Positions 1-64,000 of a stretch of DNA of 64,000 nt are shown here, piece by piece (the first letter of the stretch is position 1; each line of letters begins with the position of its first letter). The stretch comes from Opitutaceae bacterium TAV5 (GTDB taxonomy: Bacteria > Verrucomicrobiota > Verrucomicrobiia > Opitutales > Opitutaceae). Where the stretch lies: contig CP007053.1 of the NCBI GenBank assembly GCA_000242935.3, positions 62,001 through 126,000 of the forward strand, read 5' to 3'. The translations under genes were made by a program, and so were the position numbers. Under the pieces are notes generated by a model. It ran no database searches. It was not told where the DNA came from and saw only the letters and a program-made list of their open reading frames with translations.

Positions 1-863
1 AATTCGCCCATCGCGCGGGCGTTGCAGAGGATGATGCCGTAAAAGAGGCCCCACTTGATGTTGGGCCGGGTGACGTGCCAGAATGTTTGCCAGCCGTTGG
101 CGCCGAGCGTGATGGCGGCATATTCCTCGTCGTTGCCCTGCGCCTGCATCAGCGGGATGAGCTCACGGGCGACAAAGGGGAACGTCACAAAAATCGTGGC
201 GAGGACGATGCCGGGCGTGGCGAAGATGACCTGCGGATTGGCGAGCCAGCCGGCGAGGCCGCCGAAGAGCCAGCCGAGACCGGGCACGTCGGCGACCCGC
301 TGGACGATGCCCGCGACAGGAGCGAAAAAGGCGGCCTGGGACTCGGGCGGGAACCAGCCTTGCAGGCCGAAAACGAGCACGTAGATGAGGCCGGCGATGA
401 CGGGCGAGACGGCAAACGGCAGGTCGATCAGCGTGATGAGGATGCTTTTCCCCGGGAAATTGAATTTGGCGATCGCCCAGGACGCGGCCACGCCAAAGAC
501 GAGATTGGCCGGCACCGAGATGCCGGCGGCAATGAGCGTGAGTTTGAACGCGGAAAACGCGTCGGGGTCTTTGAAGGGTTGCACATATTCGGTCGCGCCG
601 ATGCCGGCCGCTTGCGGCAGCGAGCGCACTTTTTCCCAAAAACCCGTCCCGTCGGGAATGGTCTCGAAAAATACTTCGATGGCTTTGCGAAATGATTCCG
701 CAAAAACAGAGACGAGCGGGAGCACAAGAAACCCGCCGAGGAACAGCAGCGCGATGGTCGTGAGAGTCCAGCGCACCCAGCGGGAATCCTGCGTGGTGCG
801 CCGGCTCGCGGCAGCGAGAGCGCCGGAGGCGTGGGAGGAAAGGGATGTGGCGGCGGAAGCCAT
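1..863 (-). CDS. cysW: Sulfate ABC transporter permease CysW (3' end cut by window edge)
   Basis: Inner-membrane permease subunit of a sulfate/thiosulfate ABC importer. The reading frame starts at the ATG at 863-861 ([10 protein letters not shown]) and stays open to the left edge. The visible 287 residues include hydrophobic segments near residues 34-52, 110-135 and 150-170, and the EAA-loop sequence [16 protein letters not shown] that docks onto the ATPase. The visible end (CNARAMGEF) matches the start of the conserved last-helix region, so only the C-terminus is missing. cysT lies 53 nt upstream on the same strand. A cysA ATPase gene would be expected beyond the left edge but cannot be seen. 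Family assignment is firm; the choice of CysW over CysT rests on gene order and on the longer periplasmic loops. Confidence 0.93.
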
Positions 864-916
864 TTTTTGGAAAAGCTGAAATGCTGAAAAACGGAACGCA
901 GGGTGCGGCGGCTAGC

Positions 917-1822
917 TCAAACGGCGTGGTGACGGCGGCTCCATTTTTGCAGGAGGTTGATCACGAGCAGAAGGACGAACGAGGCCACGAGCAGGACGCT
1001 GGCGATGGCCGTGGCGCCGGCGTAGTCGTACTGCTCGAGTTTGGTGACGATCAGCAGCGGGGTGATTTCCGTGCGCATCGGCATGTTGCCCGAGATAAAG
1101 ACGACCGAACCGTATTCGCCGAGCGCCCGGGCGAAGGCCAGGGCGAAGCCAGTGATCAGCGCCGGCACGAGTTGCGGGAAAATGACCTTGCGGAGGGTCT
1201 GCCAGCGGTTGGCTCCGAGCGTGGCCGAAGCTTCCTCCAGCTCCGGCTCCAGCTCCTCGATGACGGGCTGGAGCGTGCGGACGACAAAGGGCAGGCCGAT
1301 GAACGTCAGGGCCATGAACACGCCGAGCTCGGCGTAGGCGATCTGGATTCCCCCGAACTCGAAACCGAACCATTTGCCGAGCAAACCGTCTTTGGAGAAA
1401 AATTTGATGAACAGCTCACCCTGCGGATCGAGCCAGCGGCCCACCCAGCCGTTTTTCGAATAGATCGCCGTGAGGGCGATGCCGGCCACGGCCGTGGGGA
1501 GCGCGAAGGGAAGATCGACGAGCGCATCCACCACTTTCTTCCCCGGAAACGTGTAGCGGCTGAGCACCCAGGCGACAATGAGACCGAAAACGGAATTGAT
1601 GAGCGCGGCGGCGAACGAGGCGCCGAAACTGATCTTGTACGAGGCGAGCACGCGCGGCGAAAAGACCGCATCGGCAAAGTCGGCCCACGACATGCCCGAC
1701 GTCCGGATGAAGGCCGCCGACAAGGGCACGAGCACGATGAGGCTCAGGTAGAGAATCGTGAAGCCGAGCGTGAGCCCGAAGCCGGGCAGAACAGAACGGG
1801 AAGAGCGGCGGAAAAGTGACAT
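917..1822 (-). CDS. cysT: Sulfate ABC transporter permease CysT (CysU)
   Basis: A 301-residue inner-membrane permease of the sulfate/thiosulfate importer, partner of CysW. It has about six hydrophobic segments, the first at residues 13-38, and an EAA loop near residues 199-220 ([20 protein letters not shown]), followed by [18 protein letters not shown], which is typical of CysT. The ATG overlaps the stop codon of the upstream M14-like gene as TGATG, so translation of the two is probably coupled. That physical linkage makes the peptidase-like protein part of the transporter operon. Length is normal for the family. Confidence 0.95.
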
Positions 1823-2619
1823 CAGAGATACTGGGCGTGAGCGAGGAATACGCGGTATTCGTCGAGAATGGTTTCGAGGGCAAGGATGGAGGCCTCGACC
1901 TGCTGGTCGTGCGGAGCGAGACCGGGTGTTTCAAAAATCAGGTCAAATGGTCTGGGTCGCTGGTCCCGTGGCGAGGCCAGAATTCCTGAAAAGCACCGGG
2001 AAATCTTGCCGTCGGCGGCTGCAAAGCCGTCGATCATGGACCGCCGGTCGCGCGGCAGGACGAGCGAGGCGGCCCGGAGCGCGGGCTCGAGCAGGGCATC
2101 GTTGAGAATCTGGCCGTGCGTGTAGCCGTAAATGCCTTCGCTGGTGTCATCGGCATGGAGCGTGATGAGCCCGCCGAAATGATGCCGGACGAGCTCGTTT
2201 TCGAGAATGCGCACTTCCGGCTGCACGGAGCCGGTCCAGAACTCCCGGTTGAGATCCACGCCGGCGCGGTTGTGGCGGCTGTTGTCGGCCAGGCCGGAGG
2301 GATTGGTGATCGGATAGAGCGAGAGATTGTAGCCGGTGGCGCGTCCGGGATCGTCGACCAGCTGGCGGGCAAACGTGAGAATGGCATCCACGCTGGACGG
2401 TTCGTCGCCGTGGAGGCCGCCGAAGATGCCGATGTGGATGGGCTCCTCGTGGCGGGCGCGCGGGCCGGCGAACGTGATGCGCGGGATCGTCCAGGTCTGG
2501 CCGGCGGCGGGATCGGTAAACGTGCCCGCCTCTCCGACCGTCAGCGTCGGGCAGCGCGCCATCAACTCGTGGAGCGGAGCGAGTCGGGCGGCGTGCGGAT
2601 CGGCGGAGGTGAGCGGCAT
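1822..2619 (-). CDS. M14 / succinylglutamate desuccinylase-aspartoacylase-like zinc hydrolase
   Basis: A 265-residue probable zinc-dependent carboxypeptidase or amidohydrolase of the M14/AstE-ASPA type. Visible catalytic elements are the HxxE zinc motif in GGLHGDE (H70, E73), the substrate-binding Arg in DLNREFW (R125), the second zinc His in LITLHAD (H155) and a candidate catalytic Glu in FETPG (E230). No signal peptide is evident, so it is probably cytoplasmic. It lies between the sulfate-binding protein and the permeases, overlaps cysT by one base (TGATG), and is 11 nt downstream of a degenerate paralogue. The position suggests hydrolysis of an imported or sulfur-linked amide or acyl compound. 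The substrate cannot be read from sequence. Confidence 0.82.
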
Positions 2620-2630
2620 GTAAACGGATT

Positions 2631-3458
2631 TCAGATGTGCCAGGCGTTGGCTTCGAAGGCGCGGTGGCGATGGATGATGTTGCGCAGCACCTCGGTGGTG
2701 GCCTGGCGGTATTCGACGTCACCCCACGCGGCCGGGATCGCGAGCGTGAGTTCAAAGGGAGCATGCGGGAGGTCGCCGGCAAGGGTGAGCGGACCATGGA
2801 CGACGGACGAAAGCGGTTCGCCTTCCCAGCGCACTGGCCAGTCGCCGAAATCGGCGGAATTGAGCAACTCGACTCCGGTGTAGCCGGCGCCCCCGTCGGC
2901 GCCACGCAGACGGACGGTGATTTCGTCCGCCGCGGTCGACTCGAGCCGGACGAAGCCGTGATAAGCCGACAGGCGGACATCCCGCGCGAGCAGGGCGATC
3001 TCTTCCTGGTCGTCGGCCGGCCACGTCCAGGATGCGTTGGCGAGGTTGCGGTTGTCGCCGAGGAGAAACCCGGCGACATCGATCAGCGGAAAGAAACCGA
3101 GATTGAGCCCGTGGCCGAGATCGGGCGTGGTCGCGAGCCGTTCGATGAAATGAAGGAGCGCGGTGGTGGCGCGCAGATCGGTGTGATCCTGCCCGGCATA
3201 AAACGCGAGGCGGAGCGAAGAGTCGCTCGTGTGAGGGCCGAAATAAACGAAACGGGGCAACGGATAGTGCCGCCCGAGGCGGAAAAAGGGACCGAGCGGC
3301 GAAGCAAAAACGTAATCGGAACGCTGCGCGATCTGGTAGAGGCGGGAAAGGCGCTCCTGCAAAGTGCCTCCGCGGAGGGAAGGTGTGACGGCAAGCACGG
3401 GCGTCGCGGACGCGGCGGCAATCGTGTTGGCGCGGGTGGTGCGGGCGATGGCGTTCAT
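2631..3458 (-). CDS. M14-like paralogue lacking the zinc-binding residues (putative pseudoenzyme)
   Basis: A 275-residue protein that aligns collinearly with the middle of the adjacent M14-like hydrolase. LRLAFYAGQDHTDLRATTAL corresponds to [20 protein letters not shown], and GFFPLIDVAGFLLGDNRNLA to [20 protein letters not shown]. At the HxxE positions it has D91 and D94, and the substrate-binding Arg of NREF is absent (NASW). It has therefore probably lost canonical zinc catalysis and may be a regulatory or scaffolding partner (inference). It starts 139 nt downstream of sbp and ends 11 nt before the active paralogue. The N-terminal 30 residues are low-complexity Ala/Thr, so a later start is possible. 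Confidence 0.78.
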   Translation of the reverse strand: MNAIARTTRANTIAAASATPVLAVTPSLRGGTLQERLSRLYQIAQRSDYVFASPLGPFFRLGRHYPLPRFVYFGPHTSDSSLRLAFYAGQDHTDLRATTALLHFIERLATTPDLGHGLNLGFFPLIDVAGFLLGDNRNLANASWTWPADDQEEIALLARDVRLSAYHGFVRLESTAADEITVRLRGADGGAGYTGVELLNSADFGDWPVRWEGEPLSSVVHGPLTLAGDLPHAPFELTLAIPAAWGDVEYRQATTEVLRNIIHRHRAFEANAWHI

Positions 3459-3565
3459 GAGAAATGCGGAGTGGGGGTTGCGGAGTGCGGAATGATACGA
3501 GGTTGAATGCGGCGCGGATCGGGGAGGCGCGGAAAGGTTGTTTCCGCGCTCCGCAATCCGCTTCC

Positions 3566-3596
3566 GTAGTCGAGCGGGCAGGACGCCCGCGTCCTG
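3566..3596. repeat. GTAG-headed REP-like hairpin behind sbp
   Basis: Immediately after the sbp stop codon (on the minus strand) is a compact palindrome. It has a GTAG head at 3566-3569 and a CAGGACG / CGTCCTG stem (3579-3585 / 3590-3596) around a CCCG loop, with an alternative GCGGGC / GCCCGC pairing. A GTAG head followed by a hairpin is the known layout of REP elements. With no T-run behind it, the element more likely stabilises or attenuates the highly expressed sbp transcript than acts as a classical terminator. Confidence 0.6.
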
Positions 3597-3597
3597 T

Positions 3598-4596
3598 TTA
3601 CTTTTTCAGATAGATCTGGTCAAAGGTGCCGCCGTCGGCGAAGTGGGTCTTGTAGGCCTGGATCCAGCCGCCGAATTTTTCGTCGATGGTGAAGAGCTCG
3701 ACCGTCGGGAACTGGCCGGCGTACTTCTCGGCAAACTTCGGATTGCTGGGACGGTAGAAATTCCTGCCGGCGATGTCCTGGCCTTCGTCGGAATAGAGAT
3801 ACTTCAGGTATTCGGTGGCGACTTCGCGGGTGCCCTTCTTGTCAACGACCTTGTCCACGACCGTGACCGTGGGCTCGGCGAGGATACTGAGCGAGGGAAC
3901 GACGATCTCGAACTTGTCCTTGCCGAATTCCTTGAGCGCGAGGAAGGCCTCGTTTTCCCAGGAGAGGAACACATCGCCGACGCCGCGCTGGACGAAGGTG
4001 GTAGTGGAGCCGCGCGCACCGGAGTCGAGGACGGGCACGTTTTTGTAGAGCTTGGCCACGAAATCCTTGGCGGCTTCGTCGCTGCCGTACTTGCGGCGGG
4101 CAAATTCCCAGGCGGCGAGGTAGTTCCATTGCGCGCCGCCCGAGGTCTTCGGGTTGGGTGTGATCACGGAGATGCCGGACTTGATGAGATCATCCCAGTC
4201 CTTGATGCCGTGAGGATTGCCGCCGCGCACGAGGAAGACGATCGTGCTGGTGTAGGGCGCGGAATTGTTCGGGAGGCGTTTCTGCCAGTCTTCCGGCACG
4301 AGTTTGCCGTTGTTGTAGAGGGCGTTGATGTCGTTGGCGAGGGCGAGGGTGACGACATCGGCCTGGAGGCCGTCGACGACGGAACGGCCCTGCTTGCCGG
4401 AGCCGCCGTGCGACTGCTTGATGCGGACATCATCGCCGGTCCTGGCCTTCCAGTATTTGGCGAAGGCGGCATTGTATTCGACGTAGAGTTCGCGGGTCGG
4501 ATCGTAGGAAACGTTGAGAAGCTCGATGGTCTTGGCGTGCGCGAAAGGCGCGGCGACCAGGGCCAGCGTGGCGAGGACGAGTGCGGGAATTTTCAT
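3598..4596 (-). CDS. sbp: Periplasmic sulfate-binding protein (Sbp/CysP family)
   Basis: Solute-binding component of the sulfate ABC importer, 332 residues. It begins with a clear Sec signal peptide ([21 protein letters not shown], then KT). The mature part carries family signatures: [20 protein letters not shown] near the N-terminus, [17 protein letters not shown] with the anion-binding Ser/Gly loop around residues 61-77, and a C-terminal FRPSNP-like segment ([10 protein letters not shown]). Length is standard. The gene follows the porin by 95 nt and a hairpin, and precedes the M14-like pair. Sbp and CysP cannot be separated confidently by eye. Confidence 0.95.
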
Positions 4597-4623
4597 GATA
4601 TTTTTGTTTTTCGGTTTGAAGGA

Positions 4624-4647
4624 GGGGAGGCCGCAGAGGGCCTCCCC
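4624..4647. promoter_or_regulatory. GC-rich hairpin between porin and sbp
   Basis: GGGGAGGCC (4624-4632) and GGCCTCCCC (4639-4647) form a perfect 9-bp stem with a 6-nt loop, 45 nt after the porin stop and 28 nt before the sbp start on the minus strand. It could be a terminator of the porin gene with sbp transcribed separately, or a 5' stabilising stem for sbp mRNA. The T-rich stretch on the minus strand is weak and separated from the stem, so termination is uncertain. Confidence 0.5.
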
Positions 4648-4691
4648 GGTTATAAAGATTGTTCCGATGTAGTGCCGGGAGGATACGCGGA

Positions 4692-6149
4692 TCAGAACTG
4701 GAGCTGGAAGCGGGTGAAGAAGTAGAGTTCGTCGGAGCGGGCGCCCACGGCCGCGGTGGAAGCGCCGCCGCCGTCATATTCGGTCTGCTCCACGTTGAAC
4801 AGGGCGCGGACGTTGCTGGTGAGATACCAGTTGAGACCGACACCGTAGGAGAAGGCTCCGGTGATGTTGTTCGTGTCGCTGAGAGAGCCCGCACCGTTGA
4901 AGAGCTTGCTGTCGAGGTCGAGGCCGCTGAGCCGGCCCACGATTTCGAAGGCGCCCCAGGTGCCGTTCTCCCAGTTGAAGGGAGTCTTCGGCGTGACGCC
5001 GTTTTTGGTCGCTTCTTCACCGGTCAGCACATAACCGGCGCTGACGCGCCAGCCGGTGTTGGTGACGGATTTGTTGAACGTGGTGCCGTTGGTGAGATCC
5101 TGGCGCTCCCAGATAAACTCGGCCGCGGCGCTGAAGGGGCCGCCGGTGTACCACTCGATACCGGGGCTGACGCGGAGATGCTCGCCATCGGCACGGAGAG
5201 CACCCCAGCTAAGAACGGCTTGCTGGCCATTGCTCACGATGTTGGTGAGGCCGCCGCCGTTGGTGCTGGCGCGCTCGTTGCCATAGCTGCCGCCGACGCT
5301 GAGGGCCAGCTTCGAGAGAGCGCCTTCGCTCTTGCTGAAAGGAACGACCGTCAGACGGCCGGCGGTGGTGAAATCACCATCCTCTCCCCAGGGAGTGCCG
5401 CCGCCGAAATTCTGGGTGTTGTTCGGCGCGCCGTTGAACACGCCGAGGCGATAGGAAACCAGCCCTTCGGAGAAGGCGCCGAACGCTTCGATACCCAGGT
5501 CGCGGTTGGGCGCGAGGGTATTGGGGAAGGGCGATTCGTTGAAGTGACGGTTGGAACCCGGCTCGAGGACGACCGGCAGCGTGTACTTGCCGGCTTTCAG
5601 GCCAAAGAGAGGCGAGAAGCGGGCGTCCAGCCAGGCATCCACCAGCGTGACGGAAGATGTGGTGGAGTTGCCGCCGGCGTATTCGGGCGTGATGTTGAAG
5701 TTGTAGATCTTCCCGACGGTGCCGGAAAGCGGCGTGCGGATGCGGCGCAGGAGAAAACCGTCGCGGTTGGGCGCACCGTCGTCGAGGAAGACGCGCGCGT
5801 CGGCCTGGACGAGCGCGCCGATCTTCAGCGAGAAATCCTTGTCGGGCGAGGTGACGACAAAACCCTTGCCGTCGAGCGAGACTTTCGGGCTCGGCGCAGC
5901 GGGCTTGGCCGCGGCGGCGGCGGCCGCTTCGTCCTTGAGCTCCTGGTTGCGCTCGAGGATGCGGATTTTCTGGTCGAGGAGTCGGATCTGTTCACGCAGC
6001 GCCGCGATGTCGTCCGCAGAAGCGGAAGACGAAGTCTGCGCCGCGAGCGGCGTGAGACTGGCGAGAGCGGCGAGCAGGAGGGCAGCAGCGCTTTTGCGGT
6101 GGCGGGTGCGGGAAACGCCGGCGAGGCGTGAATTGCGGACTGGATTCAT
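4692..6149 (-). CDS. OprO/OprP-type outer-membrane porin
   Basis: A 485-residue predicted outer-membrane beta-barrel of the phosphate-selective porin O/P family. Order of parts: signal peptide within residues 1-38 (ending LTPLAAQ), a coiled-coil stretch of about 30 residues ([20 protein letters not shown]), an Ala-rich linker, then a barrel opening with [19 protein letters not shown] and the family motif [18 protein letters not shown]. It ends with aromatic residue F (RFQLQF), as expected for BAM-assembled barrels. It lies between the YezD-like/Rrf2 genes and sbp, so it probably brings sulfate or organic sulfur anions across the outer membrane (inference). Confidence 0.88.
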
Positions 6150-6388
6150 GGCGATGATGTGTCGCTGTCGGTTCCGGTCTCCGTCCGTGGTCGGAAAGGA
6201 AAACGGGTCTGTTACTGGTTACGTGATTTTGTCGTTGGTTTTTGGATACAATCCTCCGGCGGGCCGGTGGGAAAAAGCGGAAAGGGTCGGGAGGCGGGCG
6301 TTCGATGCCGGACGGGGAAAGCCGGAGCCGGGTTCGATGAAAGAAGGGAGAGCGGGCGGGACAGGCGCGCGAAAACGGCGTCTGTGGT

Positions 6389-6565
6389 TCAGTCTTTCTG
6401 GAGACGGGTTTTTTCGGTGCGCTCGATCTGGGTGACCTTGCCGTCGTGGACGACGATCTGGACGACGCCGTAACGCAGGCCCGCGACCTTTTCGCGGACG
6501 ATCTCGAGCCAGTCGGGTGGCAGAGAAGTGACAGTGGTCCGGGAGTTATCAATGGCGTGGCTCAT
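6389..6565 (-). CDS. YezD-like small protein (DUF2292 type)
   Basis: A 58-residue protein read from the ATG at 6565 (MSHAIDNSRT). The core PPDWLEIVREKVAGLRYGVV followed by QIVVHDGKVTQIERTEKTRL matches the short YezD/DUF2292 pattern: one amphipathic helix, then a beta-hairpin with a conserved V-x-H-DG-K-V-x-Q-I-E-R stretch. Proteins of this type are often encoded next to sulfur-assimilation genes. Here it sits 28 nt after an Rrf2 regulator gene and upstream of the porin and sulfate importer. Molecular role unknown; a small effector or adaptor of sulfur metabolism is the likely guess. Confidence 0.75.
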   Translation of the reverse strand: MSHAIDNSRTTVTSLPPDWLEIVREKVAGLRYGVVQIVVHDGKVTQIERTEKTRLQKD

Positions 6566-6593
6566 GTGACAAAAGAATAAGAGTGGAGATGGA

Positions 6594-7193
6594 TCAGATG
6601 GTGTAATCCGGGAGGAGGTTGGAAAGGAGGCCTTCGACAGGTGCGAGGCGCTGGTCGGGCGGGACGGAACGGGCGGCTTGCGGCACGGGCTGGAGGTGGC
6701 GCTGGCCGCCGGAGGGCGGATGCCGGCTTTCGGAGAACGGGAGCGGGATGTCATCGCGGCGCATCTTGCGGGTGGTGACCTCGACGACGTCGGCGAGCGA
6801 GTAGCGGTCGAGGATGCCGGCGATGGCATTGCGGACATCGAGCATGAGCATGCGGAGTCCACAGTGCGTCTCGTCCGGACAACTACACTTCTCGTAGGCC
6901 GTGTGGCTCACGCAGCCGATGGGCGCGAGCGGACCATCGATCAGCCGGACAACGCTGCCGACGGTGATTTCCGAAGACGGGCGCGAAAGGCGGTAACCGC
7001 CAAACTTGCCCCGCTGGCTGACGACAAAACCCGACGCCTTCAGTTCCTGCATGATCTGCTCCAGGAATTTTATCGGGATGCGCTCCTTGTCGGCGAGTTC
7101 GGCCACCTGCACGAGGTCCCGCTCGACCTCGGCAGCGATGCCGAGATCGATCAGGGCGCGGAGCGCGTATTCACCTTTCTTGGAGAGCTTCAT
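6594..7193 (-). CDS. Rrf2-family transcriptional regulator with four-cysteine cluster
   Basis: A 199-residue Rrf2/IscR/CymR-type DNA-binding protein. The N-terminal winged helix starts MKLSKKGEYALRALIDLGIA and includes the recognition region IPIKFLEQIMQELKASGFVV and the wing QRGKFGGYRL. The cluster-binding loop has C94, C103, C105 and C111 (GCVSHTAYEKCSCPDETHC), one more than IscR usually uses, so an Fe-S cluster or a thiol sensor is plausible. A tail of about 50 residues rich in Pro/Arg/Gln follows. It is the first gene of the sulfur locus, so it probably represses the downstream porin/sulfate importer genes in response to sulfur or Fe-S status (inference). Confidence 0.93.
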   Translation of the reverse strand: MKLSKKGEYALRALIDLGIAAEVERDLVQVAELADKERIPIKFLEQIMQELKASGFVVSQRGKFGGYRLSRPSSEITVGSVVRLIDGPLAPIGCVSHTAYEKCSCPDETHCGLRMLMLDVRNAIAGILDRYSLADVVEVTTRKMRRDDIPLPFSESRHPPSGGQRHLQPVPQAARSVPPDQRLAPVEGLLSNLLPDYTI

Positions 7194-7248
7194 TGTTGGT
7201 CAATGAAACTACAGTGCGCCGATGGGGATTGGAGTGCAAGTAAAATTT

Positions 7249-7278
7249 AGTATCTTCAGCAAGATGCTTATATTCCAA
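7249..7278 (-). promoter_or_regulatory. Candidate promoter with internal palindromic operator for the Rrf2 gene
   Basis: In an AT-rich stretch, the minus strand carries TTGGAA (7278-7273) and GATACT (7254-7249) with 18-nt spacing, a fair sigma-70 -35/-10 pair, about 55 nt upstream of the Rrf2 start codon. Between the two boxes lies a perfect inverted repeat, ATCTT-CAGC-AAGAT (7252-7265). A palindrome in the spacer is a classic repressor position, so autoregulation by the Rrf2 protein is likely (inference). Confidence 0.4.
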
Positions 7279-7367
7279 TGCAAACTCCATAATCAGAATA
7301 ACTTGATGAAAACAGGACATTCAGAACCAGGCTGAAATCAATTCCCGGGTCGCGGATCTTTCGCGGG

Positions 7368-7853
7368 TTATCCGAGCAATGCGTCCTTTTTCAGACCTTT
7401 CACATACGTCATTGCCCATGCGTGGGCGACGACCGGCAGGAGCAGTGCGCCGATCCGGATGTAATCGAGCGAACGGCTCCGGAAAAAACCGACGGCGAGA
7501 ACCCCGCAGGCCGCCGCGCAGAGGACGAGCAGGAGGAGAGTCCAGGCAACCGCCACGGCCTTGCGCAGGAGCAGGAAAAGGGCGAGCGGCCCGTAGAGCG
7601 CGACAATGGCGATGACCGGAATCCAGGTTTTCAGCAATTCCATCTGGAGCGTGGCGGCGGTGAGGCCCTCCGTTTCCACGGTGGCGCCGGCGAAAGTCAG
7701 CATCAGCGTGCGCCCGGCGGCGAAGAGAAGGGCCGCCACGACGGCGAAGGTGCAGAGAATCGAGATGACCCAGACGCCGTCCGGCTGGCCGGCGCTGAAG
7801 CAACGGTGGGTGACGGGACAAACACCGTCGTGTACGGGGGTGGACGGATTCAT
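7368..7853 (-). CDS. Four-helix membrane protein with Cys-rich N-terminus, downstream of sigma module 1
   Basis: A 161-residue protein read from the ATG at 7853 (MNPSTPVHDG). It has four hydrophobic segments: VWVISILCTFAVVAALLFAA, WIPVIAIVALYGPLALFLLL, AWTLLLLVLCAAACGVLAVG and IRIGALLLPVVAHAWAM. The short N-terminal tail has two Cys and two His (HDGVCPVTHRC). I do not recognise the family. It follows the sigma/anti-sigma/Spy-like genes in the same direction after a 165-nt gap, so it may be a target of or part of that stress module (inference). An upstream start at 7970 is open but gives a non-hydrophobic Cys/Pro-rich extension. Confidence 0.6.
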   Translation of the reverse strand: MNPSTPVHDGVCPVTHRCFSAGQPDGVWVISILCTFAVVAALLFAAGRTLMLTFAGATVETEGLTAATLQMELLKTWIPVIAIVALYGPLALFLLLRKAVAVAWTLLLLVLCAAACGVLAVGFFRSRSLDYIRIGALLLPVVAHAWAMTYVKGLKKDALLG

Positions 7854-8018
7854 GACGGGGGCGGGAGTGTGCCCGCAGCATGCGCCCCCCGGCACACGGT
7901 GGTCAATCGTCCGGCCCGGGAGCAGGGGCTCGCCAGGACAGTTACAACCGTTGCTACTCCGGTGTATCAATTTGCGACTCCGGCAACCCGGGCCGCGGCA
8001 GCGTCATCGCCCGCCCGG

Positions 8019-8540
8019 CTACGGACGCTCGCCGGAGCGGGTCTCCGCCGGTGGCGGGGGCGGCGGTTCTGCCTCTGCGCCGGGCACCCCGGGAGGGGGG
8101 GGAGGCGGCGGCACCGGATCGATTTCCGGACGTTCGCCGCGCCGCTTGCGCTCGCTGGCACGCTCGGCTGCCCATTTCTGCATGCGCTCGCGCTGCGCCT
8201 GCTGGAGCGCGGTCAGTTTCTCCCGCTGCTCCGGCGTCAGTTCCCGCGAGACTTCCGCTTCCATTTTTTCGAAGACGGCAGTCGTCTCCCGAAAACTGTC
8301 CCGGCGCAGCTTGCGCAGTTCCTCGCCGCGTTTTTCCAGGATCGGCCTGATCCGCGCCTGCTGGTCTTCGGTCAGTTCCAGTTTGTCGAACTGCCGCCGC
8401 TGCATCCGCACAAAATCCTCGGCGCCCGGCCGCTTCGGCGGCTGCACGCGCGCATAACGGAACGTGATCATGCCGCCCGCCACGGCGCCGGCCACGAAGA
8501 TACCGATGCAGACCAGAGAGGCTTTGAACGTGCGGTTCAT
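8019..8540 (-). CDS. Spy/CpxP-like membrane-anchored periplasmic sensor protein (module 1)
   Basis: A 173-residue protein starting MNRTFKASLV. One N-terminal membrane anchor or uncleaved signal (residues 8-27) is followed by a long charged helical region with two LTxxQ motifs (LTEDQ and LTPEQ), hallmark of the Spy/CpxP/CnrX periplasmic helical-hairpin fold. A Pro-rich tail follows (two runs of six or seven Pro). It lies 13 nt after the anti-sigma-like gene, which itself overlaps a sigma factor gene. The arrangement resembles CnrYXH-type signalling, where the periplasmic protein controls an anti-sigma factor. There are no metal-binding Cys or His clusters, so envelope stress is as likely a signal as metals. 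Confidence 0.75.
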   Translation of the reverse strand: MNRTFKASLVCIGIFVAGAVAGGMITFRYARVQPPKRPGAEDFVRMQRRQFDKLELTEDQQARIRPILEKRGEELRKLRRDSFRETTAVFEKMEAEVSRELTPEQREKLTALQQAQRERMQKWAAERASERKRRGERPEIDPVPPPPPPPGVPGAEAEPPPPPPAETRSGERP

Positions 8541-8553
8541 GGTCAGAAAAACA

Positions 8554-8901
8554 TCAGGTGGTTTCGGCCATGGCGAGCACCTCGCCGACCGGATCGAGAT
8601 AGTCGCTGACGTGCTGTCCCTCTTCGGATGCGCTCGCGCTCGGAGCCACGCTCCAGAGCACGCAGGCGGCCATCGCCAGCGAGGCGATGCCGATCGCCTT
8701 CCAGGCCATGCCGTCGAGCCAGCCGAGCAGACCGCTGCCCGTGCCGGGGATGCGCGAGGCGAAGGCATGCGCCACCACCCGGGTGGCCAGACCCGGAGGC
8801 AGGGAGAGATCCACGGGAGCGACCGGGGCGCGGCGAGCCGCCTCCACCAGGCGTTGCCAGGGATCCATGTGACCGTTGTCGCGTGTGGTGTTGTTTTTCA
8901 T
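8554..8901 (-). CDS. Putative single-pass anti-sigma factor (module 1)
   Basis: A 115-residue protein with a cytoplasmic N-terminal half (about 65 residues) and one transmembrane helix (WKAIGIASLAMAACVLWSVA), then a short periplasmic tail. The start overlaps the stop of the sigma-factor gene as ATGA, and a Spy-like gene follows by 13 nt. Small TM proteins coupled to ECF sigma genes are usually their anti-sigma factors. No zinc (HxxxCxxC) anti-sigma motif is visible, so the assignment rests on context and topology. Confidence 0.65.
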   Translation of the reverse strand: MKNNTTRDNGHMDPWQRLVEAARRAPVAPVDLSLPPGLATRVVAHAFASRIPGTGSGLLGWLDGMAWKAIGIASLAMAACVLWSVAPSASASEEGQHVSDYLDPVGEVLAMAETT

Positions 8902-9497
8902 GCGCGCTCCTTTCGTTTGAGAGTTTCGAAGAGTTTTTGCAATTTCCGCCGCGCACGGAAGGCGCGGACCTTGATCAGGGTGATGTTCCAGCCGGTGATT
9001 TCCCGGATTTCGATGAGAGTTTTTTGTTCGAGGTCGAGCAGTTGCAGGACGAGGCGGTCGGTTTCGGAAAGCTGCCCGAGTAATTTGTGCACGAGTTCGT
9101 GCGCGGCAAGCGCATCGGGAGCGTTGCGGTCGGTGTCGCTCGTGAGGACGGCGTCGAGGACGGTGGCTTCGTTTTCCGAAAGATCGGCCCAGCGCAGCTC
9201 CGGGCGGCGCTGCTGGGCGCGCAGGTGGTCGATGCAGGTGGTCACGGCGATCCGCGACACCCAGTGGGTGAAGGGGACATTGCCCTGGTACTGTTCGAGG
9301 CGGGTAAACATTTTCAGGTAAACCTCCTGTGCGAGATCCTCCTCGGCCATCCGGCGCGGACGGCGGGCGCGGACGATGCGCATGACCATCGGGGAGAGCG
9401 CCTCGACCAGTTCCCGTGCCGCGGACTGGTCGCCCATGCGGACACGATCAAGGCATTGATCAATGTCGATGGGTTGTTCGTCGTCGGCGGCGGACAT
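8898..9497 (-). CDS. ECF-type RNA polymerase sigma factor (module 1)
   Basis: A 199-residue sigma-70 family factor read from the ATG at 9497 (MSAADDEQPI). Region 2 spans roughly residues 25-95, with RRMAEEDLAQEVYLKMFTRL and the DNA-melting part VPFTHWVSRIAVTTCIDHLR. Region 4 (about 135-195) shows LSETDRLVLQLLDLEQKTLI and the recognition helix ITGWNITLIKVRAFRARRKL. It is translationally coupled (ATGA) to a membrane anti-sigma-like protein. The open frame extends far upstream, antisense to glnS, but only this last part has sigma-factor sequence. Confidence 0.9.
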   Translation of the reverse strand: MSAADDEQPIDIDQCLDRVRMGDQSAARELVEALSPMVMRIVRARRPRRMAEEDLAQEVYLKMFTRLEQYQGNVPFTHWVSRIAVTTCIDHLRAQQRRPELRWADLSENEATVLDAVLTSDTDRNAPDALAAHELVHKLLGQLSETDRLVLQLLDLEQKTLIEIREITGWNITLIKVRAFRARRKLQKLFETLKRKERA

Positions 9498-9656
9498 AGG
9501 GAAGATGGAGAGCTTGCATGCACAAATCCCGAGACGCCAGCCCGCATGCAGGGTTACGTGGCACAAATCGCCCCCCCCGGCCGGCGGGCGCGAGCGCCCT
9601 CCCCTGCTCCTCGCTGCTTGCCACCCCGCCTCCGGCCCGCGCATGCTGTCCGTTTT

Positions 9657-11488
<1,832 letters not shown>

Positions 11489-11504
<16 letters not shown>

Positions 11505-12136
11505 AACCGCCTCCCGCCGCACCCGCCGCCACCGGAACCGCGCCCTCCGCCGCGGACCGCATCGCGCAACAATTCGCCTTCATCATCGAGGCCGACCGGC
11601 TCAAGGAAATCTTCCGCCAGTCGCTCCTCAGCCGGAGCGGACGCCGCGAGAACGACGCCGAGCACTCCTGGCACATCTGCCTCATGGCGATGGTGCTCGC
11701 CGAGCACAGCAACACGCCCGTCGACCTGCTCCGCGTCATCAGGATGCTGCTCATCCACGACATTGTGGAAATCGACGCCGGCGACACCTACGCCTACGAC
11801 ACCGCCGGCATGGCCACGCAGCCCGAACGCGAGGCCCGCGCCGCCGACCGCCTTTTCGGCCTGCTGCCCGCCGACCAGGCCGCCGGGTTCCGCGCACTCT
11901 GGGACGAGTTCGAGGCGCGCGAGACGCCCGAGGCGAAATTCGCCGCCGCGCTCGACCGCGTGCAACCCGTGCTCCTCAACTGCCTCACGCAGGGACGCAA
12001 ATGGCGCGAGCACGGCGTCACGCATGACCGCGTCCTCGCCCGCAACCAGCACGCCGCCGCCGGCGCCGCCCCGCTCTGGGACTACGCCCGGGCGCTCATC
12101 GATGAAGCCGCCGCCAACGGCTGGCTCCGCCGATAG
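11489..12136 (+). CDS. HD-domain phosphohydrolase (YfbR/HDDC2-like)
   Basis: A 215-residue predicted metal-dependent nucleotidase of the HD superfamily. Metal-ligand residues are visible in order: AEHSWH (H59), LLIHDIVEIDAGDT (H90-D91, with E94 and D96 nearby), and a later Asp in the AALDRVQPVLL helix. This layout matches 5'-deoxynucleotidase YfbR and HDDC2 proteins. The start at 11489 overlaps glnS by 16 nt in another frame, so the genes are probably co-transcribed. The substrate is inferred from the family only. Confidence 0.85.
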
Positions 12137-12173
12137 CCCGGATGCTTCACGCGGAATCCGGACGGCGATACCT

Positions 12174-12366
12174 GTAGCTGCGAACGTAAGTTCGCAGGCC
12201 ATCGGCTCCGGGCCCTGCGAACTTATACCAGCGTCCCGAATATTTTTGATTTTACACCAAGGCCGCAAAAGACGCGAAGAAGGTAACTGGCAATCCTTTG
12301 CGTTCTTTGCGGCCTTGGTGTAAAAATCTGAAGGCTTTGGGGCTTTGGTATTACGTTCGCAGCTAC
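12174..12366. repeat. Nested palindromic REP-like intergenic element
   Basis: The 374-nt gap between two convergent genes (12137-12510) holds this element and no gene. Outer arms 12174-12189 and 12351-12366 are a perfect 16-bp inverted repeat, each starting GTAGCTGCGAAC from outside. Inside, 12250-12269 and the matching arm ending at 12326 form a perfect 20-bp inverted repeat (TTTTACACCAAGGCCGCAAA). Further small hairpins use CTGCGAAC-GTAA-GTTCGCAG and TAAGTTCGCAGG / CCTGCGAACTTA. Lying between converging transcripts, it may also terminate both. Confidence 0.8.
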
Positions 12367-12510
12367 GAAGCAGGCGCTCCTTCGTATGAAATATGCTGGT
12401 TGGCGGATCTGCCGTCCATCCGTCATCCCCGTCCGGATACGGCCCGGTTTTTGCAGGCCGCCAGGAGACCGGACCAAGGACGGGATCGATCTCACCGGGG
12501 CGCTGGCGAA

Positions 12511-15357
12511 TCAACGGGAGGATTCCCGGAGGCTTCTGATGGTACAGGAGAGGGTGACCGATTCGCCTTTTCTGAACACAACGGGCAGGGAAATTTCGGC
12601 GCGACCGATTTGAAGCCCGCGACGTTGAAGGCCATCGGGCCGGAGCACGACGCGGCGAGGTTGATCCAGCACGAACTCGACGCCGCCGCCGGTGTTGTCG
12701 GTTACAACGAAGCCCTGGGCGACAGAAGCGCCGGCGGCGTCTGCCGAAGCAGCGGACAGGAGACGGAGGGTGGCTCCGTTGGGCTTGGCCGCTCCGAGAG
12801 GGACGGGGATGTTTTCCACAAGCGTTTCAAGCGAAAGATCGGCCCCGGCTTTCAGCGTGAGCATGATCTCGACCTGATTGTCGCGAAAAAGATATCGGCG
12901 CTCGTAGCTGAGCGGGAGACCTTCGACCTTGCCGGTGACGGAAAGGGAGGAAGCTCGTTCATCGAGAGTGAAGGCGGTGCCGAAATAGTCTTCCCACCAG
13001 CGGGTGCCGTCGGCTTTGGTGGCGACAAGTCCGTGATGCGCGAGCGGCGTCCAGTTGGTGGCGAGCACGGCGTGGCCGTAGGCCGGAGTGCTGAAAGAGG
13101 ACAGGCCACCGCCCAGGAAGGGCGTGATCTGGCGGGGTTGAGGTTCTCCTCCCCGATTTTCGGCGTCATCGGGAAGAGGACGACGGAATCGTTCGCGGTT
13201 GCGGATGTAGTGTTTGTCAGTGGCGGGACGCCCCACGTAAACGGTGGCATAATAGCCGGGGCGTTTTACCGCAATGAGCTCGTCGGCAAAATTGCGAATG
13301 AAGGACCGGCTTTCGCACGCGGGCCAGGTAACGCCGAGGTCCGGTTTGTCCGTCCAGTAAAGATAACGCGGTGTTTCGAGGTTGCCGAGCGCGAGGTAGT
13401 TGGGCTCGAGGTCTCGCTGAAGCGTGCGGGGGAGCGCCTCCACCCGGCTGGCGGCGCGACGTTTCCACGCGGCGGTCGTGGTCCAGATGGCGGACTCGGG
13501 AAGCACGTCGTCGAGGATGCCGCGGGCGCCGCCCCATTGTTCGTTAAAAAATCCGTCGCCCACACGGTGGTTGAAGTTGAAGCCGCCGAGCATGGTGCCG
13601 TCGGGCTCGGGAGCCACGGTGTGGTTGAAAAACCGGTACGACCGGCGGAGGGATTCGAGCATGGCGGGGTCGCCTCCGCTCTGGCGGTAATACATGGCCA
13701 GGTGCCAGTGCGTCATGCCGATGTAGCTGCCATCCGGGCCGGTCGCCTCCATGTGGTAGCCGGCGGGGCTCTGGCCTTCGATGAAGCGCCGGGCTTCGGC
13801 GCGGGCGATTTCGGCATAACGCGGATCGCCGGAGCCGTTGGCGAAAATCTGCCAGGCGAGAGGGAAATGGGAGGACTGGTTGCGGGTCGTGACCAACTGT
13901 TCGGCAAACATGCGATCGACGATGTGCCGTAATCCTTCCGTCCATACATCCCGAACCTCGGGCGGCATCCGGGGAGCGGCGAGTCCGTAAACGGGAAAGG
14001 TTTTCTGGGCGACGGGGAAAGCCATGAAACCGGGATAGGGATCGAGATCGGCTTCGACGCCGGGCCAGACTTCGGATTCGGTCAGGGCGAGAAGATCGGA
14101 GAGCGCGGCGGCGGTGGCGCGGTAGAGAAGTTCCTTGCGTCCGGACCAGGGGTTGAAGGGAGCGTCGAGGAGCGCGGCCTCGGCGAGGTTCTCCGCCATG
14201 GAGCCGTTGCGCGGGGTGATGCCGGCCCAGAGGCCGGGGAGGGAGCGAAGGCGATCCCAACGATTTTCGGGGGCGGGCCGGCCGATGCGTTCCTGCCAGC
14301 CGTTGATGGCGCCCGCCCAGTGGCTGGCGGGATCGACATTCTGGTGACGAAGGCTCCACGCGACGGTGGAAAAGAGCCCGTAGTTGTCGAGGAGATGGAC
14401 GTTGCGCTCCGGATTCTTCAACCACTCGGCCTCGCGGGAGGCGAGAGGGACGATGAGGTCATCGGCTTTGCCCACGTTTTCGGGAGAAAGGAGCGCGGGC
14501 AGGAGTTCGGCGATGCGGCGCTGGAATTTCCAGGCAACAACCGTCCCGTCGGGGAGGATTTCGACCGATGCCTTGATGGCGCGGGCCGCGTCGGGGCTGG
14601 AGCACAGGATGAAGGGGAAACCGGCGGATGCGCGGATACGCCAGTTGTCGGGAGAGGGAAACTCGACCTGCCAGACAACGTCCGTGCGCGTGACCGGGAT
14701 TGTGGTGAGGGTGCGGAGGTTGTCGATGGTGCTTTCGGCGATCTGTTTTCCGGTTTCGTCAAGGATGCGGAGCGGGCCGCCGCCGATTTGTAGCTCCTCG
14801 GCGCGGGGCGGGATGTAAACGAACATTTTTTCCGGCTGCCCTTCCCAAGGGGACCAGGTGCCATTCTGGCAGGAGATGCCCCAAGCGGTGCCGGGAGGGA
14901 GGCTGACGCGGGCGGTGCTGTTGCGCGCCCCGCCGACGAGGCGGATCTGGTGAACGCCGTCGGCAACGAGCGGGATATCGGCGTCGAAGATCATTTCCCC
15001 GGGACGGGGTTTTGCGGGTTGGGGCAGCGGGATTCCCCAGACTTCGCCATCACCGGGACCAAAGGAGACGGGCTTGCGGCCGGGTTCGCAGTATTGCCAG
15101 AAGCTGATGCGCTCGTCGGGGCCGAACGCCCGGACAAGGAGGCGTTCGCCTTCGGCGCGGCTGCCGCGGTGGGCGGTGACCCGGGCATTGATGGCGGCGC
15201 CCTGCTTGACGATGTAAACGGCGGCGGCCGGCTGGAGCGCAAGCGGACCGATGTCGAGCGTTCCGGCGGCGTCGCCGGCTGGAAGCGCGGCGGGGGATGA
15301 GGCCGCGCAGACGAGGCAGAGCGTAACAATTTTCAGGATACTGAACGAAGGATGCAT
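12511..15357 (-). CDS. Large secreted protein, lyase-like architecture, function unknown
   Basis: A 948-residue exported protein (signal peptide about residues 1-24, ILKIVTLCLVCAASSPAALP). The N-terminal 230 residues look beta-rich. Residues about 290-620 are helical with many aromatics (WAGAINGWQERIGR, FNPWSGRKELLYRATAAAL, GPDGSYIGMTHWHLAMYYRQ), and the last 250 residues are again beta-rich. Helical toroid followed by beta-sandwich is the layout of PL8/heparinase-type polysaccharide lyases; candidate active-site residues include H and Y in MTHWHLAMYY and N/H in GFNFNHRVGDG. I cannot name a family. It follows the pseudopilin gene by 16 nt and closes a PEP-CTERM/pseudopilin operon. Confidence 0.8.
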   Translation of the reverse strand: MHPSFSILKIVTLCLVCAASSPAALPAGDAAGTLDIGPLALQPAAAVYIVKQGAAINARVTAHRGSRAEGERLLVRAFGPDERISFWQYCEPGRKPVSFGPGDGEVWGIPLPQPAKPRPGEMIFDADIPLVADGVHQIRLVGGARNSTARVSLPPGTAWGISCQNGTWSPWEGQPEKMFVYIPPRAEELQIGGGPLRILDETGKQIAESTIDNLRTLTTIPVTRTDVVWQVEFPSPDNWRIRASAGFPFILCSSPDAARAIKASVEILPDGTVVAWKFQRRIAELLPALLSPENVGKADDLIVPLASREAEWLKNPERNVHLLDNYGLFSTVAWSLRHQNVDPASHWAGAINGWQERIGRPAPENRWDRLRSLPGLWAGITPRNGSMAENLAEAALLDAPFNPWSGRKELLYRATAAALSDLLALTESEVWPGVEADLDPYPGFMAFPVAQKTFPVYGLAAPRMPPEVRDVWTEGLRHIVDRMFAEQLVTTRNQSSHFPLAWQIFANGSGDPRYAEIARAEARRFIEGQSPAGYHMEATGPDGSYIGMTHWHLAMYYRQSGGDPAMLESLRRSYRFFNHTVAPEPDGTMLGGFNFNHRVGDGFFNEQWGGARGILDDVLPESAIWTTTAAWKRRAASRVEALPRTLQRDLEPNYLALGNLETPRYLYWTDKPDLGVTWPACESRSFIRNFADELIAVKRPGYYATVYVGRPATDKHYIRNRERFRRPLPDDAENRGGEPQPRQITPFLGGGLSSFSTPAYGHAVLATNWTPLAHHGLVATKADGTRWWEDYFGTAFTLDERASSLSVTGKVEGLPLSYERRYLFRDNQVEIMLTLKAGADLSLETLVENIPVPLGAAKPNGATLRLLSAASADAAGASVAQGFVVTDNTGGGVEFVLDQPRRVVLRPDGLQRRGLQIGRAEISLPVVFRKGESVTLSCTIRSLRESSR

Positions 15358-15373
15358 GGTGAAAGGGAGGAGA

Positions 15374-16135
15374 TCAGTCTGGCGTCGTGGTGGAGGTGCT
15401 TCCCATGGGCTCGCCCTTGCCCAGCGCCTTCGGGTCGGGATAGCCGGTGTTGTAGAGGCTCCACATGTACTGTTTGTAGAGGCGCCCGTCAGTGCCTTTT
15501 ACGCGTTCGACGTGTCCGTCCATAAAGCCCATGTTGATGGCTCCGCTATGGCGGAGCGGCACGTCCATCTGCGCCTGTCCGCGCGGAAACCAGCCGTCCC
15601 AGATGACCGGCGTTTTGGAATGAACCTGAAAGAATGAATCGAGGTCGATGGAAGTCGGGTCCGAGGAGCTTTTGGCTTTCACGCCCATGTTGTAGTCGGG
15701 GCCGCCTCTTTCGGCATTTGCGGTCTGGCCGGTGATCCGGGCACCGGGGCAGATTTCGGTTTTCTCGACGCGAAATTCGTGTTCGCCGACCCGAACCCAG
15801 ATGTAGGCGGGCCCGCTCAGGTAATAGCGGCGCAACAAGCGCAAACCCCAGTCCGTATGGCCTTCCGACCAGGGGTGAGTCTTGTCGAATGTGGTGGGCG
15901 GACCGGCGCCTTTGTTGTCGAGTCGCCACGCGTAATGCGCCATCGCGAGCGTGCGCACCTGCGAGGCGCATTGCGCGGCGGCGGCCCTGGACCGGGCCGC
16001 GCTGACGCCGACCACGGAAAGCCCGGCAAGGATGCCGATGATCGCAATGACCACGAGAAGCTCGATCAGGGTGAATCCGCGGGATGGCCTCGGCCAAGCG
16101 AGGACCGCGTTGCGAGCAGTTGAAAGGGGCGGCAT
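15374..16135 (-). CDS. Pseudopilin-like protein with H-X9-DG motif (module at 12.5-18.2 kb)
   Basis: A 253-residue protein starting at the ATG at 16135 (MPPLSTARNA). A type II secretion/type IV pilin leader ends in [18 protein letters not shown], with Gly at -1 and Glu at +5 as prepilin peptidase requires. The globular part ends with the H-X9-DG signature RHSGAINMGFMDGHVERV. Proteins of this class are greatly expanded in Verrucomicrobiota, Lentisphaerae and Planctomycetes. It lies 100 nt after a PEP-CTERM gene and 16 nt before a secreted lyase-like gene, so the three are probably an operon. Role unknown; surface or secretion-related display is likely. Confidence 0.88.
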   Translation of the reverse strand: MPPLSTARNAVLAWPRPSRGFTLIELLVVIAIIGILAGLSVVGVSAARSRAAAAQCASQVRTLAMAHYAWRLDNKGAGPPTTFDKTHPWSEGHTDWGLRLLRRYYLSGPAYIWVRVGEHEFRVEKTEICPGARITGQTANAERGGPDYNMGVKAKSSSDPTSIDLDSFFQVHSKTPVIWDGWFPRGQAQMDVPLRHSGAINMGFMDGHVERVKGTDGRLYKQYMWSLYNTGYPDPKALGKGEPMGSTSTTTPD

Positions 16136-16217
16136 GGCAGGGTTGTGTTTGGAAAGGTTTTGGAGGAGGATTCCGGACTGAATTGACCCGGACAGGAACA
16201 CGGACCGGAACACGAGG

Positions 16218-16233
16218 GACAACGCACGTTGTC
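16218..16233. promoter_or_regulatory. Perfect palindrome GACAAC-GCAC-GTTGTC
   Basis: A 6-bp perfect inverted repeat with a 4-nt loop sits 2 nt beyond the stop codon of the PEP-CTERM gene and 83 nt upstream of the pseudopilin start (minus strand). It is either a short processing or termination hairpin, or an operator for the downstream pair. No T-run follows, so I favour processing or regulation. Confidence 0.35.
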
Positions 16234-16235
16234 AC

Positions 16236-18236
16236 TTAATTTTGGATACGCAGGGAATGACGCGCCCGCCGGGCGGCGGCGACAGCCAGACCGGCGACCG
16301 CGCTCAGTATCCAGGCGGAGGGTTCGGGGATCGCCGCGCCCACGACGAGTTCGATGGAGTGGATTCCATACTGGATGTAGCTTCCGGTGAAGGCTTCCAG
16401 TCCGGTGCCGATGACGAGGCCGTCGGTGATGCCGCTGGCGGTAATCGATGTGCCGGCCACGTCGGACCAGAAGCTGAACAGCGTGTAGGTCTGTCCGGCG
16501 CTCAGGCCGCCGGCGTCGGTGAAGTTGACGACGTTGCCGGAGAGGGAAAGGTCGCCGGTGGAATAGGCCAGAAGGCTGATACCGTCGCTGGCTCCGGATG
16601 CTCCGAGTTTGAAGACAAGCGTCGCGCCGCTTTCGAGGGTGAGAAGCGCGCCCGTGGTGCCGGCCCCGTTGATCCGCAGCGTCCCGATGGTGTCGTTGCC
16701 GGGAGCGAGGATGCCGCCGGACTCGATGACAATGCCGTTCGTGCCTTCCGGGGCGATGATGCCGGCGCCGCCGAGGAAGGCGCCCGACTTGACCGTGACC
16801 CCGCCCGAACCGGTGCCGGAATTGCTGCTGTTGTTCACGCGAAGCCCGCCGGCAAGGACGGTTGTGCCGCCCTGCCAGGTGTTGCCGCCGGCATTCGTGA
16901 AATCGACGATGCCCTCGGGGTTTATCGTTTCAAAAACCTCGGTGCTCCCGGTGGTCTGCGCAGTGTCGATCTGGCGGTAGCTGTCGTTGACGCGAACCGC
17001 GACGGGGCTGGCGCCGGACTGTTTGATTTGCGTGGCGAATTCGGTGACGGCGCCTGCGTTCAGGGAGACGAGGTTGACGGCGTTTTCCATCTGGTTTTGC
17101 AGCGTGATGCCGGAACCGGGGGCGATGACGGCCGTACCGGATTCGTGGATACCTCCGAGGGTGTTCACGCCCGCGCCGCTGGCATCGGTGATGTGGCCCA
17201 TGCCGTCGAAACGGATGGCCTGGTCGATGAGCAGGCTGGCGCTGCCGGATTTTGTCGGATCGGTGCTGGTTTCGCCAAGGGTGATGCCGGAGATGCCTGT
17301 GCCGGTGCCGGACAGCGTGACGTTTTTGGAAAAGATGTAGGTGCTGACCCCGGCAGATTGCTGTCCTTTGAGGGTGAGCGCGGTGTAGGTCGCGTTGGTC
17401 AGACTGATCGTTTCCTTGAAACGCCAGACGCCCGACGATCCGAAAAACTGGAGTTGGCCGCCGGAGGTGGCGCCGGAACCGGTGATGCTGTTGCCAAGGA
17501 TGACCTCGCGATTGAAACCCGTCGCGCTGTCGAGATAGAAATCGTTTCGACCGGTGCCGTTGAGCACGATCGCATTGGCGATATCGGAAGCGGTGAACCG
17601 GATGACGCCGCTCGAGCTTTCCAGGGTGAAAGCGTCGGTGCCCAGCGCCTGATTGTTCCGGATGTAGATTGTGCCCGACTTGAAGAGGAATCCGCCGGAA
17701 AAGGTATTCGCTCCGCTCAGAGAGATGACGCCTCTCTCCCAAGTGATGCCGTAACCATTACCGTTGTCGGAGATCACGCCGCTTACCGTGAATCCGCTGC
17801 TGCCGGAACCGCTGGCATTGCTCCATGCGCCGCTGGCGCCCAGCACGATGTTGCTGCTGATGGTGAGCCCGTTCGCCGTGGATGTTTTTTTCAGGTTGCC
17901 GGAAGCCAGGTTGAGCGTCCCGGCTCCGGAAATGGTGACAGAGCCCGCAGTGGTGTCGACCTCCAGGGAGCCGGCGTAAGCCTGCGTGCCATTCAGCCCC
18001 ACGGTCAGGCTGCCCGCGGACGTAATCAGCACGTCGTCGGCGTCGGAGGGGAGAAGGCCGCCCTGCCAGTTGCCGGGCGTGCTCCAGTAATTGTTGGCGG
18101 CATCCGCGCCGCTCCACTCGACCGTGGTCTGTGCACAGAGAAGAGATGCGGTGAGCAGGAACGGCAGACCGGATAGTTGATGAAAGGAACGCAGCGGACG
18201 AGCGCTCGCGGCAGTGTCGGGACGGGATGTGCGCAT
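16236..18236 (-). CDS. PEP-CTERM surface protein with autotransporter-type beta-strand repeats
   Basis: A 666-residue exported protein starting MRTSRPDTAA. A signal peptide (about 1-36, ending LLTASLLCAQ) leads into Gly/Ser/Thr-rich beta-helical repeats such as SGGFLFKSGTIYIRNNQALG and GGTTVLAGGLRVNNSSNSG, the pattern of autotransporter-associated beta strands. It ends with a PEP-CTERM sorting signal: PEPSAW, a hydrophobic helix (ILSAVAGLAVAA) and a basic tail (ARRARHSLR). Exosortase would remove this tail during export; no exosortase gene is in the window. It heads an operon with the pseudopilin and lyase-like genes and is divergent from an XRE regulator. Confidence 0.88.
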   Translation of the reverse strand: MRTSRPDTAASARPLRSFHQLSGLPFLLTASLLCAQTTVEWSGADAANNYWSTPGNWQGGLLPSDADDVLITSAGSLTVGLNGTQAYAGSLEVDTTAGSVTISGAGTLNLASGNLKKTSTANGLTISSNIVLGASGAWSNASGSGSSGFTVSGVISDNGNGYGITWERGVISLSGANTFSGGFLFKSGTIYIRNNQALGTDAFTLESSSGVIRFTASDIANAIVLNGTGRNDFYLDSATGFNREVILGNSITGSGATSGGQLQFFGSSGVWRFKETISLTNATYTALTLKGQQSAGVSTYIFSKNVTLSGTGTGISGITLGETSTDPTKSGSASLLIDQAIRFDGMGHITDASGAGVNTLGGIHESGTAVIAPGSGITLQNQMENAVNLVSLNAGAVTEFATQIKQSGASPVAVRVNDSYRQIDTAQTTGSTEVFETINPEGIVDFTNAGGNTWQGGTTVLAGGLRVNNSSNSGTGSGGVTVKSGAFLGGAGIIAPEGTNGIVIESGGILAPGNDTIGTLRINGAGTTGALLTLESGATLVFKLGASGASDGISLLAYSTGDLSLSGNVVNFTDAGGLSAGQTYTLFSFWSDVAGTSITASGITDGLVIGTGLEAFTGSYIQYGIHSIELVVGAAIPEPSAWILSAVAGLAVAAARRARHSLRIQN

Positions 18237-18322
18237 GGGTATTATGGGTGTTACGGGTTGGTCGTTTGTTTGGAGGAGAGGGGGTTGACGAAGGGGGGAG
18301 AGAGGAGGCGGGAGGTATTCGG

Positions 18323-18523
18323 TCAGACGGTTTTGCAGGAGGAAGAGATTCGGGCCTCCGCCATGCGTTTTTCGGGGGGAGCAATTTTTTTGCACAGGGT
18401 GGCAAGTAACCGCTCGACGCGAGCAGCACTCGCCGCCTGCTCGCGGTCGGGCGCCACCTGCGTGGCACGACAGACCCCTATCAGTTTTTCCAGCATCCTT
18501 CGGTCTTCAGGGATCAGGGACAT
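18323..18523 (-). CDS. Small hypothetical protein upstream of the PEP-CTERM gene
   Basis: A 66-residue reading frame (MSLIPEDRRMLEKLIGVCRA) with amphipathic helical character, three Cys residues (C18, C44, C63) and coding-like third-position GC. It lies 87 nt upstream of the PEP-CTERM gene in the same direction, in the interval shared with the divergent XRE regulator. No clear ribosome binding site precedes its ATG, and I recognise no family. It could be a small regulatory protein or a chance frame in the leader of the PEP-CTERM operon. Confidence 0.35.
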   Translation of the reverse strand: MSLIPEDRRMLEKLIGVCRATQVAPDREQAASAARVERLLATLCKKIAPPEKRMAEARISSSCKTV

Positions 18524-18602
18524 TGCAATAATTTAGAATTCAAAATTTTTACCAGTCAACGAAAAATCTTGCAAAATTTTATAAATATAAAAAACAGCAT
18601 TA

Positions 18603-19082
18603 ATGAGTCTGTTTACAACGCAGTTACAAAAGACTTTCGATGGTGGTGGCATCACGCGGCCAGAGCTCTCCAGGAAGACCGGCATCCAGTATGCCACGCT
18701 GTCGAACTACGCGACCGGACGCAGCACGCCCGACAGCGGAGCGATGCAGGCCATCTGCGCCGCTCTCGATGCGAAGGAGGCTGCGGCACTGACAGAAGCA
18801 TGGCTGCGCGATCTGACCGCAGGCAACCTGTCGCGCCTGGTGCGCGTGGAGGCGAAGAACATGCCCCTCGCCGCGGCCGAACCTGAACCCTGGGCGCGCC
18901 TACCGCTCAATGCCCAGCAGCGGGAGGCGTTGGAAAAGCTGGCGCGCGCGGTCGTGGACTACACGGAATGGGAACAACTTTTATACTCCATCACAGATGT
19001 GCTTCCGCTGTCCCGGACCGCCAGGAAGATGAAGGTTTCCGGGACGAGAGCGGTGAACAAGGCGGCGGCAAAGGCCGGGTGA
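18603..19082 (+). CDS. XRE-type helix-turn-helix regulator
   Basis: A 159-residue putative transcription factor. The N-terminal HTH lies at about residues 7-60 (GGGITRPELSRKTGIQYATL, then SNYATGRSTPDSGAMQAICA), the pattern of Cro/C1-type DNA-binding domains. A Leu/Ala-rich C-terminal half of about 90 residues (LNAQQREALEKLARAVVDYT) may mediate dimerisation. It is divergent from the PEP-CTERM/pseudopilin/lyase operon, and the interval between them is strikingly AT-rich (18530-18600) with two copies of CAAAATTTT. It therefore probably controls that operon and itself (inference). Confidence 0.8.
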   Translation: MSLFTTQLQKTFDGGGITRPELSRKTGIQYATLSNYATGRSTPDSGAMQAICAALDAKEAAALTEAWLRDLTAGNLSRLVRVEAKNMPLAAAEPEPWARLPLNAQQREALEKLARAVVDYTEWEQLLYSITDVLPLSRTARKMKVSGTRAVNKAAAKAG

Positions 19083-19167
19083 TCCGGGTGCCGCTTCCTG
19101 CTTCCCCCGGCCGGCTGAGCCCCGCACTACGTTTCTGAACTCATCTTGATGCCACGTTGAACGCGGC

Positions 19168-19938
19168 TCAGGACCGGCCGCTGCCCCAAGGAAAACCCGC
19201 GCCGCCGCCCGGGGAGGGCACGCCGCGTCGCAGCCGCCGCGAGGCAGCCCGGCCGATCGTCAGCGGCGCCGGCAATCCCTCGACCGTGAGGAGACTTTCA
19301 TCGCGGGACACCGTCCTGATGGCCCGGACGAGCGGCACTTGCAGGATCAGCGACCGGTCCACGCGCAGGAAAAGGCCGGCGGGCAGCATCCTCTCCCATT
19401 CCGAGATGCCGCGGAGCACGGTCACCGGCGGATGATCGCGCAGCAACACACGCGAATAGGCGCCGACCGCCCGGATGGCGGTGATCCGGCCGACTTCGAC
19501 CACGGTGACGGTCCGGGCGTCCTTGAGCGGAATCCGGTCCTGCATCGTCAGCGGGGCGGGCGCCGCCGCGGGGCCGCCGGGCGTCGCGCCTTGCTGCAAA
19601 CGCTGCACGGTCTGCGCGAGGCGTTCCGGATGAACGGGCTTGAGCAGGTAGTCGAACGCGCAGACCTCAAACGCCTGGACGGCGAACGACTCCCAGGCCG
19701 TAACAAAGACCACCGCCGGCCGGCTCGGCAGGAGCGGCAGCAGCTCCAGCCCGTTTCCCGGCGAAAGCTCCATGTCCAGGAAAAGCACGTCGGGCCGCCA
19801 GGTTTTCACCGCAGCGATGGCGCCTTCGGCATCGGCCGCCTCGTCCACGACCGCGATCCCGGCATGGTGCGAAAGCAGCTCGCGGAGCCGCTTGCGGGCG
19901 AGCCGTTCGTCGTCCACGACCACGGCGCGCAGGGTCAT
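19168..19938 (-). CDS. LytTR-family response regulator
   Basis: A 256-residue two-component regulator. The receiver domain (about 1-120) has the acidic pair D9-D10, the phosphoacceptor D55 (VLFLDMELSPG), T near ATFVTAWES-type switch residues (VVFVTAWES) and K in LLKPVHPERL. The C-terminal LytTR DNA-binding domain (about 140-240) includes RIPLKDARTVTVVEVGRITA and LFLRVDRSLILQVPLVRAI. The start overlaps the kinase stop codon as ATGA. A Gly/Pro-rich tail of about 15 residues ends the protein. Targets are unknown. Confidence 0.93.
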   Translation of the reverse strand: MTLRAVVVDDERLARKRLRELLSHHAGIAVVDEAADAEGAIAAVKTWRPDVLFLDMELSPGNGLELLPLLPSRPAVVFVTAWESFAVQAFEVCAFDYLLKPVHPERLAQTVQRLQQGATPGGPAAAPAPLTMQDRIPLKDARTVTVVEVGRITAIRAVGAYSRVLLRDHPPVTVLRGISEWERMLPAGLFLRVDRSLILQVPLVRAIRTVSRDESLLTVEGLPAPLTIGRAASRRLRRGVPSPGGGAGFPWGSGRS

Positions 19939-21179
19939 GCGGCCTCCTTCCGGGCGAGGATTTCGCCATCCGGAGGCCAGATCACGGTCACGAAGACCCG
20001 GCCGTCCTCCGCGGATTGCAGGAGCCGGGCGCGCCCTCGCGAAAGCAATTCGAGCCGCCGGCGGAGATTGGCGAGACCGATGCCGTGAGAGCGCGCAGGA
20101 TCGAAATCCAGCCAGTGGCCGGTGTTGGCCACCGTGATCCGCAGGTTGCCTTCGGAAAGGCCGGCCGTGATGCGGACATCCAGAAGGCGGGGGCTGGTCC
20201 TGCGGCCATATTTGCAGGCATTCTCCAGCAACGGCTGCACGAGCGCCGCCGGCACCCGCACGGCCCGCGCGGAGGCGTCGGCCTCGATCTGCCAGGCAAA
20301 CCGCTCCTCGAAGCGGGATTTCTCGATCCGGAGGTAACGCTCCATCTGGTCGAGCTCGGCGCCGAGCGGGGCGAAGCCGTCCTGGACCCGCAGGGCATAA
20401 CGAAGGTAGCCGGCCAGCTCTCCGGTGATTTTTTCCACGGCGTGGCTGTCATCCTTTTCCGCCATGATCGAGTTGAGCGCGTTGAACAGGAAGTGGGGGT
20501 TGACCTGCGCCTGCAACTGGCGGAGCTCGGCGGCGGAGGCGGCGGCTTCGGACCGCACGGCGTGCAGCCTCGCCTCGACGGAGTCGTTCCAGATCCGGAT
20601 AATGAAGTAGAGCAGACTCCAGCCGAAGTAGCTGCCGGAGCGCGCCAGCGCCCCGATGCGCTCGAGCATCGGCAAAAGATCGGGAGCGATCGTCTCCCTC
20701 AATTGCAGAAAAAGGAGATGCCTGCAGAGGCCCGATTCGGCGGCGCCGAGGCCGACGCACAGCACGGCCACTCCCGGAAGCAGCGCCCAAGGCCGCATCC
20801 GGCGCCACGGCACCCGCAGATAGACCAGATGGAGGCCGCAGGTCACCGTGATTCCGAAGAAGCTGCGAACCAGCGCGACAAAGGCGGCGTTTCGCGGACC
20901 GAGCGTTTCTGCCAGCAGGAAAAACACACACATCCCGGCCGTGCCCCAGCCGACCAGTTGCAGCCGCCAGAACAGGCCGGCCCTTCCGTCCATCCCGGGC
21001 CTGTCGGAGGGCGCGGGCCTGGCGGCGCCTCCTGTCACCGTCACCGGCAGAAGCCGCTGCCGGAGGCCGGAGCCGTCCGCATTTTCCCGGGGCAAGGCGG
21101 TCTCGCCTGGCCGGGACAAGGCACGGTCGCGTAATGGGGGATGCATGACGCCTGGACTGGCATGGCCGTACTGAGTCAT
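19935..21179 (-). CDS. LytS-type sensor histidine kinase
   Basis: A 414-residue membrane histidine kinase, read from the ATG at 21179 (MTQYGHASPG). After a variable N-terminal leader come several hydrophobic segments (LQLVGWGTAGMCVFFLLAET, FVALVRSFFGITVTCGLHLV, WALLPGVAVLCVGLGAAESG). Then comes the His_kinase phosphoacceptor region LQAQVNPHFLFNALNSIMAE, with the conserved PHFLFN, and an HATPase domain with LVQPLLENACKYGRR (N-box) and GIGLANLRRRLELL (G-box). It is coupled by ATGA to its LytTR regulator. Earlier start codons exist up to 21272. Confidence 0.92.
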   Translation of the reverse strand: MTQYGHASPGVMHPPLRDRALSRPGETALPRENADGSGLRQRLLPVTVTGGAARPAPSDRPGMDGRAGLFWRLQLVGWGTAGMCVFFLLAETLGPRNAAFVALVRSFFGITVTCGLHLVYLRVPWRRMRPWALLPGVAVLCVGLGAAESGLCRHLLFLQLRETIAPDLLPMLERIGALARSGSYFGWSLLYFIIRIWNDSVEARLHAVRSEAAASAAELRQLQAQVNPHFLFNALNSIMAEKDDSHAVEKITGELAGYLRYALRVQDGFAPLGAELDQMERYLRIEKSRFEERFAWQIEADASARAVRVPAALVQPLLENACKYGRRTSPRLLDVRITAGLSEGNLRITVANTGHWLDFDPARSHGIGLANLRRRLELLSRGRARLLQSAEDGRVFVTVIWPPDGEILARKEAA

Positions 21180-21302
21180 GTCTTTCGGGTGCGGATAGGT
21201 GGCAGGACGCCTCTGGTCAAAGTCGTCCGCACCCTCCGCTGTCAATGCCATTGGCCGGCCGGCGCTGCGCACAGGCAGCCGACCGGCGATTTATAAGCGA
21301 TG

Positions 21303-21334
21303 CCACCCTCCGGGCGGAGAGCTGATAAGGGTGG
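21303..21334. other. Structured stem in leader region upstream of the kinase gene
   Basis: CCACCCT (21303-21309) pairs with AGGGTGG (21328-21334), with a possible inner TCCG/CGGA stem. It lies about 125 nt upstream of the kinase start and could be part of its 5' leader, or an independent structure. It matches no riboswitch that I recognise. Apart from this and the palindromic element further upstream, I see nothing in the 544-nt gap 21180-21723. Confidence 0.25.
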
Positions 21335-21398
21335 AGACACTCCCTGTAACCGGGAACCGCACCGGCAGAACATTTAACCTGAAAACCGCAGCAGAGGG

Positions 21399-21549
21399 AA
21401 CCGCTAAAGGACGCTAACGGACGCTAAACAAAGACATTGTCAGGCAGGAGAATCCGACGATGCCTTCACCCGGCAGGTGAATGTCCCGGCCTCCTGACTC
21501 CTTCATCAACCTGTTCTCCTTTAGCGACTTTTAGCGTCCTTTAGCGGTT
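21399..21549. repeat. Long inverted-repeat intergenic element (CCGCTAAAGGACGCTAA family)
   Basis: Arms 21399-21417 and 21531-21549 form a perfect 19-bp inverted repeat (AACCGCTAAAGGACGCTAA). Widening to 21401-21428 against 21520-21547 gives a 28-bp repeat with three mismatches. The loop is about 90 nt. Within each arm the unit is itself iterated (GGACGCTAA followed by CGGACGCTAAA). Its core resembles the inner arms of the element at 12250-12326 (CCGCAAAGAACGCAAA), so both may belong to one dispersed family. It lies downstream of the membrane-protein gene and upstream of the kinase gene. Confidence 0.75.
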
Positions 21550-21723
21550 TCAACTTCTGAATCCAAATTTAACATACAATGTTCAACGATCCGGTATCCG
21601 GTTTTCCATTAAATACTAAATGTTGAGCGTTAAGTGTTAAATGTTCTCCGCGCCCCGCCCGCCGGAACGCCCGCGGCATCCCCCAGCGCCCTTGAGCGGT
21701 CTCCCCACCTGCCTGCTTGTGCG

Positions 21724-22185
21724 CTAGACGGGCGCCAGCGCGATCACCAGGCCGACGACCGCGCCGTAGGCCACATGGCCCGCAAGGTGGGTGAGGAAGA
21801 CGCTCGCCGATGCCGTCCGGAACTCCGCCAGCGGGTGCTGGTCGGCGACGACCCAGACGAGGGCGAGGCTGACGACGATACCGTGAAACAGCCCGAAACC
21901 GAGACCGGCCAAAAGACCCGTCGGCCAGCCGGTGAGTTGCAGCCCGACCATGAGCACCGTGTAAAGCTGCCCGAAGGCCACGGCCGAAATCATGTGCAGC
22001 AGGCCTCCCACCAGCCGGGCATGATCCCGCGTGCGGGTGAAGAGACTTCCCAGGGCCACCACCATCTCGCCCCGGGCTCCGGCCCGGGCCATCAGGCGCA
22101 TCACGACCACCATGGCCAGCGCGCCCAGAAGACCGGCCAAGGTGGAATAAAACAGAAACGCGACGATGATGCGGGTGGAATCCAT
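21724..22185 (-). CDS. Small integral membrane protein, unknown function
   Basis: A 153-residue protein from the ATG at 22185 (MDSTRIIVAF). Four hydrophobic segments are visible: VAFLFYSTLAGLLGALAMVV, LLHMISAVAFGQLYTVLMVG, TGLLAGLGFGLFHGIVVSLA and THLAGHVAYGAVVGLVIALA. His residues occur within or next to helices (H64, H113-type GLFHG, HLAGH). I do not recognise the family. The gene lies downstream of a sigma-factor gene (201 nt away, same strand), so it could be a target of that stress module. Confidence 0.65.
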   Translation of the reverse strand: MDSTRIIVAFLFYSTLAGLLGALAMVVVMRLMARAGARGEMVVALGSLFTRTRDHARLVGGLLHMISAVAFGQLYTVLMVGLQLTGWPTGLLAGLGFGLFHGIVVSLALVWVVADQHPLAEFRTASASVFLTHLAGHVAYGAVVGLVIALAPV

Positions 22186-22386
22186 GGCGGCGGTCCTCGA
22201 TTCGGGTTCGGGTATGCAATGGCGAAGTCCGCGGCCTCTCGGGCCGACGGGAGCCCTATTATCGCACACAATGAGCCCCGCGACCACCCGCGCCTCCGGA
22301 AAACCGCACCGGGGCTGCCGGTTCCCCGCCGAGGTTGCGCCGCCGCTCGTTTTTACAACCTGTTGCCTGGTAGCAAGGCGGAAGCG

Positions 22387-23034
22387 TTACAGCCAGCGGG
22401 CGAGCCGTTTTTTCAAAAGCTGGCGGGCGCGGTAAAGGCGGGTTTCCACGGCCTTCGGGGTGACGCGCAGGATGCCGGCGATCTCGGCGTGGGAGCGGTC
22501 TTCGTATTCGAAAAAGATGATGGCGGCGCGCAGGTCTTCGGGCAGGGCGGCGACGGCGGCGCGCACGGAGGCGGCGCGTTCTCCGGCCTCGGCGCTGGCG
22601 GAGGGGAGCGGGGCGTCGCTGGCGGTGTCGCGGGCTTCGTCGAGCGGAGGGTGATTGCGGCGACTCCACCAGCGGGCGCGGTCGCGGGAGAGGTTGAGCG
22701 CGATCTGGAACATCCAGGTGGAAAAACGCGCACCGTCGCGCCAGCGGGCGCGGTTTTTGTAGATGCGCACGAAGGTTTCCTGGGCGAGATCGAGGGCGTC
22801 GTGTTCGTTGCGGAGGTGGCGGCCGAGAAAGGCGCGGAGCGGGATCTGCCAGCGGCGCATGAGGGTGTCCAGCGCCTGGTCGTCGCCGTCGCGCAGGGCG
22901 CGCATGGCGGCGTTGTCGTCGGCGTCGGTGGAGGCGGTGCCGGCAGGACCGGCGGGATCGGCAGAAACAATGCCGCCGGAGGATGCGACGGGTTCGGCGG
23001 GCGGCCGCGAGGGCTGGGGAGTGTCGGCCGTCAT
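22387..23034 (-). CDS. ECF-type RNA polymerase sigma factor (module 2)
   Basis: A 215-residue ECF sigma factor. After a Pro/Ala-rich leader of about 40 residues, region 2 includes NEHDALDLAQETFVRIYKNR and FSTWMFQIALNLSRDRARWW. Region 4 includes LPEDLRAAIIFFEYEDRSHA and the recognition helix ILRVTPKAVETRLYRARQLL. It lies 14 nt after a Cys-rich Spy-like gene, which overlaps an anti-sigma-like gene. Here the sigma gene is last in the set, whereas in module 1 it is first. The protein is clearly not a close duplicate of the module 1 sigma. Confidence 0.92.
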   Translation of the reverse strand: MTADTPQPSRPPAEPVASSGGIVSADPAGPAGTASTDADDNAAMRALRDGDDQALDTLMRRWQIPLRAFLGRHLRNEHDALDLAQETFVRIYKNRARWRDGARFSTWMFQIALNLSRDRARWWSRRNHPPLDEARDTASDAPLPSASAEAGERAASVRAAVAALPEDLRAAIIFFEYEDRSHAEIAGILRVTPKAVETRLYRARQLLKKRLARWL

Positions 23035-23048
23035 CGGGTCATCGGGTG

Positions 23049-23486
23049 TTACCTGAGGCCGACGGGGCCGGCATGCGCGGTGGCATCGAGACGGGGTTCG
23101 GTGAGGGCGAGGAAGCGGCGGGCCTGCGCGGGGTCCATGCAGGCGGCGACTTCGCGAAGGTGGGCGCGGGTGGTGTCCTTGCAGAGTTGTTCGAGACGGG
23201 CGAGTTCGGCGGTGGCGGCGGCGCGGGCCTCGGGCGTGGCGGCGGCATCGAGGTCAGCGCGGGCTTGCTGGACCCGGGCGCAGTGGTCTTCGCAGACGGG
23301 TTCGTAGGCAGCGTGGAGTTTTTCGACGGCGGCCGCCTGTTCGGGAGTGAGCGAGAATTCGGCGCGCAGCCAGGCAAGCTCGCCGGCAGGCGCGGAGGCG
23401 GACGGACGGGCCAGCCACGCGGTGAGGCCAAAGGCGAGCAGACCGGCCGCGAGCGCGGAAAAGACGATGCGGAGGAAGCGCTTCAC
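23049..23486 (-). CDS. Cys/His-rich Spy-like periplasmic sensor (module 2)
   Basis: A 145-residue protein using a GTG start at 23486 (VKRFLRIVFSALAAGLLAFG). One N-terminal membrane anchor is followed by a helical domain with the Spy-type motif FSLTPEQAAAVEKLHAAYEP. Candidate metal ligands are C65, H68 and C69 (CEDHC), C102, H109, C116 and M117. The GTGA overlap with the upstream anti-sigma-like gene implies coupled translation, and the sigma gene follows by 14 nt. CnrX-type proteins in comparable operons sense divalent metals; metal sensing here is inference from the ligand pattern. Confidence 0.8.
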   Translation of the reverse strand: MKRFLRIVFSALAAGLLAFGLTAWLARPSASAPAGELAWLRAEFSLTPEQAAAVEKLHAAYEPVCEDHCARVQQARADLDAAATPEARAAATAELARLEQLCKDTTRAHLREVAACMDPAQARRFLALTEPRLDATAHAGPVGLR

Positions 23487-23866
23487 GGGGCGGGATGAAC
23501 GTGGCCGGCGGGGGCGGCAGAGTGGCCGGCATGGACGCGTTCGAGAGGATTGATGCTGGCGACGTAGGCCGAAGCCATGCGTTCGGTCGCGCGGTTGTGG
23601 CTGACGGTGAGGGCGGCGGTGGCGCCGAGCAGGGCGGCGAGCGCGACGGAGGCGGCGGTGGCGAGCGGCAGGAGGGCGGGAAAGCGAAGCAAGCGTTCGC
23701 GCCCGTCGCCCGCGACGAAAGGAACGGGAGCGGTATCGGCGCCGCGCGCCCGGGTGCGGAGGCGGGCCCGGACAGCGTCCTCGAAACCGGGATCGCGGAC
23801 GGGAGGCGGCGGCTGCCAAGTGGCGAGCAGCCGGCCGAGCGGGTCCGGATGGTCGGGTGTTTTCAT
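23483..23866 (-). CDS. Putative single-pass anti-sigma factor with His-rich tail (module 2)
   Basis: A 127-residue protein (MKTPDHPDPLGRLLATWQPP). Cytoplasmic N-terminal region of about 65 residues, one transmembrane helix (LLPLATAASVALAALLGATA), then a periplasmic tail ending ERVHAGHSAAPAGHVHPAP with four His. The stop codon overlaps the GTG start of the Spy-like gene. By topology and position it is the anti-sigma partner of the downstream ECF factor. The His-rich periplasmic end may bind metal directly. Confidence 0.68.
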   Translation of the reverse strand: MKTPDHPDPLGRLLATWQPPPPVRDPGFEDAVRARLRTRARGADTAPVPFVAGDGRERLLRFPALLPLATAASVALAALLGATAALTVSHNRATERMASAYVASINPLERVHAGHSAAPAGHVHPAP

Positions 23867-23965
23867 GCGCAGTGATACGTTGGCGGAAGAAAAATCCCTT
23901 GGCGAATTTTGAATGTCGAAAGGGGAGTTGAATCCCGGGCGGCGGGGCGCAAAAACCGGGGTCGC

Positions 23966-25009
23966 ATGAACGGGGCGCAACCAGAACGGCAACCGGGACA
24001 AACGGGGAAACCGCCGCTTTACATCCTGACGGGCCCGACGGCCGTCGGGAAGACGGAGCTGGCGTTGCGCTGGGCGGAGGCGAACGGAGCGGAAATCGTA
24101 TCGTGCGACTCCCTGCTGTTTTACCGGGGGATGGACATCGGCACGGCGAAGCCCTCGCCGGAAGAACGGGCGCGGGTGCGGCATCATCTGGTCGATATTT
24201 GCGAACCCCGCGAGGCGATGGACATCACGCGCTACGTGGCGCTGGCGCGCGCGGCGGTGGAGGCTGTCGCGGCGCGCGGGCGGCGGGTGCTGGTGACCGG
24301 CGGGAGCGGTTTTTACCTGAAGGCATTTTTCGCGCCGGTGGCGGACAACGTGGCGGTGCCGGCTGCGATCCGCGACGAGGTGGCGCGGCAGCTTGCGGAG
24401 GAAGGCCTGCCGGCGCTGGTGGCGCGGTTGCGCGCGCTCGATCCCGGGCTCGAAATGCGCAGCGGCGGCGCGAGCGCCGGCGAGGCGGGCGGCGGCAAAG
24501 GCGCGGGCGAAACGCAAACGCCGGTGCTGGATGCGGCGAATCCGCGGCGCGTGACGCGGGCGCTGGAGCGGTGTCTGGCGTCGGGCCGGACGCTGGCGGA
24601 GCTGGCGGCGGAGTTTGCCCGGTTGCCGGGGCCTTTTGCCGACTGGTCGCCGGTGTGCGTGCGGCTGGAGCGCGAACCGGCGGAGCTCGATGCGCGGATC
24701 GCGTTGCGGGTGGAGCAGATGTTGCAGGCGGGCCTGGTGGACGAAGTGGCACGGCTGGACGCGGCGGGTTTTCGGCAAAACCCGAGCGCGGCGCGTGCGA
24801 TCGGCTACCGGGAAACGCTGGCGATGCTCGACCGCGGGGGCACGGCGGCGGAAGGAAGCGCCGGGCAGGCGGCGCGGACGGAACTGGCGGCGGAGATTGT
24901 CAGGAACACGCGGGCGCTCGTGAAAAAGCAGCGCACGTGGTTCCGCACGCAGTTGCCGGAACACCGGGTGGTGGCGGCGGCAGAAGCGACGGCGGAGCGG
25001 CTGTTTTGA
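23966..25009 (+). CDS. miaA: tRNA dimethylallyltransferase MiaA
   Basis: Transfers a dimethylallyl group to N6 of A37 in tRNAs reading UNN codons. 347 residues from the ATG at 23966 (MNGAQPERQP). The P-loop is GPTAVGKT (23-30); other family motifs are EIVSCDSLLFYRGMDIGTAK, VTGGSGFYLKA, NPRRVTRALE and IGYRETLAML. A Gly/Ala-rich insertion of about 25 residues (SGGASAGEAGGGKGAGETQT) precedes NPRRV and looks like a disordered loop. The gene is divergent from the sigma module 2 operon and convergent with the next gene. Confidence 0.95.
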   Translation: MNGAQPERQPGQTGKPPLYILTGPTAVGKTELALRWAEANGAEIVSCDSLLFYRGMDIGTAKPSPEERARVRHHLVDICEPREAMDITRYVALARAAVEAVAARGRRVLVTGGSGFYLKAFFAPVADNVAVPAAIRDEVARQLAEEGLPALVARLRALDPGLEMRSGGASAGEAGGGKGAGETQTPVLDAANPRRVTRALERCLASGRTLAELAAEFARLPGPFADWSPVCVRLEREPAELDARIALRVEQMLQAGLVDEVARLDAAGFRQNPSAARAIGYRETLAMLDRGGTAAEGSAGQAARTELAAEIVRNTRALVKKQRTWFRTQLPEHRVVAAAEATAERLF

Positions 25010-25049
25010 GGAATGGCGGACAGGAGGCCGGCAAAAGGCGGCAAGCGCG

Positions 25050-26330
25050 TCAGATCATCGTGTGCGGCCAGAAGATCACCGAGTCGTTCACGTTGGCGAT
25101 CATCCTCACCTGGCTGTCCTGCGAGATGACAAAACCGATCACCGCCGGCTCGACCGAGCAGAGGCGATAGACGGACCGGTGCCGCGTGCCGTCGCCGCGC
25201 ACGCTCCAGCGGCTGACGAGATCGCCGTCGAGATCGAGCGCCTGGCCCACGTCGAGAACGTTGCGATCCACGCGGATCTCGCCGCCGAAACCGATGAGGC
25301 AAAGCGCCTGGTCCAGCACCAGCGCCCCGTCCACCTGCATCAGGTCGGAGAACAGGCGCGCCAGTTCGAAAAACGCCTCCTCCAGCCGGTCCAGCTCCGG
25401 ATCGTTGCTGTTACGGAAAACCTGCCACGCCTCCTCGGCCGTCGCTCCCTCGGGGCTGAGCAGGCCCACCCGCCGGACGATCGCGCGCAGGAGGTTGCGG
25501 CAACGAAAACCCGCTTCGTCGGGCGTGGCCGAATACTTGCAGTCGATCCACCGCGCCACCGCGTCGAGCCCCTCTTTCCCCGCCGGCATGACCACCACCG
25601 TGCCGCCATGCCCGCTGGTCCGGACGAGGTTGATGATCCGCTTGACGAACTGGAGCGTGATCCTGTGCACCAGTTCCACGTAGTCGCCGATCGCCAGCGT
25701 CGGCGGCAGACAATCGGTCGCCAGTTCGCCCAGCATCTGCCGGCGGAGGTCGGCAAAGCGTTCGTTGAGCAGGCGCGACCGGAAAACATCCATGCGCGGT
25801 CCGTAAAGTTCGCGCCCCCGCCACTCGGCGACCAGATCGTAGCCCTGGTAAAACAGCAGCCAGCCCGGGTCGCGGACATGGATAAGCGGATGCGGCAGAT
25901 CGTTGCCGACCGGCTTGCGGCCGCCGGCGGCGAGGTTCAGCCAGCGCGGCCCCGTGTTGAGCAGCCCCCAGATCCGGAAACCGCGGTCGCCGTCGGGCCA
26001 GACGGCCACTGCCGAATGGAAAAAACTCGCCGCCGGACTCAGCCGCTTGATTTCGTTGGGAGTCAGGTCGTGCGGCACGGTGAACCGGATCGCGTGGGCG
26101 CTCTCGGGCGGCCCTCCGGTTTCGGGGAAAACTCCGGGGGGCGCCACGATCACGCGAGCGCGCACCGCCCTCCCCTCCTCCTTCAGCAGGCTCGCCGCAT
26201 ACAGCAGGTCGCAGAGAGCATGAAGCTGGCTTTCGGAGGGAGCATTCGCCTGCGCCTCCAGCAGGTCATGCAAACGGGAGACGAGTCGCTGCAAGTCGAG
26301 ATCGAGGAGAGCCGGCCGGGTGGTAGTCAT
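25050..26330 (-). CDS. Diadenylate cyclase-like protein with N-terminal sensor region (DACNV-like)
   Basis: A 426-residue protein from the ATG at 26330 (MTTTRPALLD). The last 100 residues carry the two signature motifs of DisA_N/DAC domains: DGA at 334-336 in VDGALVLDQALCLIGFGGEI, and GTRHR at 381-385, followed by a beta-strand pair (PAVIGFVISQDSQVRMIANV). These motifs bind ATP in c-di-AMP synthases. Spacing between them is about 47 residues, longer than in CdaA or DisA. The N-terminal 300 residues have no membrane segments and resemble the large variable sensor region of DACNV-type proteins. It is convergent with miaA. Catalytic activity is likely but not proven. Confidence 0.75.
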   Translation of the reverse strand: MTTTRPALLDLDLQRLVSRLHDLLEAQANAPSESQLHALCDLLYAASLLKEEGRAVRARVIVAPPGVFPETGGPPESAHAIRFTVPHDLTPNEIKRLSPAASFFHSAVAVWPDGDRGFRIWGLLNTGPRWLNLAAGGRKPVGNDLPHPLIHVRDPGWLLFYQGYDLVAEWRGRELYGPRMDVFRSRLLNERFADLRRQMLGELATDCLPPTLAIGDYVELVHRITLQFVKRIINLVRTSGHGGTVVVMPAGKEGLDAVARWIDCKYSATPDEAGFRCRNLLRAIVRRVGLLSPEGATAEEAWQVFRNSNDPELDRLEEAFFELARLFSDLMQVDGALVLDQALCLIGFGGEIRVDRNVLDVGQALDLDGDLVSRWSVRGDGTRHRSVYRLCSVEPAVIGFVISQDSQVRMIANVNDSVIFWPHTMI

Positions 26331-26520
26331 CGGGTTGCCACTACCTTGAGCACCGGCCCGGTATTCGGCAACTGCGACGTTCACGGGTCAACTTCCGGCG
26401 CCCGCCCGAATCCGGCGATGCCATGCCTTTGGAGGAGGGGAGAAACTGCCCCGACAGATGAGCAGGCAACAAGCTGGCCGGATACGGCACGGATCTGCCG
26501 CCGGGAAACAGAGGAGGGCG

Positions 26521-26859
26521 TCAACCCTTCGATTTCGTCGTATCGGATTTCGCCTTGCCTGCTTTTTCAGGAGCAGCGCCCGTTGTTGTGAGTTTTTTGC
26601 GAAGCGAGCCGGGAAGTTTTTTCAGCAGACCCCGGAAAGTCTTTTTCGCTCCCTTGAGTTCCCTTGCGGAACGTTCCTTCGCCTGCCGCGTTTCCTTGAG
26701 CGCCTTGCGCGCCTTCCTGAAGGCGTCTTTGGCCCCCTCGGCCCGGGTCCGGGCGGAGGCAATTTGCTGGCGGGCGTCGATCACGCGCAGGATCAGTCCT
26801 TCGGTCTTCTTGTCGGAAGTCTTGTCCGCGGCGGATTTGGTTTTCTGGCGTTTTTTCAT
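26521..26859 (-). CDS. Lys/Ala-rich coiled-coil protein
   Basis: A 112-residue, very basic protein (MKKRQKTKSAADKTSDKKTE). The central part is a long helix with heptad character (LRVIDARQQIASARTRAEGA, KDAFRKARKALKETRQAKER), flanked by lysine-rich tails. The composition is like histone H1-type or nucleoid-associated tails, but no family is recognised. It is divergent from the ParB-like gene. Confidence 0.65.
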   Translation of the reverse strand: MKKRQKTKSAADKTSDKKTEGLILRVIDARQQIASARTRAEGAKDAFRKARKALKETRQAKERSARELKGAKKTFRGLLKKLPGSLRKKLTTTGAAPEKAGKAKSDTTKSKG

Positions 26860-26956
26860 ATCGGGAAACAGGAGTCGGATTGGCGGAAACCGGTCGGGTA
26901 TCCGGGAACCGGTTACACAGCCAATCCTGCGGGAAGGCGAAGCGCAATGCCCCGAA

Positions 26957-27011
26957 TGTTACAATCCTGTGACAAAACCCGGATTCCCGGAGTAATTTTA
27001 CATGTTTGTAA
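26957..27011. promoter_or_regulatory. Two operator-like palindromes upstream of the ParB-like gene
   Basis: TGTTACA-ATCC-TGTGACA (26957-26974) and TTACA-TGTT-TGTAA (26998-27011) lie in the 205-nt divergent interval between the coiled-coil gene and the ParB-like gene. The TGT-n-ACA half-sites recall CRP/FNR-type sites, though the spacing is not canonical. They may regulate either gene. Confidence 0.35.
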
Positions 27012-27064
27012 CCCTGTGGCACTTCACAGGCCGGAAAAATCGCGTTCACTGGACGCGAACCTGC

Positions 27065-27892
27065 ATGAACTCATCGCGTTCCCGGCTCATCTCCGCTCTC
27101 GCCACCAGTCCCGCCCGCTTGCTGGACGGATGGCACACGCTTGCCTCGCTGCTCGACGACGGCGAAATCCCGCTTCCGTTTCACCCCGGCCTGCCCGCCG
27201 GCGTAACGGTGACGATCGATGCGCGCCTGCTCCGTCCCACCCAGAGCGTCGTCGGATTTCGCGAAGTCGCGGCCAAACGCAAGAACATCGAAAGCAAGAG
27301 CCGCCGGAAGCGCGTCGCCTGGCTCCGGAAAAAAAGTGTCCCCGTCGTCATCGGTCCGGGCGGCGTTCCCTGGATGGTGGACGGACACCACACGCTGCGC
27401 GCGCTGGTCGAAGCCGATGTCGGTGACAAGACCGCCTTCGGACACATCCTCGCCAACTGGTCCGGCCTCGACTCCGCCGTTTTCTGGCGCCGGATGCGCG
27501 AGAACAACTACGTTTACCTGCAAGTCCCCGGCAGCCGCACCCGCCTCTCTCCTGCAAGGTTGCCGGTTTCCCTCCTCGATCTGCAGGACGATCCCTGGCG
27601 CAGCCTGGCGTGGGCGGTCGGCAAAGCCGGCGTTTACGAGGTGCAGAACCACGTGTTTTTCCAGAAATTCCACTGGGCGGAATTTTTTCGCGTACGCATC
27701 ACCTGGGACGATTCCCGCAAGAAAAACTTCCGTCGCGCCGTGGTCACCGCCATGGAGCTCGCCTGCACACCCGCCGCCTCGCACCTGCCCGGCTGGCTGC
27801 CCTCCGGTGAAGCCGACGCCAACCCGGAAGATGCCGAAACCGCCCTCCTCGCCACCGATCTCGAGCTGGCCGCCGCGCTCCAGGGCGTGTGA
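27065..27892 (+). CDS. ParB-like nuclease-fold protein
   Basis: A 275-residue protein of the ParB/Sulfiredoxin-like superfamily (ParBc_2 type). The diagnostic part is VVIGPGGVPWMVDGHHTLRA (about residues 97-116), with the DGHH loop equivalent to the ExxR/nucleotide-binding loop of ParB. It is preceded by RPTQSVVGFREVAAKRKNI. The rest (VYLQVPGSRTRLSPARLPVS and beyond) is rich in aromatics. Start at 27065 chosen because sequence before it is not conserved-looking; an ATG at 27002 is also in frame. No chromosome-partitioning partner is nearby; stand-alone proteins of this fold can be enzymes or DNA-binding factors. Confidence 0.72.
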   Translation: MNSSRSRLISALATSPARLLDGWHTLASLLDDGEIPLPFHPGLPAGVTVTIDARLLRPTQSVVGFREVAAKRKNIESKSRRKRVAWLRKKSVPVVIGPGGVPWMVDGHHTLRALVEADVGDKTAFGHILANWSGLDSAVFWRRMRENNYVYLQVPGSRTRLSPARLPVSLLDLQDDPWRSLAWAVGKAGVYEVQNHVFFQKFHWAEFFRVRITWDDSRKKNFRRAVVTAMELACTPAASHLPGWLPSGEADANPEDAETALLATDLELAAALQGV

Positions 27893-27911
27893 GGAAACCG
27901 CGGCTCCTTCG

Positions 27912-30896
27912 CTACACCTTCGCCGACAGGCGGACGGTCTCCGTCACCCGGGCCAGCGTCCGGCGCACGATCGCCCGCGGATCGTTTTCCGCCAACACGC
28001 GTGCATCCTCGTGCACTGGCAACCCCGACGCACGGCGTGCGCAGGCGACGGCGTAGTGCAACTGCCAGGAATAATCCTCGCGCACCACCGACGCCGCCTG
28101 CCGCGCCGGTTCCGGCAACGCCACGGTCGAGTGGCCGGGATCACGCACGGCATGCGGAGCGGGCGTGGCCAGCAACCGGTCGAGAATGCCGGCGACACGA
28201 TCGCGTTCCCCTGCGGCCAGCGAGACGCGTTTCGCCAGCGCCTCGCAGGCGAGCGCCACGGCATTGCGCAGGTTGAGCACCAGCGAGGCATCCGCCGCCA
28301 GTTCTTCCAGCAAGGGCAGACTCGCCGGCGTGATGCAGCGCTTCAGGAGCGTGACCGCGGCATACCCGCGCGGCACGTAAAACCACTCCTGCTGCGGCCG
28401 GGTGATGTCGCGGGCCTTGTCGTCCTCGCGCTCCCGGATCGCCCGCCACAGGCGCGGCTCGGCCCGCCCGTCGCCCCACATCGCCAGGATCGCGGCGGCG
28501 CGCCACGAGGCCGTTGCATCGGGTGAAGACAGCAGGCCTCCAATCAGAGTCCGCACTTCACGGGCGGCATCGGAACGCACCGGAGCGAGATTGTCATTAC
28601 CTGCCCGATACAGATGCCAGAGGGCGGCCGTCGCCGGACCGGATTTCACCTCCTCGAGCCAGCGGGAGAGCGGGTCGGGCAGGGTGCGCTCCCGGTCGAA
28701 GAAATCGGGCGTCGCGACATTGCTACCAAAAGACGCCGCGAGGCCGGATGGCGGCGCCAGCTTCACCGCACCCGACGCCAGCAGGTGCGGGCGCAATTTT
28801 TCAAACGGCAGATCGCGACACGCCACCCCGTCGTGCACGGCCAGCGCGCAGCCGGCCCCGGCCGCTTCGCCGATGCGCTGGATGTCGCGCTGCATCCGGA
28901 ACGAATGGTGCGCTTCCTCGCTCACGCCGGCGGCGCGACAGGCCAGCATCACGTTTTTCAGACCGCGGGGGATGAGCATCCGGTAAGGGATTTCACACGC
29001 AAGGCGGCCGTACCACTGCTGGCAAACCCAGACCCAGAACGCGGCTTCGTCGCTCTCGAATTCATAATCGCGGGCATGATTGTCATAATGCCCTCCGGTG
29101 TACCCGATCGTATCCTTAAAACTGCGACGATTGATCAGGTCATCGAGCGTGAGTTCATAATCGGTCACGATATGGCGCGACTGGCGCAGCCCGAGCAGCG
29201 GGGCGATATACGTCGGATGATCGTCGGCGGTGTAGCGCGGTCGAACGTAGTGCGACAGACCGACAAGCCGGGCCCGGGTGAGATCGTTCTCGTCCGTCGG
29301 ATCGCAATAACCCGCGTCGTGGTTGGGGATTTGCATGCGCGCCACCTCGTCTTTGACAGTCGCGCGCCCGGAGGACTGGCTGTAGGCGTGCAGCACGCCG
29401 TCCCCGGCGCGCCCGAGCCGGCAGCTCGCGCCGGCTTTCGCGGCGAGATCGCCGTCGCCCGTCGCATCCACCCAGCCGTTCGCCCGCACGCGGAGCGGTC
29501 CGGCCGGTGTGGAAAACAGGGCGGACCCCACCCCGCCTTCTTTCGTCTCCACGGATACGAGCATGGCATTGTAAACGACTTCGACGCCGGCCTCGGCCAG
29601 CATGTCGTCGAGAACGATTTTTTTGGCCTCCGGATGAAACCCGCCCACCTGCCCGGCCGAGCCGAAGAGCGGCATGATGTCGCGGACCCGGCGATTGATT
29701 TCCTCCTGAAGACCTCCGGGCGTGCCGAAGTAATAGACATGAAACCCGCCGCCCGTGCCGATGCCGCCGGCAAACGGCATGGCTTCGAGCGCCAGCACAC
29801 GAGTTCCCGGGGTAGCACGCGCCGCGGCCATCGCCGCGACCGCCCCGCCGGTGCCGAGCCCGGCGATGGCGACGGAGGCTTCCCGTGGCGCGGGCTTTTT
29901 CTGCCAATCGCCCGCTTCCGCGGCTGTAGGGGCGTCGCTTGCGACGCCCGCCACACGTCTTTGCTGGTCCGTCCTGCATTCGCGGGCTTCGCAAGCGAAG
30001 CCCCTACCTCCGCCCGGCGCAGGCGTCCCGCATGTGGTGGCGCCGGCGGCAAACTTGTCCGCCACGGTTGCACCGCGTCCACCGAGATGCACGACGTTTC
30101 CCGCCAGCCTGGCCAGCTCCGGAGCCGCCCTGTATTTTCTGAACGGAATCACGCTGCCATGCGTAAGCACCGCGCCTTTCAGGTCCGCTTCCGGAATCGC
30201 CGCACGCAGAGCGCGCAGGGCAGGCAACCAGGCGCGTCGCGGTTGTGCGAAATCGCCGGGAAGATCGATCCGCAGGATCTGTTCTCCGGGCCAGAGGCCG
30301 GGATGCCAACGGAGGCGAGCGGCGGCGGGAAGCCCGGCCGGTACCGGGATATCCGAAGCCGGAGACGAGCCGGACGTCCCCAGCCGGAAGGTGATAGTGA
30401 TGACCTGCTCATCGGGCTGCGGTGCCTGCCAGCCGGGAACACACAGCGTCGCCAGTTCGCCCGCATCGGTGGCGTCGATCCATTCGCGAGCCGACAACCG
30501 GTGCAGTCCGGACTTCGTGCCGATGGTCACGGAGCGGATTGAATCATCCACGGCCGTTGCGACGGAAACCGGCACGGCATGGTAAAGAACGGGGATCGCT
30601 TGCGTGCGCAGATGGTCACTGGCGAGGATTTCGGCGATGGCTCCGTCGATCCGCCCGCCGCGCACGGCGCCGTGTGCGTCAAGACGAGCAAGCCATTCCC
30701 GCCAGAGCGGGTCGGCCGATTCGCCGGTATCGGTCGCGAACGACCAGGCGCATTCGGAAACCGGCGACGCATGCCGGTCGAGAAGCAACGCCTTCCGGCC
30801 CGCCCGATGAAGTGCAAGCGTGGCGGCAAAACCGGAGCAACCGGCTCCGAAAATGACAGTATCCCAAGCGGTGTCGTAAATGTCGGCGGGTTTCAT
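27912..30896 (-). CDS. Tandem FAD-dependent oxidoreductase with REP-encoded linker and C-terminal repeat domain
   Basis: A 994-residue protein with two flavoprotein halves. Half 1 has a Rossmann motif GAGCSG at 17-22. Half 2 has GLGTGG at 346-351, followed by LALEAMPFAGGIGTGGGFHV, typical of FAD_oxidored-type dehydrogenases. The linker around residues 297-324 is encoded by a palindromic REP doublet. Residues about 760-990 are Ala/Leu/Arg-rich helices (DAAREVRTLIGGLL, ATASWRAAAILAMWGDGRAE) that resemble HEAT-like repeats. No signal peptide. It follows the esterase/beta-helix gene after 232 nt containing an operator-like palindrome and another REP doublet. It may oxidise sugars or sugar acids released by the pectin-type enzymes (inference). 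Confidence 0.82.
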   Translation of the reverse strand: MKPADIYDTAWDTVIFGAGCSGFAATLALHRAGRKALLLDRHASPVSECAWSFATDTGESADPLWREWLARLDAHGAVRGGRIDGAIAEILASDHLRTQAIPVLYHAVPVSVATAVDDSIRSVTIGTKSGLHRLSAREWIDATDAGELATLCVPGWQAPQPDEQVITITFRLGTSGSSPASDIPVPAGLPAAARLRWHPGLWPGEQILRIDLPGDFAQPRRAWLPALRALRAAIPEADLKGAVLTHGSVIPFRKYRAAPELARLAGNVVHLGGRGATVADKFAAGATTCGTPAPGGGRGFACEARECRTDQQRRVAGVASDAPTAAEAGDWQKKPAPREASVAIAGLGTGGAVAAMAAARATPGTRVLALEAMPFAGGIGTGGGFHVYYFGTPGGLQEEINRRVRDIMPLFGSAGQVGGFHPEAKKIVLDDMLAEAGVEVVYNAMLVSVETKEGGVGSALFSTPAGPLRVRANGWVDATGDGDLAAKAGASCRLGRAGDGVLHAYSQSSGRATVKDEVARMQIPNHDAGYCDPTDENDLTRARLVGLSHYVRPRYTADDHPTYIAPLLGLRQSRHIVTDYELTLDDLINRRSFKDTIGYTGGHYDNHARDYEFESDEAAFWVWVCQQWYGRLACEIPYRMLIPRGLKNVMLACRAAGVSEEAHHSFRMQRDIQRIGEAAGAGCALAVHDGVACRDLPFEKLRPHLLASGAVKLAPPSGLAASFGSNVATPDFFDRERTLPDPLSRWLEEVKSGPATAALWHLYRAGNDNLAPVRSDAAREVRTLIGGLLSSPDATASWRAAAILAMWGDGRAEPRLWRAIREREDDKARDITRPQQEWFYVPRGYAAVTLLKRCITPASLPLLEELAADASLVLNLRNAVALACEALAKRVSLAAGERDRVAGILDRLLATPAPHAVRDPGHSTVALPEPARQAASVVREDYSWQLHYAVACARRASGLPVHEDARVLAENDPRAIVRRTLARVTETVRLSAKV
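29926..30007. repeat. Intragenic REP doublet (BIME-like)
   Basis: Two 25-nt units in opposite orientation, 29926-29950 and 29983-30007, both start GTAGGGGC from the outside. They match at 23 of 25 positions. Each unit is itself a perfect hairpin: GGCGTCGC-TT-GCGACGCC in one and GGGCTTCGC-AA-GCGAAGCCC in the other. The two differences are compensatory within each unit's own stem. This is the layout of REP doublets. It lies in frame inside the flavoprotein gene, between its two Rossmann halves. Confidence 0.85.
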
Positions 30897-30953
30897 GATG
30901 TGGCGATGGGACAGGGAAGGAACGCAGGCGATAACAGGAGACGACGGCGCCCG

Positions 30954-30971
30954 TGCTTTACATATAGCAAA
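30954..30971. promoter_or_regulatory. Putative LacI-type operator upstream of the flavoprotein gene
   Basis: TGCTTTACATATAGCAAA, 58 nt upstream of the flavoprotein start. It matches the near-palindrome TTGCnTTACATAAnGCAA seen at other module heads of this window. It suggests the flavoprotein can be expressed under control of one of the LacI-type regulators, separately from the genes before it. Confidence 0.5.
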
Positions 30972-31014
30972 GAACCCGGCGACGTCGTCAGGGTAACTGC
31001 TGTTACGCGGGCAT

Positions 31015-31108
31015 GGGACGTGGCGCGGGCGTCTCGCCCGCAGACGGCGCGGAGCGCCGCCTGTAACAGGGGTCTCGCAGAGCGGGCGAGACGCCCGCGC
31101 CACGTCCC
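31015..31108. repeat. REP-like doublet with perfect 27-bp inverted arms
   Basis: Arms 31015-31041 and 31082-31108 are perfect inverted copies (starting GGGACGTGGCGCGGGCGTCT). Each contains its own hairpin GCGGGCG-TCT-CGCCCGC. The 40-nt centre holds a further GC-rich stem. The element lies between the esterase/beta-helix stop codon and the flavoprotein gene, so it may terminate or stabilise the upstream transcript. It belongs to a different sequence family from the GTAG-headed elements. Confidence 0.8.
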
Positions 31109-31128
31109 GCCTGCCCGTCCCTCCTCCA

Positions 31129-33618
31129 TCAGGGGCGGGGAAGCACCGGCATCGGTTCGCCCCAGGACAGGGCGCCCGCATCCGGAGCGGTTCCCTTGAA
31201 ATAGCCTGGCGAACATCCGGGAAGCGGCCGCTGCAAATGACTCGACAGGTCTGCTCCACGCCCGCGAGCCGGACTGTTTTCGAGCAGGCTGAAATCACCT
31301 TCGCGGGCGTTCGCAAAACCGGGAGCGAGTTCGGTCCACAGGCTGTTTTTGTCGATGCCGAGCCGGTGCGCCCGAGCTTCGCCTTGCGACCAGCGGGGAT
31401 CGGTGCCGCTGCGGGTATACACATTGTAGTCGGCCTTCCAGTTGGGTTCCACCGAACCGCCGGCGGGTGCATTCAGGAACCAGTAGGCAGAATTCCAGAG
31501 GTTGTTGAAATAATGATACTCCGGGACACCGATTCCGGTGACTTTGTTGGACACGATGGCGGCGGCGGATGAAGCGAAGGTGTTGTGGTAAATGTAAACA
31601 GCGGCGGGCTTGAGCGGAACATTGCCCCCGAAATTGCGCACATCCTCCCGGTTTTCGAAAAAAATGTTCCGGTTGATGTAAAGCGGCCCTGTCGTTGGAG
31701 CCTTGATACGGATGCCGACAAAACAGCGGCTGACGATGTTGTCATGCCATTGGGTGTCGATCTGGGCTCCGGCGGTTTCGAGGCCGTCGTCGCACATGAT
31801 GTCGATGCGGTTGTGATGGACGCGCACGCCGCGGTCCCTGTCGCCAAAGGGGCGGGCGCTGATGCCGTCCCAATGATCGTGGATGTAGTTGTCGTGAATA
31901 TCGTGCCCGCCGGTGTTTTCCCGGATCTCAATGCCGTAGCGGTCCAGCCATCCGCCACGTTTGTGAACACGCCAGTGATCGGTGGCGCCGGGGCGGGCGT
32001 GCGGGTTGGCCCCGTCGTAGGGATCCCAGGAGATACGATTACGACGGACGATGGCAGCGGTGGCGTTGGCGTGCAGAAGAATCCCGAAATCGATCGCCCT
32101 GATGGTGTTGTTTTCGAGAATGGCGGCGGCGGCGTTTGTCACACGAATGCCGGCGGCGGCACGACGGAATTCCAGACCACGCACGATGCAGTGGCCGGTG
32201 TTGTCGATCTTTACGAGCGCATCGTTTTTGTCGCGGGAAGAAAGGGTGAGTGCAAGCGTGTGGGGGTCCTTGTCGCCGCGCACGCGGAGGAGGAGTTGCC
32301 TGTGTTCCGGGAGATAGATGGCGAGCGCGCCGACACCACCGTTCCAGCCGGATTCGCCGACTCCGTTGGCAAGGAGACGGGGCCATTCCCAGATTTCGCC
32401 CATTGGCGCCTTGCCGGGACGGGTCATGCTCTCGCGAAGCATGACGATGACTTTCTCGTCGAGCGTGACGGTGAACACGGGTTCGGAGACGGCGAGGCGG
32501 TAAACACCGGGCGCGATGTCGGGCGCAGGCTCCCAGGGTTGGGGACCGGAGCGACTGCCATCGAGAATGGCGCCGGGTTCTCCTTCGAGCGTGACAGGAT
32601 TGTCAGGTGTTCCCGATCGACGAAAGGTGACGTATTCGTGATAAATGCCGGGATGCACGCGAACCGTGTCTCCGGGGCCGGCAAGATCGAGGGCGGCCTG
32701 GATGCTGGCAAAGGGCGCATCCACCGAGCCGGAGGCGGCTCCGGCAACAGCGGTGTCTCCGGTTTGCCGCGAGACGTGCAGGACACGACCGGTACCGGCA
32801 ATCGGCGTCCTGGCGGACTCCGGAGTGGGAGGAGAACCGGCGCCGTCACCTGCGATCGCCGTTTTGGAGACAAGCTCCGGAGCGATGCCGGCCAGGCGGC
32901 GGGCGACAAGACGGGCGAGCTCGCGAGCGCCGGCTTCGGTGAAGTGAGTGCGGTCACCGCGTCCGGTGCGCCCGGGATGCTCAAGGTTGTTCACCGTGAA
33001 GGCGGCGGAACCTTCTTCGCCGAGCTTTTCAAAAAGGTCTCCACTGTCCGCATACAGATCGACGAGAGGGGCGCCGCTTTCGCTGGCGACAGCGTGCATC
33101 GCTTCGGAATACGTAGCCAGCTCCGTGGTGAGACGACCGGAGCGAAACATGCGGCGATGGGGAGGAGTCACGAGAACAGGCATCGCTCCGGAGGCGCGGG
33201 CTTCGTCGATGTAGCGCCGGAGATTTTCCCGGAAGCCGGTGGCGGCGTCGGTGGCTTCAGGTTTTTCTTTCGGGTGGGAATCGTTGTGCCCGAATTGTAT
33301 GAGGACATAGGCGGGTTTTGCAGCAAGGGCGCGCTGCCAGCGTTCGGCAGGAAACGTTTTGGTGCTGGCACCGCCTTTGGCTTCGTTCCGGATGCGCACA
33401 CCGGGAGCGAGAAATTCCGGCAGTATCTGTCCCCAACCGCGGCGGGGTGAAGCGTCGCTGTAGTTGCAAACCGTGGAGTCGCCGATGATGGAGATGACCG
33501 ATCCTGGCCCAGGCGCCGCTCCGGTTGCAGTGTCGGCAGCGACAACGGCGGAAGTCGCAGCAATGACGGCCAACACGCCGGCTATGGCGGGGAAGTGGCG
33601 TTCGATAAATCGGTGCAT
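31129..33618 (-). CDS. Secreted SGNH esterase (CE12-like) fused to a right-handed parallel beta-helix
   Basis: An 829-residue exported protein with a signal peptide at 1-28. Residues about 40-235 are an SGNH hydrolase: GDST with nucleophile S48, GHND at 110-113, and DRTHF with D222 and H225. This is the layout of rhamnogalacturonan acetylesterases (CE12). From about 280 onwards comes a pectate-lyase-like beta-helix (FASIQAALDLAGPGDTVRVH, ILENNTIRAIDFGILLHANA, HDIHDNYIHDHWDGISARPF). It would remove acetyl groups and bind or cleave a pectic backbone with the same polypeptide. It ends the pseudopilin/PEP-CTERM operon, 26 nt after the PEP-CTERM gene. Confidence 0.87.
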   Translation of the reverse strand: MHRFIERHFPAIAGVLAVIAATSAVVAADTATGAAPGPGSVISIIGDSTVCNYSDASPRRGWGQILPEFLAPGVRIRNEAKGGASTKTFPAERWQRALAAKPAYVLIQFGHNDSHPKEKPEATDAATGFRENLRRYIDEARASGAMPVLVTPPHRRMFRSGRLTTELATYSEAMHAVASESGAPLVDLYADSGDLFEKLGEEGSAAFTVNNLEHPGRTGRGDRTHFTEAGARELARLVARRLAGIAPELVSKTAIAGDGAGSPPTPESARTPIAGTGRVLHVSRQTGDTAVAGAASGSVDAPFASIQAALDLAGPGDTVRVHPGIYHEYVTFRRSGTPDNPVTLEGEPGAILDGSRSGPQPWEPAPDIAPGVYRLAVSEPVFTVTLDEKVIVMLRESMTRPGKAPMGEIWEWPRLLANGVGESGWNGGVGALAIYLPEHRQLLLRVRGDKDPHTLALTLSSRDKNDALVKIDNTGHCIVRGLEFRRAAAGIRVTNAAAAILENNTIRAIDFGILLHANATAAIVRRNRISWDPYDGANPHARPGATDHWRVHKRGGWLDRYGIEIRENTGGHDIHDNYIHDHWDGISARPFGDRDRGVRVHHNRIDIMCDDGLETAGAQIDTQWHDNIVSRCFVGIRIKAPTTGPLYINRNIFFENREDVRNFGGNVPLKPAAVYIYHNTFASSAAAIVSNKVTGIGVPEYHYFNNLWNSAYWFLNAPAGGSVEPNWKADYNVYTRSGTDPRWSQGEARAHRLGIDKNSLWTELAPGFANAREGDFSLLENSPARGRGADLSSHLQRPLPGCSPGYFKGTAPDAGALSWGEPMPVLPRP

Positions 33619-33644
33619 TTTTGAATGCCTGATGATGGTGTGAG

Positions 33645-35012
33645 TCAGGCCCGAAGGGCGGCGAGTTTGCGCCGGAATGCCGCGAACCCGAGAATGGCGA
33701 GCGCACCGGACAGGGTCGTGGCCGCAGGCTCGGGAACGGCTGCGCCGATAGTAAAACCGCTGGTGAGTTCGGTGAACGAAAGCGTTCCGCTTTGGCCGGT
33801 TGCTCCAAAATTGATGTAGGAGACAGTGGCATCCTGGAAAGCATTTGATCCGGCGATGGAGAGCAATCCGGTGTAGTTGTTGTTGAATACGCCTGTGTTT
33901 CCAAAGTCGATGGTGAAGGTGGCTTCTCCCGCGCCGGAGAGGCGAAGGTCACCGGTAATGTTCAGGGATGACACAGCGTCGAGGTTGAAGCCGATAATCG
34001 CGCCGCTTTCCATGTCCATGTTTCCCAGCGAAAGCGCATTGCCCGCGACAAAAGTGGCTCCGGCTGAAACGGCCAGATCGCCCTCCGGCGCGAGGCTGCC
34101 GCTGACAACCAGAGTTCCCGCCTCGACAGTTGTCCCGCCGGTATGCGTGAGCGAGCCGGAGAGTTCCTGCCTGCCTGTTCCGGTCTTCAGGAGAGCGAGT
34201 GTGCCGCCAGCGCCGTCGGTTAATGTTGTCGTGGCGGTGAAGGTGGTGGCGGCGTCGGTGTCGATAACAAGGGTCACGGCGTGGACGCCCGTAGAGGCGG
34301 CGGTCTTCGAGGCGGCGATTACAGCGACGGCTCCCGTGCTCTGGGAGATGCTCTTGACCGTCACAGTCCGGGTGGTGGCGGCCCCGGTACTGTTGACGAG
34401 ATTGATCGTCCGGCTGCTTGTCCCGCCGCCGGTGAAGTTCACCTGACCGAGGCTGTAGTCGCTGTTCACATTCAGGTCGATGGCCGCGCTGCCGTTGCTG
34501 GTGCCCATCGTGACCGCGCCGACAGAAAGGCTTTTCAGGGCAGTCGCCGCGGTGGTGCTTCCAAACCGGTATGTTCCGGTTGTCAGCGAGAGAGAGGCGA
34601 TCGTCAGGTCGAGCGTCGAGTCGCCGTCACCGGCAAACAGCACGGTGTTGCTGTTGGCCGATTTTGTGAGTGTCCCCGCGAGGGCGAATGTGCGCGCTCC
34701 GCCGGCGGCGCGCAACGTCAGCGTAGTGCCGCCACTGCCGGCGACTGACAGATTGTTGATGGAGAAATCGCCGTTGAGATTGACCGCGGTGGAAGAGCTC
34801 AGCCCGGAGAATACGGCATTGTCGGTATCGGCGGCGGGAGCGCCTTCGGAGGGAGACCATCTGGCATTGGCGCCCGTCCAGTCGTGGCCGGTGGTTCCGG
34901 TTGTCGTCCAGGTGTAGTCGGTGGCGCGGGCGAACGGGCCGGCGGTGGCAAGGATGGCAAGCAGGCCGGACGCGACGATGGCGGGGATCAGGGCATGTTT
35001 TTGTCGTTTCAT
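33645..35012 (-). CDS. PEP-CTERM protein with autotransporter-type beta repeats
   Basis: A 455-residue exported protein (MKRQKHALIPAIVASGLLAI; cleavage likely after ATAGPFARA). The body is rich in Thr/Ser/Gly beta repeats (DYTWTTTGTTGHDWTGANAR, GGTTVEAGTLVVSGSLAPEG). The C-terminal sorting signal is PEPAATTLSGALAILGFAAF, then RRKLAALRA. It sits between a pseudopilin gene and the esterase/beta-helix gene, all on the minus strand with short gaps (85 and 26 nt). Probably an exosortase-processed surface component. Confidence 0.88.
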   Translation of the reverse strand: MKRQKHALIPAIVASGLLAILATAGPFARATDYTWTTTGTTGHDWTGANARWSPSEGAPAADTDNAVFSGLSSSTAVNLNGDFSINNLSVAGSGGTTLTLRAAGGARTFALAGTLTKSANSNTVLFAGDGDSTLDLTIASLSLTTGTYRFGSTTAATALKSLSVGAVTMGTSNGSAAIDLNVNSDYSLGQVNFTGGGTSSRTINLVNSTGAATTRTVTVKSISQSTGAVAVIAASKTAASTGVHAVTLVIDTDAATTFTATTTLTDGAGGTLALLKTGTGRQELSGSLTHTGGTTVEAGTLVVSGSLAPEGDLAVSAGATFVAGNALSLGNMDMESGAIIGFNLDAVSSLNITGDLRLSGAGEATFTIDFGNTGVFNNNYTGLLSIAGSNAFQDATVSYINFGATGQSGTLSFTELTSGFTIGAAVPEPAATTLSGALAILGFAAFRRKLAALRA

Positions 35013-35097
35013 GATGAATACAGGATGAGCGGTTGATGTGTGGACGGCCTGGTGGCAAGAGGTGGACGGGAGGGACGCAACCTGCGGGAGGGGGCGG

Positions 35098-35853
35098 TCA
35101 AAGATCGGCGTCCTTGACGTCTGTTCCGAGGGCTTTGACGTGACCATCGAAGAAAAGGTAGTTGCGTTTGTCGCCATGCACAGGATTCGGAGCAGTGGGT
35201 TTCAGGCCGGAATCCCTGCGCTCGTCGGCATCGCGCATCACGTAGGTACGCGCGGGGTTGGCGATTCGCTGAAGTTTCAGGGAAGGTATCGCCTTGCTGG
35301 TGTTTCCGAACGGGCGGCTGTCCGCGCCATCGACATCGTTGGCCGTAAGTTTGTAAATGGCTGCGTTGGTGTTGCTGACGAGTTCAGGGCATTCGACAGC
35401 GAAAGCGGGACAAATAAACGACCGCACCACGACAGGAGTGTTGTCCTCCGGGAGGGGCACCGCCATGCAGGGAGCAAGATGCCGGGCCAGGGTGTTCCAG
35501 CCACCGCCAAACGAAATACAGGCAGGCGAACGCGTCGCGAGGGCAACATGGCCCGCGTTTTTCTGCCCGGGCAGATTGCCGTTATTTTCCTCCGCGTAGA
35601 GGAGCAGGGCCACACCGATCTGGCGCAGATTGGACTGGCAGTTGGCCGAGCGGGCCAGTTGCCGCACCTTGCCAAGCCCCCCCAGGACAAGAGCGGCAAG
35701 GATCCCGATGATGGCAATGACAGCCAGCAGTTCGATGAGCGTGAAAGCAGCCGTACGCGCGATCCTTCGGGGAGATCTGCCGGATGGCGTCAGGCGTTGC
35801 ACCGCACGAGGAAGACGGTGCCGGAGTCGTGTCGGTAATGAGGATGGGGTCAT
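35098..35853 (-). CDS. Pseudopilin-like protein with H-X9-DG motif (regulator 1 module)
   Basis: A 251-residue protein from the ATG at 35853 (MTPSSLPTRL). The long basic leader ends [20 protein letters not shown], with Ala rather than Gly at -1 and Glu at +5. The C-terminal part has VHGDKRNYLFFDGHVKAL (H-X9-DG). It is the first gene of an operon with a PEP-CTERM protein and the esterase/beta-helix protein, and is divergent from LacI-type regulator 1 across a palindromic operator. Confidence 0.88.
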   Translation of the reverse strand: MTPSSLPTRLRHRLPRAVQRLTPSGRSPRRIARTAAFTLIELLAVIAIIGILAALVLGGLGKVRQLARSANCQSNLRQIGVALLLYAEENNGNLPGQKNAGHVALATRSPACISFGGGWNTLARHLAPCMAVPLPEDNTPVVVRSFICPAFAVECPELVSNTNAAIYKLTANDVDGADSRPFGNTSKAIPSLKLQRIANPARTYVMRDADERRDSGLKPTAPNPVHGDKRNYLFFDGHVKALGTDVKDADL

Positions 35854-35897
35854 GAGAAGTTGTATGGGGGGGAAAGGTTTTGAGTGGAAGTGTGGTC

Positions 35898-35910
35898 TTA
35901 TGTTACATAA
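35898..35910. promoter_or_regulatory. Perfect palindrome TTATGT-T-ACATAA between regulator 1 and its module
   Basis: A 13-bp perfect palindrome with a central T, 10 nt upstream of the regulator 1 start codon and 45 nt upstream of the divergent pseudopilin start. A longer version (TTATGTTACATAACAAA) aligns with the TTACATA core found at the other module heads. The position suits repression of both transcripts by the regulator. Confidence 0.55.
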
Positions 35911-35920
35911 CAAAACCATC

Positions 35921-36964
35921 ATGACAGGGCTGAAACCGATCGCCGAAAGAGCCGGAGTGTCACGGATGACCGTGTCGCGAGCGTTGCGAAATTCACCGCT
36001 GGTCAATGCAGCCACGGCAGAGCGCGTGCGGCTCATCGCCCGCCAGATGAATTACGCTCCCGACGCACAGCTCGCGCAGACGATGGCTGGCATCCGTCGC
36101 AGCAAACAAAAGGAACTGATCCCCCTGGCCTGGTTGCATGCCAACCTGAGGAAGAATGCATTCCAGGCTTACCCCTGGTTGACGCCCTATATCGATGGCG
36201 CTCGCGAGCAGGCGCACGAACTGGGTTATCGTCTGGACGAGTTCTGGCTCAGGGAGCCCGGTATGTCGGGGCCGCGTATGTCCACAATCCTGGCCAGCAG
36301 GGGCATTCGCGGTGTAGTGGTGTGTCCGAGCGTGGCGCCAAGCGTTTCACACATCCGCATGGACTGGCGGCAATTTTCGGCCGTCTCGTTCGACAACGCA
36401 GTCCTTGCGCCCCGCCTCCATCGGGTCGGACCGGATCATTATTACAACATGCTGCTCACCCTCAAAATGCTGCGGCGTCTCGGCTACCGGCGCATCGGAT
36501 TGTATTTGCACTGGCAGGAGGAGCGCCGGTCGCATCACAAATACATGGCAGCCTTCCGGTATTTCCAGTGGGAACTTCCGGCCGCCGAACGCCTGCCGCC
36601 GCTTGTTTTCAGACCGGCCGAAAAGAGAAAGTTCGACAAGGTGGCATTTGAAACGTGGCTCGAGCAGACGCGGCCGGAGGTGGTCGTGGGACACCACGCA
36701 AAATTGCCCGAATGGCTGGGCGCGGCCGGGCTGCGCGTGCCGGAGGATATCGGTGTGGTGCATCTGTCGCTCGACGGGGATTGCGAGGACTGGGCGGGCA
36801 TCTGGCAGCACAAACGGCGCATCGGAGCCCAGGCGGTATCGCAGGTGGTGTCTTCTCTCCATACCGGCAAGATCGGGCTGCCGGACCTCGCCTGCGAAAC
36901 GCTGGTGCCGGGCGAGTGGCGTTTCGGGAAAACACTCCGCCGGCCGGCGCTGGAGACAGCGTGA
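35921..36964 (+). CDS. LacI-type transcriptional regulator 1
   Basis: A 347-residue regulator from the ATG at 35921 (MTGLKPIAERAGVSRMTVSR). The N-terminal HTH and hinge occupy residues 1-55 (IARQMNYAPDAQLAQTM at the end). A periplasmic-binding-protein-like effector domain follows, with landmark sequences RGIRGVVVCPS, KMLRRLGYRRIGLYLHW and VPEDIGVVHLSLDGDCEDWA. It closely resembles regulators 2 and 3 throughout, including the end VPGEWRFGKTL. It is divergent from a pseudopilin operon whose genes it probably represses until a sugar ligand binds. An in-frame ATG at 35900 lies inside the operator palindrome. Confidence 0.9.
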   Translation: MTGLKPIAERAGVSRMTVSRALRNSPLVNAATAERVRLIARQMNYAPDAQLAQTMAGIRRSKQKELIPLAWLHANLRKNAFQAYPWLTPYIDGAREQAHELGYRLDEFWLREPGMSGPRMSTILASRGIRGVVVCPSVAPSVSHIRMDWRQFSAVSFDNAVLAPRLHRVGPDHYYNMLLTLKMLRRLGYRRIGLYLHWQEERRSHHKYMAAFRYFQWELPAAERLPPLVFRPAEKRKFDKVAFETWLEQTRPEVVVGHHAKLPEWLGAAGLRVPEDIGVVHLSLDGDCEDWAGIWQHKRRIGAQAVSQVVSSLHTGKIGLPDLACETLVPGEWRFGKTLRRPALETA

Positions 36965-37032
36965 AGCAGCAGCATCCCCGCCGCTGCGTCGCACCGCGTA
37001 CCATCATCTGCGAAAAAGGGTGGCCGGGCCGG

Positions 37033-38373
37033 CTACCGGAGTTCGCTCAGCCGGGCCGCCTCCGGAGCCAGCGGAAACAGATCGGCGATCGCGACCGGCT
37101 GGCCGGTTTCCATCGACCGGTTGGCGGCAATGCCGACGAGGATGGAGGCTGCGCCTTGTTCATGGCAGGCGGCGCGTCGAAAAGGATCGGAGGGCGGTGC
37201 GGCGGAAAAAAGTTGTTCCTGCAGGAGCGGATCGCCGCCGCCGTGGCCGCCGGGATTTTCCTTCACGGAAAACTCCTCGGCCTCCCGAAAATGCTTTTGC
37301 AGCCGAATGCGCATTTCGTGACGGCCACCGGCCATGATCTTGATGTCGCTGTCACCGGTGATGATGTGCGATGCGTGTTCCGCCACGTAGTCCAGCCGCC
37401 CGGCATCTCCGGTGAACGACACCCGGCAGCCTTCGTTGGGACAAAAGGCGTTGAGCGAATAGTTGACCGTGACGCCGGTACGATAATGGACCAGGAGGCT
37501 CATCGTATCCTCGATCGTAATACCGTCGCGAAATACATTTTCGTCGCGAATATAGCCGCTGTCGTCTTCGGCATCGAGATAGAGGGCGCGGAGGTCGGGA
37601 TCGTCGTCGAGCGTGAGACGGAATGGATCGCCCGCCGACTCGGGATGCCCGGTATAGCGGGGATAACGGGTCAGGTTTGCCTGACCGCGGGCGACGGCGT
37701 TTTGCCTGCCATAAAAGGCAAGTGCGCCGCGCGCGAAGACGTCGGAGGGAATGGCGTCGAGCCACCAGTTGAGCAGGTCGAAGTGGTGGGTCGCCTTGTG
37801 AATCAGCAGTCCGCCTGAGCACTCCTTGTAGCTGTGCCAGCGACGGAAATAATCGGCGCCGTGGCTGGTGTTGAGCATGTATTCGTAGTGAACGTGTTTG
37901 ACCTCGCCGATAACACCTTCGGCGAGGAGCTGGCGAACGCGTGTGGCCCCGGGACTCCAACGGTAATTGAACGCCACACGGACGCTACGGCCGGGGTTGC
38001 GTTTGAGTGCGGCGTCGATGGCAGAGAGTTTGGCTGCATCGATGGTGAGCGGCTTTTCGGTGATCACATCGCAACCGGCGTCGAGCGCGCGGACGATGTA
38101 GTCATGATGTGTACAGTCAGGAGTGCAGACAATGACCGCGTCCGGCTTCTGTTCGGCGAGCATGCATTCGAAATCGGTCGCATCGTAGTCGGGAACGATC
38201 GGGAGACCGTATTTTTCCGAGAGGCGTTTCTGGTGATGCCGGCGGCGCGTGGCCGAGAGGTCGCAGAGGCCGACGAGGCGGGCAGACTCGCGCCAGGTGG
38301 TGGCGATCGGATCAATGAACATCGGAATGCGCCCGCCGGTGCCGACAGCCGCATAAGTGCGTGGAATTGTCAT
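37033..38373 (-). CDS. Gfo/Idh/MocA-family oxidoreductase
   Basis: A 446-residue NAD(P)-dependent oxidoreductase. The N-terminal Rossmann domain begins YAAVGTGGRIPMF. The family motif EKPLTID follows the CDVITEKPL strand (about residues 105-115), and the C-terminal alpha/beta domain has SGGLLIHKATHHFDLLNWWL, with the conserved His pair that lies near the sugar. No signal peptide, so it is probably cytoplasmic and acts on sugars or uronates. It is the last gene of a five-gene operon headed by a PEP-CTERM gene, 37 nt after a secreted glycoside hydrolase, and converges with regulator 1. Confidence 0.9.
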   Translation of the reverse strand: MTIPRTYAAVGTGGRIPMFIDPIATTWRESARLVGLCDLSATRRRHHQKRLSEKYGLPIVPDYDATDFECMLAEQKPDAVIVCTPDCTHHDYIVRALDAGCDVITEKPLTIDAAKLSAIDAALKRNPGRSVRVAFNYRWSPGATRVRQLLAEGVIGEVKHVHYEYMLNTSHGADYFRRWHSYKECSGGLLIHKATHHFDLLNWWLDAIPSDVFARGALAFYGRQNAVARGQANLTRYPRYTGHPESAGDPFRLTLDDDPDLRALYLDAEDDSGYIRDENVFRDGITIEDTMSLLVHYRTGVTVNYSLNAFCPNEGCRVSFTGDAGRLDYVAEHASHIITGDSDIKIMAGGRHEMRIRLQKHFREAEEFSVKENPGGHGGGDPLLQEQLFSAAPPSDPFRRAACHEQGAASILVGIAANRSMETGQPVAIADLFPLAPEAARLSELR

Positions 38374-38410
38374 GAGGGGAATCGATGGAAATCAGAGGAT
38401 GCGACGTTCC

Positions 38411-40651
38411 CTAGCGCGCGAGTTCGAAGGCGAGCTGCGTGCCTTCCGGGGAAACCGTGGCGGAGTTCAGGATGAGTTTTCCGTCCCGATTTTGTAACGG
38501 AATCTCCCTGACACGCGCGCCGGTGGCGTCCACGGCCCAGGCTTTCCATTCGCCGGGCGCAAGGCGGAGGGTCAGGGTGGCTTCGCCGCGTTGCACGAGG
38601 TGCGGTCCCTCGCCCCAGCCGAGGAGGAGTTTGCGGTCGGGTTTTTCAAACTGCATCCCTTCGGGCAGGGCGTCGGTGAGGTGCGTGACGAGCACGCGGC
38701 GCGTCGTGGCGAGCGGTTCGTCGCCGAGGGCGATCACGGAAAGCGCAGCGTCGGCGGTCACGTTTTCGACGGCAACGCGGTCGCCGGAAAGGGCGGCGCC
38801 TTTGGGTGCATAGAAGAGTTCACTGCGCGGGGTGACGACCTTGAGGGTGCCGCTGTCGGCATCGAGCTCGATCTGGCGGGTGTCGCTGACCACGCGGCGG
38901 CCTTTCGCATCAACGGCGTCGCGGGCGATCACGCCGGCGCGCTTCAGGTCGTCGATGAGGCTGGCGTCGGCGATCCAGGTTTTGGGTGGCAGGGGCGAGG
39001 CAGGAGCGGGTGTCGCGCCGGTAAGAATGGCGTCGGAAGCCGGAACGGCGGCACGGACTTCGGCGGGCGTTCCGGGTTTGGCCCCGATGCGCGAGACGAG
39101 ACCGAGGAGGTAAAAGTTGTCGGGGAACTTCTTGTCGAGTTCGGCAAACGCTTCTTCGGAGCGGGCGGCCCAGGTGATGAGGCGGTTCGCGGGGGCAATG
39201 TCGCCGCGCTGGAAGAGGAAGGAGCCGACGCGGTCGCTGATGAGACCGATGGGGTCGGCGGCAACCGCAAAGTAGTTTTCGACGCCGCCTTCGAGCGCCT
39301 GCTCACGGCTCATGGCGTATTGGAAATTGTACAACGCATCCCAATCCTGGAGGCTGGTGTAAGCGGGCATGAGGAGGGCGCCTTCGGCGCGATAGCGATT
39401 GGGGCGGCAGTAGTTGAATTCGGTGACGGTAAACGGTTTTCCGGGAATGCGGACGGGGCTGAGGCGGTTGGGCACGAGAGCAAGGGCGTGGATGGGGCTG
39501 TCCTGCCGGAATTTTATGGGGAAGGCCCAGGATTTTTGCGGGAACTGGGGGTGGGACCAGTAGCTGTGGCTGTCCACGTAGTCGTAGTGGTCGCGGACCC
39601 AGGCGAGGCCCTGGGTGAGGGTGTAGTTGGCCCCCGTCAGGAGCGCCCTGGTGCCGAGGGAGCGAAGGTAGGCAAAGATGCGGGCGTCGGAGCGGATATG
39701 GGTGTCGTAAACGAAGCGGGTGAAGGCAGCTTCGCGCTGCGGCGGCGTCTCATTGGCGGGGACGGACGACTGACGGGAGGCGGCGAAGAGGGTTTCGTAG
39801 CGTGCGCGGACGTCCGGGTTGCGCAGGACGTTGCGGAAGAGGGTATCTTCGTTGACGGGACAGATGCCGATGAGAGCGGGATCCTCGGCCCAGGTGAGAC
39901 CGGTGTAGGGATTTTTGTGCGTGAGGAGTGCGGCGGCGAATTTTTTCCAGGACTCGAAGATGGCGTCGTCGATGGGGATGTAGCTTTTGAAAAGAATGCG
40001 ATTTTGCGAGGCAGTCAGATTTGGGGGAAATCCGAAGGCAGCATACTCGGCCGGGGAGAAGCGGCGGGAACTGAAAAGGTCGATGTTAATGTAAATGCCG
40101 TGTTTTTTGAGAGCGGCAAAGAGGCGGTCGAGCTGATCGAGTTTGTGCGGGTCGATGTCCCAGGAGTTGCCCCCTTCGCGGACCAGCATGCGGTCGTAGT
40201 GATGCAGGCGGACGGTATTGTATCCGGACCGGGCGAGGCGTTCGGCAAGACGTTCGGTTTCGTCGGGTTCCAGGTAGTTGGCCGTGAAGCAGAGGTTGAC
40301 TCCCCAGAAGCGGACGCGCCGGCCGGGTTGTTTTTCGAAGGCGAAGTGGCCGTCGGGTGTCACCATGATCGGCCCATCCTTTCCGGCAGGCGCATGAACG
40401 GCCACCTGCCGTGAAAAATCGAATACCCCTCCCGGTGCGATTTCAACGGAATGGGCGTAGGGAGCCCAGTCGGTGTTGCGCGTGATGGTGTAGTGCGAGG
40501 AGGTCGCGGTTTTCTTTCCGGGAACGGATGCGCGGGTGGTGTAGTCGTCTGCTTCGTCCAGGGTGCTGGCGGCGGCAGCGGAACGGGCCGGCGACATGAG
40601 GCCGAGGCTACCGATGAGAATGCCGAAAAGGAGGGTGTGAAGTCGTGTCAT
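38411..40651 (-). CDS. Secreted clan GH-A-like glycoside hydrolase (paralogue A)
   Basis: A 746-residue exported protein (signal peptide about 1-26). After a beta-rich section, a TIM-barrel region begins at FWGVNLCFTANYLEPDE. It shows the clan GH-A layout: an acid/base candidate E268 in ICPVNEDT and a nucleophile candidate E411 in VTEFNYCRPN. Barrel strands include SGYNTVRLHHYDR and KHGIYINIDLF. The C-terminal 200 residues form a beta-sandwich-like region (VLVTHLTDALPEGMQFEKPD, GEATLTLRLAPGEWKAWAVD). Three paralogues in this window share all of these. The exact GH family and substrate are not determinable by eye. It is 22 nt downstream of paralogue B. Confidence 0.85.
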   Translation of the reverse strand: MTRLHTLLFGILIGSLGLMSPARSAAAASTLDEADDYTTRASVPGKKTATSSHYTITRNTDWAPYAHSVEIAPGGVFDFSRQVAVHAPAGKDGPIMVTPDGHFAFEKQPGRRVRFWGVNLCFTANYLEPDETERLAERLARSGYNTVRLHHYDRMLVREGGNSWDIDPHKLDQLDRLFAALKKHGIYINIDLFSSRRFSPAEYAAFGFPPNLTASQNRILFKSYIPIDDAIFESWKKFAAALLTHKNPYTGLTWAEDPALIGICPVNEDTLFRNVLRNPDVRARYETLFAASRQSSVPANETPPQREAAFTRFVYDTHIRSDARIFAYLRSLGTRALLTGANYTLTQGLAWVRDHYDYVDSHSYWSHPQFPQKSWAFPIKFRQDSPIHALALVPNRLSPVRIPGKPFTVTEFNYCRPNRYRAEGALLMPAYTSLQDWDALYNFQYAMSREQALEGGVENYFAVAADPIGLISDRVGSFLFQRGDIAPANRLITWAARSEEAFAELDKKFPDNFYLLGLVSRIGAKPGTPAEVRAAVPASDAILTGATPAPASPLPPKTWIADASLIDDLKRAGVIARDAVDAKGRRVVSDTRQIELDADSGTLKVVTPRSELFYAPKGAALSGDRVAVENVTADAALSVIALGDEPLATTRRVLVTHLTDALPEGMQFEKPDRKLLLGWGEGPHLVQRGEATLTLRLAPGEWKAWAVDATGARVREIPLQNRDGKLILNSATVSPEGTQLAFELAR

Positions 40652-40673
40652 ATCGTGTCCGGATGGGAGGGAG

Positions 40674-43600
40674 TTAACGGGTGAGTTCGTAGGCGAGTTG
40701 AGTACCTTCGTCGGTGACGGTATCTGCGATCAGGACGAGCTGGTTGTTTTTGTGTTGCAGTTTTACTTCCCTGACACGTTCGCCGGAAGCATCGACGGCC
40801 CATGCCCTCCAGTCGCCGGGGGACAGGCGGAGGGCGAGTTCGGTGGAACCGCGTTGCACGAGGTGCGGGCCTTTGCCCCAACCGAGGAGGAGTTTTTGAT
40901 CGGTGTGTTCGAAGCGGGCTCCGGCGGGAAGGGAATTGGTGAGGTGCGTGACGAGAATGCGGCGTGTGGCGGCAAGCGGAGCGTCGTCAACGGCAACGAT
41001 GGAGAGAGTGGCGGGAACGTCGCCATTCCGGATCGTCACACGGTCGCCGGAAAGGCGGGCAGAGGGAGCGGCGACGAAGTGTTCGCCGCGAGGCGTGACG
41101 ACCTTGAGCGTGCCGGGCAGGGTGCTGAGTTCGATCTGGCGGGTCTCACTGGTGTAACTCCGTCCGTCGTCGCTGATGGAGCCGGAGGGGAGAATGCCGG
41201 CGTTGACGAGATTGGCGGCGAGCTGGTTGTCGGCTGTCCAGGTGCGAACGGGAGCACGGGGAGCGGAACCGGCAAGGGTGGCCGAACCAGTGACGAGAGC
41301 GGCGAGGTTGAGTTCGCCGGGAAATGTTTTCCCGAGCAGGTCGGCGGGAGCGCCGGGAAAGGATCCGATGCGGGTGACGAGGCCGAGTCGGGAAAAGGAT
41401 TCGGGAAAGGGTGCCGTCATTTTGGCGAACGCTTCGTCAGGAGCAGCCGCATAGACGATGGTCCGCGTCGCAGGGGCTATATCCCGGCGAAGGAAGAGGA
41501 GCGCGCCGACGCGGTCGCCGATGAGCCCGACAGGGTCTGCGGCGATGGCAAAGTAGTTTTCGACGGCTCCATGGAGCGCGGTGTCGCGGTCATGGGCATA
41601 CTGGAAATTATAGAGCGCATCCCAGTCCTGGAGCGATGCGTAGGCGGGCATGAGGACGGAGCCTTCGGCGCGGGTGGCGTTGGGGCGGCAGTAATTGAAT
41701 TCGGTGATGACGAAGGGTTTTCCCGGGATGCGGGTGGGCATGGTGGTGCGGGGAACGCGGGCGGCGAGGCGGGTGGCGTTGCGCTGGCTGAAGCTGTAGG
41801 GGGGGGACCAAGCGGCGCGGGGAAAATTGGGGTGGTCCCAATAGGTGTGGTTGTCCACGTAGTCGTAATGTTCCCGTACATACGACAGCCCCTGATAGCC
41901 GCGATAATTGGCGCCGGTGAGGAGAGCGCGGGTCTTCAGGGTGTTGCGCAGGAAATCGAAGATGCGCGCGTCGGAGCTGATCTGCGATTCGTAGAGGAAA
42001 CGGTTCCATGCCGCGGGGTTTTGCGTGGGGTCGGGGGCGTCGGGGTGCGCGGCGGCATAGGCGGCTTCGTAGCGGGAAATGGCAAGCGGGGTGGTCAGGT
42101 TGGTGACAAGGTTGTCTTCGTTGAGGGGACAGATGCCAATGAGAGCGGGATCTTCGGCCCACGTGAGGCCGGTGTAGGCGTTTTTGTGAAGAAGGAGGTC
42201 TTGGGCGAATTTCTTCCACGATTCGAACATCGCGGGAGTGATGGGAAAGAGGGCCTTGAAGTTGCGGCGGTGTGCGTTGGGGCGGAGAGTGGTGTCGAGA
42301 CCAAAGGAGCGGAGTTCGGCGTCGCTGAAATAGCGGGCGGAGTAGAGGTCGATGTTGAGATAGATGCCGCGTTTTTTGAGCGCGGCAAAGAGGTAGTCGA
42401 GACGGTCGAGTTTGGCGGGATCGATGTCCCAGGAATTTTGTCCGGGCAGAGTGATGTCGCGGTCGTAGTGGTGGAGGCGAACGGTGTTGTAACCGGAACG
42501 CGTGAGACGGTCGGCGAGGCGGTCGGCTTCGTCGTTTTCGAGGAAGTTGGCGGAGAAGCAGAGATTGACGCCCCAGAAACGGACGGGACGGCCGGGCTGG
42601 TGTTCGAATGCAAAATGGCCGTCTGGCGTGGCGATGAGGGGGCCGTTTTTTCCGGCCGGAGCGCCGGCCAGAACATGTGGCGAAAAATCGAATACGGATC
42701 CGGACCGGATTTCAAGCGTGTGGTGGTAGGGCGCCCAGTCCTTGCCGGCCTGGATGGCCAAGGGGACGCGAGTGCCGGTAACGGGGATGTCGTCGGGAGA
42801 AGTGGAGGCGGCGGCGATCATCCACATGGAGTCGCCGGTGGTTTCAAAGGTGATGGCGGCGGGAGTTTTGACAGGATCGAGCGGGAGCCGGGTGAGGTAG
42901 AGCGCCACGGTGGCTTGCGTGTTGTCGGCGCTCCAGGCCGGGATGGCGTTGGGGCGGGTGGAGGGAGACCACCAGTCGGCGATGTCGCGGTTGGCAAGGA
43001 TGTCGCGCCGGGTGGTGGTTCCGTCGGTATTGCGGATGGCGACCGTGCCCACGGGCTCGCTTTCGATGGGGAGCCAGGCGGCGGCGTGCAGGAGGTAGAG
43101 GTTGCGAGGAGGGTCGGACGGACTGGCACCGGAAGCAGAGGGCGCGGCGGGGAGCGTGAGCGTGGCGGAACGCGGAAGTTCGGGCTGGCCGATGCGACCG
43201 AGGACGAGGGCGGCCTTGTTGTTGTTCGATGCCGGATCGATGATATCGAACGCAATGCCGGAGGTGTCGAGAAGGCCGGGCTTGAGGGCACGGAGATCTT
43301 GTTCGGGCCCCTGATCGGTCCAGCCGCCGCGATTGTCACCGGCGACCTCGTCGACGAAGGCGCGGTTGGCAACGGGCCGCAGGTCGAGGGCGGTGCTGCG
43401 GTGCGGTTGGTAGCGCAGGCGGACTTCGAGCGCGGCGCGGGCGAGGGTTGGCTGCTCTTGCGTGCCGGTGTTGTTGCGCTGGAGGAAGCGGATACGGACG
43501 ACCCAGGCGGGAGTGCCCCAACGGCGCATGTCCTGGAGAGTGATGCCAAATTTTCCGGTGATGACGAGCGAGGCGTTGTCGTCGACCGGAATCGCCAGCG

Positions 43601-44144
43601 TGCGCTCGGCGGAACGGAGGTTGGGGAAAGGTTGTCTGGTGTCGTCGGCGGAGAGGGTCAGCGTGGTGTCGTCGATGCGGAGCTGCCGGCCGTCGTAGCG
43701 TTTGACGGGGAGGAACAGTTGCCACGCGGCTTCCCGGAGAGGAGCGCTGGCGTCGGGACTGGCCGGGATAACTTCCCATTCGAGGCGCATGGCCTGCGGG
43801 TCCTGCGCGACAGGACTGATGCGTTGCAGGAACCGGAGCGGAATGTCGGGGTGGGTCTTGAGCGCGAGCGTGCCGCGATTGACCCAGGCTCGGGTCTTGT
43901 CGTGAGCACGCGGATACCCTGTTTGAGTGACAAGGCTTTCCTGTTTGGCCTGCCCCCATTGGGTGTCGATCAGTGTGACACCGGTGCGGATGCCGGCCAC
44001 CGTAAGGTCGCCGGCGGGAGCGATTTTGACGCCGGGGATTTCGGGAAATTCGGTGGGGGCGGCGGCAAGAGCTTGCGCAATGATGAAGGCAAGGCCGAGA
44101 AATGTCCGGATGATACATCCGGCCGTCATGGGTTGCAGTGGCAT
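40674..44144 (-). CDS. Secreted clan GH-A-like glycoside hydrolase with extra N-terminal beta domains (paralogue B)
   Basis: A 1156-residue exported protein with a signal peptide in the first 28 residues (start could also be the Met at 44129). Residues 30-450 form an N-terminal beta-rich extension absent from paralogues A and C. The catalytic part starts near KDWAPYHHTLEIRSGSVFDF and carries E676 in ICPLNEDN and E815 in ITEFNYCRPN. The same C-terminal region follows (RILVTHLTNSLPAGARFEHT). It lies 86 nt after a pseudopilin gene and 22 nt before paralogue A. The tandem suggests two enzymes acting on related linkages of one polymer (inference). Confidence 0.85.
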   Translation of the reverse strand: MPLQPMTAGCIIRTFLGLAFIIAQALAAAPTEFPEIPGVKIAPAGDLTVAGIRTGVTLIDTQWGQAKQESLVTQTGYPRAHDKTRAWVNRGTLALKTHPDIPLRFLQRISPVAQDPQAMRLEWEVIPASPDASAPLREAAWQLFLPVKRYDGRQLRIDDTTLTLSADDTRQPFPNLRSAERTLAIPVDDNASLVITGKFGITLQDMRRWGTPAWVVRIRFLQRNNTGTQEQPTLARAALEVRLRYQPHRSTALDLRPVANRAFVDEVAGDNRGGWTDQGPEQDLRALKPGLLDTSGIAFDIIDPASNNNKAALVLGRIGQPELPRSATLTLPAAPSASGASPSDPPRNLYLLHAAAWLPIESEPVGTVAIRNTDGTTTRRDILANRDIADWWSPSTRPNAIPAWSADNTQATVALYLTRLPLDPVKTPAAITFETTGDSMWMIAAASTSPDDIPVTGTRVPLAIQAGKDWAPYHHTLEIRSGSVFDFSPHVLAGAPAGKNGPLIATPDGHFAFEHQPGRPVRFWGVNLCFSANFLENDEADRLADRLTRSGYNTVRLHHYDRDITLPGQNSWDIDPAKLDRLDYLFAALKKRGIYLNIDLYSARYFSDAELRSFGLDTTLRPNAHRRNFKALFPITPAMFESWKKFAQDLLLHKNAYTGLTWAEDPALIGICPLNEDNLVTNLTTPLAISRYEAAYAAAHPDAPDPTQNPAAWNRFLYESQISSDARIFDFLRNTLKTRALLTGANYRGYQGLSYVREHYDYVDNHTYWDHPNFPRAAWSPPYSFSQRNATRLAARVPRTTMPTRIPGKPFVITEFNYCRPNATRAEGSVLMPAYASLQDWDALYNFQYAHDRDTALHGAVENYFAIAADPVGLIGDRVGALLFLRRDIAPATRTIVYAAAPDEAFAKMTAPFPESFSRLGLVTRIGSFPGAPADLLGKTFPGELNLAALVTGSATLAGSAPRAPVRTWTADNQLAANLVNAGILPSGSISDDGRSYTSETRQIELSTLPGTLKVVTPRGEHFVAAPSARLSGDRVTIRNGDVPATLSIVAVDDAPLAATRRILVTHLTNSLPAGARFEHTDQKLLLGWGKGPHLVQRGSTELALRLSPGDWRAWAVDASGERVREVKLQHKNNQLVLIADTVTDEGTQLAYELTR

Positions 44145-44230
44145 TCGAGGCGAGGTTTTGGATAATGGCAGGTGCTAGCCGGTCTGCGTCGAGACGGTCC
44201 GGTTTTTCTGCCGGAAAGGGCAGGTGGGGG

Positions 44231-44935
44231 CTAAAAGTCCGGGGCAGGAGCGTCGTGGTAGAGCCATTTCTCACCTTCGGAAGTGGATTGAACACGTGGA
44301 AGGGGCGGAGTGCCCAAGGTACGAACGTGGCCGTCCAGGAAAAGGATGTTTGCCTTGTTGTTGTGACGGAGAGCAATTTTGGTTCCGCCTTTGGTGAACA
44401 ACTCGCTGGCAACGATGGTCGTAGAGGAGTTGACATCAAGAATGTAGATTTTGCGACTGGGCGTCTCGAAATCGGTGATCGGACGGGATGCGGTAAATGA
44501 TGTCGTGTTTTCAGCCCGGTCGATACATGTGCCGCGAGACATGGCATAGTCTTTTTTTGTAGTGTCGGCAACGTTGGGATCACGACCCACAACAGCGGGA
44601 CAGAGCCAGATAGTTTGCGCATTGCGGACGTCTGCCTTGTCGCTCCCGGCGATGTAAGGTGCAAACCGGTCATACCAGAATGTGGCGCCCGCCTTTCCAT
44701 AACCGGTCTGATAATTGAGGCAGCCCTTGTGGTCCTGCGCGTAGAGGAGCGAGGCGACGCCAAACTGGCGGAGGTTGCTCTGGCAGGCCGCGGTCCGCGC
44801 TGCTTCGCGGACCTTGCCGACCGTCGGGATGATGATCGCCGCAAGGATGCCGATGATAGCGATAACCGTCAGCAGTTCGATGAGAGTGAAGGCGGACCGG
44901 CAATGCGGAAGTGTTTGGGGGAAACGGGGGATCAT
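44231..44935 (-). CDS. Pseudopilin-like protein with H-X9-DG motif (regulator 2 module)
   Basis: A 234-residue protein ([20 protein letters not shown]). The prepilin leader ends [20 protein letters not shown] with Ala at -1 and Glu at +5. The H-X9-DG motif is [18 protein letters not shown]. It is 24 nt downstream of a PEP-CTERM gene and 86 nt upstream of a large glycoside hydrolase gene, so it is the second gene of the regulator 2 operon. Confidence 0.88.
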
Positions 44936-44959
44936 GATGACGGCAGTTAAACAGGGATT

Positions 44960-45715
44960 TCAGTGCGAACCACGACTGGAGCGAGCCCGCCAGAACGCAA
45001 ACGAAAGCAGGAGCGCCCCGGCAATCAGCGCCCATGCGCCGGGTTCGGGAACGGCAATGACGGAACCGGTCAGCGTGACGTTGCGGAGCCGGATCACCTG
45101 ATTGTATTCAGCGTCGCCCTCCGGCTCGCCCGCGACATAGATGCGAAAAGTAAAGGAGGCGGCGGGAGCGAGTGTCGACAGATCGACGTTAAAGTCATTC
45201 CATGATAAAGTTGCAGATGCGGCATTCTTCGTCGTCGAACCGAGCGGATTGCCGTTTTCGTCGCACAGCCAAGCATGGGCGGTGAACGCGGAGGCACCGC
45301 TGAGTCGTTCCGTACCGAGTTGGACGGTCAGCGAAGTCAGATCGAGCAAGCGGCCCTCCTCCGCTTCGATCGTGAAGGAATAAAATCCCCCGTTGCTTAT
45401 GGCGTCCGCCAGCGTGCTGCCTTCGGCAAAAGGAGTTTCCGGGTCGCCGGCGGCTTGCGCCCTGTTGGCCAGACGGGTGAACAGGTTGGCGGAGTTGGAG
45501 GCGAGCCCGTAGTAGCTGGAAGCGGTCGCATTGGCATAGCTGTTGATCGTGACCGGTCCTGTGATCGCATCGGGATCGGAGAACGTCGGGTTCAGCTTGT
45601 TGGTGGTCCCGAATTCATAACTGACAAGCGTCGCGCCCTGCACGGCCGCAGCGGCGACAAAGGCGCCAGCAACAACGCACAATCTGAAAAAAGGGATTCC
45701 GTGTGTGAGTTTCAT
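44960..45715 (-). CDS. PEP-CTERM protein, single-domain type
   Basis: A 251-residue exported protein (MKLTHGIPFFRLCVVAGAFV; cleavage probably after AAAAVQGA). The body is a beta-sandwich-like domain (FTIEAEEGRLLDLTSLTVQL, FTFRIYVAGEPEGDAEYNQV). It ends in the sorting signal PEPGAWALIAGALLLSFAFW, then RARSSRGSH. It lies at the head of the five-gene regulator 2 operon and is divergent from regulator 2. Probably anchored or released at the surface by exosortase; ligand unknown. Confidence 0.88.
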   Translation of the reverse strand: MKLTHGIPFFRLCVVAGAFVAAAAVQGATLVSYEFGTTNKLNPTFSDPDAITGPVTINSYANATASSYYGLASNSANLFTRLANRAQAAGDPETPFAEGSTLADAISNGGFYSFTIEAEEGRLLDLTSLTVQLGTERLSGASAFTAHAWLCDENGNPLGSTTKNAASATLSWNDFNVDLSTLAPAASFTFRIYVAGEPEGDAEYNQVIRLRNVTLTGSVIAVPEPGAWALIAGALLLSFAFWRARSSRGSH

Positions 45716-45843
45716 GATGATCGATGGTCGGATTTTTCTGAGGTTTTGGGTGGACCGTCTCCGCAAAGCCCGGGCTCGACGGTGACGACGAATGTGCCCT
45801 GAACCTGCTTTCGAATACCCGACAAGGACAGCCCGGGATTGCA

Positions 45844-45851
45844 TTACGTAA
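45844..45851. promoter_or_regulatory. Putative operator TTACGTAA between regulator 2 and its operon
   Basis: A perfect 8-bp palindrome within TTGCATTACGTAAATCAG, 41 nt upstream of the regulator 2 start chosen here and about 130 nt upstream of the divergent PEP-CTERM gene. The extended sequence fits the TTGCnTTACRTA pattern of the other module heads. Confidence 0.5.
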
Positions 45852-45892
45852 ATCAGCTTGTCAGCGACCCGGCCTGCCGGATGAATGGCGAC

Positions 45893-46915
45893 ATGGACAA
45901 GCAACCGAGTCTCACGGACGTGGCGCGGCGCGCGGGGGTCTCCCGGATGACGGTTTCGTGCGCCCTGCGCGGCGTCGGCCGGATCGGGGCGGCCACGGTG
46001 GCCCGGGTGCGCGCTGCGGCCCGGGAACTCGGCTACTCGCCGGACGCCCGGCTGGCGGAAGTCATGACACGGGTGCGCGAGACGCGGCGCAAGGAACCGG
46101 TGCCCATCGCCTGGATCAACGGATTCGAAAACCCGAACGCCTATCGCGATTACTCGTGGACCGCCCCGTTTATCGAAGGCGCGCGCGAACGGTGTCAGGA
46201 ACTCGGATACAAACTGGACGAATTCTGGCTGCGCGAACCGGGCATGACCGAGCGGCGCATGTCGTCGATCATCGCCAGCCGCGGCATTCGCGGAGTGATC
46301 GTCGGCCAGACGCGGCCGAGTGTGATGCGGCTGCGTTTCGACTGGCGGCATTTCGCCAGCGTCTCGCTGGAGGGCTCCATCCTCGCGCCGCAACTGCACC
46401 GGGTGATGCCCGACTACCACTACAACCTGTTACTCACCCTGAAAATGCTGCGGCGGCTCGGCTATCGGCGCATCGGCCTGTGCGTGCACCGGATCATCGA
46501 GCGGCGTTCGCATCACGCGTATCTGGCGGCGTTGCGTTTTTTCCAGTCGGGCGTGCCGCGGGGCGAACGCGTGGAGCCTTTTGTCTTCGAACCGTTCGAC
46601 CAGAGAGGACTGGAACGCTGGCTGAAACGCACGCGGCCGGATGCCGTCGTGGGGCATCACGCAAAATTGCCCGAATGGCTGAGCGCCGCCGGATTGCGCG
46701 TGCCGGAGGACATCGGCGTGGCGCATCTGTCGCTCGACGGCGATTGCGAGGACTGGGCGGGCATCTGGCAGCACAAACGGCGCATCGGCGCGCAGGCCGT
46801 TTCGCAAGTGGTGTCGCTCATCCACACCGGCGAAACCGGTCTGCCGGAACTGGCCTACGAAACCCTCGTGCCCGGCGAGTGGCGTTTCGGGAAAACCCTG
46901 CAACAGCGGAAATGA
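45893..46915 (+). CDS. LacI-type transcriptional regulator 2
   Basis: A 340-residue paralogue of regulators 1 and 3. HTH: SLTDVARRAGVSRMTVSCAL; hinge: LGYSPDARLAEVMTRVRETR. The effector domain has RGIRGVIVGQT, KMLRRLGYRRIGLCVHRI and VPEDIGVAHLSLDGDCEDWA, and the protein ends LVPGEWRFGKTLQQRK. The start at 45893 (MDKQPSLTDV) is preferred because it lines up with the MDTASRK start of regulator 3; an in-frame ATG at 45881 would add four residues. It is divergent from the PEP-CTERM/pseudopilin/two-hydrolase/oxidoreductase operon, which it probably controls. Confidence 0.9.
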   Translation: MDKQPSLTDVARRAGVSRMTVSCALRGVGRIGAATVARVRAAARELGYSPDARLAEVMTRVRETRRKEPVPIAWINGFENPNAYRDYSWTAPFIEGARERCQELGYKLDEFWLREPGMTERRMSSIIASRGIRGVIVGQTRPSVMRLRFDWRHFASVSLEGSILAPQLHRVMPDYHYNLLLTLKMLRRLGYRRIGLCVHRIIERRSHHAYLAALRFFQSGVPRGERVEPFVFEPFDQRGLERWLKRTRPDAVVGHHAKLPEWLSAAGLRVPEDIGVAHLSLDGDCEDWAGIWQHKRRIGAQAVSQVVSLIHTGETGLPELAYETLVPGEWRFGKTLQQRK

Positions 46916-46927
46916 GAAGCTCCAGGA

Positions 46928-47240
46928 TTACAGGCTTCGGGCAAGGGTGGAGCCGGACATGGGGCCGCCTGGAAATTCGAAGACGAGGCGAGAGGTTCCG
47001 GATTGCGTCGGATGGACGACATCGAGGTGGACAGTGGCTCCGGCATCGTCAGGGCGGGGCGCGGCCACCGGAAAGGATAGAGCACCATCGGAAGCCTTCG
47101 GCGGCACTGGCATCTGTCGCAGTCGATGGTGTGGGGGTGGCGCGGATGGTCATGACGATAACGGGCAGAAGGACGAGGATCACGAGAGCGGCGGTCAGGG
47201 TGAGTGCGCGTTGTATGGAGAGCCGGGAGAAAGAACGCAT
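46928..47240 (-). pseudogene. Frameshifted remnant of a membrane-anchored or secreted protein
   Basis: Two overlapping frames make one coding remnant. The first (from the ATG at 47240) gives MRSFSRLSIQRALTLTAALV with a transmembrane or signal helix, then TPSTATDASAAE. The second continues as SDGALSFPVAAPRPDDAGAT and VHLDVVHPTQSGTSRLVFEF to a stop at 46928. A single frameshift near 47085-47105 joins them. The ATG overlaps the stop of the transporter remnant as TGATG, showing that both were once translationally coupled. The joined protein is only about 100 residues, so it is probably also truncated. Confidence 0.6.
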
Positions 47241-47739
47241 CAGACCTCGCGTCTTTCGTCGAGGCGGTAACGGGTGAGAAAGGCGATGGAAACGGCAAAG
47301 CCGGCCGCGGGGAGAATCGCGTAGATGATCCGCATGCCCAGGAGAGTGCCGCTCCCCTGCCCTTCCGCAAGAGAGACGTCAAAACCCACGCCATTGAGCA
47401 GCATGTTGAAGCCGAGGATGGCGAGGGCGGTGCCGGTTTTCATGATTCAGCCAAACAGGGCGCTGAAGACGGCCTCGTAATCACAAAAACGATACTGATC
47501 GTGGCCGGATTGATGCCGAGAACGAGATTGTAGAGCGGGTTGCCCAGATCCTTGATTCCCTGATTGCCGAGGCGATCCGTCATGCCGCCGAAACCGTAGG
47601 CGATGCGTTTACCCCAGGTTAGGGAATCGGATTCGGCCGAGGCAGTGGACACAGGAGACGGCGGAGAGGGAGAAACGGAACCCGGAGACCGGCGGGAAAA
47701 GCGGGAAGTCGCGGACATAAAGCGAAGCTGGATGTCCAT
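47240..47739 (-). pseudogene. Decayed GPH-family sugar:cation symporter
   Basis: The N-terminal fragment (47739-47440) holds LTWGKRIAYGFGGMTDRLGN and PLYNLVLGINPATISIVFVI, the start of a glycoside-pentoside-hexuronide transporter. After a junction near 47470 the reading continues in another frame as YEAVFSALFG, a TGA stop, then MKTGTALAILGFNMLLNGVG and MRIIYAILPAAGFAVSIAFL, the last helices of the same family. GPH proteins are about 450-500 residues; only about 150 are left, so most of the middle (roughly 300 residues) is deleted. It would have imported oligosaccharides released by the adjacent alpha-galactosidase and GH38-like enzyme. Confidence 0.75.
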
Positions 47740-47900
47740 TTGCCGCCATATTGCGAGCCGGCGTTTCCCGCATCGATCAGGGCCGGTCGGTTTTTGTGCC
47801 CACAAGGATGACGTTGCCGCCACAAACGAAAACGAGAGGAGCAGCCGCCGGCTGCGATCCCGGAGCCGATGATGGGATGCCACCCGCATGCTGCCTGTTT

Positions 47901-49883
47901 TTATGCCCGGAAACGCAACGTGAACCGGAAACGCGCATCGCCTTCGCTCCACATCGGAAAGTTCGTTCCCCAGATATTGTTGAAGAGATTGAACGCAATT
48001 CCGGCATCGGCGCGAGGAAGCCGGTCGTCGAATTCAAGAAAGCATGGCCGTTCCGGCGCGACCAGTGGAGCGTCATGCGAGGTGATTGTCACCTCGCCCG
48101 CGCACACGCTGCCCTCGATACCGTGAAGCGTCCGGCTGCCCTTCGATACGATGTCGGCAGGGTCAATCCACTGGCCCAACTTCCGGAAACGCCAGGACGC
48201 GCCTGAAGGCAGTCGCGGATGAAAGGAAAAACAGTAAGCCTCGGGCAATCGCACCGCCGGTTTGTCGAACCAGTCGAGAGTCATATGCAAGGCCGCACTC
48301 TCGCCGGAATCCGCCTCCAGCCGGAGGCAAACCAGCGGCGGCACCCCGTCCCGCCGGGCGAGGGGCGAAAACACGAGAGTGGCGCGGGCCTGATCGCCAT
48401 CGCGATGCAGTTCCAGACGGGAAAGCGAAACATGGTGCGTTGCCGCCCGCACCGCTGTGGGGAGACCATGCTTGGTAAAGTCCTTTCGCGACCAGTCTTG
48501 TTCCTCCCGGATGTAGGAACGATAAAACCGTTCGTAATCGCTTTTTGAATATGTCTCCCGAAAAAAACAGCCGAGCATATTTCGGCGACCGGCCAGAGAC
48601 GTCCGGCTGTCGCCCGCTGTCAGGCGGCGGATCGCCCCGGTCTCCGGATCAAGTTGCAGGGTCAGCATCCCCAGACGGAACACTTCGGCCGGATCGACCG
48701 AACGCCATACGGAACCGGAACGAAAAGGCGCGGGCCGGAGTCTTGCGAGGGCGGCACGCGCCTCGCGGCGAAGCGAATCGGGGAGCGCGGCAACCGCGGT
48801 TTTCGTGTAGCGCCTCTGTTCGCACCAGGAAGTTTCCAGCTTGCGAAAATTGGAGAGACGACGAACCCGGGCGAATTTCTTCGCAGTGTAGTGCGTCCAG
48901 TCCGCGAGGTGTTTTTTGATGTCCATCCCCCAGGTATGCTCCGCGGTGAGAAGCAGCGACTCCGCCAGGCGGAGATCGATGGCGGAGCCCTCCTTGAGTC
49001 GTCCATTGGCGGTCCAGCGTTCGCGCAGGCGGTTCAGTTCCCGGTAGCGCGCGGTCTTGCCGGGATCGGTGCCGATGCCGTGTACCCAGGTGTCGCCAAT
49101 CTCCGACTCGATCACCGGAAACTTGTCACGATGTTTCCATACATGGGCCGATATATCGCCCAGTCCGCCGGGAACAATGCTCGCCCCCGGAAACTCGTGC
49201 CGCAGGCGTTCATGGACCTTTTCGATCTCGCCCGGATTCTGGGGACCGAGATTGTCGCCGGTCAGGTTGACGCACAATGCGCGACCGCCGGGCAACCGGA
49301 TCACTCCGCCGTAATCGGCCTCGTAAATGACAACGACTTCGCAGCGGCCGCGCCTCCATACGAATACAGGGGGGACATCGGGAACAGTGGAAGCGGGATT
49401 CACGCCGATGTGCAGCAGCCGCACGCCGGCCTCGGCAAGCAGCGGGACGATCCCAATGGTGTGGCCGGGAACATCGGTCATCTTGGCCGCACGCGTTTTC
49501 CGTCCGAACCGGGTGTCCAGCAATGCGGAGTAACGAAGGCCGGCCCGGAAAAGAGTGGGGGTCATGTACTCGCTGTGCGTGGTAAAAGGAAGCGCATGCC
49601 AGTGAAAATCACCCTTACGGATCGCCTCCTCCATAAGACGCCGGTTCGAAGGCGATGCGTCGTCGAGGAATCGATACGCGAGCCATGAACCCGTGGTCCA
49701 GACAAACCGGCACGGCGAATGTCGCGTCTCCCTCGCCAGCCGGAGCGCTCCGGGGATGTAGTCGTTCAGGTAACGATCCACGATGTTTTTCGCCAAGTCG
49801 GTAAACCCGATATCCAGGTGTGTCTTGAAAACGACAGATACACGTTTGACCGGAACAGAGGGACGGGCGAGTGAAACAGTCAT
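47901..49883 (-). CDS. GH38-like / alpha-mannosidase-fold protein
   Basis: A 660-residue protein from the ATG at 49883 (MTVSLARPSV). The N-terminal domain shows VFKTHLDIGFTDLAKNIVDR, with H22 and D24 as the zinc pair typical of GH38. Another barrel segment is FHWHALPFTTHSEYMTPTLF, and DVPGHTIGIVPLLAEAGVRL is the likely equivalent of the nucleophile-region strand. The C-terminal half is beta-rich and ends NIWGTNFPMWSEGDARFRFT. No signal peptide, so probably cytoplasmic. It lies 60 nt after the GH36-like gene and before the transporter remnant. Substrate unknown; related proteins of this fold (DUF5054 type) are uncharacterised. Confidence 0.75.
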   Translation of the reverse strand: MTVSLARPSVPVKRVSVVFKTHLDIGFTDLAKNIVDRYLNDYIPGALRLARETRHSPCRFVWTTGSWLAYRFLDDASPSNRRLMEEAIRKGDFHWHALPFTTHSEYMTPTLFRAGLRYSALLDTRFGRKTRAAKMTDVPGHTIGIVPLLAEAGVRLLHIGVNPASTVPDVPPVFVWRRGRCEVVVIYEADYGGVIRLPGGRALCVNLTGDNLGPQNPGEIEKVHERLRHEFPGASIVPGGLGDISAHVWKHRDKFPVIESEIGDTWVHGIGTDPGKTARYRELNRLRERWTANGRLKEGSAIDLRLAESLLLTAEHTWGMDIKKHLADWTHYTAKKFARVRRLSNFRKLETSWCEQRRYTKTAVAALPDSLRREARAALARLRPAPFRSGSVWRSVDPAEVFRLGMLTLQLDPETGAIRRLTAGDSRTSLAGRRNMLGCFFRETYSKSDYERFYRSYIREEQDWSRKDFTKHGLPTAVRAATHHVSLSRLELHRDGDQARATLVFSPLARRDGVPPLVCLRLEADSGESAALHMTLDWFDKPAVRLPEAYCFSFHPRLPSGASWRFRKLGQWIDPADIVSKGSRTLHGIEGSVCAGEVTITSHDAPLVAPERPCFLEFDDRLPRADAGIAFNLFNNIWGTNFPMWSEGDARFRFTLRFRA

Positions 49884-49943
49884 TATTTTTTGATACGGAA
49901 ATACATGGAAGGGGAGGACATATTCAGGCATAGGTCGCCTGCT

Positions 49944-52112
49944 TCATGTTTCCCCCGTCCGCCAGCGGGCGAAGAGAAAACGTCGTTCATGTCCAATCCG
50001 CGCGATGAATGTCTTCGTGGAGTCCAGCTCCACCGTTCCCTCCCCCGCCAGGGTTTCCGCGATACGTGGCGTCGCGCTCCCGGGGAGACGTACGCAAGAA
50101 GAGGGTAATCTGAAAACAGCAGTCCCGGTCGGCACGCACTCACGGAAGATCAGAAAATAGAAAGTACCGTCCGGAACGACCGAAACGAACCCGGTCCAGG
50201 AAAAACCATTGGGTGCATCGCCCACGGGAAAAATGTTTCCCGAATGGAACGCCCGCCGGTGCTGCTTCCAAGTGGCAATTAGCGGACGCCAGCGATCGGC
50301 CACGGCAGCGGGCACCTTGCTGTTTTCGAACCAGGCCAGCGGCGAAGCCGGCATGGTAATGGCAAAAAGATACTCCGGTGGCCAAGCCGCAGGACGGAGT
50401 GGATCGGGTTCGCCGGTGTTGCGCAAAACGTAGGCATCCTCGCACCGGGCGGGATTGAGAAATTCGATACGCAGCCGGGGTGGAAACACGTAATGCGCCA
50501 GCGTCCAGAGTGCGCGCAAGGTCTGGTGCGGGTGCCAGGTCGCGTTGTCGGTAAACCGGTTTTGCAGGAAAACCGGTCCGCCATGAAGCCGCCCCCAATA
50601 CGTGGGCCGATGCTCGGCAGTGGCATCGAAATCGATGACAATGGCGTCTCCGCTTTCCTGCCAAAGGCGGTCGCAAAGCGCGTGAAATCGCTGCTCGGCC
50701 AACCGCGAATGGAGTTTGACCGCATCGAGCTTGAAATGAGCGATACCATATTCGCGCCACAGCCGGAGGATTTGCGCCGCGTCCCGCTCCCGGTTTGCCA
50801 GATCGTCGCTCGAATCGGGCGCGTACCAGAGCCCGAGCCGGACACCGGCCTTGTCCGCCGCTTCGATCAGCGGCGCGAAGCCGCGCGGGAAACGGACCGG
50901 ATGCGGTTCCCAAAAGTTCGGGTCCGCCGCCCAAAAACCGTTCCAGACTCCGGCGGGTGGTTTCGCGCCGTTTTGGGACAGGGCAACCGCGTTCGCCTCG
51001 GGATTGTCGCCCGCCGTATTCACGGTGGCTCCGCGCTGCCAGCCATCGTCGATCTGCACGACCTCCACGCCGAGATCGCGGGCGGCGGTGATTTCATCCA
51101 GGATAAACTGCTCGCCAAGGTGCGCGGCCCCCGCGCGATCTCCCCATGTGTTGGAAAGAACGAGCGCATTTTCCCCCGGCCCCGCCCCACACAATATCCG
51201 CTGAAGGCCATGCAAGGCCCGTGTTGCCCCCGCCCGTCCGCCCGTGTAAGCCAGACGCGCCAGGCTATATCCAGCCGGGCACGCACTCATGACGAGCATC
51301 CTGTCCTGCCAGGCAAAGAGGAAATCAAACACCGGACTCCACTCTGCCCGCACACGGTGCAAGGGCGCGAGGAGCAACATCAGGAATCCCTCTCTTCCCC
51401 TTCCCTGTTTACCCGAACCTGTCGCATTATTTTCAATACAGACCAGGTTGCCGGTCAAGGGGAGGCAGCGCTCACCGGGATGCAAGAGGTATTCGCGCTC
51501 GTCGAGGAGATTGCTGTGATGGTCGGTCTGATCGTAAAACCGCACTTCGCGGACGACAAGATGCGGGGAAGCGAGCGCCGCAAGCGGGAGTGCGACCGGA
51601 GCTTCCGGCATGGCAAGAAACATCTGCCCGTTGGGCTTGATGCGGAGCGCCCCCATTTTCTCCGCGTTCGGAGCGGCGAGGGCAGCCTCGATCTCGGGTC
51701 CGGTGATCCGTAACAATGATCCGGCGATGTCCGGATGCAGACGAAATTCCCACAGACGCCACGCCGCGCTGCCGGGCGATCCAAAACGGAGCCGGACGAC
51801 GAGGAACGGCGCTTCATCCCGGCTCACGTGATATACTGGCTCCTGATCAAACCGCTCCGCCTTTTCCGATGCGGCAAGCAGCGGAGGTGTTTCTGGATCC
51901 AGCACTGGCGGAATGGCGGAAGATATCCACTCGACGCCACCAGCGCGATGAAATGAGGCGAGGCGCAATTCTCCTCTGCCGGAAACGCAGTGCCAGGTCT
52001 CGGCAAAGCATTCGTTTGCGAGACGGAGCTCACCGGTATCCGCATTCCATGACGCGGTACAGGGTGGCGACGCCGGTGTCGACAGGACAGCGGGTGTTTC
52101 GGAAACAGGCAT
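49944..52112 (-). CDS. GH36-like alpha-galactosidase
   Basis: A 722-residue protein from the ATG at 52112 (MPVSETPAVL). The N-terminal half is a beta-supersandwich-like region. The TIM barrel has LGVEVVQIDDGWQRG and the nucleophile motif HFKLDAVK with D463, as in GH36/GH27 enzymes. Later, LWQESGDAIVIDFDATAEHR is the probable acid/base region. A C-terminal beta domain ends RHERRFLFARW-like (IGHERRFLFARW). No signal peptide is evident, so intracellular cleavage of imported galactosides is likely. It follows a PEP-CTERM gene by 133 nt and precedes the GH38-like gene. Confidence 0.8.
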   Translation of the reverse strand: MPVSETPAVLSTPASPPCTASWNADTGELRLANECFAETWHCVSGRGELRLASFHRAGGVEWISSAIPPVLDPETPPLLAASEKAERFDQEPVYHVSRDEAPFLVVRLRFGSPGSAAWRLWEFRLHPDIAGSLLRITGPEIEAALAAPNAEKMGALRIKPNGQMFLAMPEAPVALPLAALASPHLVVREVRFYDQTDHHSNLLDEREYLLHPGERCLPLTGNLVCIENNATGSGKQGRGREGFLMLLLAPLHRVRAEWSPVFDFLFAWQDRMLVMSACPAGYSLARLAYTGGRAGATRALHGLQRILCGAGPGENALVLSNTWGDRAGAAHLGEQFILDEITAARDLGVEVVQIDDGWQRGATVNTAGDNPEANAVALSQNGAKPPAGVWNGFWAADPNFWEPHPVRFPRGFAPLIEAADKAGVRLGLWYAPDSSDDLANRERDAAQILRLWREYGIAHFKLDAVKLHSRLAEQRFHALCDRLWQESGDAIVIDFDATAEHRPTYWGRLHGGPVFLQNRFTDNATWHPHQTLRALWTLAHYVFPPRLRIEFLNPARCEDAYVLRNTGEPDPLRPAAWPPEYLFAITMPASPLAWFENSKVPAAVADRWRPLIATWKQHRRAFHSGNIFPVGDAPNGFSWTGFVSVVPDGTFYFLIFRECVPTGTAVFRLPSSCVRLPGSATPRIAETLAGEGTVELDSTKTFIARIGHERRFLFARWRTGET

Positions 52113-52245
52113 AGGATCGGGTGGGTGGCGGGAGGTCCCGGATGCGGAGCAAGGAACCTCGGGGCATGGGAGCGGCGGCTTTTTCCGCCAATCCGCCGCC
52201 GCTCCGACAAGCCGGAACTGCCGCTTTTTATACCGCTCTGGCGCT

Positions 52246-53124
52246 TCAGCGACGACGGCGGATGAGGATTGCGGCGGCCAGGCCGGCAAGACCGGCCAGC
52301 GCCGCCAGCGTGGAAGGTTCGGGAATGTTGCTGGTTCCGACAAGTTGCACGTCATCCACAAAGGCGCGTTTGCCGGGCGTGAGATTGAAGTAGAATCCGA
52401 TGCCCGCAATGTCCGTCGAGGCGATGCTGACCACCTCGCTTGTGTTGATTGAGATGGTTTCCCCCGTCCGATTGCCGAGATTGCCAATTTTATACCATGC
52501 GGCTGTCCCGAAGGTCTCCGTAAGGTTCACAGTCTTGATTTCGCCGTTGGTCATGCTCCCGCCAGCACTTTCCGCAGTCACGCCGAAGGTCTGGACGGAG
52601 ACATACCATGAGTTGCCGGATTTCACGAGAAGGTGAAGGCTGTCACTGGTCGAGGTGAAGGACTGCGCCCAGGAAACGCTGATGCTGTCGTAAGCGCCGA
52701 GGTTGGTGGAAACGAATCGGGTATTGGCGGTCGTGTCGGCGGTAAGGGCGGTGAAGGTGTTGAAGGAGCCGGCACCGGTGCTGTCGATGAAGAAGACGCC
52801 GTTGGTCGTGCCGTCGTAGCCGGTCACACCGTTGTGCTGACCCATGCGTGGGGTGTTGCCGCCGCCGGGTTGCGAGTTCGTTGTGAAGTTCGCAGGAGTG
52901 GTGGTGGTGGCGCTGCTGTTGGCCCCCCAGCCCTGCCAGCCTATCACCGTCGCTCCCCCGCTCGATTTATTGAGGGGATTGAGCGCGGTGCTGCCGCCGG
53001 AAAAATTCTCGCTCCAGATGGTCGTGGCGGCATTGACGGCAGCGCCCGGTGCGAGGAACAGGCCGGCCATTGTGCAGGTAGCAAGAATGGCGGCGAATGA
53101 TGATTTGGTGTGGTTGGTTTTCAT
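52246..53124 (-). CDS. PEP-CTERM protein with beta-sandwich-like body
   Basis: A 292-residue exported protein (MKTNHTKSSFAAILATCTMA; cleavage probably after APGAAVNA). The mature part opens TTIWSENFSGGSTALNPLNK and resembles a galactose-binding or concanavalin-like sandwich. The C-terminal signal is PEPSTLAALAGLAGLAAAIL, then IRRRR. An operator-like sequence lies 108 nt upstream. It is probably first in a transcript with the GH36-like and GH38-like genes. Confidence 0.87.
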   Translation of the reverse strand: MKTNHTKSSFAAILATCTMAGLFLAPGAAVNAATTIWSENFSGGSTALNPLNKSSGGATVIGWQGWGANSSATTTTPANFTTNSQPGGGNTPRMGQHNGVTGYDGTTNGVFFIDSTGAGSFNTFTALTADTTANTRFVSTNLGAYDSISVSWAQSFTSTSDSLHLLVKSGNSWYVSVQTFGVTAESAGGSMTNGEIKTVNLTETFGTAAWYKIGNLGNRTGETISINTSEVVSIASTDIAGIGFYFNLTPGKRAFVDDVQLVGTSNIPEPSTLAALAGLAGLAAAILIRRRR

Positions 53125-53231
53125 GGCAAATAACGGGTGTGTGTTGCGGGTTTTCGCAGGCGGACAGTCGCCTGCCGTCTGCAAGCAGGAGGACACGGTG
53201 TGTGATGAAGTGTGAAAGAAAAGAGGGACCC

Positions 53232-53249
53232 TGCCTTACATATGGCTCC
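53232..53249. promoter_or_regulatory. Putative LacI-type operator upstream of PEP-CTERM / GH36 / GH38 genes
   Basis: TGCCTTACATATGGCTCC lies in the 143-nt gap after the clan GH-A paralogue C gene and 108 nt upstream of the PEP-CTERM start. It contains the core TTACATA and the imperfect arms GCC/GGC, matching the sites at 30954 and 56262. Confidence 0.5.
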
Positions 53250-53267
53250 CGCTCCCCTCTCGTGGTT

Positions 53268-55430
53268 TTACCGGACGAGTTCGCAGGCGAGTTGCGTGCC
53301 TTCAGGTGTGACAGTCGCAAGGGTCATGACAAAACCGGAATTTTTCCGGTGTACCGGGATTACCCTGACACGCGCTCCGGTAGCATCGACCGTCCAGGCT
53401 TTCCAGCCTCCCGGAGGCAGGCGTAGCGTGAGCGTGGCCTCGCCGTGGCGGACGAGGTGGGGAGGGTTCCCCCAGTCTTCCAGGAGCTTGCGATCGGGCG
53501 AATCGAAGCGCGCGCCGGCGGTAAGTGCGTCGGTCAGATGCGTGACAAGGATGCGGCGGGTGGTTGCGAGAGGTTCATCGTCCAGCGCGATGACGGATAT
53601 GGCGGCCTGGGCGGTGTTGCCGGCGACAGAGACACACTTGCCCTCGATGTCGATTCCCGGCGGCAGCAGGAAAAGTTCGCTGCGGGGAGTGACCACCCTG
53701 ACCGCGCCGGTGTCGGAGCGGAGCTCGATTTGCCCGGTGTCGCTCGTATAGCGGGTTTCCGCGGCGTCGATGCTGCCGGGGGACAAAACGCCGCCGTCCT
53801 GAAGGCGGGCGGCGATGTTGACATCGGCCAGCCAGGTCCGGGGCGGGAGGGGGTTCTCGAGCGGGGGCTTGGTGCCTGTGACGAGGGGGATGGCGGGGTT
53901 GCCGGATTCACGAATCTGCGCGGGGTCGCCGACGATGGAGCCGATCCGTGACACCAGTCCCAGGTGTGTGTATTTTTCCGATACACGTTTCCAGATATCC
54001 AGGTAAGCCTCCTCCGGACGGAGCGCCCACGCGACGGAATGAACGGCGGGAGCGATGTCGCGGCGGATGAAGAGCAGCGCGGAAGTGCGGTCGGCGATCA
54101 GGCCCACGGGATCGGCCGCGATGGCGAAGTAGTTGGCGTGGCTTCCATCGAGCGCCATGTCACGGCTTTGCGCATACTGGAAATTGTAGAGGGCATCCCA
54201 GTCCTGAAGGCTGGCGTAGGCGGGCATGAGCACGGCTCCCTCGGCACGGTATTGATTGGGCCGGCAGAAGTTGAATTCCGTGACGGTAAAGGGCTTTCCG
54301 AAAATACGCGTGGCCATGATCTCGCGGGGGACGGCAGCTTTTTCGCGGGTGGCGTTTTGCTGTTTGAACGAGAACGGGGCGCGCCAGGCGGTTTTGGGGA
54401 AGCCGGGATGGTCCCAATAGCGATGATTGTCCACGTAATCGTAATGCTGGCGGACGATGGCGAGGCCCTGCGTGGTGCCGAAGTTGGAGCCGGTAAGGAG
54501 GGCGCGGGTTTTGAGGGTGTTGCGGAGGTAATCGAAGAGGCGGGCGTCGGAGCGGGCATGCGTCTCGTAAACGAAGCGGTTCCAGGCCGGCGAGCTTCGG
54601 TCACCGGCCTCGTCGGCGGAACCGGCTCCGGAATCGACAAAGGCTTTTTTGTAGTAAGGCAAAACCCATGCATGGCTGACGCGGTTGACGAGAGAGTCTT
54701 CGTTTACCGGGCAAATGCCGATCAGGGCCGGATCTTCCGCCCAGGTGAGTCCGGTATGGGGATTTTTGTGAGTGAGCAGATTCCGGGCGAAACGCGACCA
54801 GGCTTCGAAAGCCGCCTCGTGGATGGGGATCAGCCCCTTGAAGGCCTGCTGGGTTTTTCCACGATCGGAACCGGGAGGAAATCCGAAAGCGGCCAGTTCG
54901 TCTTCGCTGAACCCCCGGGAGGTAAAGAGGTCGATGCTGATGTAGATCCCGCGTTTTTTCATCGCAGCGAAGAGGTATTCGAGCTGGTCGAGTTTGTGCG
55001 GGTCGATGTCCCAGGAGGAACCGCCCTGGCGGATGAGGTTGCCGTCAAAGTGATGAAACCGGACGGTGTTGTAGCCGGAGCGCGCCAGGCGCTCCGCCAG
55101 GCGATCGGCTTCGGAGCGCTCCAGAAAGTTGGCCCCGAAACAGAGATTCACGCCCCAGAAACGGACGGCGTCGCCGGGTTTTTGTCCGAAGGCGAAATGG
55201 CCGTCGGGCGTCACGACAAGATGTCCATATTTACCGGCCGGAGCTCCGGCGGCCACGTGTACGGAGAAATCGAATACACCTCCCGGAGCGATTTCCACCG
55301 AATGCGCGTAAGGCGCCCAGTCGGGGCCGGGCTCGGGTTGCCAGGGCGCGGCGGCGGCGGAAGCGGCAAGGGCGCCGAAAATCGCGGGGTGGAGGAGAGG
55401 GAGCAGGAGCGAACGAGGGGATGGTTTCAT
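53268..55430 (-). CDS. Secreted clan GH-A-like glycoside hydrolase (paralogue C)
   Basis: A 720-residue exported protein (signal peptide about 1-28, ending ASAAAA). Catalytic candidates are E244 in ICPVNEDS and E385 in VTEFNFCRPN. Other conserved blocks are VRFWGVNLCFGANFLERSEA, SGYNTVRFHHFD and KRGIYISIDLFTSRGFS. The C-terminal sandwich-like part has RILVTHLTDALTAGARFDSP. It lacks the N-terminal extension of paralogues B and D. It lies 41 nt after a pseudopilin gene under regulator 3. Confidence 0.85.
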   Translation of the reverse strand: MKPSPRSLLLPLLHPAIFGALAASAAAAPWQPEPGPDWAPYAHSVEIAPGGVFDFSVHVAAGAPAGKYGHLVVTPDGHFAFGQKPGDAVRFWGVNLCFGANFLERSEADRLAERLARSGYNTVRFHHFDGNLIRQGGSSWDIDPHKLDQLEYLFAAMKKRGIYISIDLFTSRGFSEDELAAFGFPPGSDRGKTQQAFKGLIPIHEAAFEAWSRFARNLLTHKNPHTGLTWAEDPALIGICPVNEDSLVNRVSHAWVLPYYKKAFVDSGAGSADEAGDRSSPAWNRFVYETHARSDARLFDYLRNTLKTRALLTGSNFGTTQGLAIVRQHYDYVDNHRYWDHPGFPKTAWRAPFSFKQQNATREKAAVPREIMATRIFGKPFTVTEFNFCRPNQYRAEGAVLMPAYASLQDWDALYNFQYAQSRDMALDGSHANYFAIAADPVGLIADRTSALLFIRRDIAPAVHSVAWALRPEEAYLDIWKRVSEKYTHLGLVSRIGSIVGDPAQIRESGNPAIPLVTGTKPPLENPLPPRTWLADVNIAARLQDGGVLSPGSIDAAETRYTSDTGQIELRSDTGAVRVVTPRSELFLLPPGIDIEGKCVSVAGNTAQAAISVIALDDEPLATTRRILVTHLTDALTAGARFDSPDRKLLEDWGNPPHLVRHGEATLTLRLPPGGWKAWTVDATGARVRVIPVHRKNSGFVMTLATVTPEGTQLACELVR

Positions 55431-55471
55431 GGAAAAACAGGGCTACGGGAAGGCGGATACGCGCGAGGATG

Positions 55472-56215
55472 TCACTGAACTTCCACGTAGTCCTTGAGGT
55501 CTTCTTTCTTTTCGACGAGCGAGACGTGGCCGTCGCACCAGAGGACGTTGAGTTTGCCGCCGTGGGGGGCGCCGATGCGGGTGGTGGCCACGGGGTCTCT
55601 GAAGGAACTGCCCCAGGCCTGGCCTTTGGCCGAATCGGTCATCATGACGACCTGCGAGGGAGTCTGGAGGGAGGCCAGCCGGGTAGAGGGGTATTTTACG
55701 TAATCGCCGTTATTGCACAGCACATTCTCGTTGGCGATGTAGGGGTAGCCATACTCGTTCTGCACGTAATTGCCGTATTCGTCCTGAGGCCTGAGCGAGA
55801 CGGAGGTCCGGCTCTCGGGGCAGACGGAGATTTGTTGGGCAGAGGCTCTGGTGAGGACCGTCTCGAGGGGGCCGCCCGCTTCATACCATTTCTTGTTGTA
55901 CCAGGAATCGGTGGTTTTGTGGTAATAGGCGCGGGGGAGCGTGTCCCGGTTTTCCGAGGCAAACAGGGCCATGGCGGCTCCGATCTGGCGGAGGTGGCTC
56001 TTGCACTGCGCGGCGCGGGCGCTGGAGCGGACTTTGCCAACGACGGGGATGATGATGGCGGCAAGGATGCCGATGATGGCAATGACCGTCAGCAGTTCGA
56101 CGAGGGTGAAAGCAGCGGGGGTGGCATGCCGGCCGGAACAGGACCGGGCGGGTGCGCGCAAGGAAGATGAGGATTCCGGGGCAAAGAGGCATTCAGGGGT
56201 CATCGGATTGGTCAT
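55472..56215 (-). CDS. Pseudopilin-like protein with H-X9-DG motif (regulator 3 module)
   Basis: A 247-residue protein from the ATG at 56215 ([10 protein letters not shown]), chosen because GGTGGA precedes it at a fitting distance; starts at 56230 or 56203 are possible. The prepilin leader ends [20 protein letters not shown] with Ala at -1. The H-X9-DG motif is [18 protein letters not shown]. It is first in an operon with glycoside hydrolase paralogue C and is divergent from regulator 3. Confidence 0.87.
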
Positions 56216-56261
56216 GCTGGAATCCACCATAAACCGGATATTCGCGCCGGGAAGGCCGGAC

Positions 56262-56279
56262 TTGCCTTACATAAGACAA
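56262..56279. promoter_or_regulatory. Putative operator TTGCCTTACATAAGACAA
   Basis: An 18-bp near-perfect palindrome (TTGnCTTA-CA-TAAGnCAA with one mismatched pair), 18 nt upstream of the regulator 3 start and 46 nt upstream of the divergent pseudopilin start. It is the best-formed example of the shared motif and has the size and symmetry of a LacI-family operator. Confidence 0.6.
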
Positions 56280-56297
56280 GCCGCCATCTCCCTCCAT

Positions 56298-57329
56298 ATG
56301 GATACCGCTTCCAGGAAAATCAGCCTTGGAGAAATCGCCCGGCAGGCCGGGGTTTCACGGATGACGGTATCGTGCGCGCTCCGCAACGTCGGTCGCGTCA
56401 AACCGGAAACAGCGGTGCGAATCGGGGAAATCGCCCGCAGCCTCGGCTATTCGCCCGACCCGCGCATGGCGATGACGATGAGCCGGGTGCGCGACGCGAA
56501 AAAGAAGGAGTTGCTGCCACTTGCCTGGCTGCACGCCAGCGAAAACGGCCGGGCTTACCATGACTATAAATGGCTTTCCCCCTACATGGAGGGAGCGAAG
56601 GAACGGTGCGATGAACTGGGCTACAAGCTGGACGAGTTGTGGCTGGGGGCGCCGGGCATGACGGAGGGGCGCATGTCCTCGATCATCGTCAACCGCGGCA
56701 TTCGCGGCGTGATCGTGAGCCCTTCGATCCCGGAACTGCGGCGGTTGCGGCTGGACTGGCGGAAGTTCGCAAGCGTTTCCTTCGAGACGGCGATGCTTTC
56801 ACCCGGCCTGCATCGGGCGGTGCCCGACTATTACCATAACATCACGCTGGCCCTGAAAATGCTGCGACGTTCCGGATACAGGCGGATCGGATTGTGTGTC
56901 CAGTTACTGGAAGCCCGGCGTTCGCATCACACCTACCTGGGCAGTCTGCACTATTTTCAGTCAGCCATCCCGGACGCCGAACGGGTGCGTCCGCTGGTGT
57001 GCAATCCGTTGGCGGCGGAGGAACTGAAGGCGTGGGTCAACCGCGAGAAACCGGATGCGGTCATCGCCCATCACTCCAGAATCATCGAATGGCTGGGCAG
57101 CGCCGGTCTGCGTGTGCCGGAGGATATCGGCGTCGCCCACCTGGCGCTGGACGACGATTGCGCGGACTGGGCGGGCATCTGGCAGCACAAACGGAGGATC
57201 GGCGCGCAGGCGGTGGAGCAGGTGGTATCGATGATCCATAACAACCGGACAGGAGTGCCGGATGTTGCCTACGAGACGCTCATTCCCGGCGAGTGGCGCT
57301 TCGGGTGGACATTGCGAAAACGCAAATAA
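56298..57329 (+). CDS. LacI-type transcriptional regulator 3
   Basis: A 343-residue paralogue of regulators 1 and 2 starting MDTASRKISL. HTH: SLGEIARQAGVSRMTVSCAL; hinge: SLGYSPDPRMAMTMSRVRDA. Effector-domain landmarks are RGIRGVIVSPS, KMLRRSGYRRIGLCVQLL and VPEDIGVAHLALDDDCADWA; the end is IPGEWRFGWTLRKRK. It is divergent from a pseudopilin/glycoside hydrolase operon across a palindromic operator. A rhomboid gene starts 41 nt downstream on the same strand. Confidence 0.9.
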   Translation: MDTASRKISLGEIARQAGVSRMTVSCALRNVGRVKPETAVRIGEIARSLGYSPDPRMAMTMSRVRDAKKKELLPLAWLHASENGRAYHDYKWLSPYMEGAKERCDELGYKLDELWLGAPGMTEGRMSSIIVNRGIRGVIVSPSIPELRRLRLDWRKFASVSFETAMLSPGLHRAVPDYYHNITLALKMLRRSGYRRIGLCVQLLEARRSHHTYLGSLHYFQSAIPDAERVRPLVCNPLAAEELKAWVNREKPDAVIAHHSRIIEWLGSAGLRVPEDIGVAHLALDDDCADWAGIWQHKRRIGAQAVEQVVSMIHNNRTGVPDVAYETLIPGEWRFGWTLRKRK

Positions 57330-57370
57330 TCGTGGCGCTTGCGGCGCACGAGGGCCAATATTGCGGCTCC

Positions 57371-58534
57371 ATGCTGCTGTTCCCCCTCCGCGTCGATTCC
57401 CTCTTCAGGCAACTTCCGGTCGCCAACTGGGTTTTGCTGGGCGCGACCGTCGCCGCATTCTTCGTTTCCGTCAGCTATGTCGGCGACGACACGCTCGGAA
57501 ATCTTGTCCTCGATGGCTTCCGGATGCCCGGTTTGCTCACGCACCTTTTTCTGCACGGCGGGTTGATTCACCTCGCCGGCAACATGATTTTCTTGTGGGT
57601 GTTTGGCAACATCGTCTGCGGCAACACCAGCAACCTGGTCTATCCGTTTTTGTATCTGGCGTTCGGCGTGGCGGCGGGCGTGGCGCACATTGTTTTCAGC
57701 GGCGGTGCGGCGGTCGGCGCGAGCGGTGCGATCAACGGACTGGTCGGCATGGCGCTCGCCATGTATCCGAAAAACGAAGTCACGATGTGGTATTTCTTCT
57801 ACCTGCGCGCGGGGACGTTCCGGATTTCGTTGTGGGTGCTGGCGCTCGTGTGGCTGGCGTTCGATCTGTTCGGTGCGTTCATGCTGGGTAATGTCAGCAA
57901 CGTCGCTTACTGGGCGCACATCGGCGGATTTTTCGCGGGGCTGGCAACAGGGATGATCGCCCTGCGCCTCGGATGGGTGACCTTGACGGAATACGACAAC
58001 GAATCGCTGCTGGAAGTCTTTCAGGGCAAACGCGCCGAGGAACGCCAGGCACAAATCAAGGCGCAACGCGCCGCCGAACTCCGCGCCGAACGCGAGGCCT
58101 TTCTCGCCGAACATCCGGACCCGCAGGCCAGCGAGAATTTCCGGACCGTATCCGGCGCCGGCTTGAGCGACCCCACCGTGATGCCGATGACGCTTTTCAA
58201 CTTGCAGCGCTGGACGCAGACCGTCCGGCAAACGCCGGTCCCGGAGGAAGACCACGCCACGATTGCCGCTGGCGGAGAAGCGGGTTGGGCGAAGCGTTTC
58301 GAGGTGATTTATGCGCGGGCGTTCTTTGCGCTCGGATTTTCGTTTCACCGTTCGTTGCGCCACTATTACGAGGCGGTGTCGCGCGGAGATTTCTGGCCGC
58401 ACGAAAATGCCGCGCTCGCGCAATTTCTCGGCATGGTGGAGAGCGAATTTCCGGAAATGCGCGCGTGCGGTTTTATTGACGACGAACTGGCTGCCTCGCG
58501 AGACGAACCGCGTCTGGCCCACTTCATCGCGTGA
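57371..58534 (+). CDS. Rhomboid-family intramembrane serine protease with cytoplasmic extension
   Basis: A 387-residue membrane protein from the ATG at 57371 (MLLFPLRVDS). The six-helix rhomboid core has the catalytic S118 in VGASGAINGL and H183 in WAHIGGFFAG. Upstream, HLFLHGGLIHLAGNM contributes the conserved His and N71. After the core, residues about 205-387 form a charged helical region (RAEERQAQIKAQRAAELRAE) and a small C-terminal domain (WAKRFEVIYARAFFALGFSF). The extension is unusually long for a bacterial rhomboid. Its substrate is unknown; the neighbouring surface-protein genes make membrane-protein maturation an attractive guess. Confidence 0.88.
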   Translation: MLLFPLRVDSLFRQLPVANWVLLGATVAAFFVSVSYVGDDTLGNLVLDGFRMPGLLTHLFLHGGLIHLAGNMIFLWVFGNIVCGNTSNLVYPFLYLAFGVAAGVAHIVFSGGAAVGASGAINGLVGMALAMYPKNEVTMWYFFYLRAGTFRISLWVLALVWLAFDLFGAFMLGNVSNVAYWAHIGGFFAGLATGMIALRLGWVTLTEYDNESLLEVFQGKRAEERQAQIKAQRAAELRAEREAFLAEHPDPQASENFRTVSGAGLSDPTVMPMTLFNLQRWTQTVRQTPVPEEDHATIAAGGEAGWAKRFEVIYARAFFALGFSFHRSLRHYYEAVSRGDFWPHENAALAQFLGMVESEFPEMRACGFIDDELAASRDEPRLAHFIA

Positions 58535-58606
58535 TGCCGGACGGCCTCAGGGAGGAGCGACGGGGGCTATGGGAACGATGGAGCGCACCCGCCAGCGCAA
58601 CGAGAT

Positions 58607-59944
58607 TCACGCCGTGGCCGCCACGAGTTCGCTGACACGGACGAAGGCCACATCGGCTCCTCCTTCGGGCCGGATCAGGGTGTAGCAGATGTAGTCCCCG
58701 CGAGGGCCGCAGAACTGCGGGTGCGGGTGCAAATGATACGGGCGAAACGCGGCCGGGGGAGAAGGCATCCGGGATACGATGTCAATGGTCCGCCGGGAGC
58801 GAAGATTGACGAAACGGACATGATGGGTGTCGGGCGCATCGGGAGGCAGCGCATCGAGCACGATGTAGTTTCCACAGGGTGACGCGTGAGCGTGCGAAAC
58901 CGTGCGGTGAGGCCAGACAAGCTCGGGGCGGGCATCGGACGTGCCGGCGGTGGCGAGCGGCGTGCGCTCGATGCCGGTCTGGTAGTGGATGTAGTAAATG
59001 TAGTCGCCATCGGATGACCACCATTCGTGCCCGTGCATCTGGCGGGGATCGGTGCGGACTTCCGCATGCGGGGTTTCGAGGTGGGAATTGCTGGCGACAG
59101 GCCGGTAGGACGGGCCAACGAGAGAAGAAAGCGAATCGGGGTAAACGGGATAAAGACCGCGAGTGTCACCCCGTCGGACCAGCCAGAGGCGGTTGTCCTT
59201 GTAGCGGATTTCTCCGGTTTTCTGGTCAACGCAGTTTTCCTGTGCGAGCAGGAGAAGGCCGGGATGATGTGTGGAGGGGTTGAACTGGCCGTGGTTATAA
59301 GTGTGTTGCAGGGTCTGCCAGATCTCGATCCGGCCGTCGTCGAGCCACGCCTGGCCGACCGGGTTGTCGGGGCCGATACCGGCATCGATGTTGAGCGCAC
59401 GACGGTCAGGCGAAAGGGTCAGGTGCGTGGCATAACGGCGAACCGGCCGGTTGCGGGTGATGGCGGGCGTGAAGGCGGCGACTCGCTGCGGACTGTCGTC
59501 CGGACTGGCGGTGCGCCGCCAGATGCCCTGTTCGTTGGCCCAGTAAATCTCGCCGGTCTCATGATCGAGCATGGGCGAGGCTTCGGTAAATGCGGTCTCG
59601 GGGTAATGGCGAATGATACCGGCCGCAAACTCGACAACGGCCAGGGTACGACCACTGTGCGCGGAATTGGCGGGAGGAAACGCACAGTAGAACCAGTACC
59701 GGGCATTTCCGTCGGGTGTGATATGAAGGCTGGGGTTGACGTAGTAGAAGGATTGCTGGATAGGGGCCACCCGGGCCTGCTCCGCCGGCGTGCCGACAGG
59801 CGTGAGAAGGCGGCTGGTAACGCCGCTTTCGGGATCGGTCCACGGCGTGAGCAGCGGCGATCCGAGAAAATCGGCGGCGGCCACGGAAAGGGCCGTTCGG
59901 GAAGAAGCGCCGGAGGCGAGAGTTTCGTGCGTATCCAGAATCAT
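58607..59944 (-). CDS. Oligogalacturonate lyase-like beta-propeller (PL22-like)
   Basis: A 445-residue protein from the ATG at 59944 (MILDTHETLA). Repeated strand-turn blocks, such as ASPMLDHETGEIYWANEQGI, YATHLTLSPDRRALNIDAGI and EWWSSDGDYIYYIHYQTGIE, indicate a seven-bladed propeller. His-rich sites (QMHGHEWW, YHLHPHPQF, VSHAHASPCGNYI) match the metal and substrate residues of oligogalacturonide lyases. No signal peptide, so intracellular degradation of imported unsaturated galacturonides is likely. It lies 49 nt downstream of glycoside hydrolase paralogue D. Confidence 0.8.
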   Translation of the reverse strand: MILDTHETLASGASSRTALSVAAADFLGSPLLTPWTDPESGVTSRLLTPVGTPAEQARVAPIQQSFYYVNPSLHITPDGNARYWFYCAFPPANSAHSGRTLAVVEFAAGIIRHYPETAFTEASPMLDHETGEIYWANEQGIWRRTASPDDSPQRVAAFTPAITRNRPVRRYATHLTLSPDRRALNIDAGIGPDNPVGQAWLDDGRIEIWQTLQHTYNHGQFNPSTHHPGLLLLAQENCVDQKTGEIRYKDNRLWLVRRGDTRGLYPVYPDSLSSLVGPSYRPVASNSHLETPHAEVRTDPRQMHGHEWWSSDGDYIYYIHYQTGIERTPLATAGTSDARPELVWPHRTVSHAHASPCGNYIVLDALPPDAPDTHHVRFVNLRSRRTIDIVSRMPSPPAAFRPYHLHPHPQFCGPRGDYICYTLIRPEGGADVAFVRVSELVAATA

Positions 59945-59993
59945 GTGGCGGAGGTGGAGGGTCCGGAATTTTCCGAAGAGATGCGGCGAGTGC

Positions 59994-62825
59994 TCATGCG
60001 GACGGCCGCGCGAGCTCCCATGCGAGTTGCGTACCTTCCGGTGTGATCGTGGCGGCGGTGAATGTCCATGCGCCGGGAGCGGTTTGCCTGAGCGGAATCT
60101 CCCTGACGCGCTTGCCGGTGGAGTCCACCGCCCACGCTTGCCAGGCGCCAGGAGAGAGGCGGAGAGTAAGGGTGGCGGCGCCGCGCTGCACGAGATGCGG
60201 AAGCCGGCCCCAGCTTTCGAGGAGCTGCCGGCTGGCATTGGCGAACGTCATCCCCTCGGGCAGCGTGTCGGTAAGATGGATAACGAGGATGCGACTTGCC
60301 CCGGCAAGCGGCTCGGCGACGGGCGAATCCATTGCGATGACGCCGACCATGGAGGGCGTGTCTCCGGCAACGGTGACGCGCCCGCCGACGAGGGTTTTCC
60401 CGGGCTTCAGCAGGAAGAGTTCGCTACGCGGCGTGACGACGCGGACGGTGCCGTCGGAAACATCCAGTTCGATCTCGCCGGTCTCGCTCCGGTAACGGTT
60501 GCCGGACGGGTCCACGGAACCGGCTGGCAGCACGCCGTCGCGTTGCAGGGTGGCGGCAAGGCTGGCGGAGTCCTGTGCCTGCGGGTACGTGATGACGCTC
60601 CTGACGGAAGCGTCTCCGGCCGCGAGAGCGTCAATATCTGCAGGGGTGGCCGCGTAACGGGAGCCGATGCGCATGACCAGACCGAGGCGGCTGAATTCCT
60701 CAGGGAAGGACTGTGTACGCCCGGCGGCGACATCTTCGGGGCGCACGGCAAAAACGATGGCGCCGGGGGCCGCGGCGATGTCATGGCGTTGAAAGAGAAG
60801 CGATCCGACGCGATCGGCGATGAGGCCGAGCGGATCGCAGGTGAGCGAGAAATAGTTATCGACTCCGGGGGCGAGCGCCGTCTGGCGATCCATGGCGTAC
60901 TGGAAATTGTAGAGCGCGCTCCAGTCCTGAAGGCTGGCATACGCGGGCATGAGAAGGGCGGACCCTTCGGCGCGATGGCGGTTGGGGCGCACGTAGTTGA
61001 ACTCCGTCACGGCAAAGGGTTTTCCAAGGATGCGCGTGGGCATGACAAGACGAGGCAAGCGCGCGTGCTGGCGGGTGGCACTTTCCTGAGCAAAGGCGAA
61101 AGGAAGTCCCCAGCGCGCGCCGGGAAAACGGGGGTGATCGAGGTACTGGTGATTGTCCACATAGTCGAACTGCTGGCGGACGGGAACGAGCGCGAGCGCG
61201 TTGCGGTGGTTGGCTCCGGTGACGAGAGCCTGGCAGCCGAGGTTCCGGAGAAAGCCGGCATTGCGCCGGTCGGACCGTATCTGCACCTCCACGACAAACC
61301 GGTTGTAATCCTCCTCCGGATCGGCAGAGTGCGGCTGCTCCCGCCACGACGCATCCTTGTCGCGCTCCCAGGCGGCGCGGTAGAGCGGAGCGAGTGAGGG
61401 GTGGTCGGCGCGCAAATAGGCGGAATCCTCGTTGACGGGACAGATGCCGATCAGCGCGGGATCCTCGGCCCAAGTGAGCCCGGTGTGCGGATTGCGGTGG
61501 GTCAGCAGGTTTTTTGCATAGCGCGACCAGTTGTCGAACGCGGCGTCGGAGACGGGGACGATTCCCTTGAACAGGTATTTGGTGAATTCGTCGTTCTTCT
61601 GCGGGTTGAGACCGAAGGAGGCGAGTTCCTCCCTGGTAAAAGAGCGGGCAGAGTAGAGATCGATATTGATATAAATGCCGCGCCTTTTGAGCGCGGCAAA
61701 AAGGGTTTCGAGCTGGTCGAGCGCATCCGGGTCCAGCTCATATGAAGGACCGCCTTTCCTGACCAGGTGACGCTCGATGTGATGAAAACGGACGGTGTTG
61801 TAGCCGGAACGGGCAAGGCGTTCGGCGATAAGATCGGCGTCGGCGGAGATGGCGGGAAAGTTGGCGCCAAAAGTGAGATTGACACCCTGGAAGCGGACGG
61901 GGTGGCCGGGGCGCCCGGCGAACTCGAAACGGCCCTCCGGCGTGGCCCGGAGGGAGCCGTATTTGCCGGCGGGGGCATCGAGTCGGGATGAAAAATCGAA
62001 AATGCTGCCGGGCTCGATATCGAGAGAATGGACATAGGGAGCCCAGTCGGGACCGGGCGCAATCGTGGACGGCGCATAAGCGGAACCGGCCGGCGCGGGT
62101 TCATAACGGAAGGTAACATCGAGCGTGGCTTTTTTGAGCGGGGAACGTTGCGGGGAAAAGCGGATACGCAGGGTGCAGGTGCGTGCCGCGGTGCTCCACT
62201 TGCGGTTGTCCTGGAGGACAACGGAATAGTTGCCCGTGATGACAATCGAGCCGCCGGCGGTGGGCAGGGTCAAGGTGTGCCCGCCCGTGGAGGCGGCGAA
62301 GATATTCTGTTTGTCGAGCGTCGCGGGAAGGCGGTAATCGCTCCCGTCCAGCGTGAAGATGCGGTCGAGGTAGCGGGAGATCGGGATGTCACACTGGAGG
62401 CTGACTTCGCGGGTGGGGATGCCGCCGGGCGCATCCACGCTCGCCTCCCAGACCGCCCGGAAGGAGGCCGGTGACAGCGGCGTGAATTTCTGGGCAAGGT
62501 GGAGCGTCGCGGTGGAACCGGGAGCAAGCGTGCCTCGCGTTTCCCAGGTATTGGCGGAGGCGTCAAGACGCGGGTAGCCTTCGGCGCGGGCGAGATCCTT
62601 CTGGAGCGTTTTTTTCCAGTTGTCGTCGAAGTGGATGACTTCAAAGCCGAGTCCGTCGACCCGGAAGACGCCGCTGGCGTTCATGCGGAAGTCGCGCACC
62701 TCGGAAACGGTGAATTTAGAGGAGTCTGATGTCTGTGCAGAAAGAGTAACCGTCAGCCGGAGCTGGCCGGAAACGGCTGCACAAACTATCAGCGCAACGA
62801 GCAGGGAACGACATCGAGGATACAT
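59994..62825 (-). CDS. Secreted clan GH-A-like glycoside hydrolase (paralogue D)
   Basis: A 943-residue exported protein (MYPRCRSLLVALIVCAAVSG signal peptide). An N-terminal beta-rich extension of about 250 residues is followed by the catalytic region, with E466 in ICPVNEDS and E608 in VTEFNYVRPN, and the conserved blocks PVRFQGVNLTFGANFPAISA and SGYNTVRFHHIERHLVRKGG. The C-terminal part has RILVIHLTDTLPEGMTFANA. The order of parts matches paralogue B. It is 57 nt after a pseudopilin gene. Confidence 0.85.
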   Translation of the reverse strand: MYPRCRSLLVALIVCAAVSGQLRLTVTLSAQTSDSSKFTVSEVRDFRMNASGVFRVDGLGFEVIHFDDNWKKTLQKDLARAEGYPRLDASANTWETRGTLAPGSTATLHLAQKFTPLSPASFRAVWEASVDAPGGIPTREVSLQCDIPISRYLDRIFTLDGSDYRLPATLDKQNIFAASTGGHTLTLPTAGGSIVITGNYSVVLQDNRKWSTAARTCTLRIRFSPQRSPLKKATLDVTFRYEPAPAGSAYAPSTIAPGPDWAPYVHSLDIEPGSIFDFSSRLDAPAGKYGSLRATPEGRFEFAGRPGHPVRFQGVNLTFGANFPAISADADLIAERLARSGYNTVRFHHIERHLVRKGGPSYELDPDALDQLETLFAALKRRGIYINIDLYSARSFTREELASFGLNPQKNDEFTKYLFKGIVPVSDAAFDNWSRYAKNLLTHRNPHTGLTWAEDPALIGICPVNEDSAYLRADHPSLAPLYRAAWERDKDASWREQPHSADPEEDYNRFVVEVQIRSDRRNAGFLRNLGCQALVTGANHRNALALVPVRQQFDYVDNHQYLDHPRFPGARWGLPFAFAQESATRQHARLPRLVMPTRILGKPFAVTEFNYVRPNRHRAEGSALLMPAYASLQDWSALYNFQYAMDRQTALAPGVDNYFSLTCDPLGLIADRVGSLLFQRHDIAAAPGAIVFAVRPEDVAAGRTQSFPEEFSRLGLVMRIGSRYAATPADIDALAAGDASVRSVITYPQAQDSASLAATLQRDGVLPAGSVDPSGNRYRSETGEIELDVSDGTVRVVTPRSELFLLKPGKTLVGGRVTVAGDTPSMVGVIAMDSPVAEPLAGASRILVIHLTDTLPEGMTFANASRQLLESWGRLPHLVQRGAATLTLRLSPGAWQAWAVDSTGKRVREIPLRQTAPGAWTFTAATITPEGTQLAWELARPSA

Positions 62826-62882
62826 AACCAGATTGTGAATACACTTCTATCTGTACGTGACAGAATCGCGTAGCGGACCAAA

Positions 62883-63617
62883 TCAGCGTCCATACCAGAA
62901 AAGACTTGAACCGGAATCCGATGCGATATCGGCATCCCCCTTGCCGTAACCCGGGATCTGCTGTTGACCGAGTGAGGCGACATGGCCGTCGAGGAACAAG
63001 CAGTTGACCTGATTGCCGTGCGCAATTTCGGGCGGCTTGTTGGCAGCCATCATGTCTCCGAAAAGCTTGTTGGTGGAATCCCAGAAACCATCGGCCATGA
63101 CAAGAGTGCGGGAAGGCGCGGACAGTTCGGCATAGCGCGGACGCGGTTGTGCATTGATGCTCCGCCACGGATTGCTGGCATTATTGCGCGTAGGCATTCC
63201 GTTAATGCTATAGGTACGACTCAGGTCACTGGTTTTGTCATGCAGGAGACGTTGCTCAGGACAGTTGAAGACCTTGATCAGAGCTTTCCTGGATGCGTCA
63301 TTGCTGTCGTTGATTTCCTTGACCAGGTCCTGAAAAAACCCGCGACCGGTCCCGTCATTCCAGGCCAGTGGCAACCGGTCCCGGTCATCGTTCACCTTCT
63401 CCATATAGACGATGAACATCTGGCGAAGATTGGAAGAGCACTGCGCTTTCCTCGCGGCTGAACGAACCTTGCCAACCGTGGGGATCAGGATCGCGGCCAG
63501 GATGCCAATGATGGCGATGACGGTCAACAATTCGATCAGGGTGAAGCCGGCAGGCCGTACGTCAGGAGCGACACCGGTGGACGAGGCGGAATGATCGGGG
63601 AGCAATGGAGTAGTCAT
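62883..63617 (-). CDS. Pseudopilin-like protein with H-X9-DG motif (right-edge module)
   Basis: A 244-residue protein from the ATG at 63617 ([10 protein letters not shown]). The prepilin leader ends [20 protein letters not shown], with Gly at -1 and Glu at +5. The H-X9-DG motif is [18 protein letters not shown]. It lies 125 nt after a PEP-CTERM gene and 57 nt before glycoside hydrolase paralogue D. Its regulator is presumably beyond the right edge. Confidence 0.88.
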
Positions 63618-63742
63618 GGATGGAATGGAAAACGATTTCTTTCCCGAAAAGTAAACGGGACCACAGAGGACACGGTCTGGCGCGGATAAAAACAGTCGAC
63701 AGGAAAAGGGCCGGACAGGCCGTGCCATCTGTGGCAGGAGGT

Positions 63743-64000
63743 TTAGCGGCAGCGAATGCGCGCCCTCGTGCGCCAGAGAGCCAGCGGAATAAAAATCCCG
63801 CCGAGAATCAGGGCGCAGGTGGAGGGCTCGGGGATGGCCTGGGTGGCGGTGAAGGAAAAGCTGTCAAACTGGACGTTGGCGCTGTTGGCATAGAGACCGA
63901 CGCCCGTGAAGGCGGCGCCGGTGTAGGTTACCGAGTTACCCATTTTCGTGCCATCGAGATACGCGGTATAAACCCATGAATCGCCCGTCGTATCCAGTTC
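63743..64000 (-). CDS. PEP-CTERM protein (5' end cut by window edge)
   Basis: The last 85 residues of an exported protein. The visible part ([20 protein letters not shown], then [18 protein letters not shown]) looks like the end of a LamG/concanavalin-type lectin domain. It is followed by the sorting signal [20 protein letters not shown] and the basic tail RTRARIRCR. The frame is open to position 64000. It heads the right-edge module of pseudopilin, hydrolase D and the oligogalacturonate lyase-like gene. Confidence 0.82.

Follow-up and report, generated by a model that had tools for sequence, protein, structure and literature searches.

An in-frame GTAG-REP doublet in the linker of a two-halved flavoprotein gene of Opitutaceae bacterium TAV5

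REPs are not confined to the spaces between genes. According to a 2013 paper on GTAG-REPs (PMC3733652), REPs are present inside ORFs in several species, and most of the GTAG ones are in Opitutus terrae, a member of the Opitutaceae. The intragenic GTAG-REP dimers described there encode 20-30 amino acids, and flexible linkers or loops were suggested as harmless sites for them. Table 1 of that paper gives stems of 5-13 bp and loops of 2-20 nt, and dimer spacers are put mostly at 20-100 bp. It also records that most O. terrae GTAG-20 elements are headed by GTGG, and that two Xanthomonas species carry different REPs at roughly one position of recB. RAYT (Y1) transposase genes are said in it to be "often" found with GTAG-REPs, as a usual companion that is not required. 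In addition, the Rickettsia palindromic elements of Ogata et al., as outlined in PMC10969869, are about 150 bp long, encode a conserved peptide and are found in frame in unrelated genes. In-frame GTAG-REP dimers are already known, including in the same bacterial family, and the doublet described below is another example; since they have been published for the Opitutaceae, it leaves unchanged what is understood about REPs and about gene fusion. The premise of an earlier, sequence-only reading of this DNA, that REPs are normally extragenic, was too strong given these published intragenic elements. No paper combining Geminisphaera and REP was found in the one literature library searched.

The window, which is the whole stretch of DNA analysed (64,000 nucleotides), comes from the termite-gut strain Opitutaceae bacterium TAV5, where it spans 62,001-126,000 of the main contig. 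Two GTAG-headed units in inverted orientation had been claimed at 29926-30007, and the pattern search bears this out. Unit 1 (GTAGGGGCGTCGCTTGCGACGCCC, 29926..29949, plus strand) is of the GTCG type and unit 2 (GTAGGGGCTTCGCTTGCGAAGCCC, 29984..30007, minus strand, inverted relative to unit 1) of the TTCG type; each of these 24-nt units consists of GTAG, a 9-bp stem and a 2-nt loop, so that both fall within the definition of a GTAG or GYAG head, a 5-13 bp stem and a 2-20 nt loop. With the spacer (29950..29983) the doublet totals 82 bp, and translation of the gene confirms that it lies in frame, as residues 297-324 of a 994-residue flavoprotein. At up to three mismatches the GTAG-REP pattern matches these two units and no others in the whole window, where 0.02 would be expected by chance and none of 100 shuffles reached two. 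The inverted arms of the doublet are 32 nt long and 88% complementary, and the stretch folded as DNA gives z = -6.3. A chance palindrome is ruled out by the shuffles, by this DNA fold and by the multicopy status of the element.

Compared with the intragenic GTAG-REPs of PMC3733652, the window doublet is alike in its GTAG head, in stem and loop lengths within range, in its head-to-head arrangement and in the approximately 27 amino acids that it encodes. It is unlike them in genus and gene, in the comparison made here with orthologues whose linker is empty, and in that different REP families are present in one linker of two sister species. It resembles a BIME (a term used in PMC3733652) as an inverted REP pair whose spacer is partly conserved among copies, but is located within a gene. 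As with the Rickettsia palindromic elements (PMC10969869), palindromes have been inserted in frame within genes, although the window doublet is an 82-bp REP pair with four of six reading frames open. A conserved peptide, as in the Rickettsia elements, was not found, the first unit being translated in different frames in the two in-gene doublets compared, as RGFACEAR in the window and VGASLATPA in the TPS-domain protein L016. An element purpose-built for coding was considered and dropped, given the open frames of the doublet and the 103 of 138 frames open over all 23 TAV5 sites, a raw count which includes single units.

The GTAG-REP is a dispersed family of high copy number. At up to two mismatches, 38 units are present in the TAV5 genome (none with the backward control pattern) and 210 in Geminisphaera colitermitum TAV2 (one with the control), TAV2 being the only other genome of the genus compared. 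The 38 TAV5 units cluster at 23 sites, 13 of which are spaced inverted pairs with unit starts 56-64 bp apart, leaving 32-40 bp between units; head-to-head dimers with spacers inside the published 20-100 bp are therefore found at 13/23 sites. Heads are GTAG or GCAG in 36 of the 38 matches, and GTCG and ACAG in the remaining two. The inner 30 nt of the window spacer matched seven of the 12 other doublets better than all of 300 shuffles, and the other five showed no sharing at this standard. Since the spacer is common to part of the other doublets, the mobile unit is probably the entire 82-bp pair. Near-identical doublets are dispersed with a partly common spacer, and orthologous linkers lack the doublet; no pair of filled and empty sites was seen at base resolution, and as the TAV2 linker is itself crowded with repeats and 82 bp does not divide by three, the empty site cannot be reconstructed exactly. 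Two of the doublets, L008 and L020, are alike past both ends (TGATGTTRCGCACTCC... and ...CCGCGTAACATC), and the REPs may lie there within a larger repeat.

The gene that carries the doublet (27912..30896, minus strand) encodes a flavoprotein (oxidoreductase) of 994 amino acids, in which two homologous FAD-type halves are followed by a C-terminal extension. As the sequence-only reading had it, the doublet sits between two FAD-type halves, flanked by matches to TIGR02032 and PF12831, and both halves keep a GxGxxG dinucleotide-binding motif (GAGCSG at residues 17-22 and GLGTGG at 346-351). The PF12831 (FAD_oxidored) profile has a cut-off of 27 bits and scores 249.5 here (E 9.8e-74; best stretch residues 559-705). 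The TIGR02032 match at residues 11-45 reaches 29.1 bits, far under its cut-off of 158.8, and Rossmann-type profile matches in the first half are weak, despite its homology to the second half. The halves align with one another at E 8e-7, and this points to an ancient duplication with fusion as their origin. Among solved structures there was one short match, in which a thioredoxin-reductase-related protein aligns with residues 11-84 (E 9.3e-5). The AlphaFold model has a mean pLDDT of 49.9, with linker blocks at 26-29, and since the model is poor overall the low linker values are no usable evidence of disorder. The 994-residue frame is uninterrupted in an assembly of two contigs (7,417,673 bp), whose main contig of 7,317,842 bp has the same size as the published TAV5 chromosome (PMC4358385); a sequencing error that breaks the frame at the doublet is therefore unlikely.

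Comparison of orthologues, proposed earlier as the way to tell a REP-free fusion from two separate genes, yielded the REP-free fusion. Four orthologues that belong to three further genera of the Opitutaceae (L033, L068, L069 and L070; 57-61% identity) are each a single open frame, and none of the REP-A, REP-B or REP-C patterns was found anywhere in these four loci. Between shared anchors the linker measures 45 amino acids in all four, versus 66 in the window protein and 68 in TAV2, and 53 in L037, a more distant homologue. The proposals that a REP insertion fused or bridged two domains, or that an intergenic REP became coding through read-through, are contradicted by these REP-free single frames with a 45-residue linker, and creation of the fusion by the REP is ruled out on the same ground. 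As the REP-free orthologues are already one frame, the fusion predates the REP and, judged by sequence comparison, is much older than the GTAG-REP insertion. Before this comparison L032, L034, L035 and L036 were dropped because they duplicate L067, L069, L070 and L068, respectively (their alignment figures were identical), L038, which was cropped to its second half for alignment, was left out (frame of 978 amino acids, with 323 residues ahead of the match), and L039-L060 were excluded. The identity of L032, a locus of genome G005, with L067 from the named TAV2 record is the reason for calling that genome TAV2.

When 273 genomes of the order were searched with a profile, fused homologues came up in other families also. 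Twenty-five non-self homologous frames of at least 700 amino acids were aligned, a minimum that would hide split genes; these were the four REP-free orthologues, TAV2, L037 and 19 from the 273-genome search. The second-half profile matched all 25 and the first-half profile 24, L089 being the sole miss. In the 273-genome search itself L086-L091 had been matched by the second half alone; five of these six were matched later by the first-half profile, weakly (E 9e-12 to 3.3e-7, 27 sequences), and L089 was not. The match of L079 in that search crosses one TGA, and its 941-residue frame contains both halves. By a second counting scheme the linkers of the 19 distant homologues span 38-72 amino acids, with 63 in the window protein and 42 in the four REP-free orthologues. 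Seven of the 19, which may or may not carry REPs, have linkers of 67-72 amino acids, longer than that of the window, so that a long linker does not by itself prove an insertion.

Other REP families have left traces in the same linker. At 29885..29915 (minus strand) lies a diverged copy of REP-B (GTGGCGCGGGCGTCTCGCCCGC), a family with 219 matches in TAV5 and 337 in TAV2; 19 of 22 bases are kept and the loop, originally of 3 nt, has lengthened to 12 nt. The spaced pattern describing this copy, for which 0.00 matches are expected, was composed after the sequence was seen, and when the plain REP-B consensus is aligned locally in the flank of the doublet, p is 0.008 relative to segments drawn at random from the window. 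A weaker, possible REP-B remnant at 30016..30031 (plus strand) agrees at 15 of 16 positions with a GTCCCGC variant and also resembles REP-C. In the TAV2 orthologue a perfect REP-B occupies the place and orientation equal to 29885-29915, just before the second GxGxxG, and the simplest reading of REP-B at one place and orientation in both species is that it was inserted before they split; the insertion probably predates the TAV5/TAV2 split. Besides REP-B, the TAV2 linker holds one perfect copy of REP-C (GCGCAGGCATCCTGCCTGC), a third family (the two together at L067 4936-5021; G005:C31:9984-10071). The TAV2 linker has no GTAG doublet, and of the two species' linkers TAV5's alone has it. With a REP-C in the TAV2 linker and the doublet in the TAV5 linker only, it is probable that different REP families were added separately to one linker after the species split. 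Across the genomes REP-C has 82 matches in TAV2 versus one in TAV5, which looks like an expansion specific to the TAV2 lineage. A perfect inverted pair of REP-B units is also present upstream of the flavoprotein gene (31015..31108; 27-nt arms, 40 nt apart), between this gene and the next open frame at 31129-33618. Further along, the protein at 33645-35177 has a C-terminus that we take to resemble a PEP-CTERM sorting signal.

Between TAV5 and TAV2, identity is 71% in the first half of the protein, 86% in the second and 37% in the linker (54 aligned residues). The corresponding dN/dS values are 0.136, 0.104 and 0.549, all rough because synonymous differences are near saturation. Both halves look to be under purifying selection and in this respect look functional, in keeping with the earlier suggestion of a functional fusion. 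If the shared REP-B is there by descent, constraint persisted after at least one REP insertion, and the gene has probably stayed open and selected following at least one such event. Since the GTAG doublet may have arrived only after TAV5 and TAV2 separated, dN/dS is no test of selection following that insertion, for which the doublet may be too young.

We consider it highly probable (roughly 0.9) that an 82-bp GTAG-REP doublet was inserted into the pre-existing linker of an anciently fused protein, and that it was kept since it was in frame and tolerated. A Y1-type (RAYT-like) transposase acting in trans would most likely have copied the doublet into the linker, and a small indel would have accompanied the insertion, as 82 is not a multiple of three. 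The linker would be translated in vivo and flexible, and the in-frame insertion would be tolerated with a near-neutral effect on the protein. The RAYT association described for GTAG-REPs in PMC3733652 was not seen at the six Y1_Tnp matches in TAV5, none of which has an exact-pattern REP-A or REP-B within its surrounding locus of 3.2-3.3 kb. That an intergenic REP between two genes for FAD proteins was turned into coding sequence by read-through, the REP making the fusion, would account for the position of the doublet where two homologous halves meet; REPs are mostly intergenic, and many genomes have shorter relatives of the second half, at lower identity, whose frames run to about 440-550 amino acids. 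However, the four REP-free orthologues are continuous fused frames and both halves are present in 24 of the 25 aligned homologous frames (which, at 700 amino acids or more, would conceal split genes), and this origin is scarcely credible.

Retention of the hairpin for a role at the RNA level, either as a translational pause between sequentially folding domains or in attenuation, draws on the folding of the linker RNA, which is far better than that of shuffled sequences (-99.9 kcal/mol, z = -4.7; 0/200 shuffles as good), and on TAV2 having other palindromes at this position. Such folding is expected of any REP, however, the REP-free orthologues do without a hairpin, and the palindromes differ between TAV5 and TAV2, so this role is considered improbable. 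There is likewise only a small chance that the linker is a recurrent landing site at which unrelated palindromes were recruited in parallel, the mRNA hairpin (as a translational pause) and not the peptide being what was kept. The uptake of several repeats by the linker could also reflect a pseudogene in decay, from which selection would no longer remove insertions, but the 994-codon frame is still open through several insertions and dN/dS of the halves against TAV2 is 0.10-0.14, which makes decay very improbable. Under insertion into an existing linker, REPs have served as raw material for a linker, with REP-free fused orthologues, an older and probably shared insertion and later lineage-specific ones, and the case shows that a repeat found between two domains is not necessarily what joined them.

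The TAV5 genome contains further candidates for GTAG-REPs within genes. Frames of at least 120 amino acids run across the REP at 19 of the 23 sites (none at L003, L004, L008 and L010), and the Pfam scan covered 20 chosen spanning frames from 13 sites together with the window protein, leaving out L022, L026, L027, L030 and L072. Matches among the 13 sites were obtained for L015 (APH), L016 (TPS), L017 (GH115) and L071 (GH35); L015 and L017 were kept out of the in-gene count, as their genes may truly start only downstream of the REP. Two more in-gene GTAG-REPs are supported. In the GH35 (beta-galactosidase) enzyme L071, a unit at G000:C1:550492-550515 corresponds to residues 500-508, and the region bearing it is 39 residues longer than in the orthologue from G046. 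In the TPS-domain protein L016, a doublet at G000:C1:6489103-6489185 lies in frame as residues 298-325, directly after the TPS domain (45-290).
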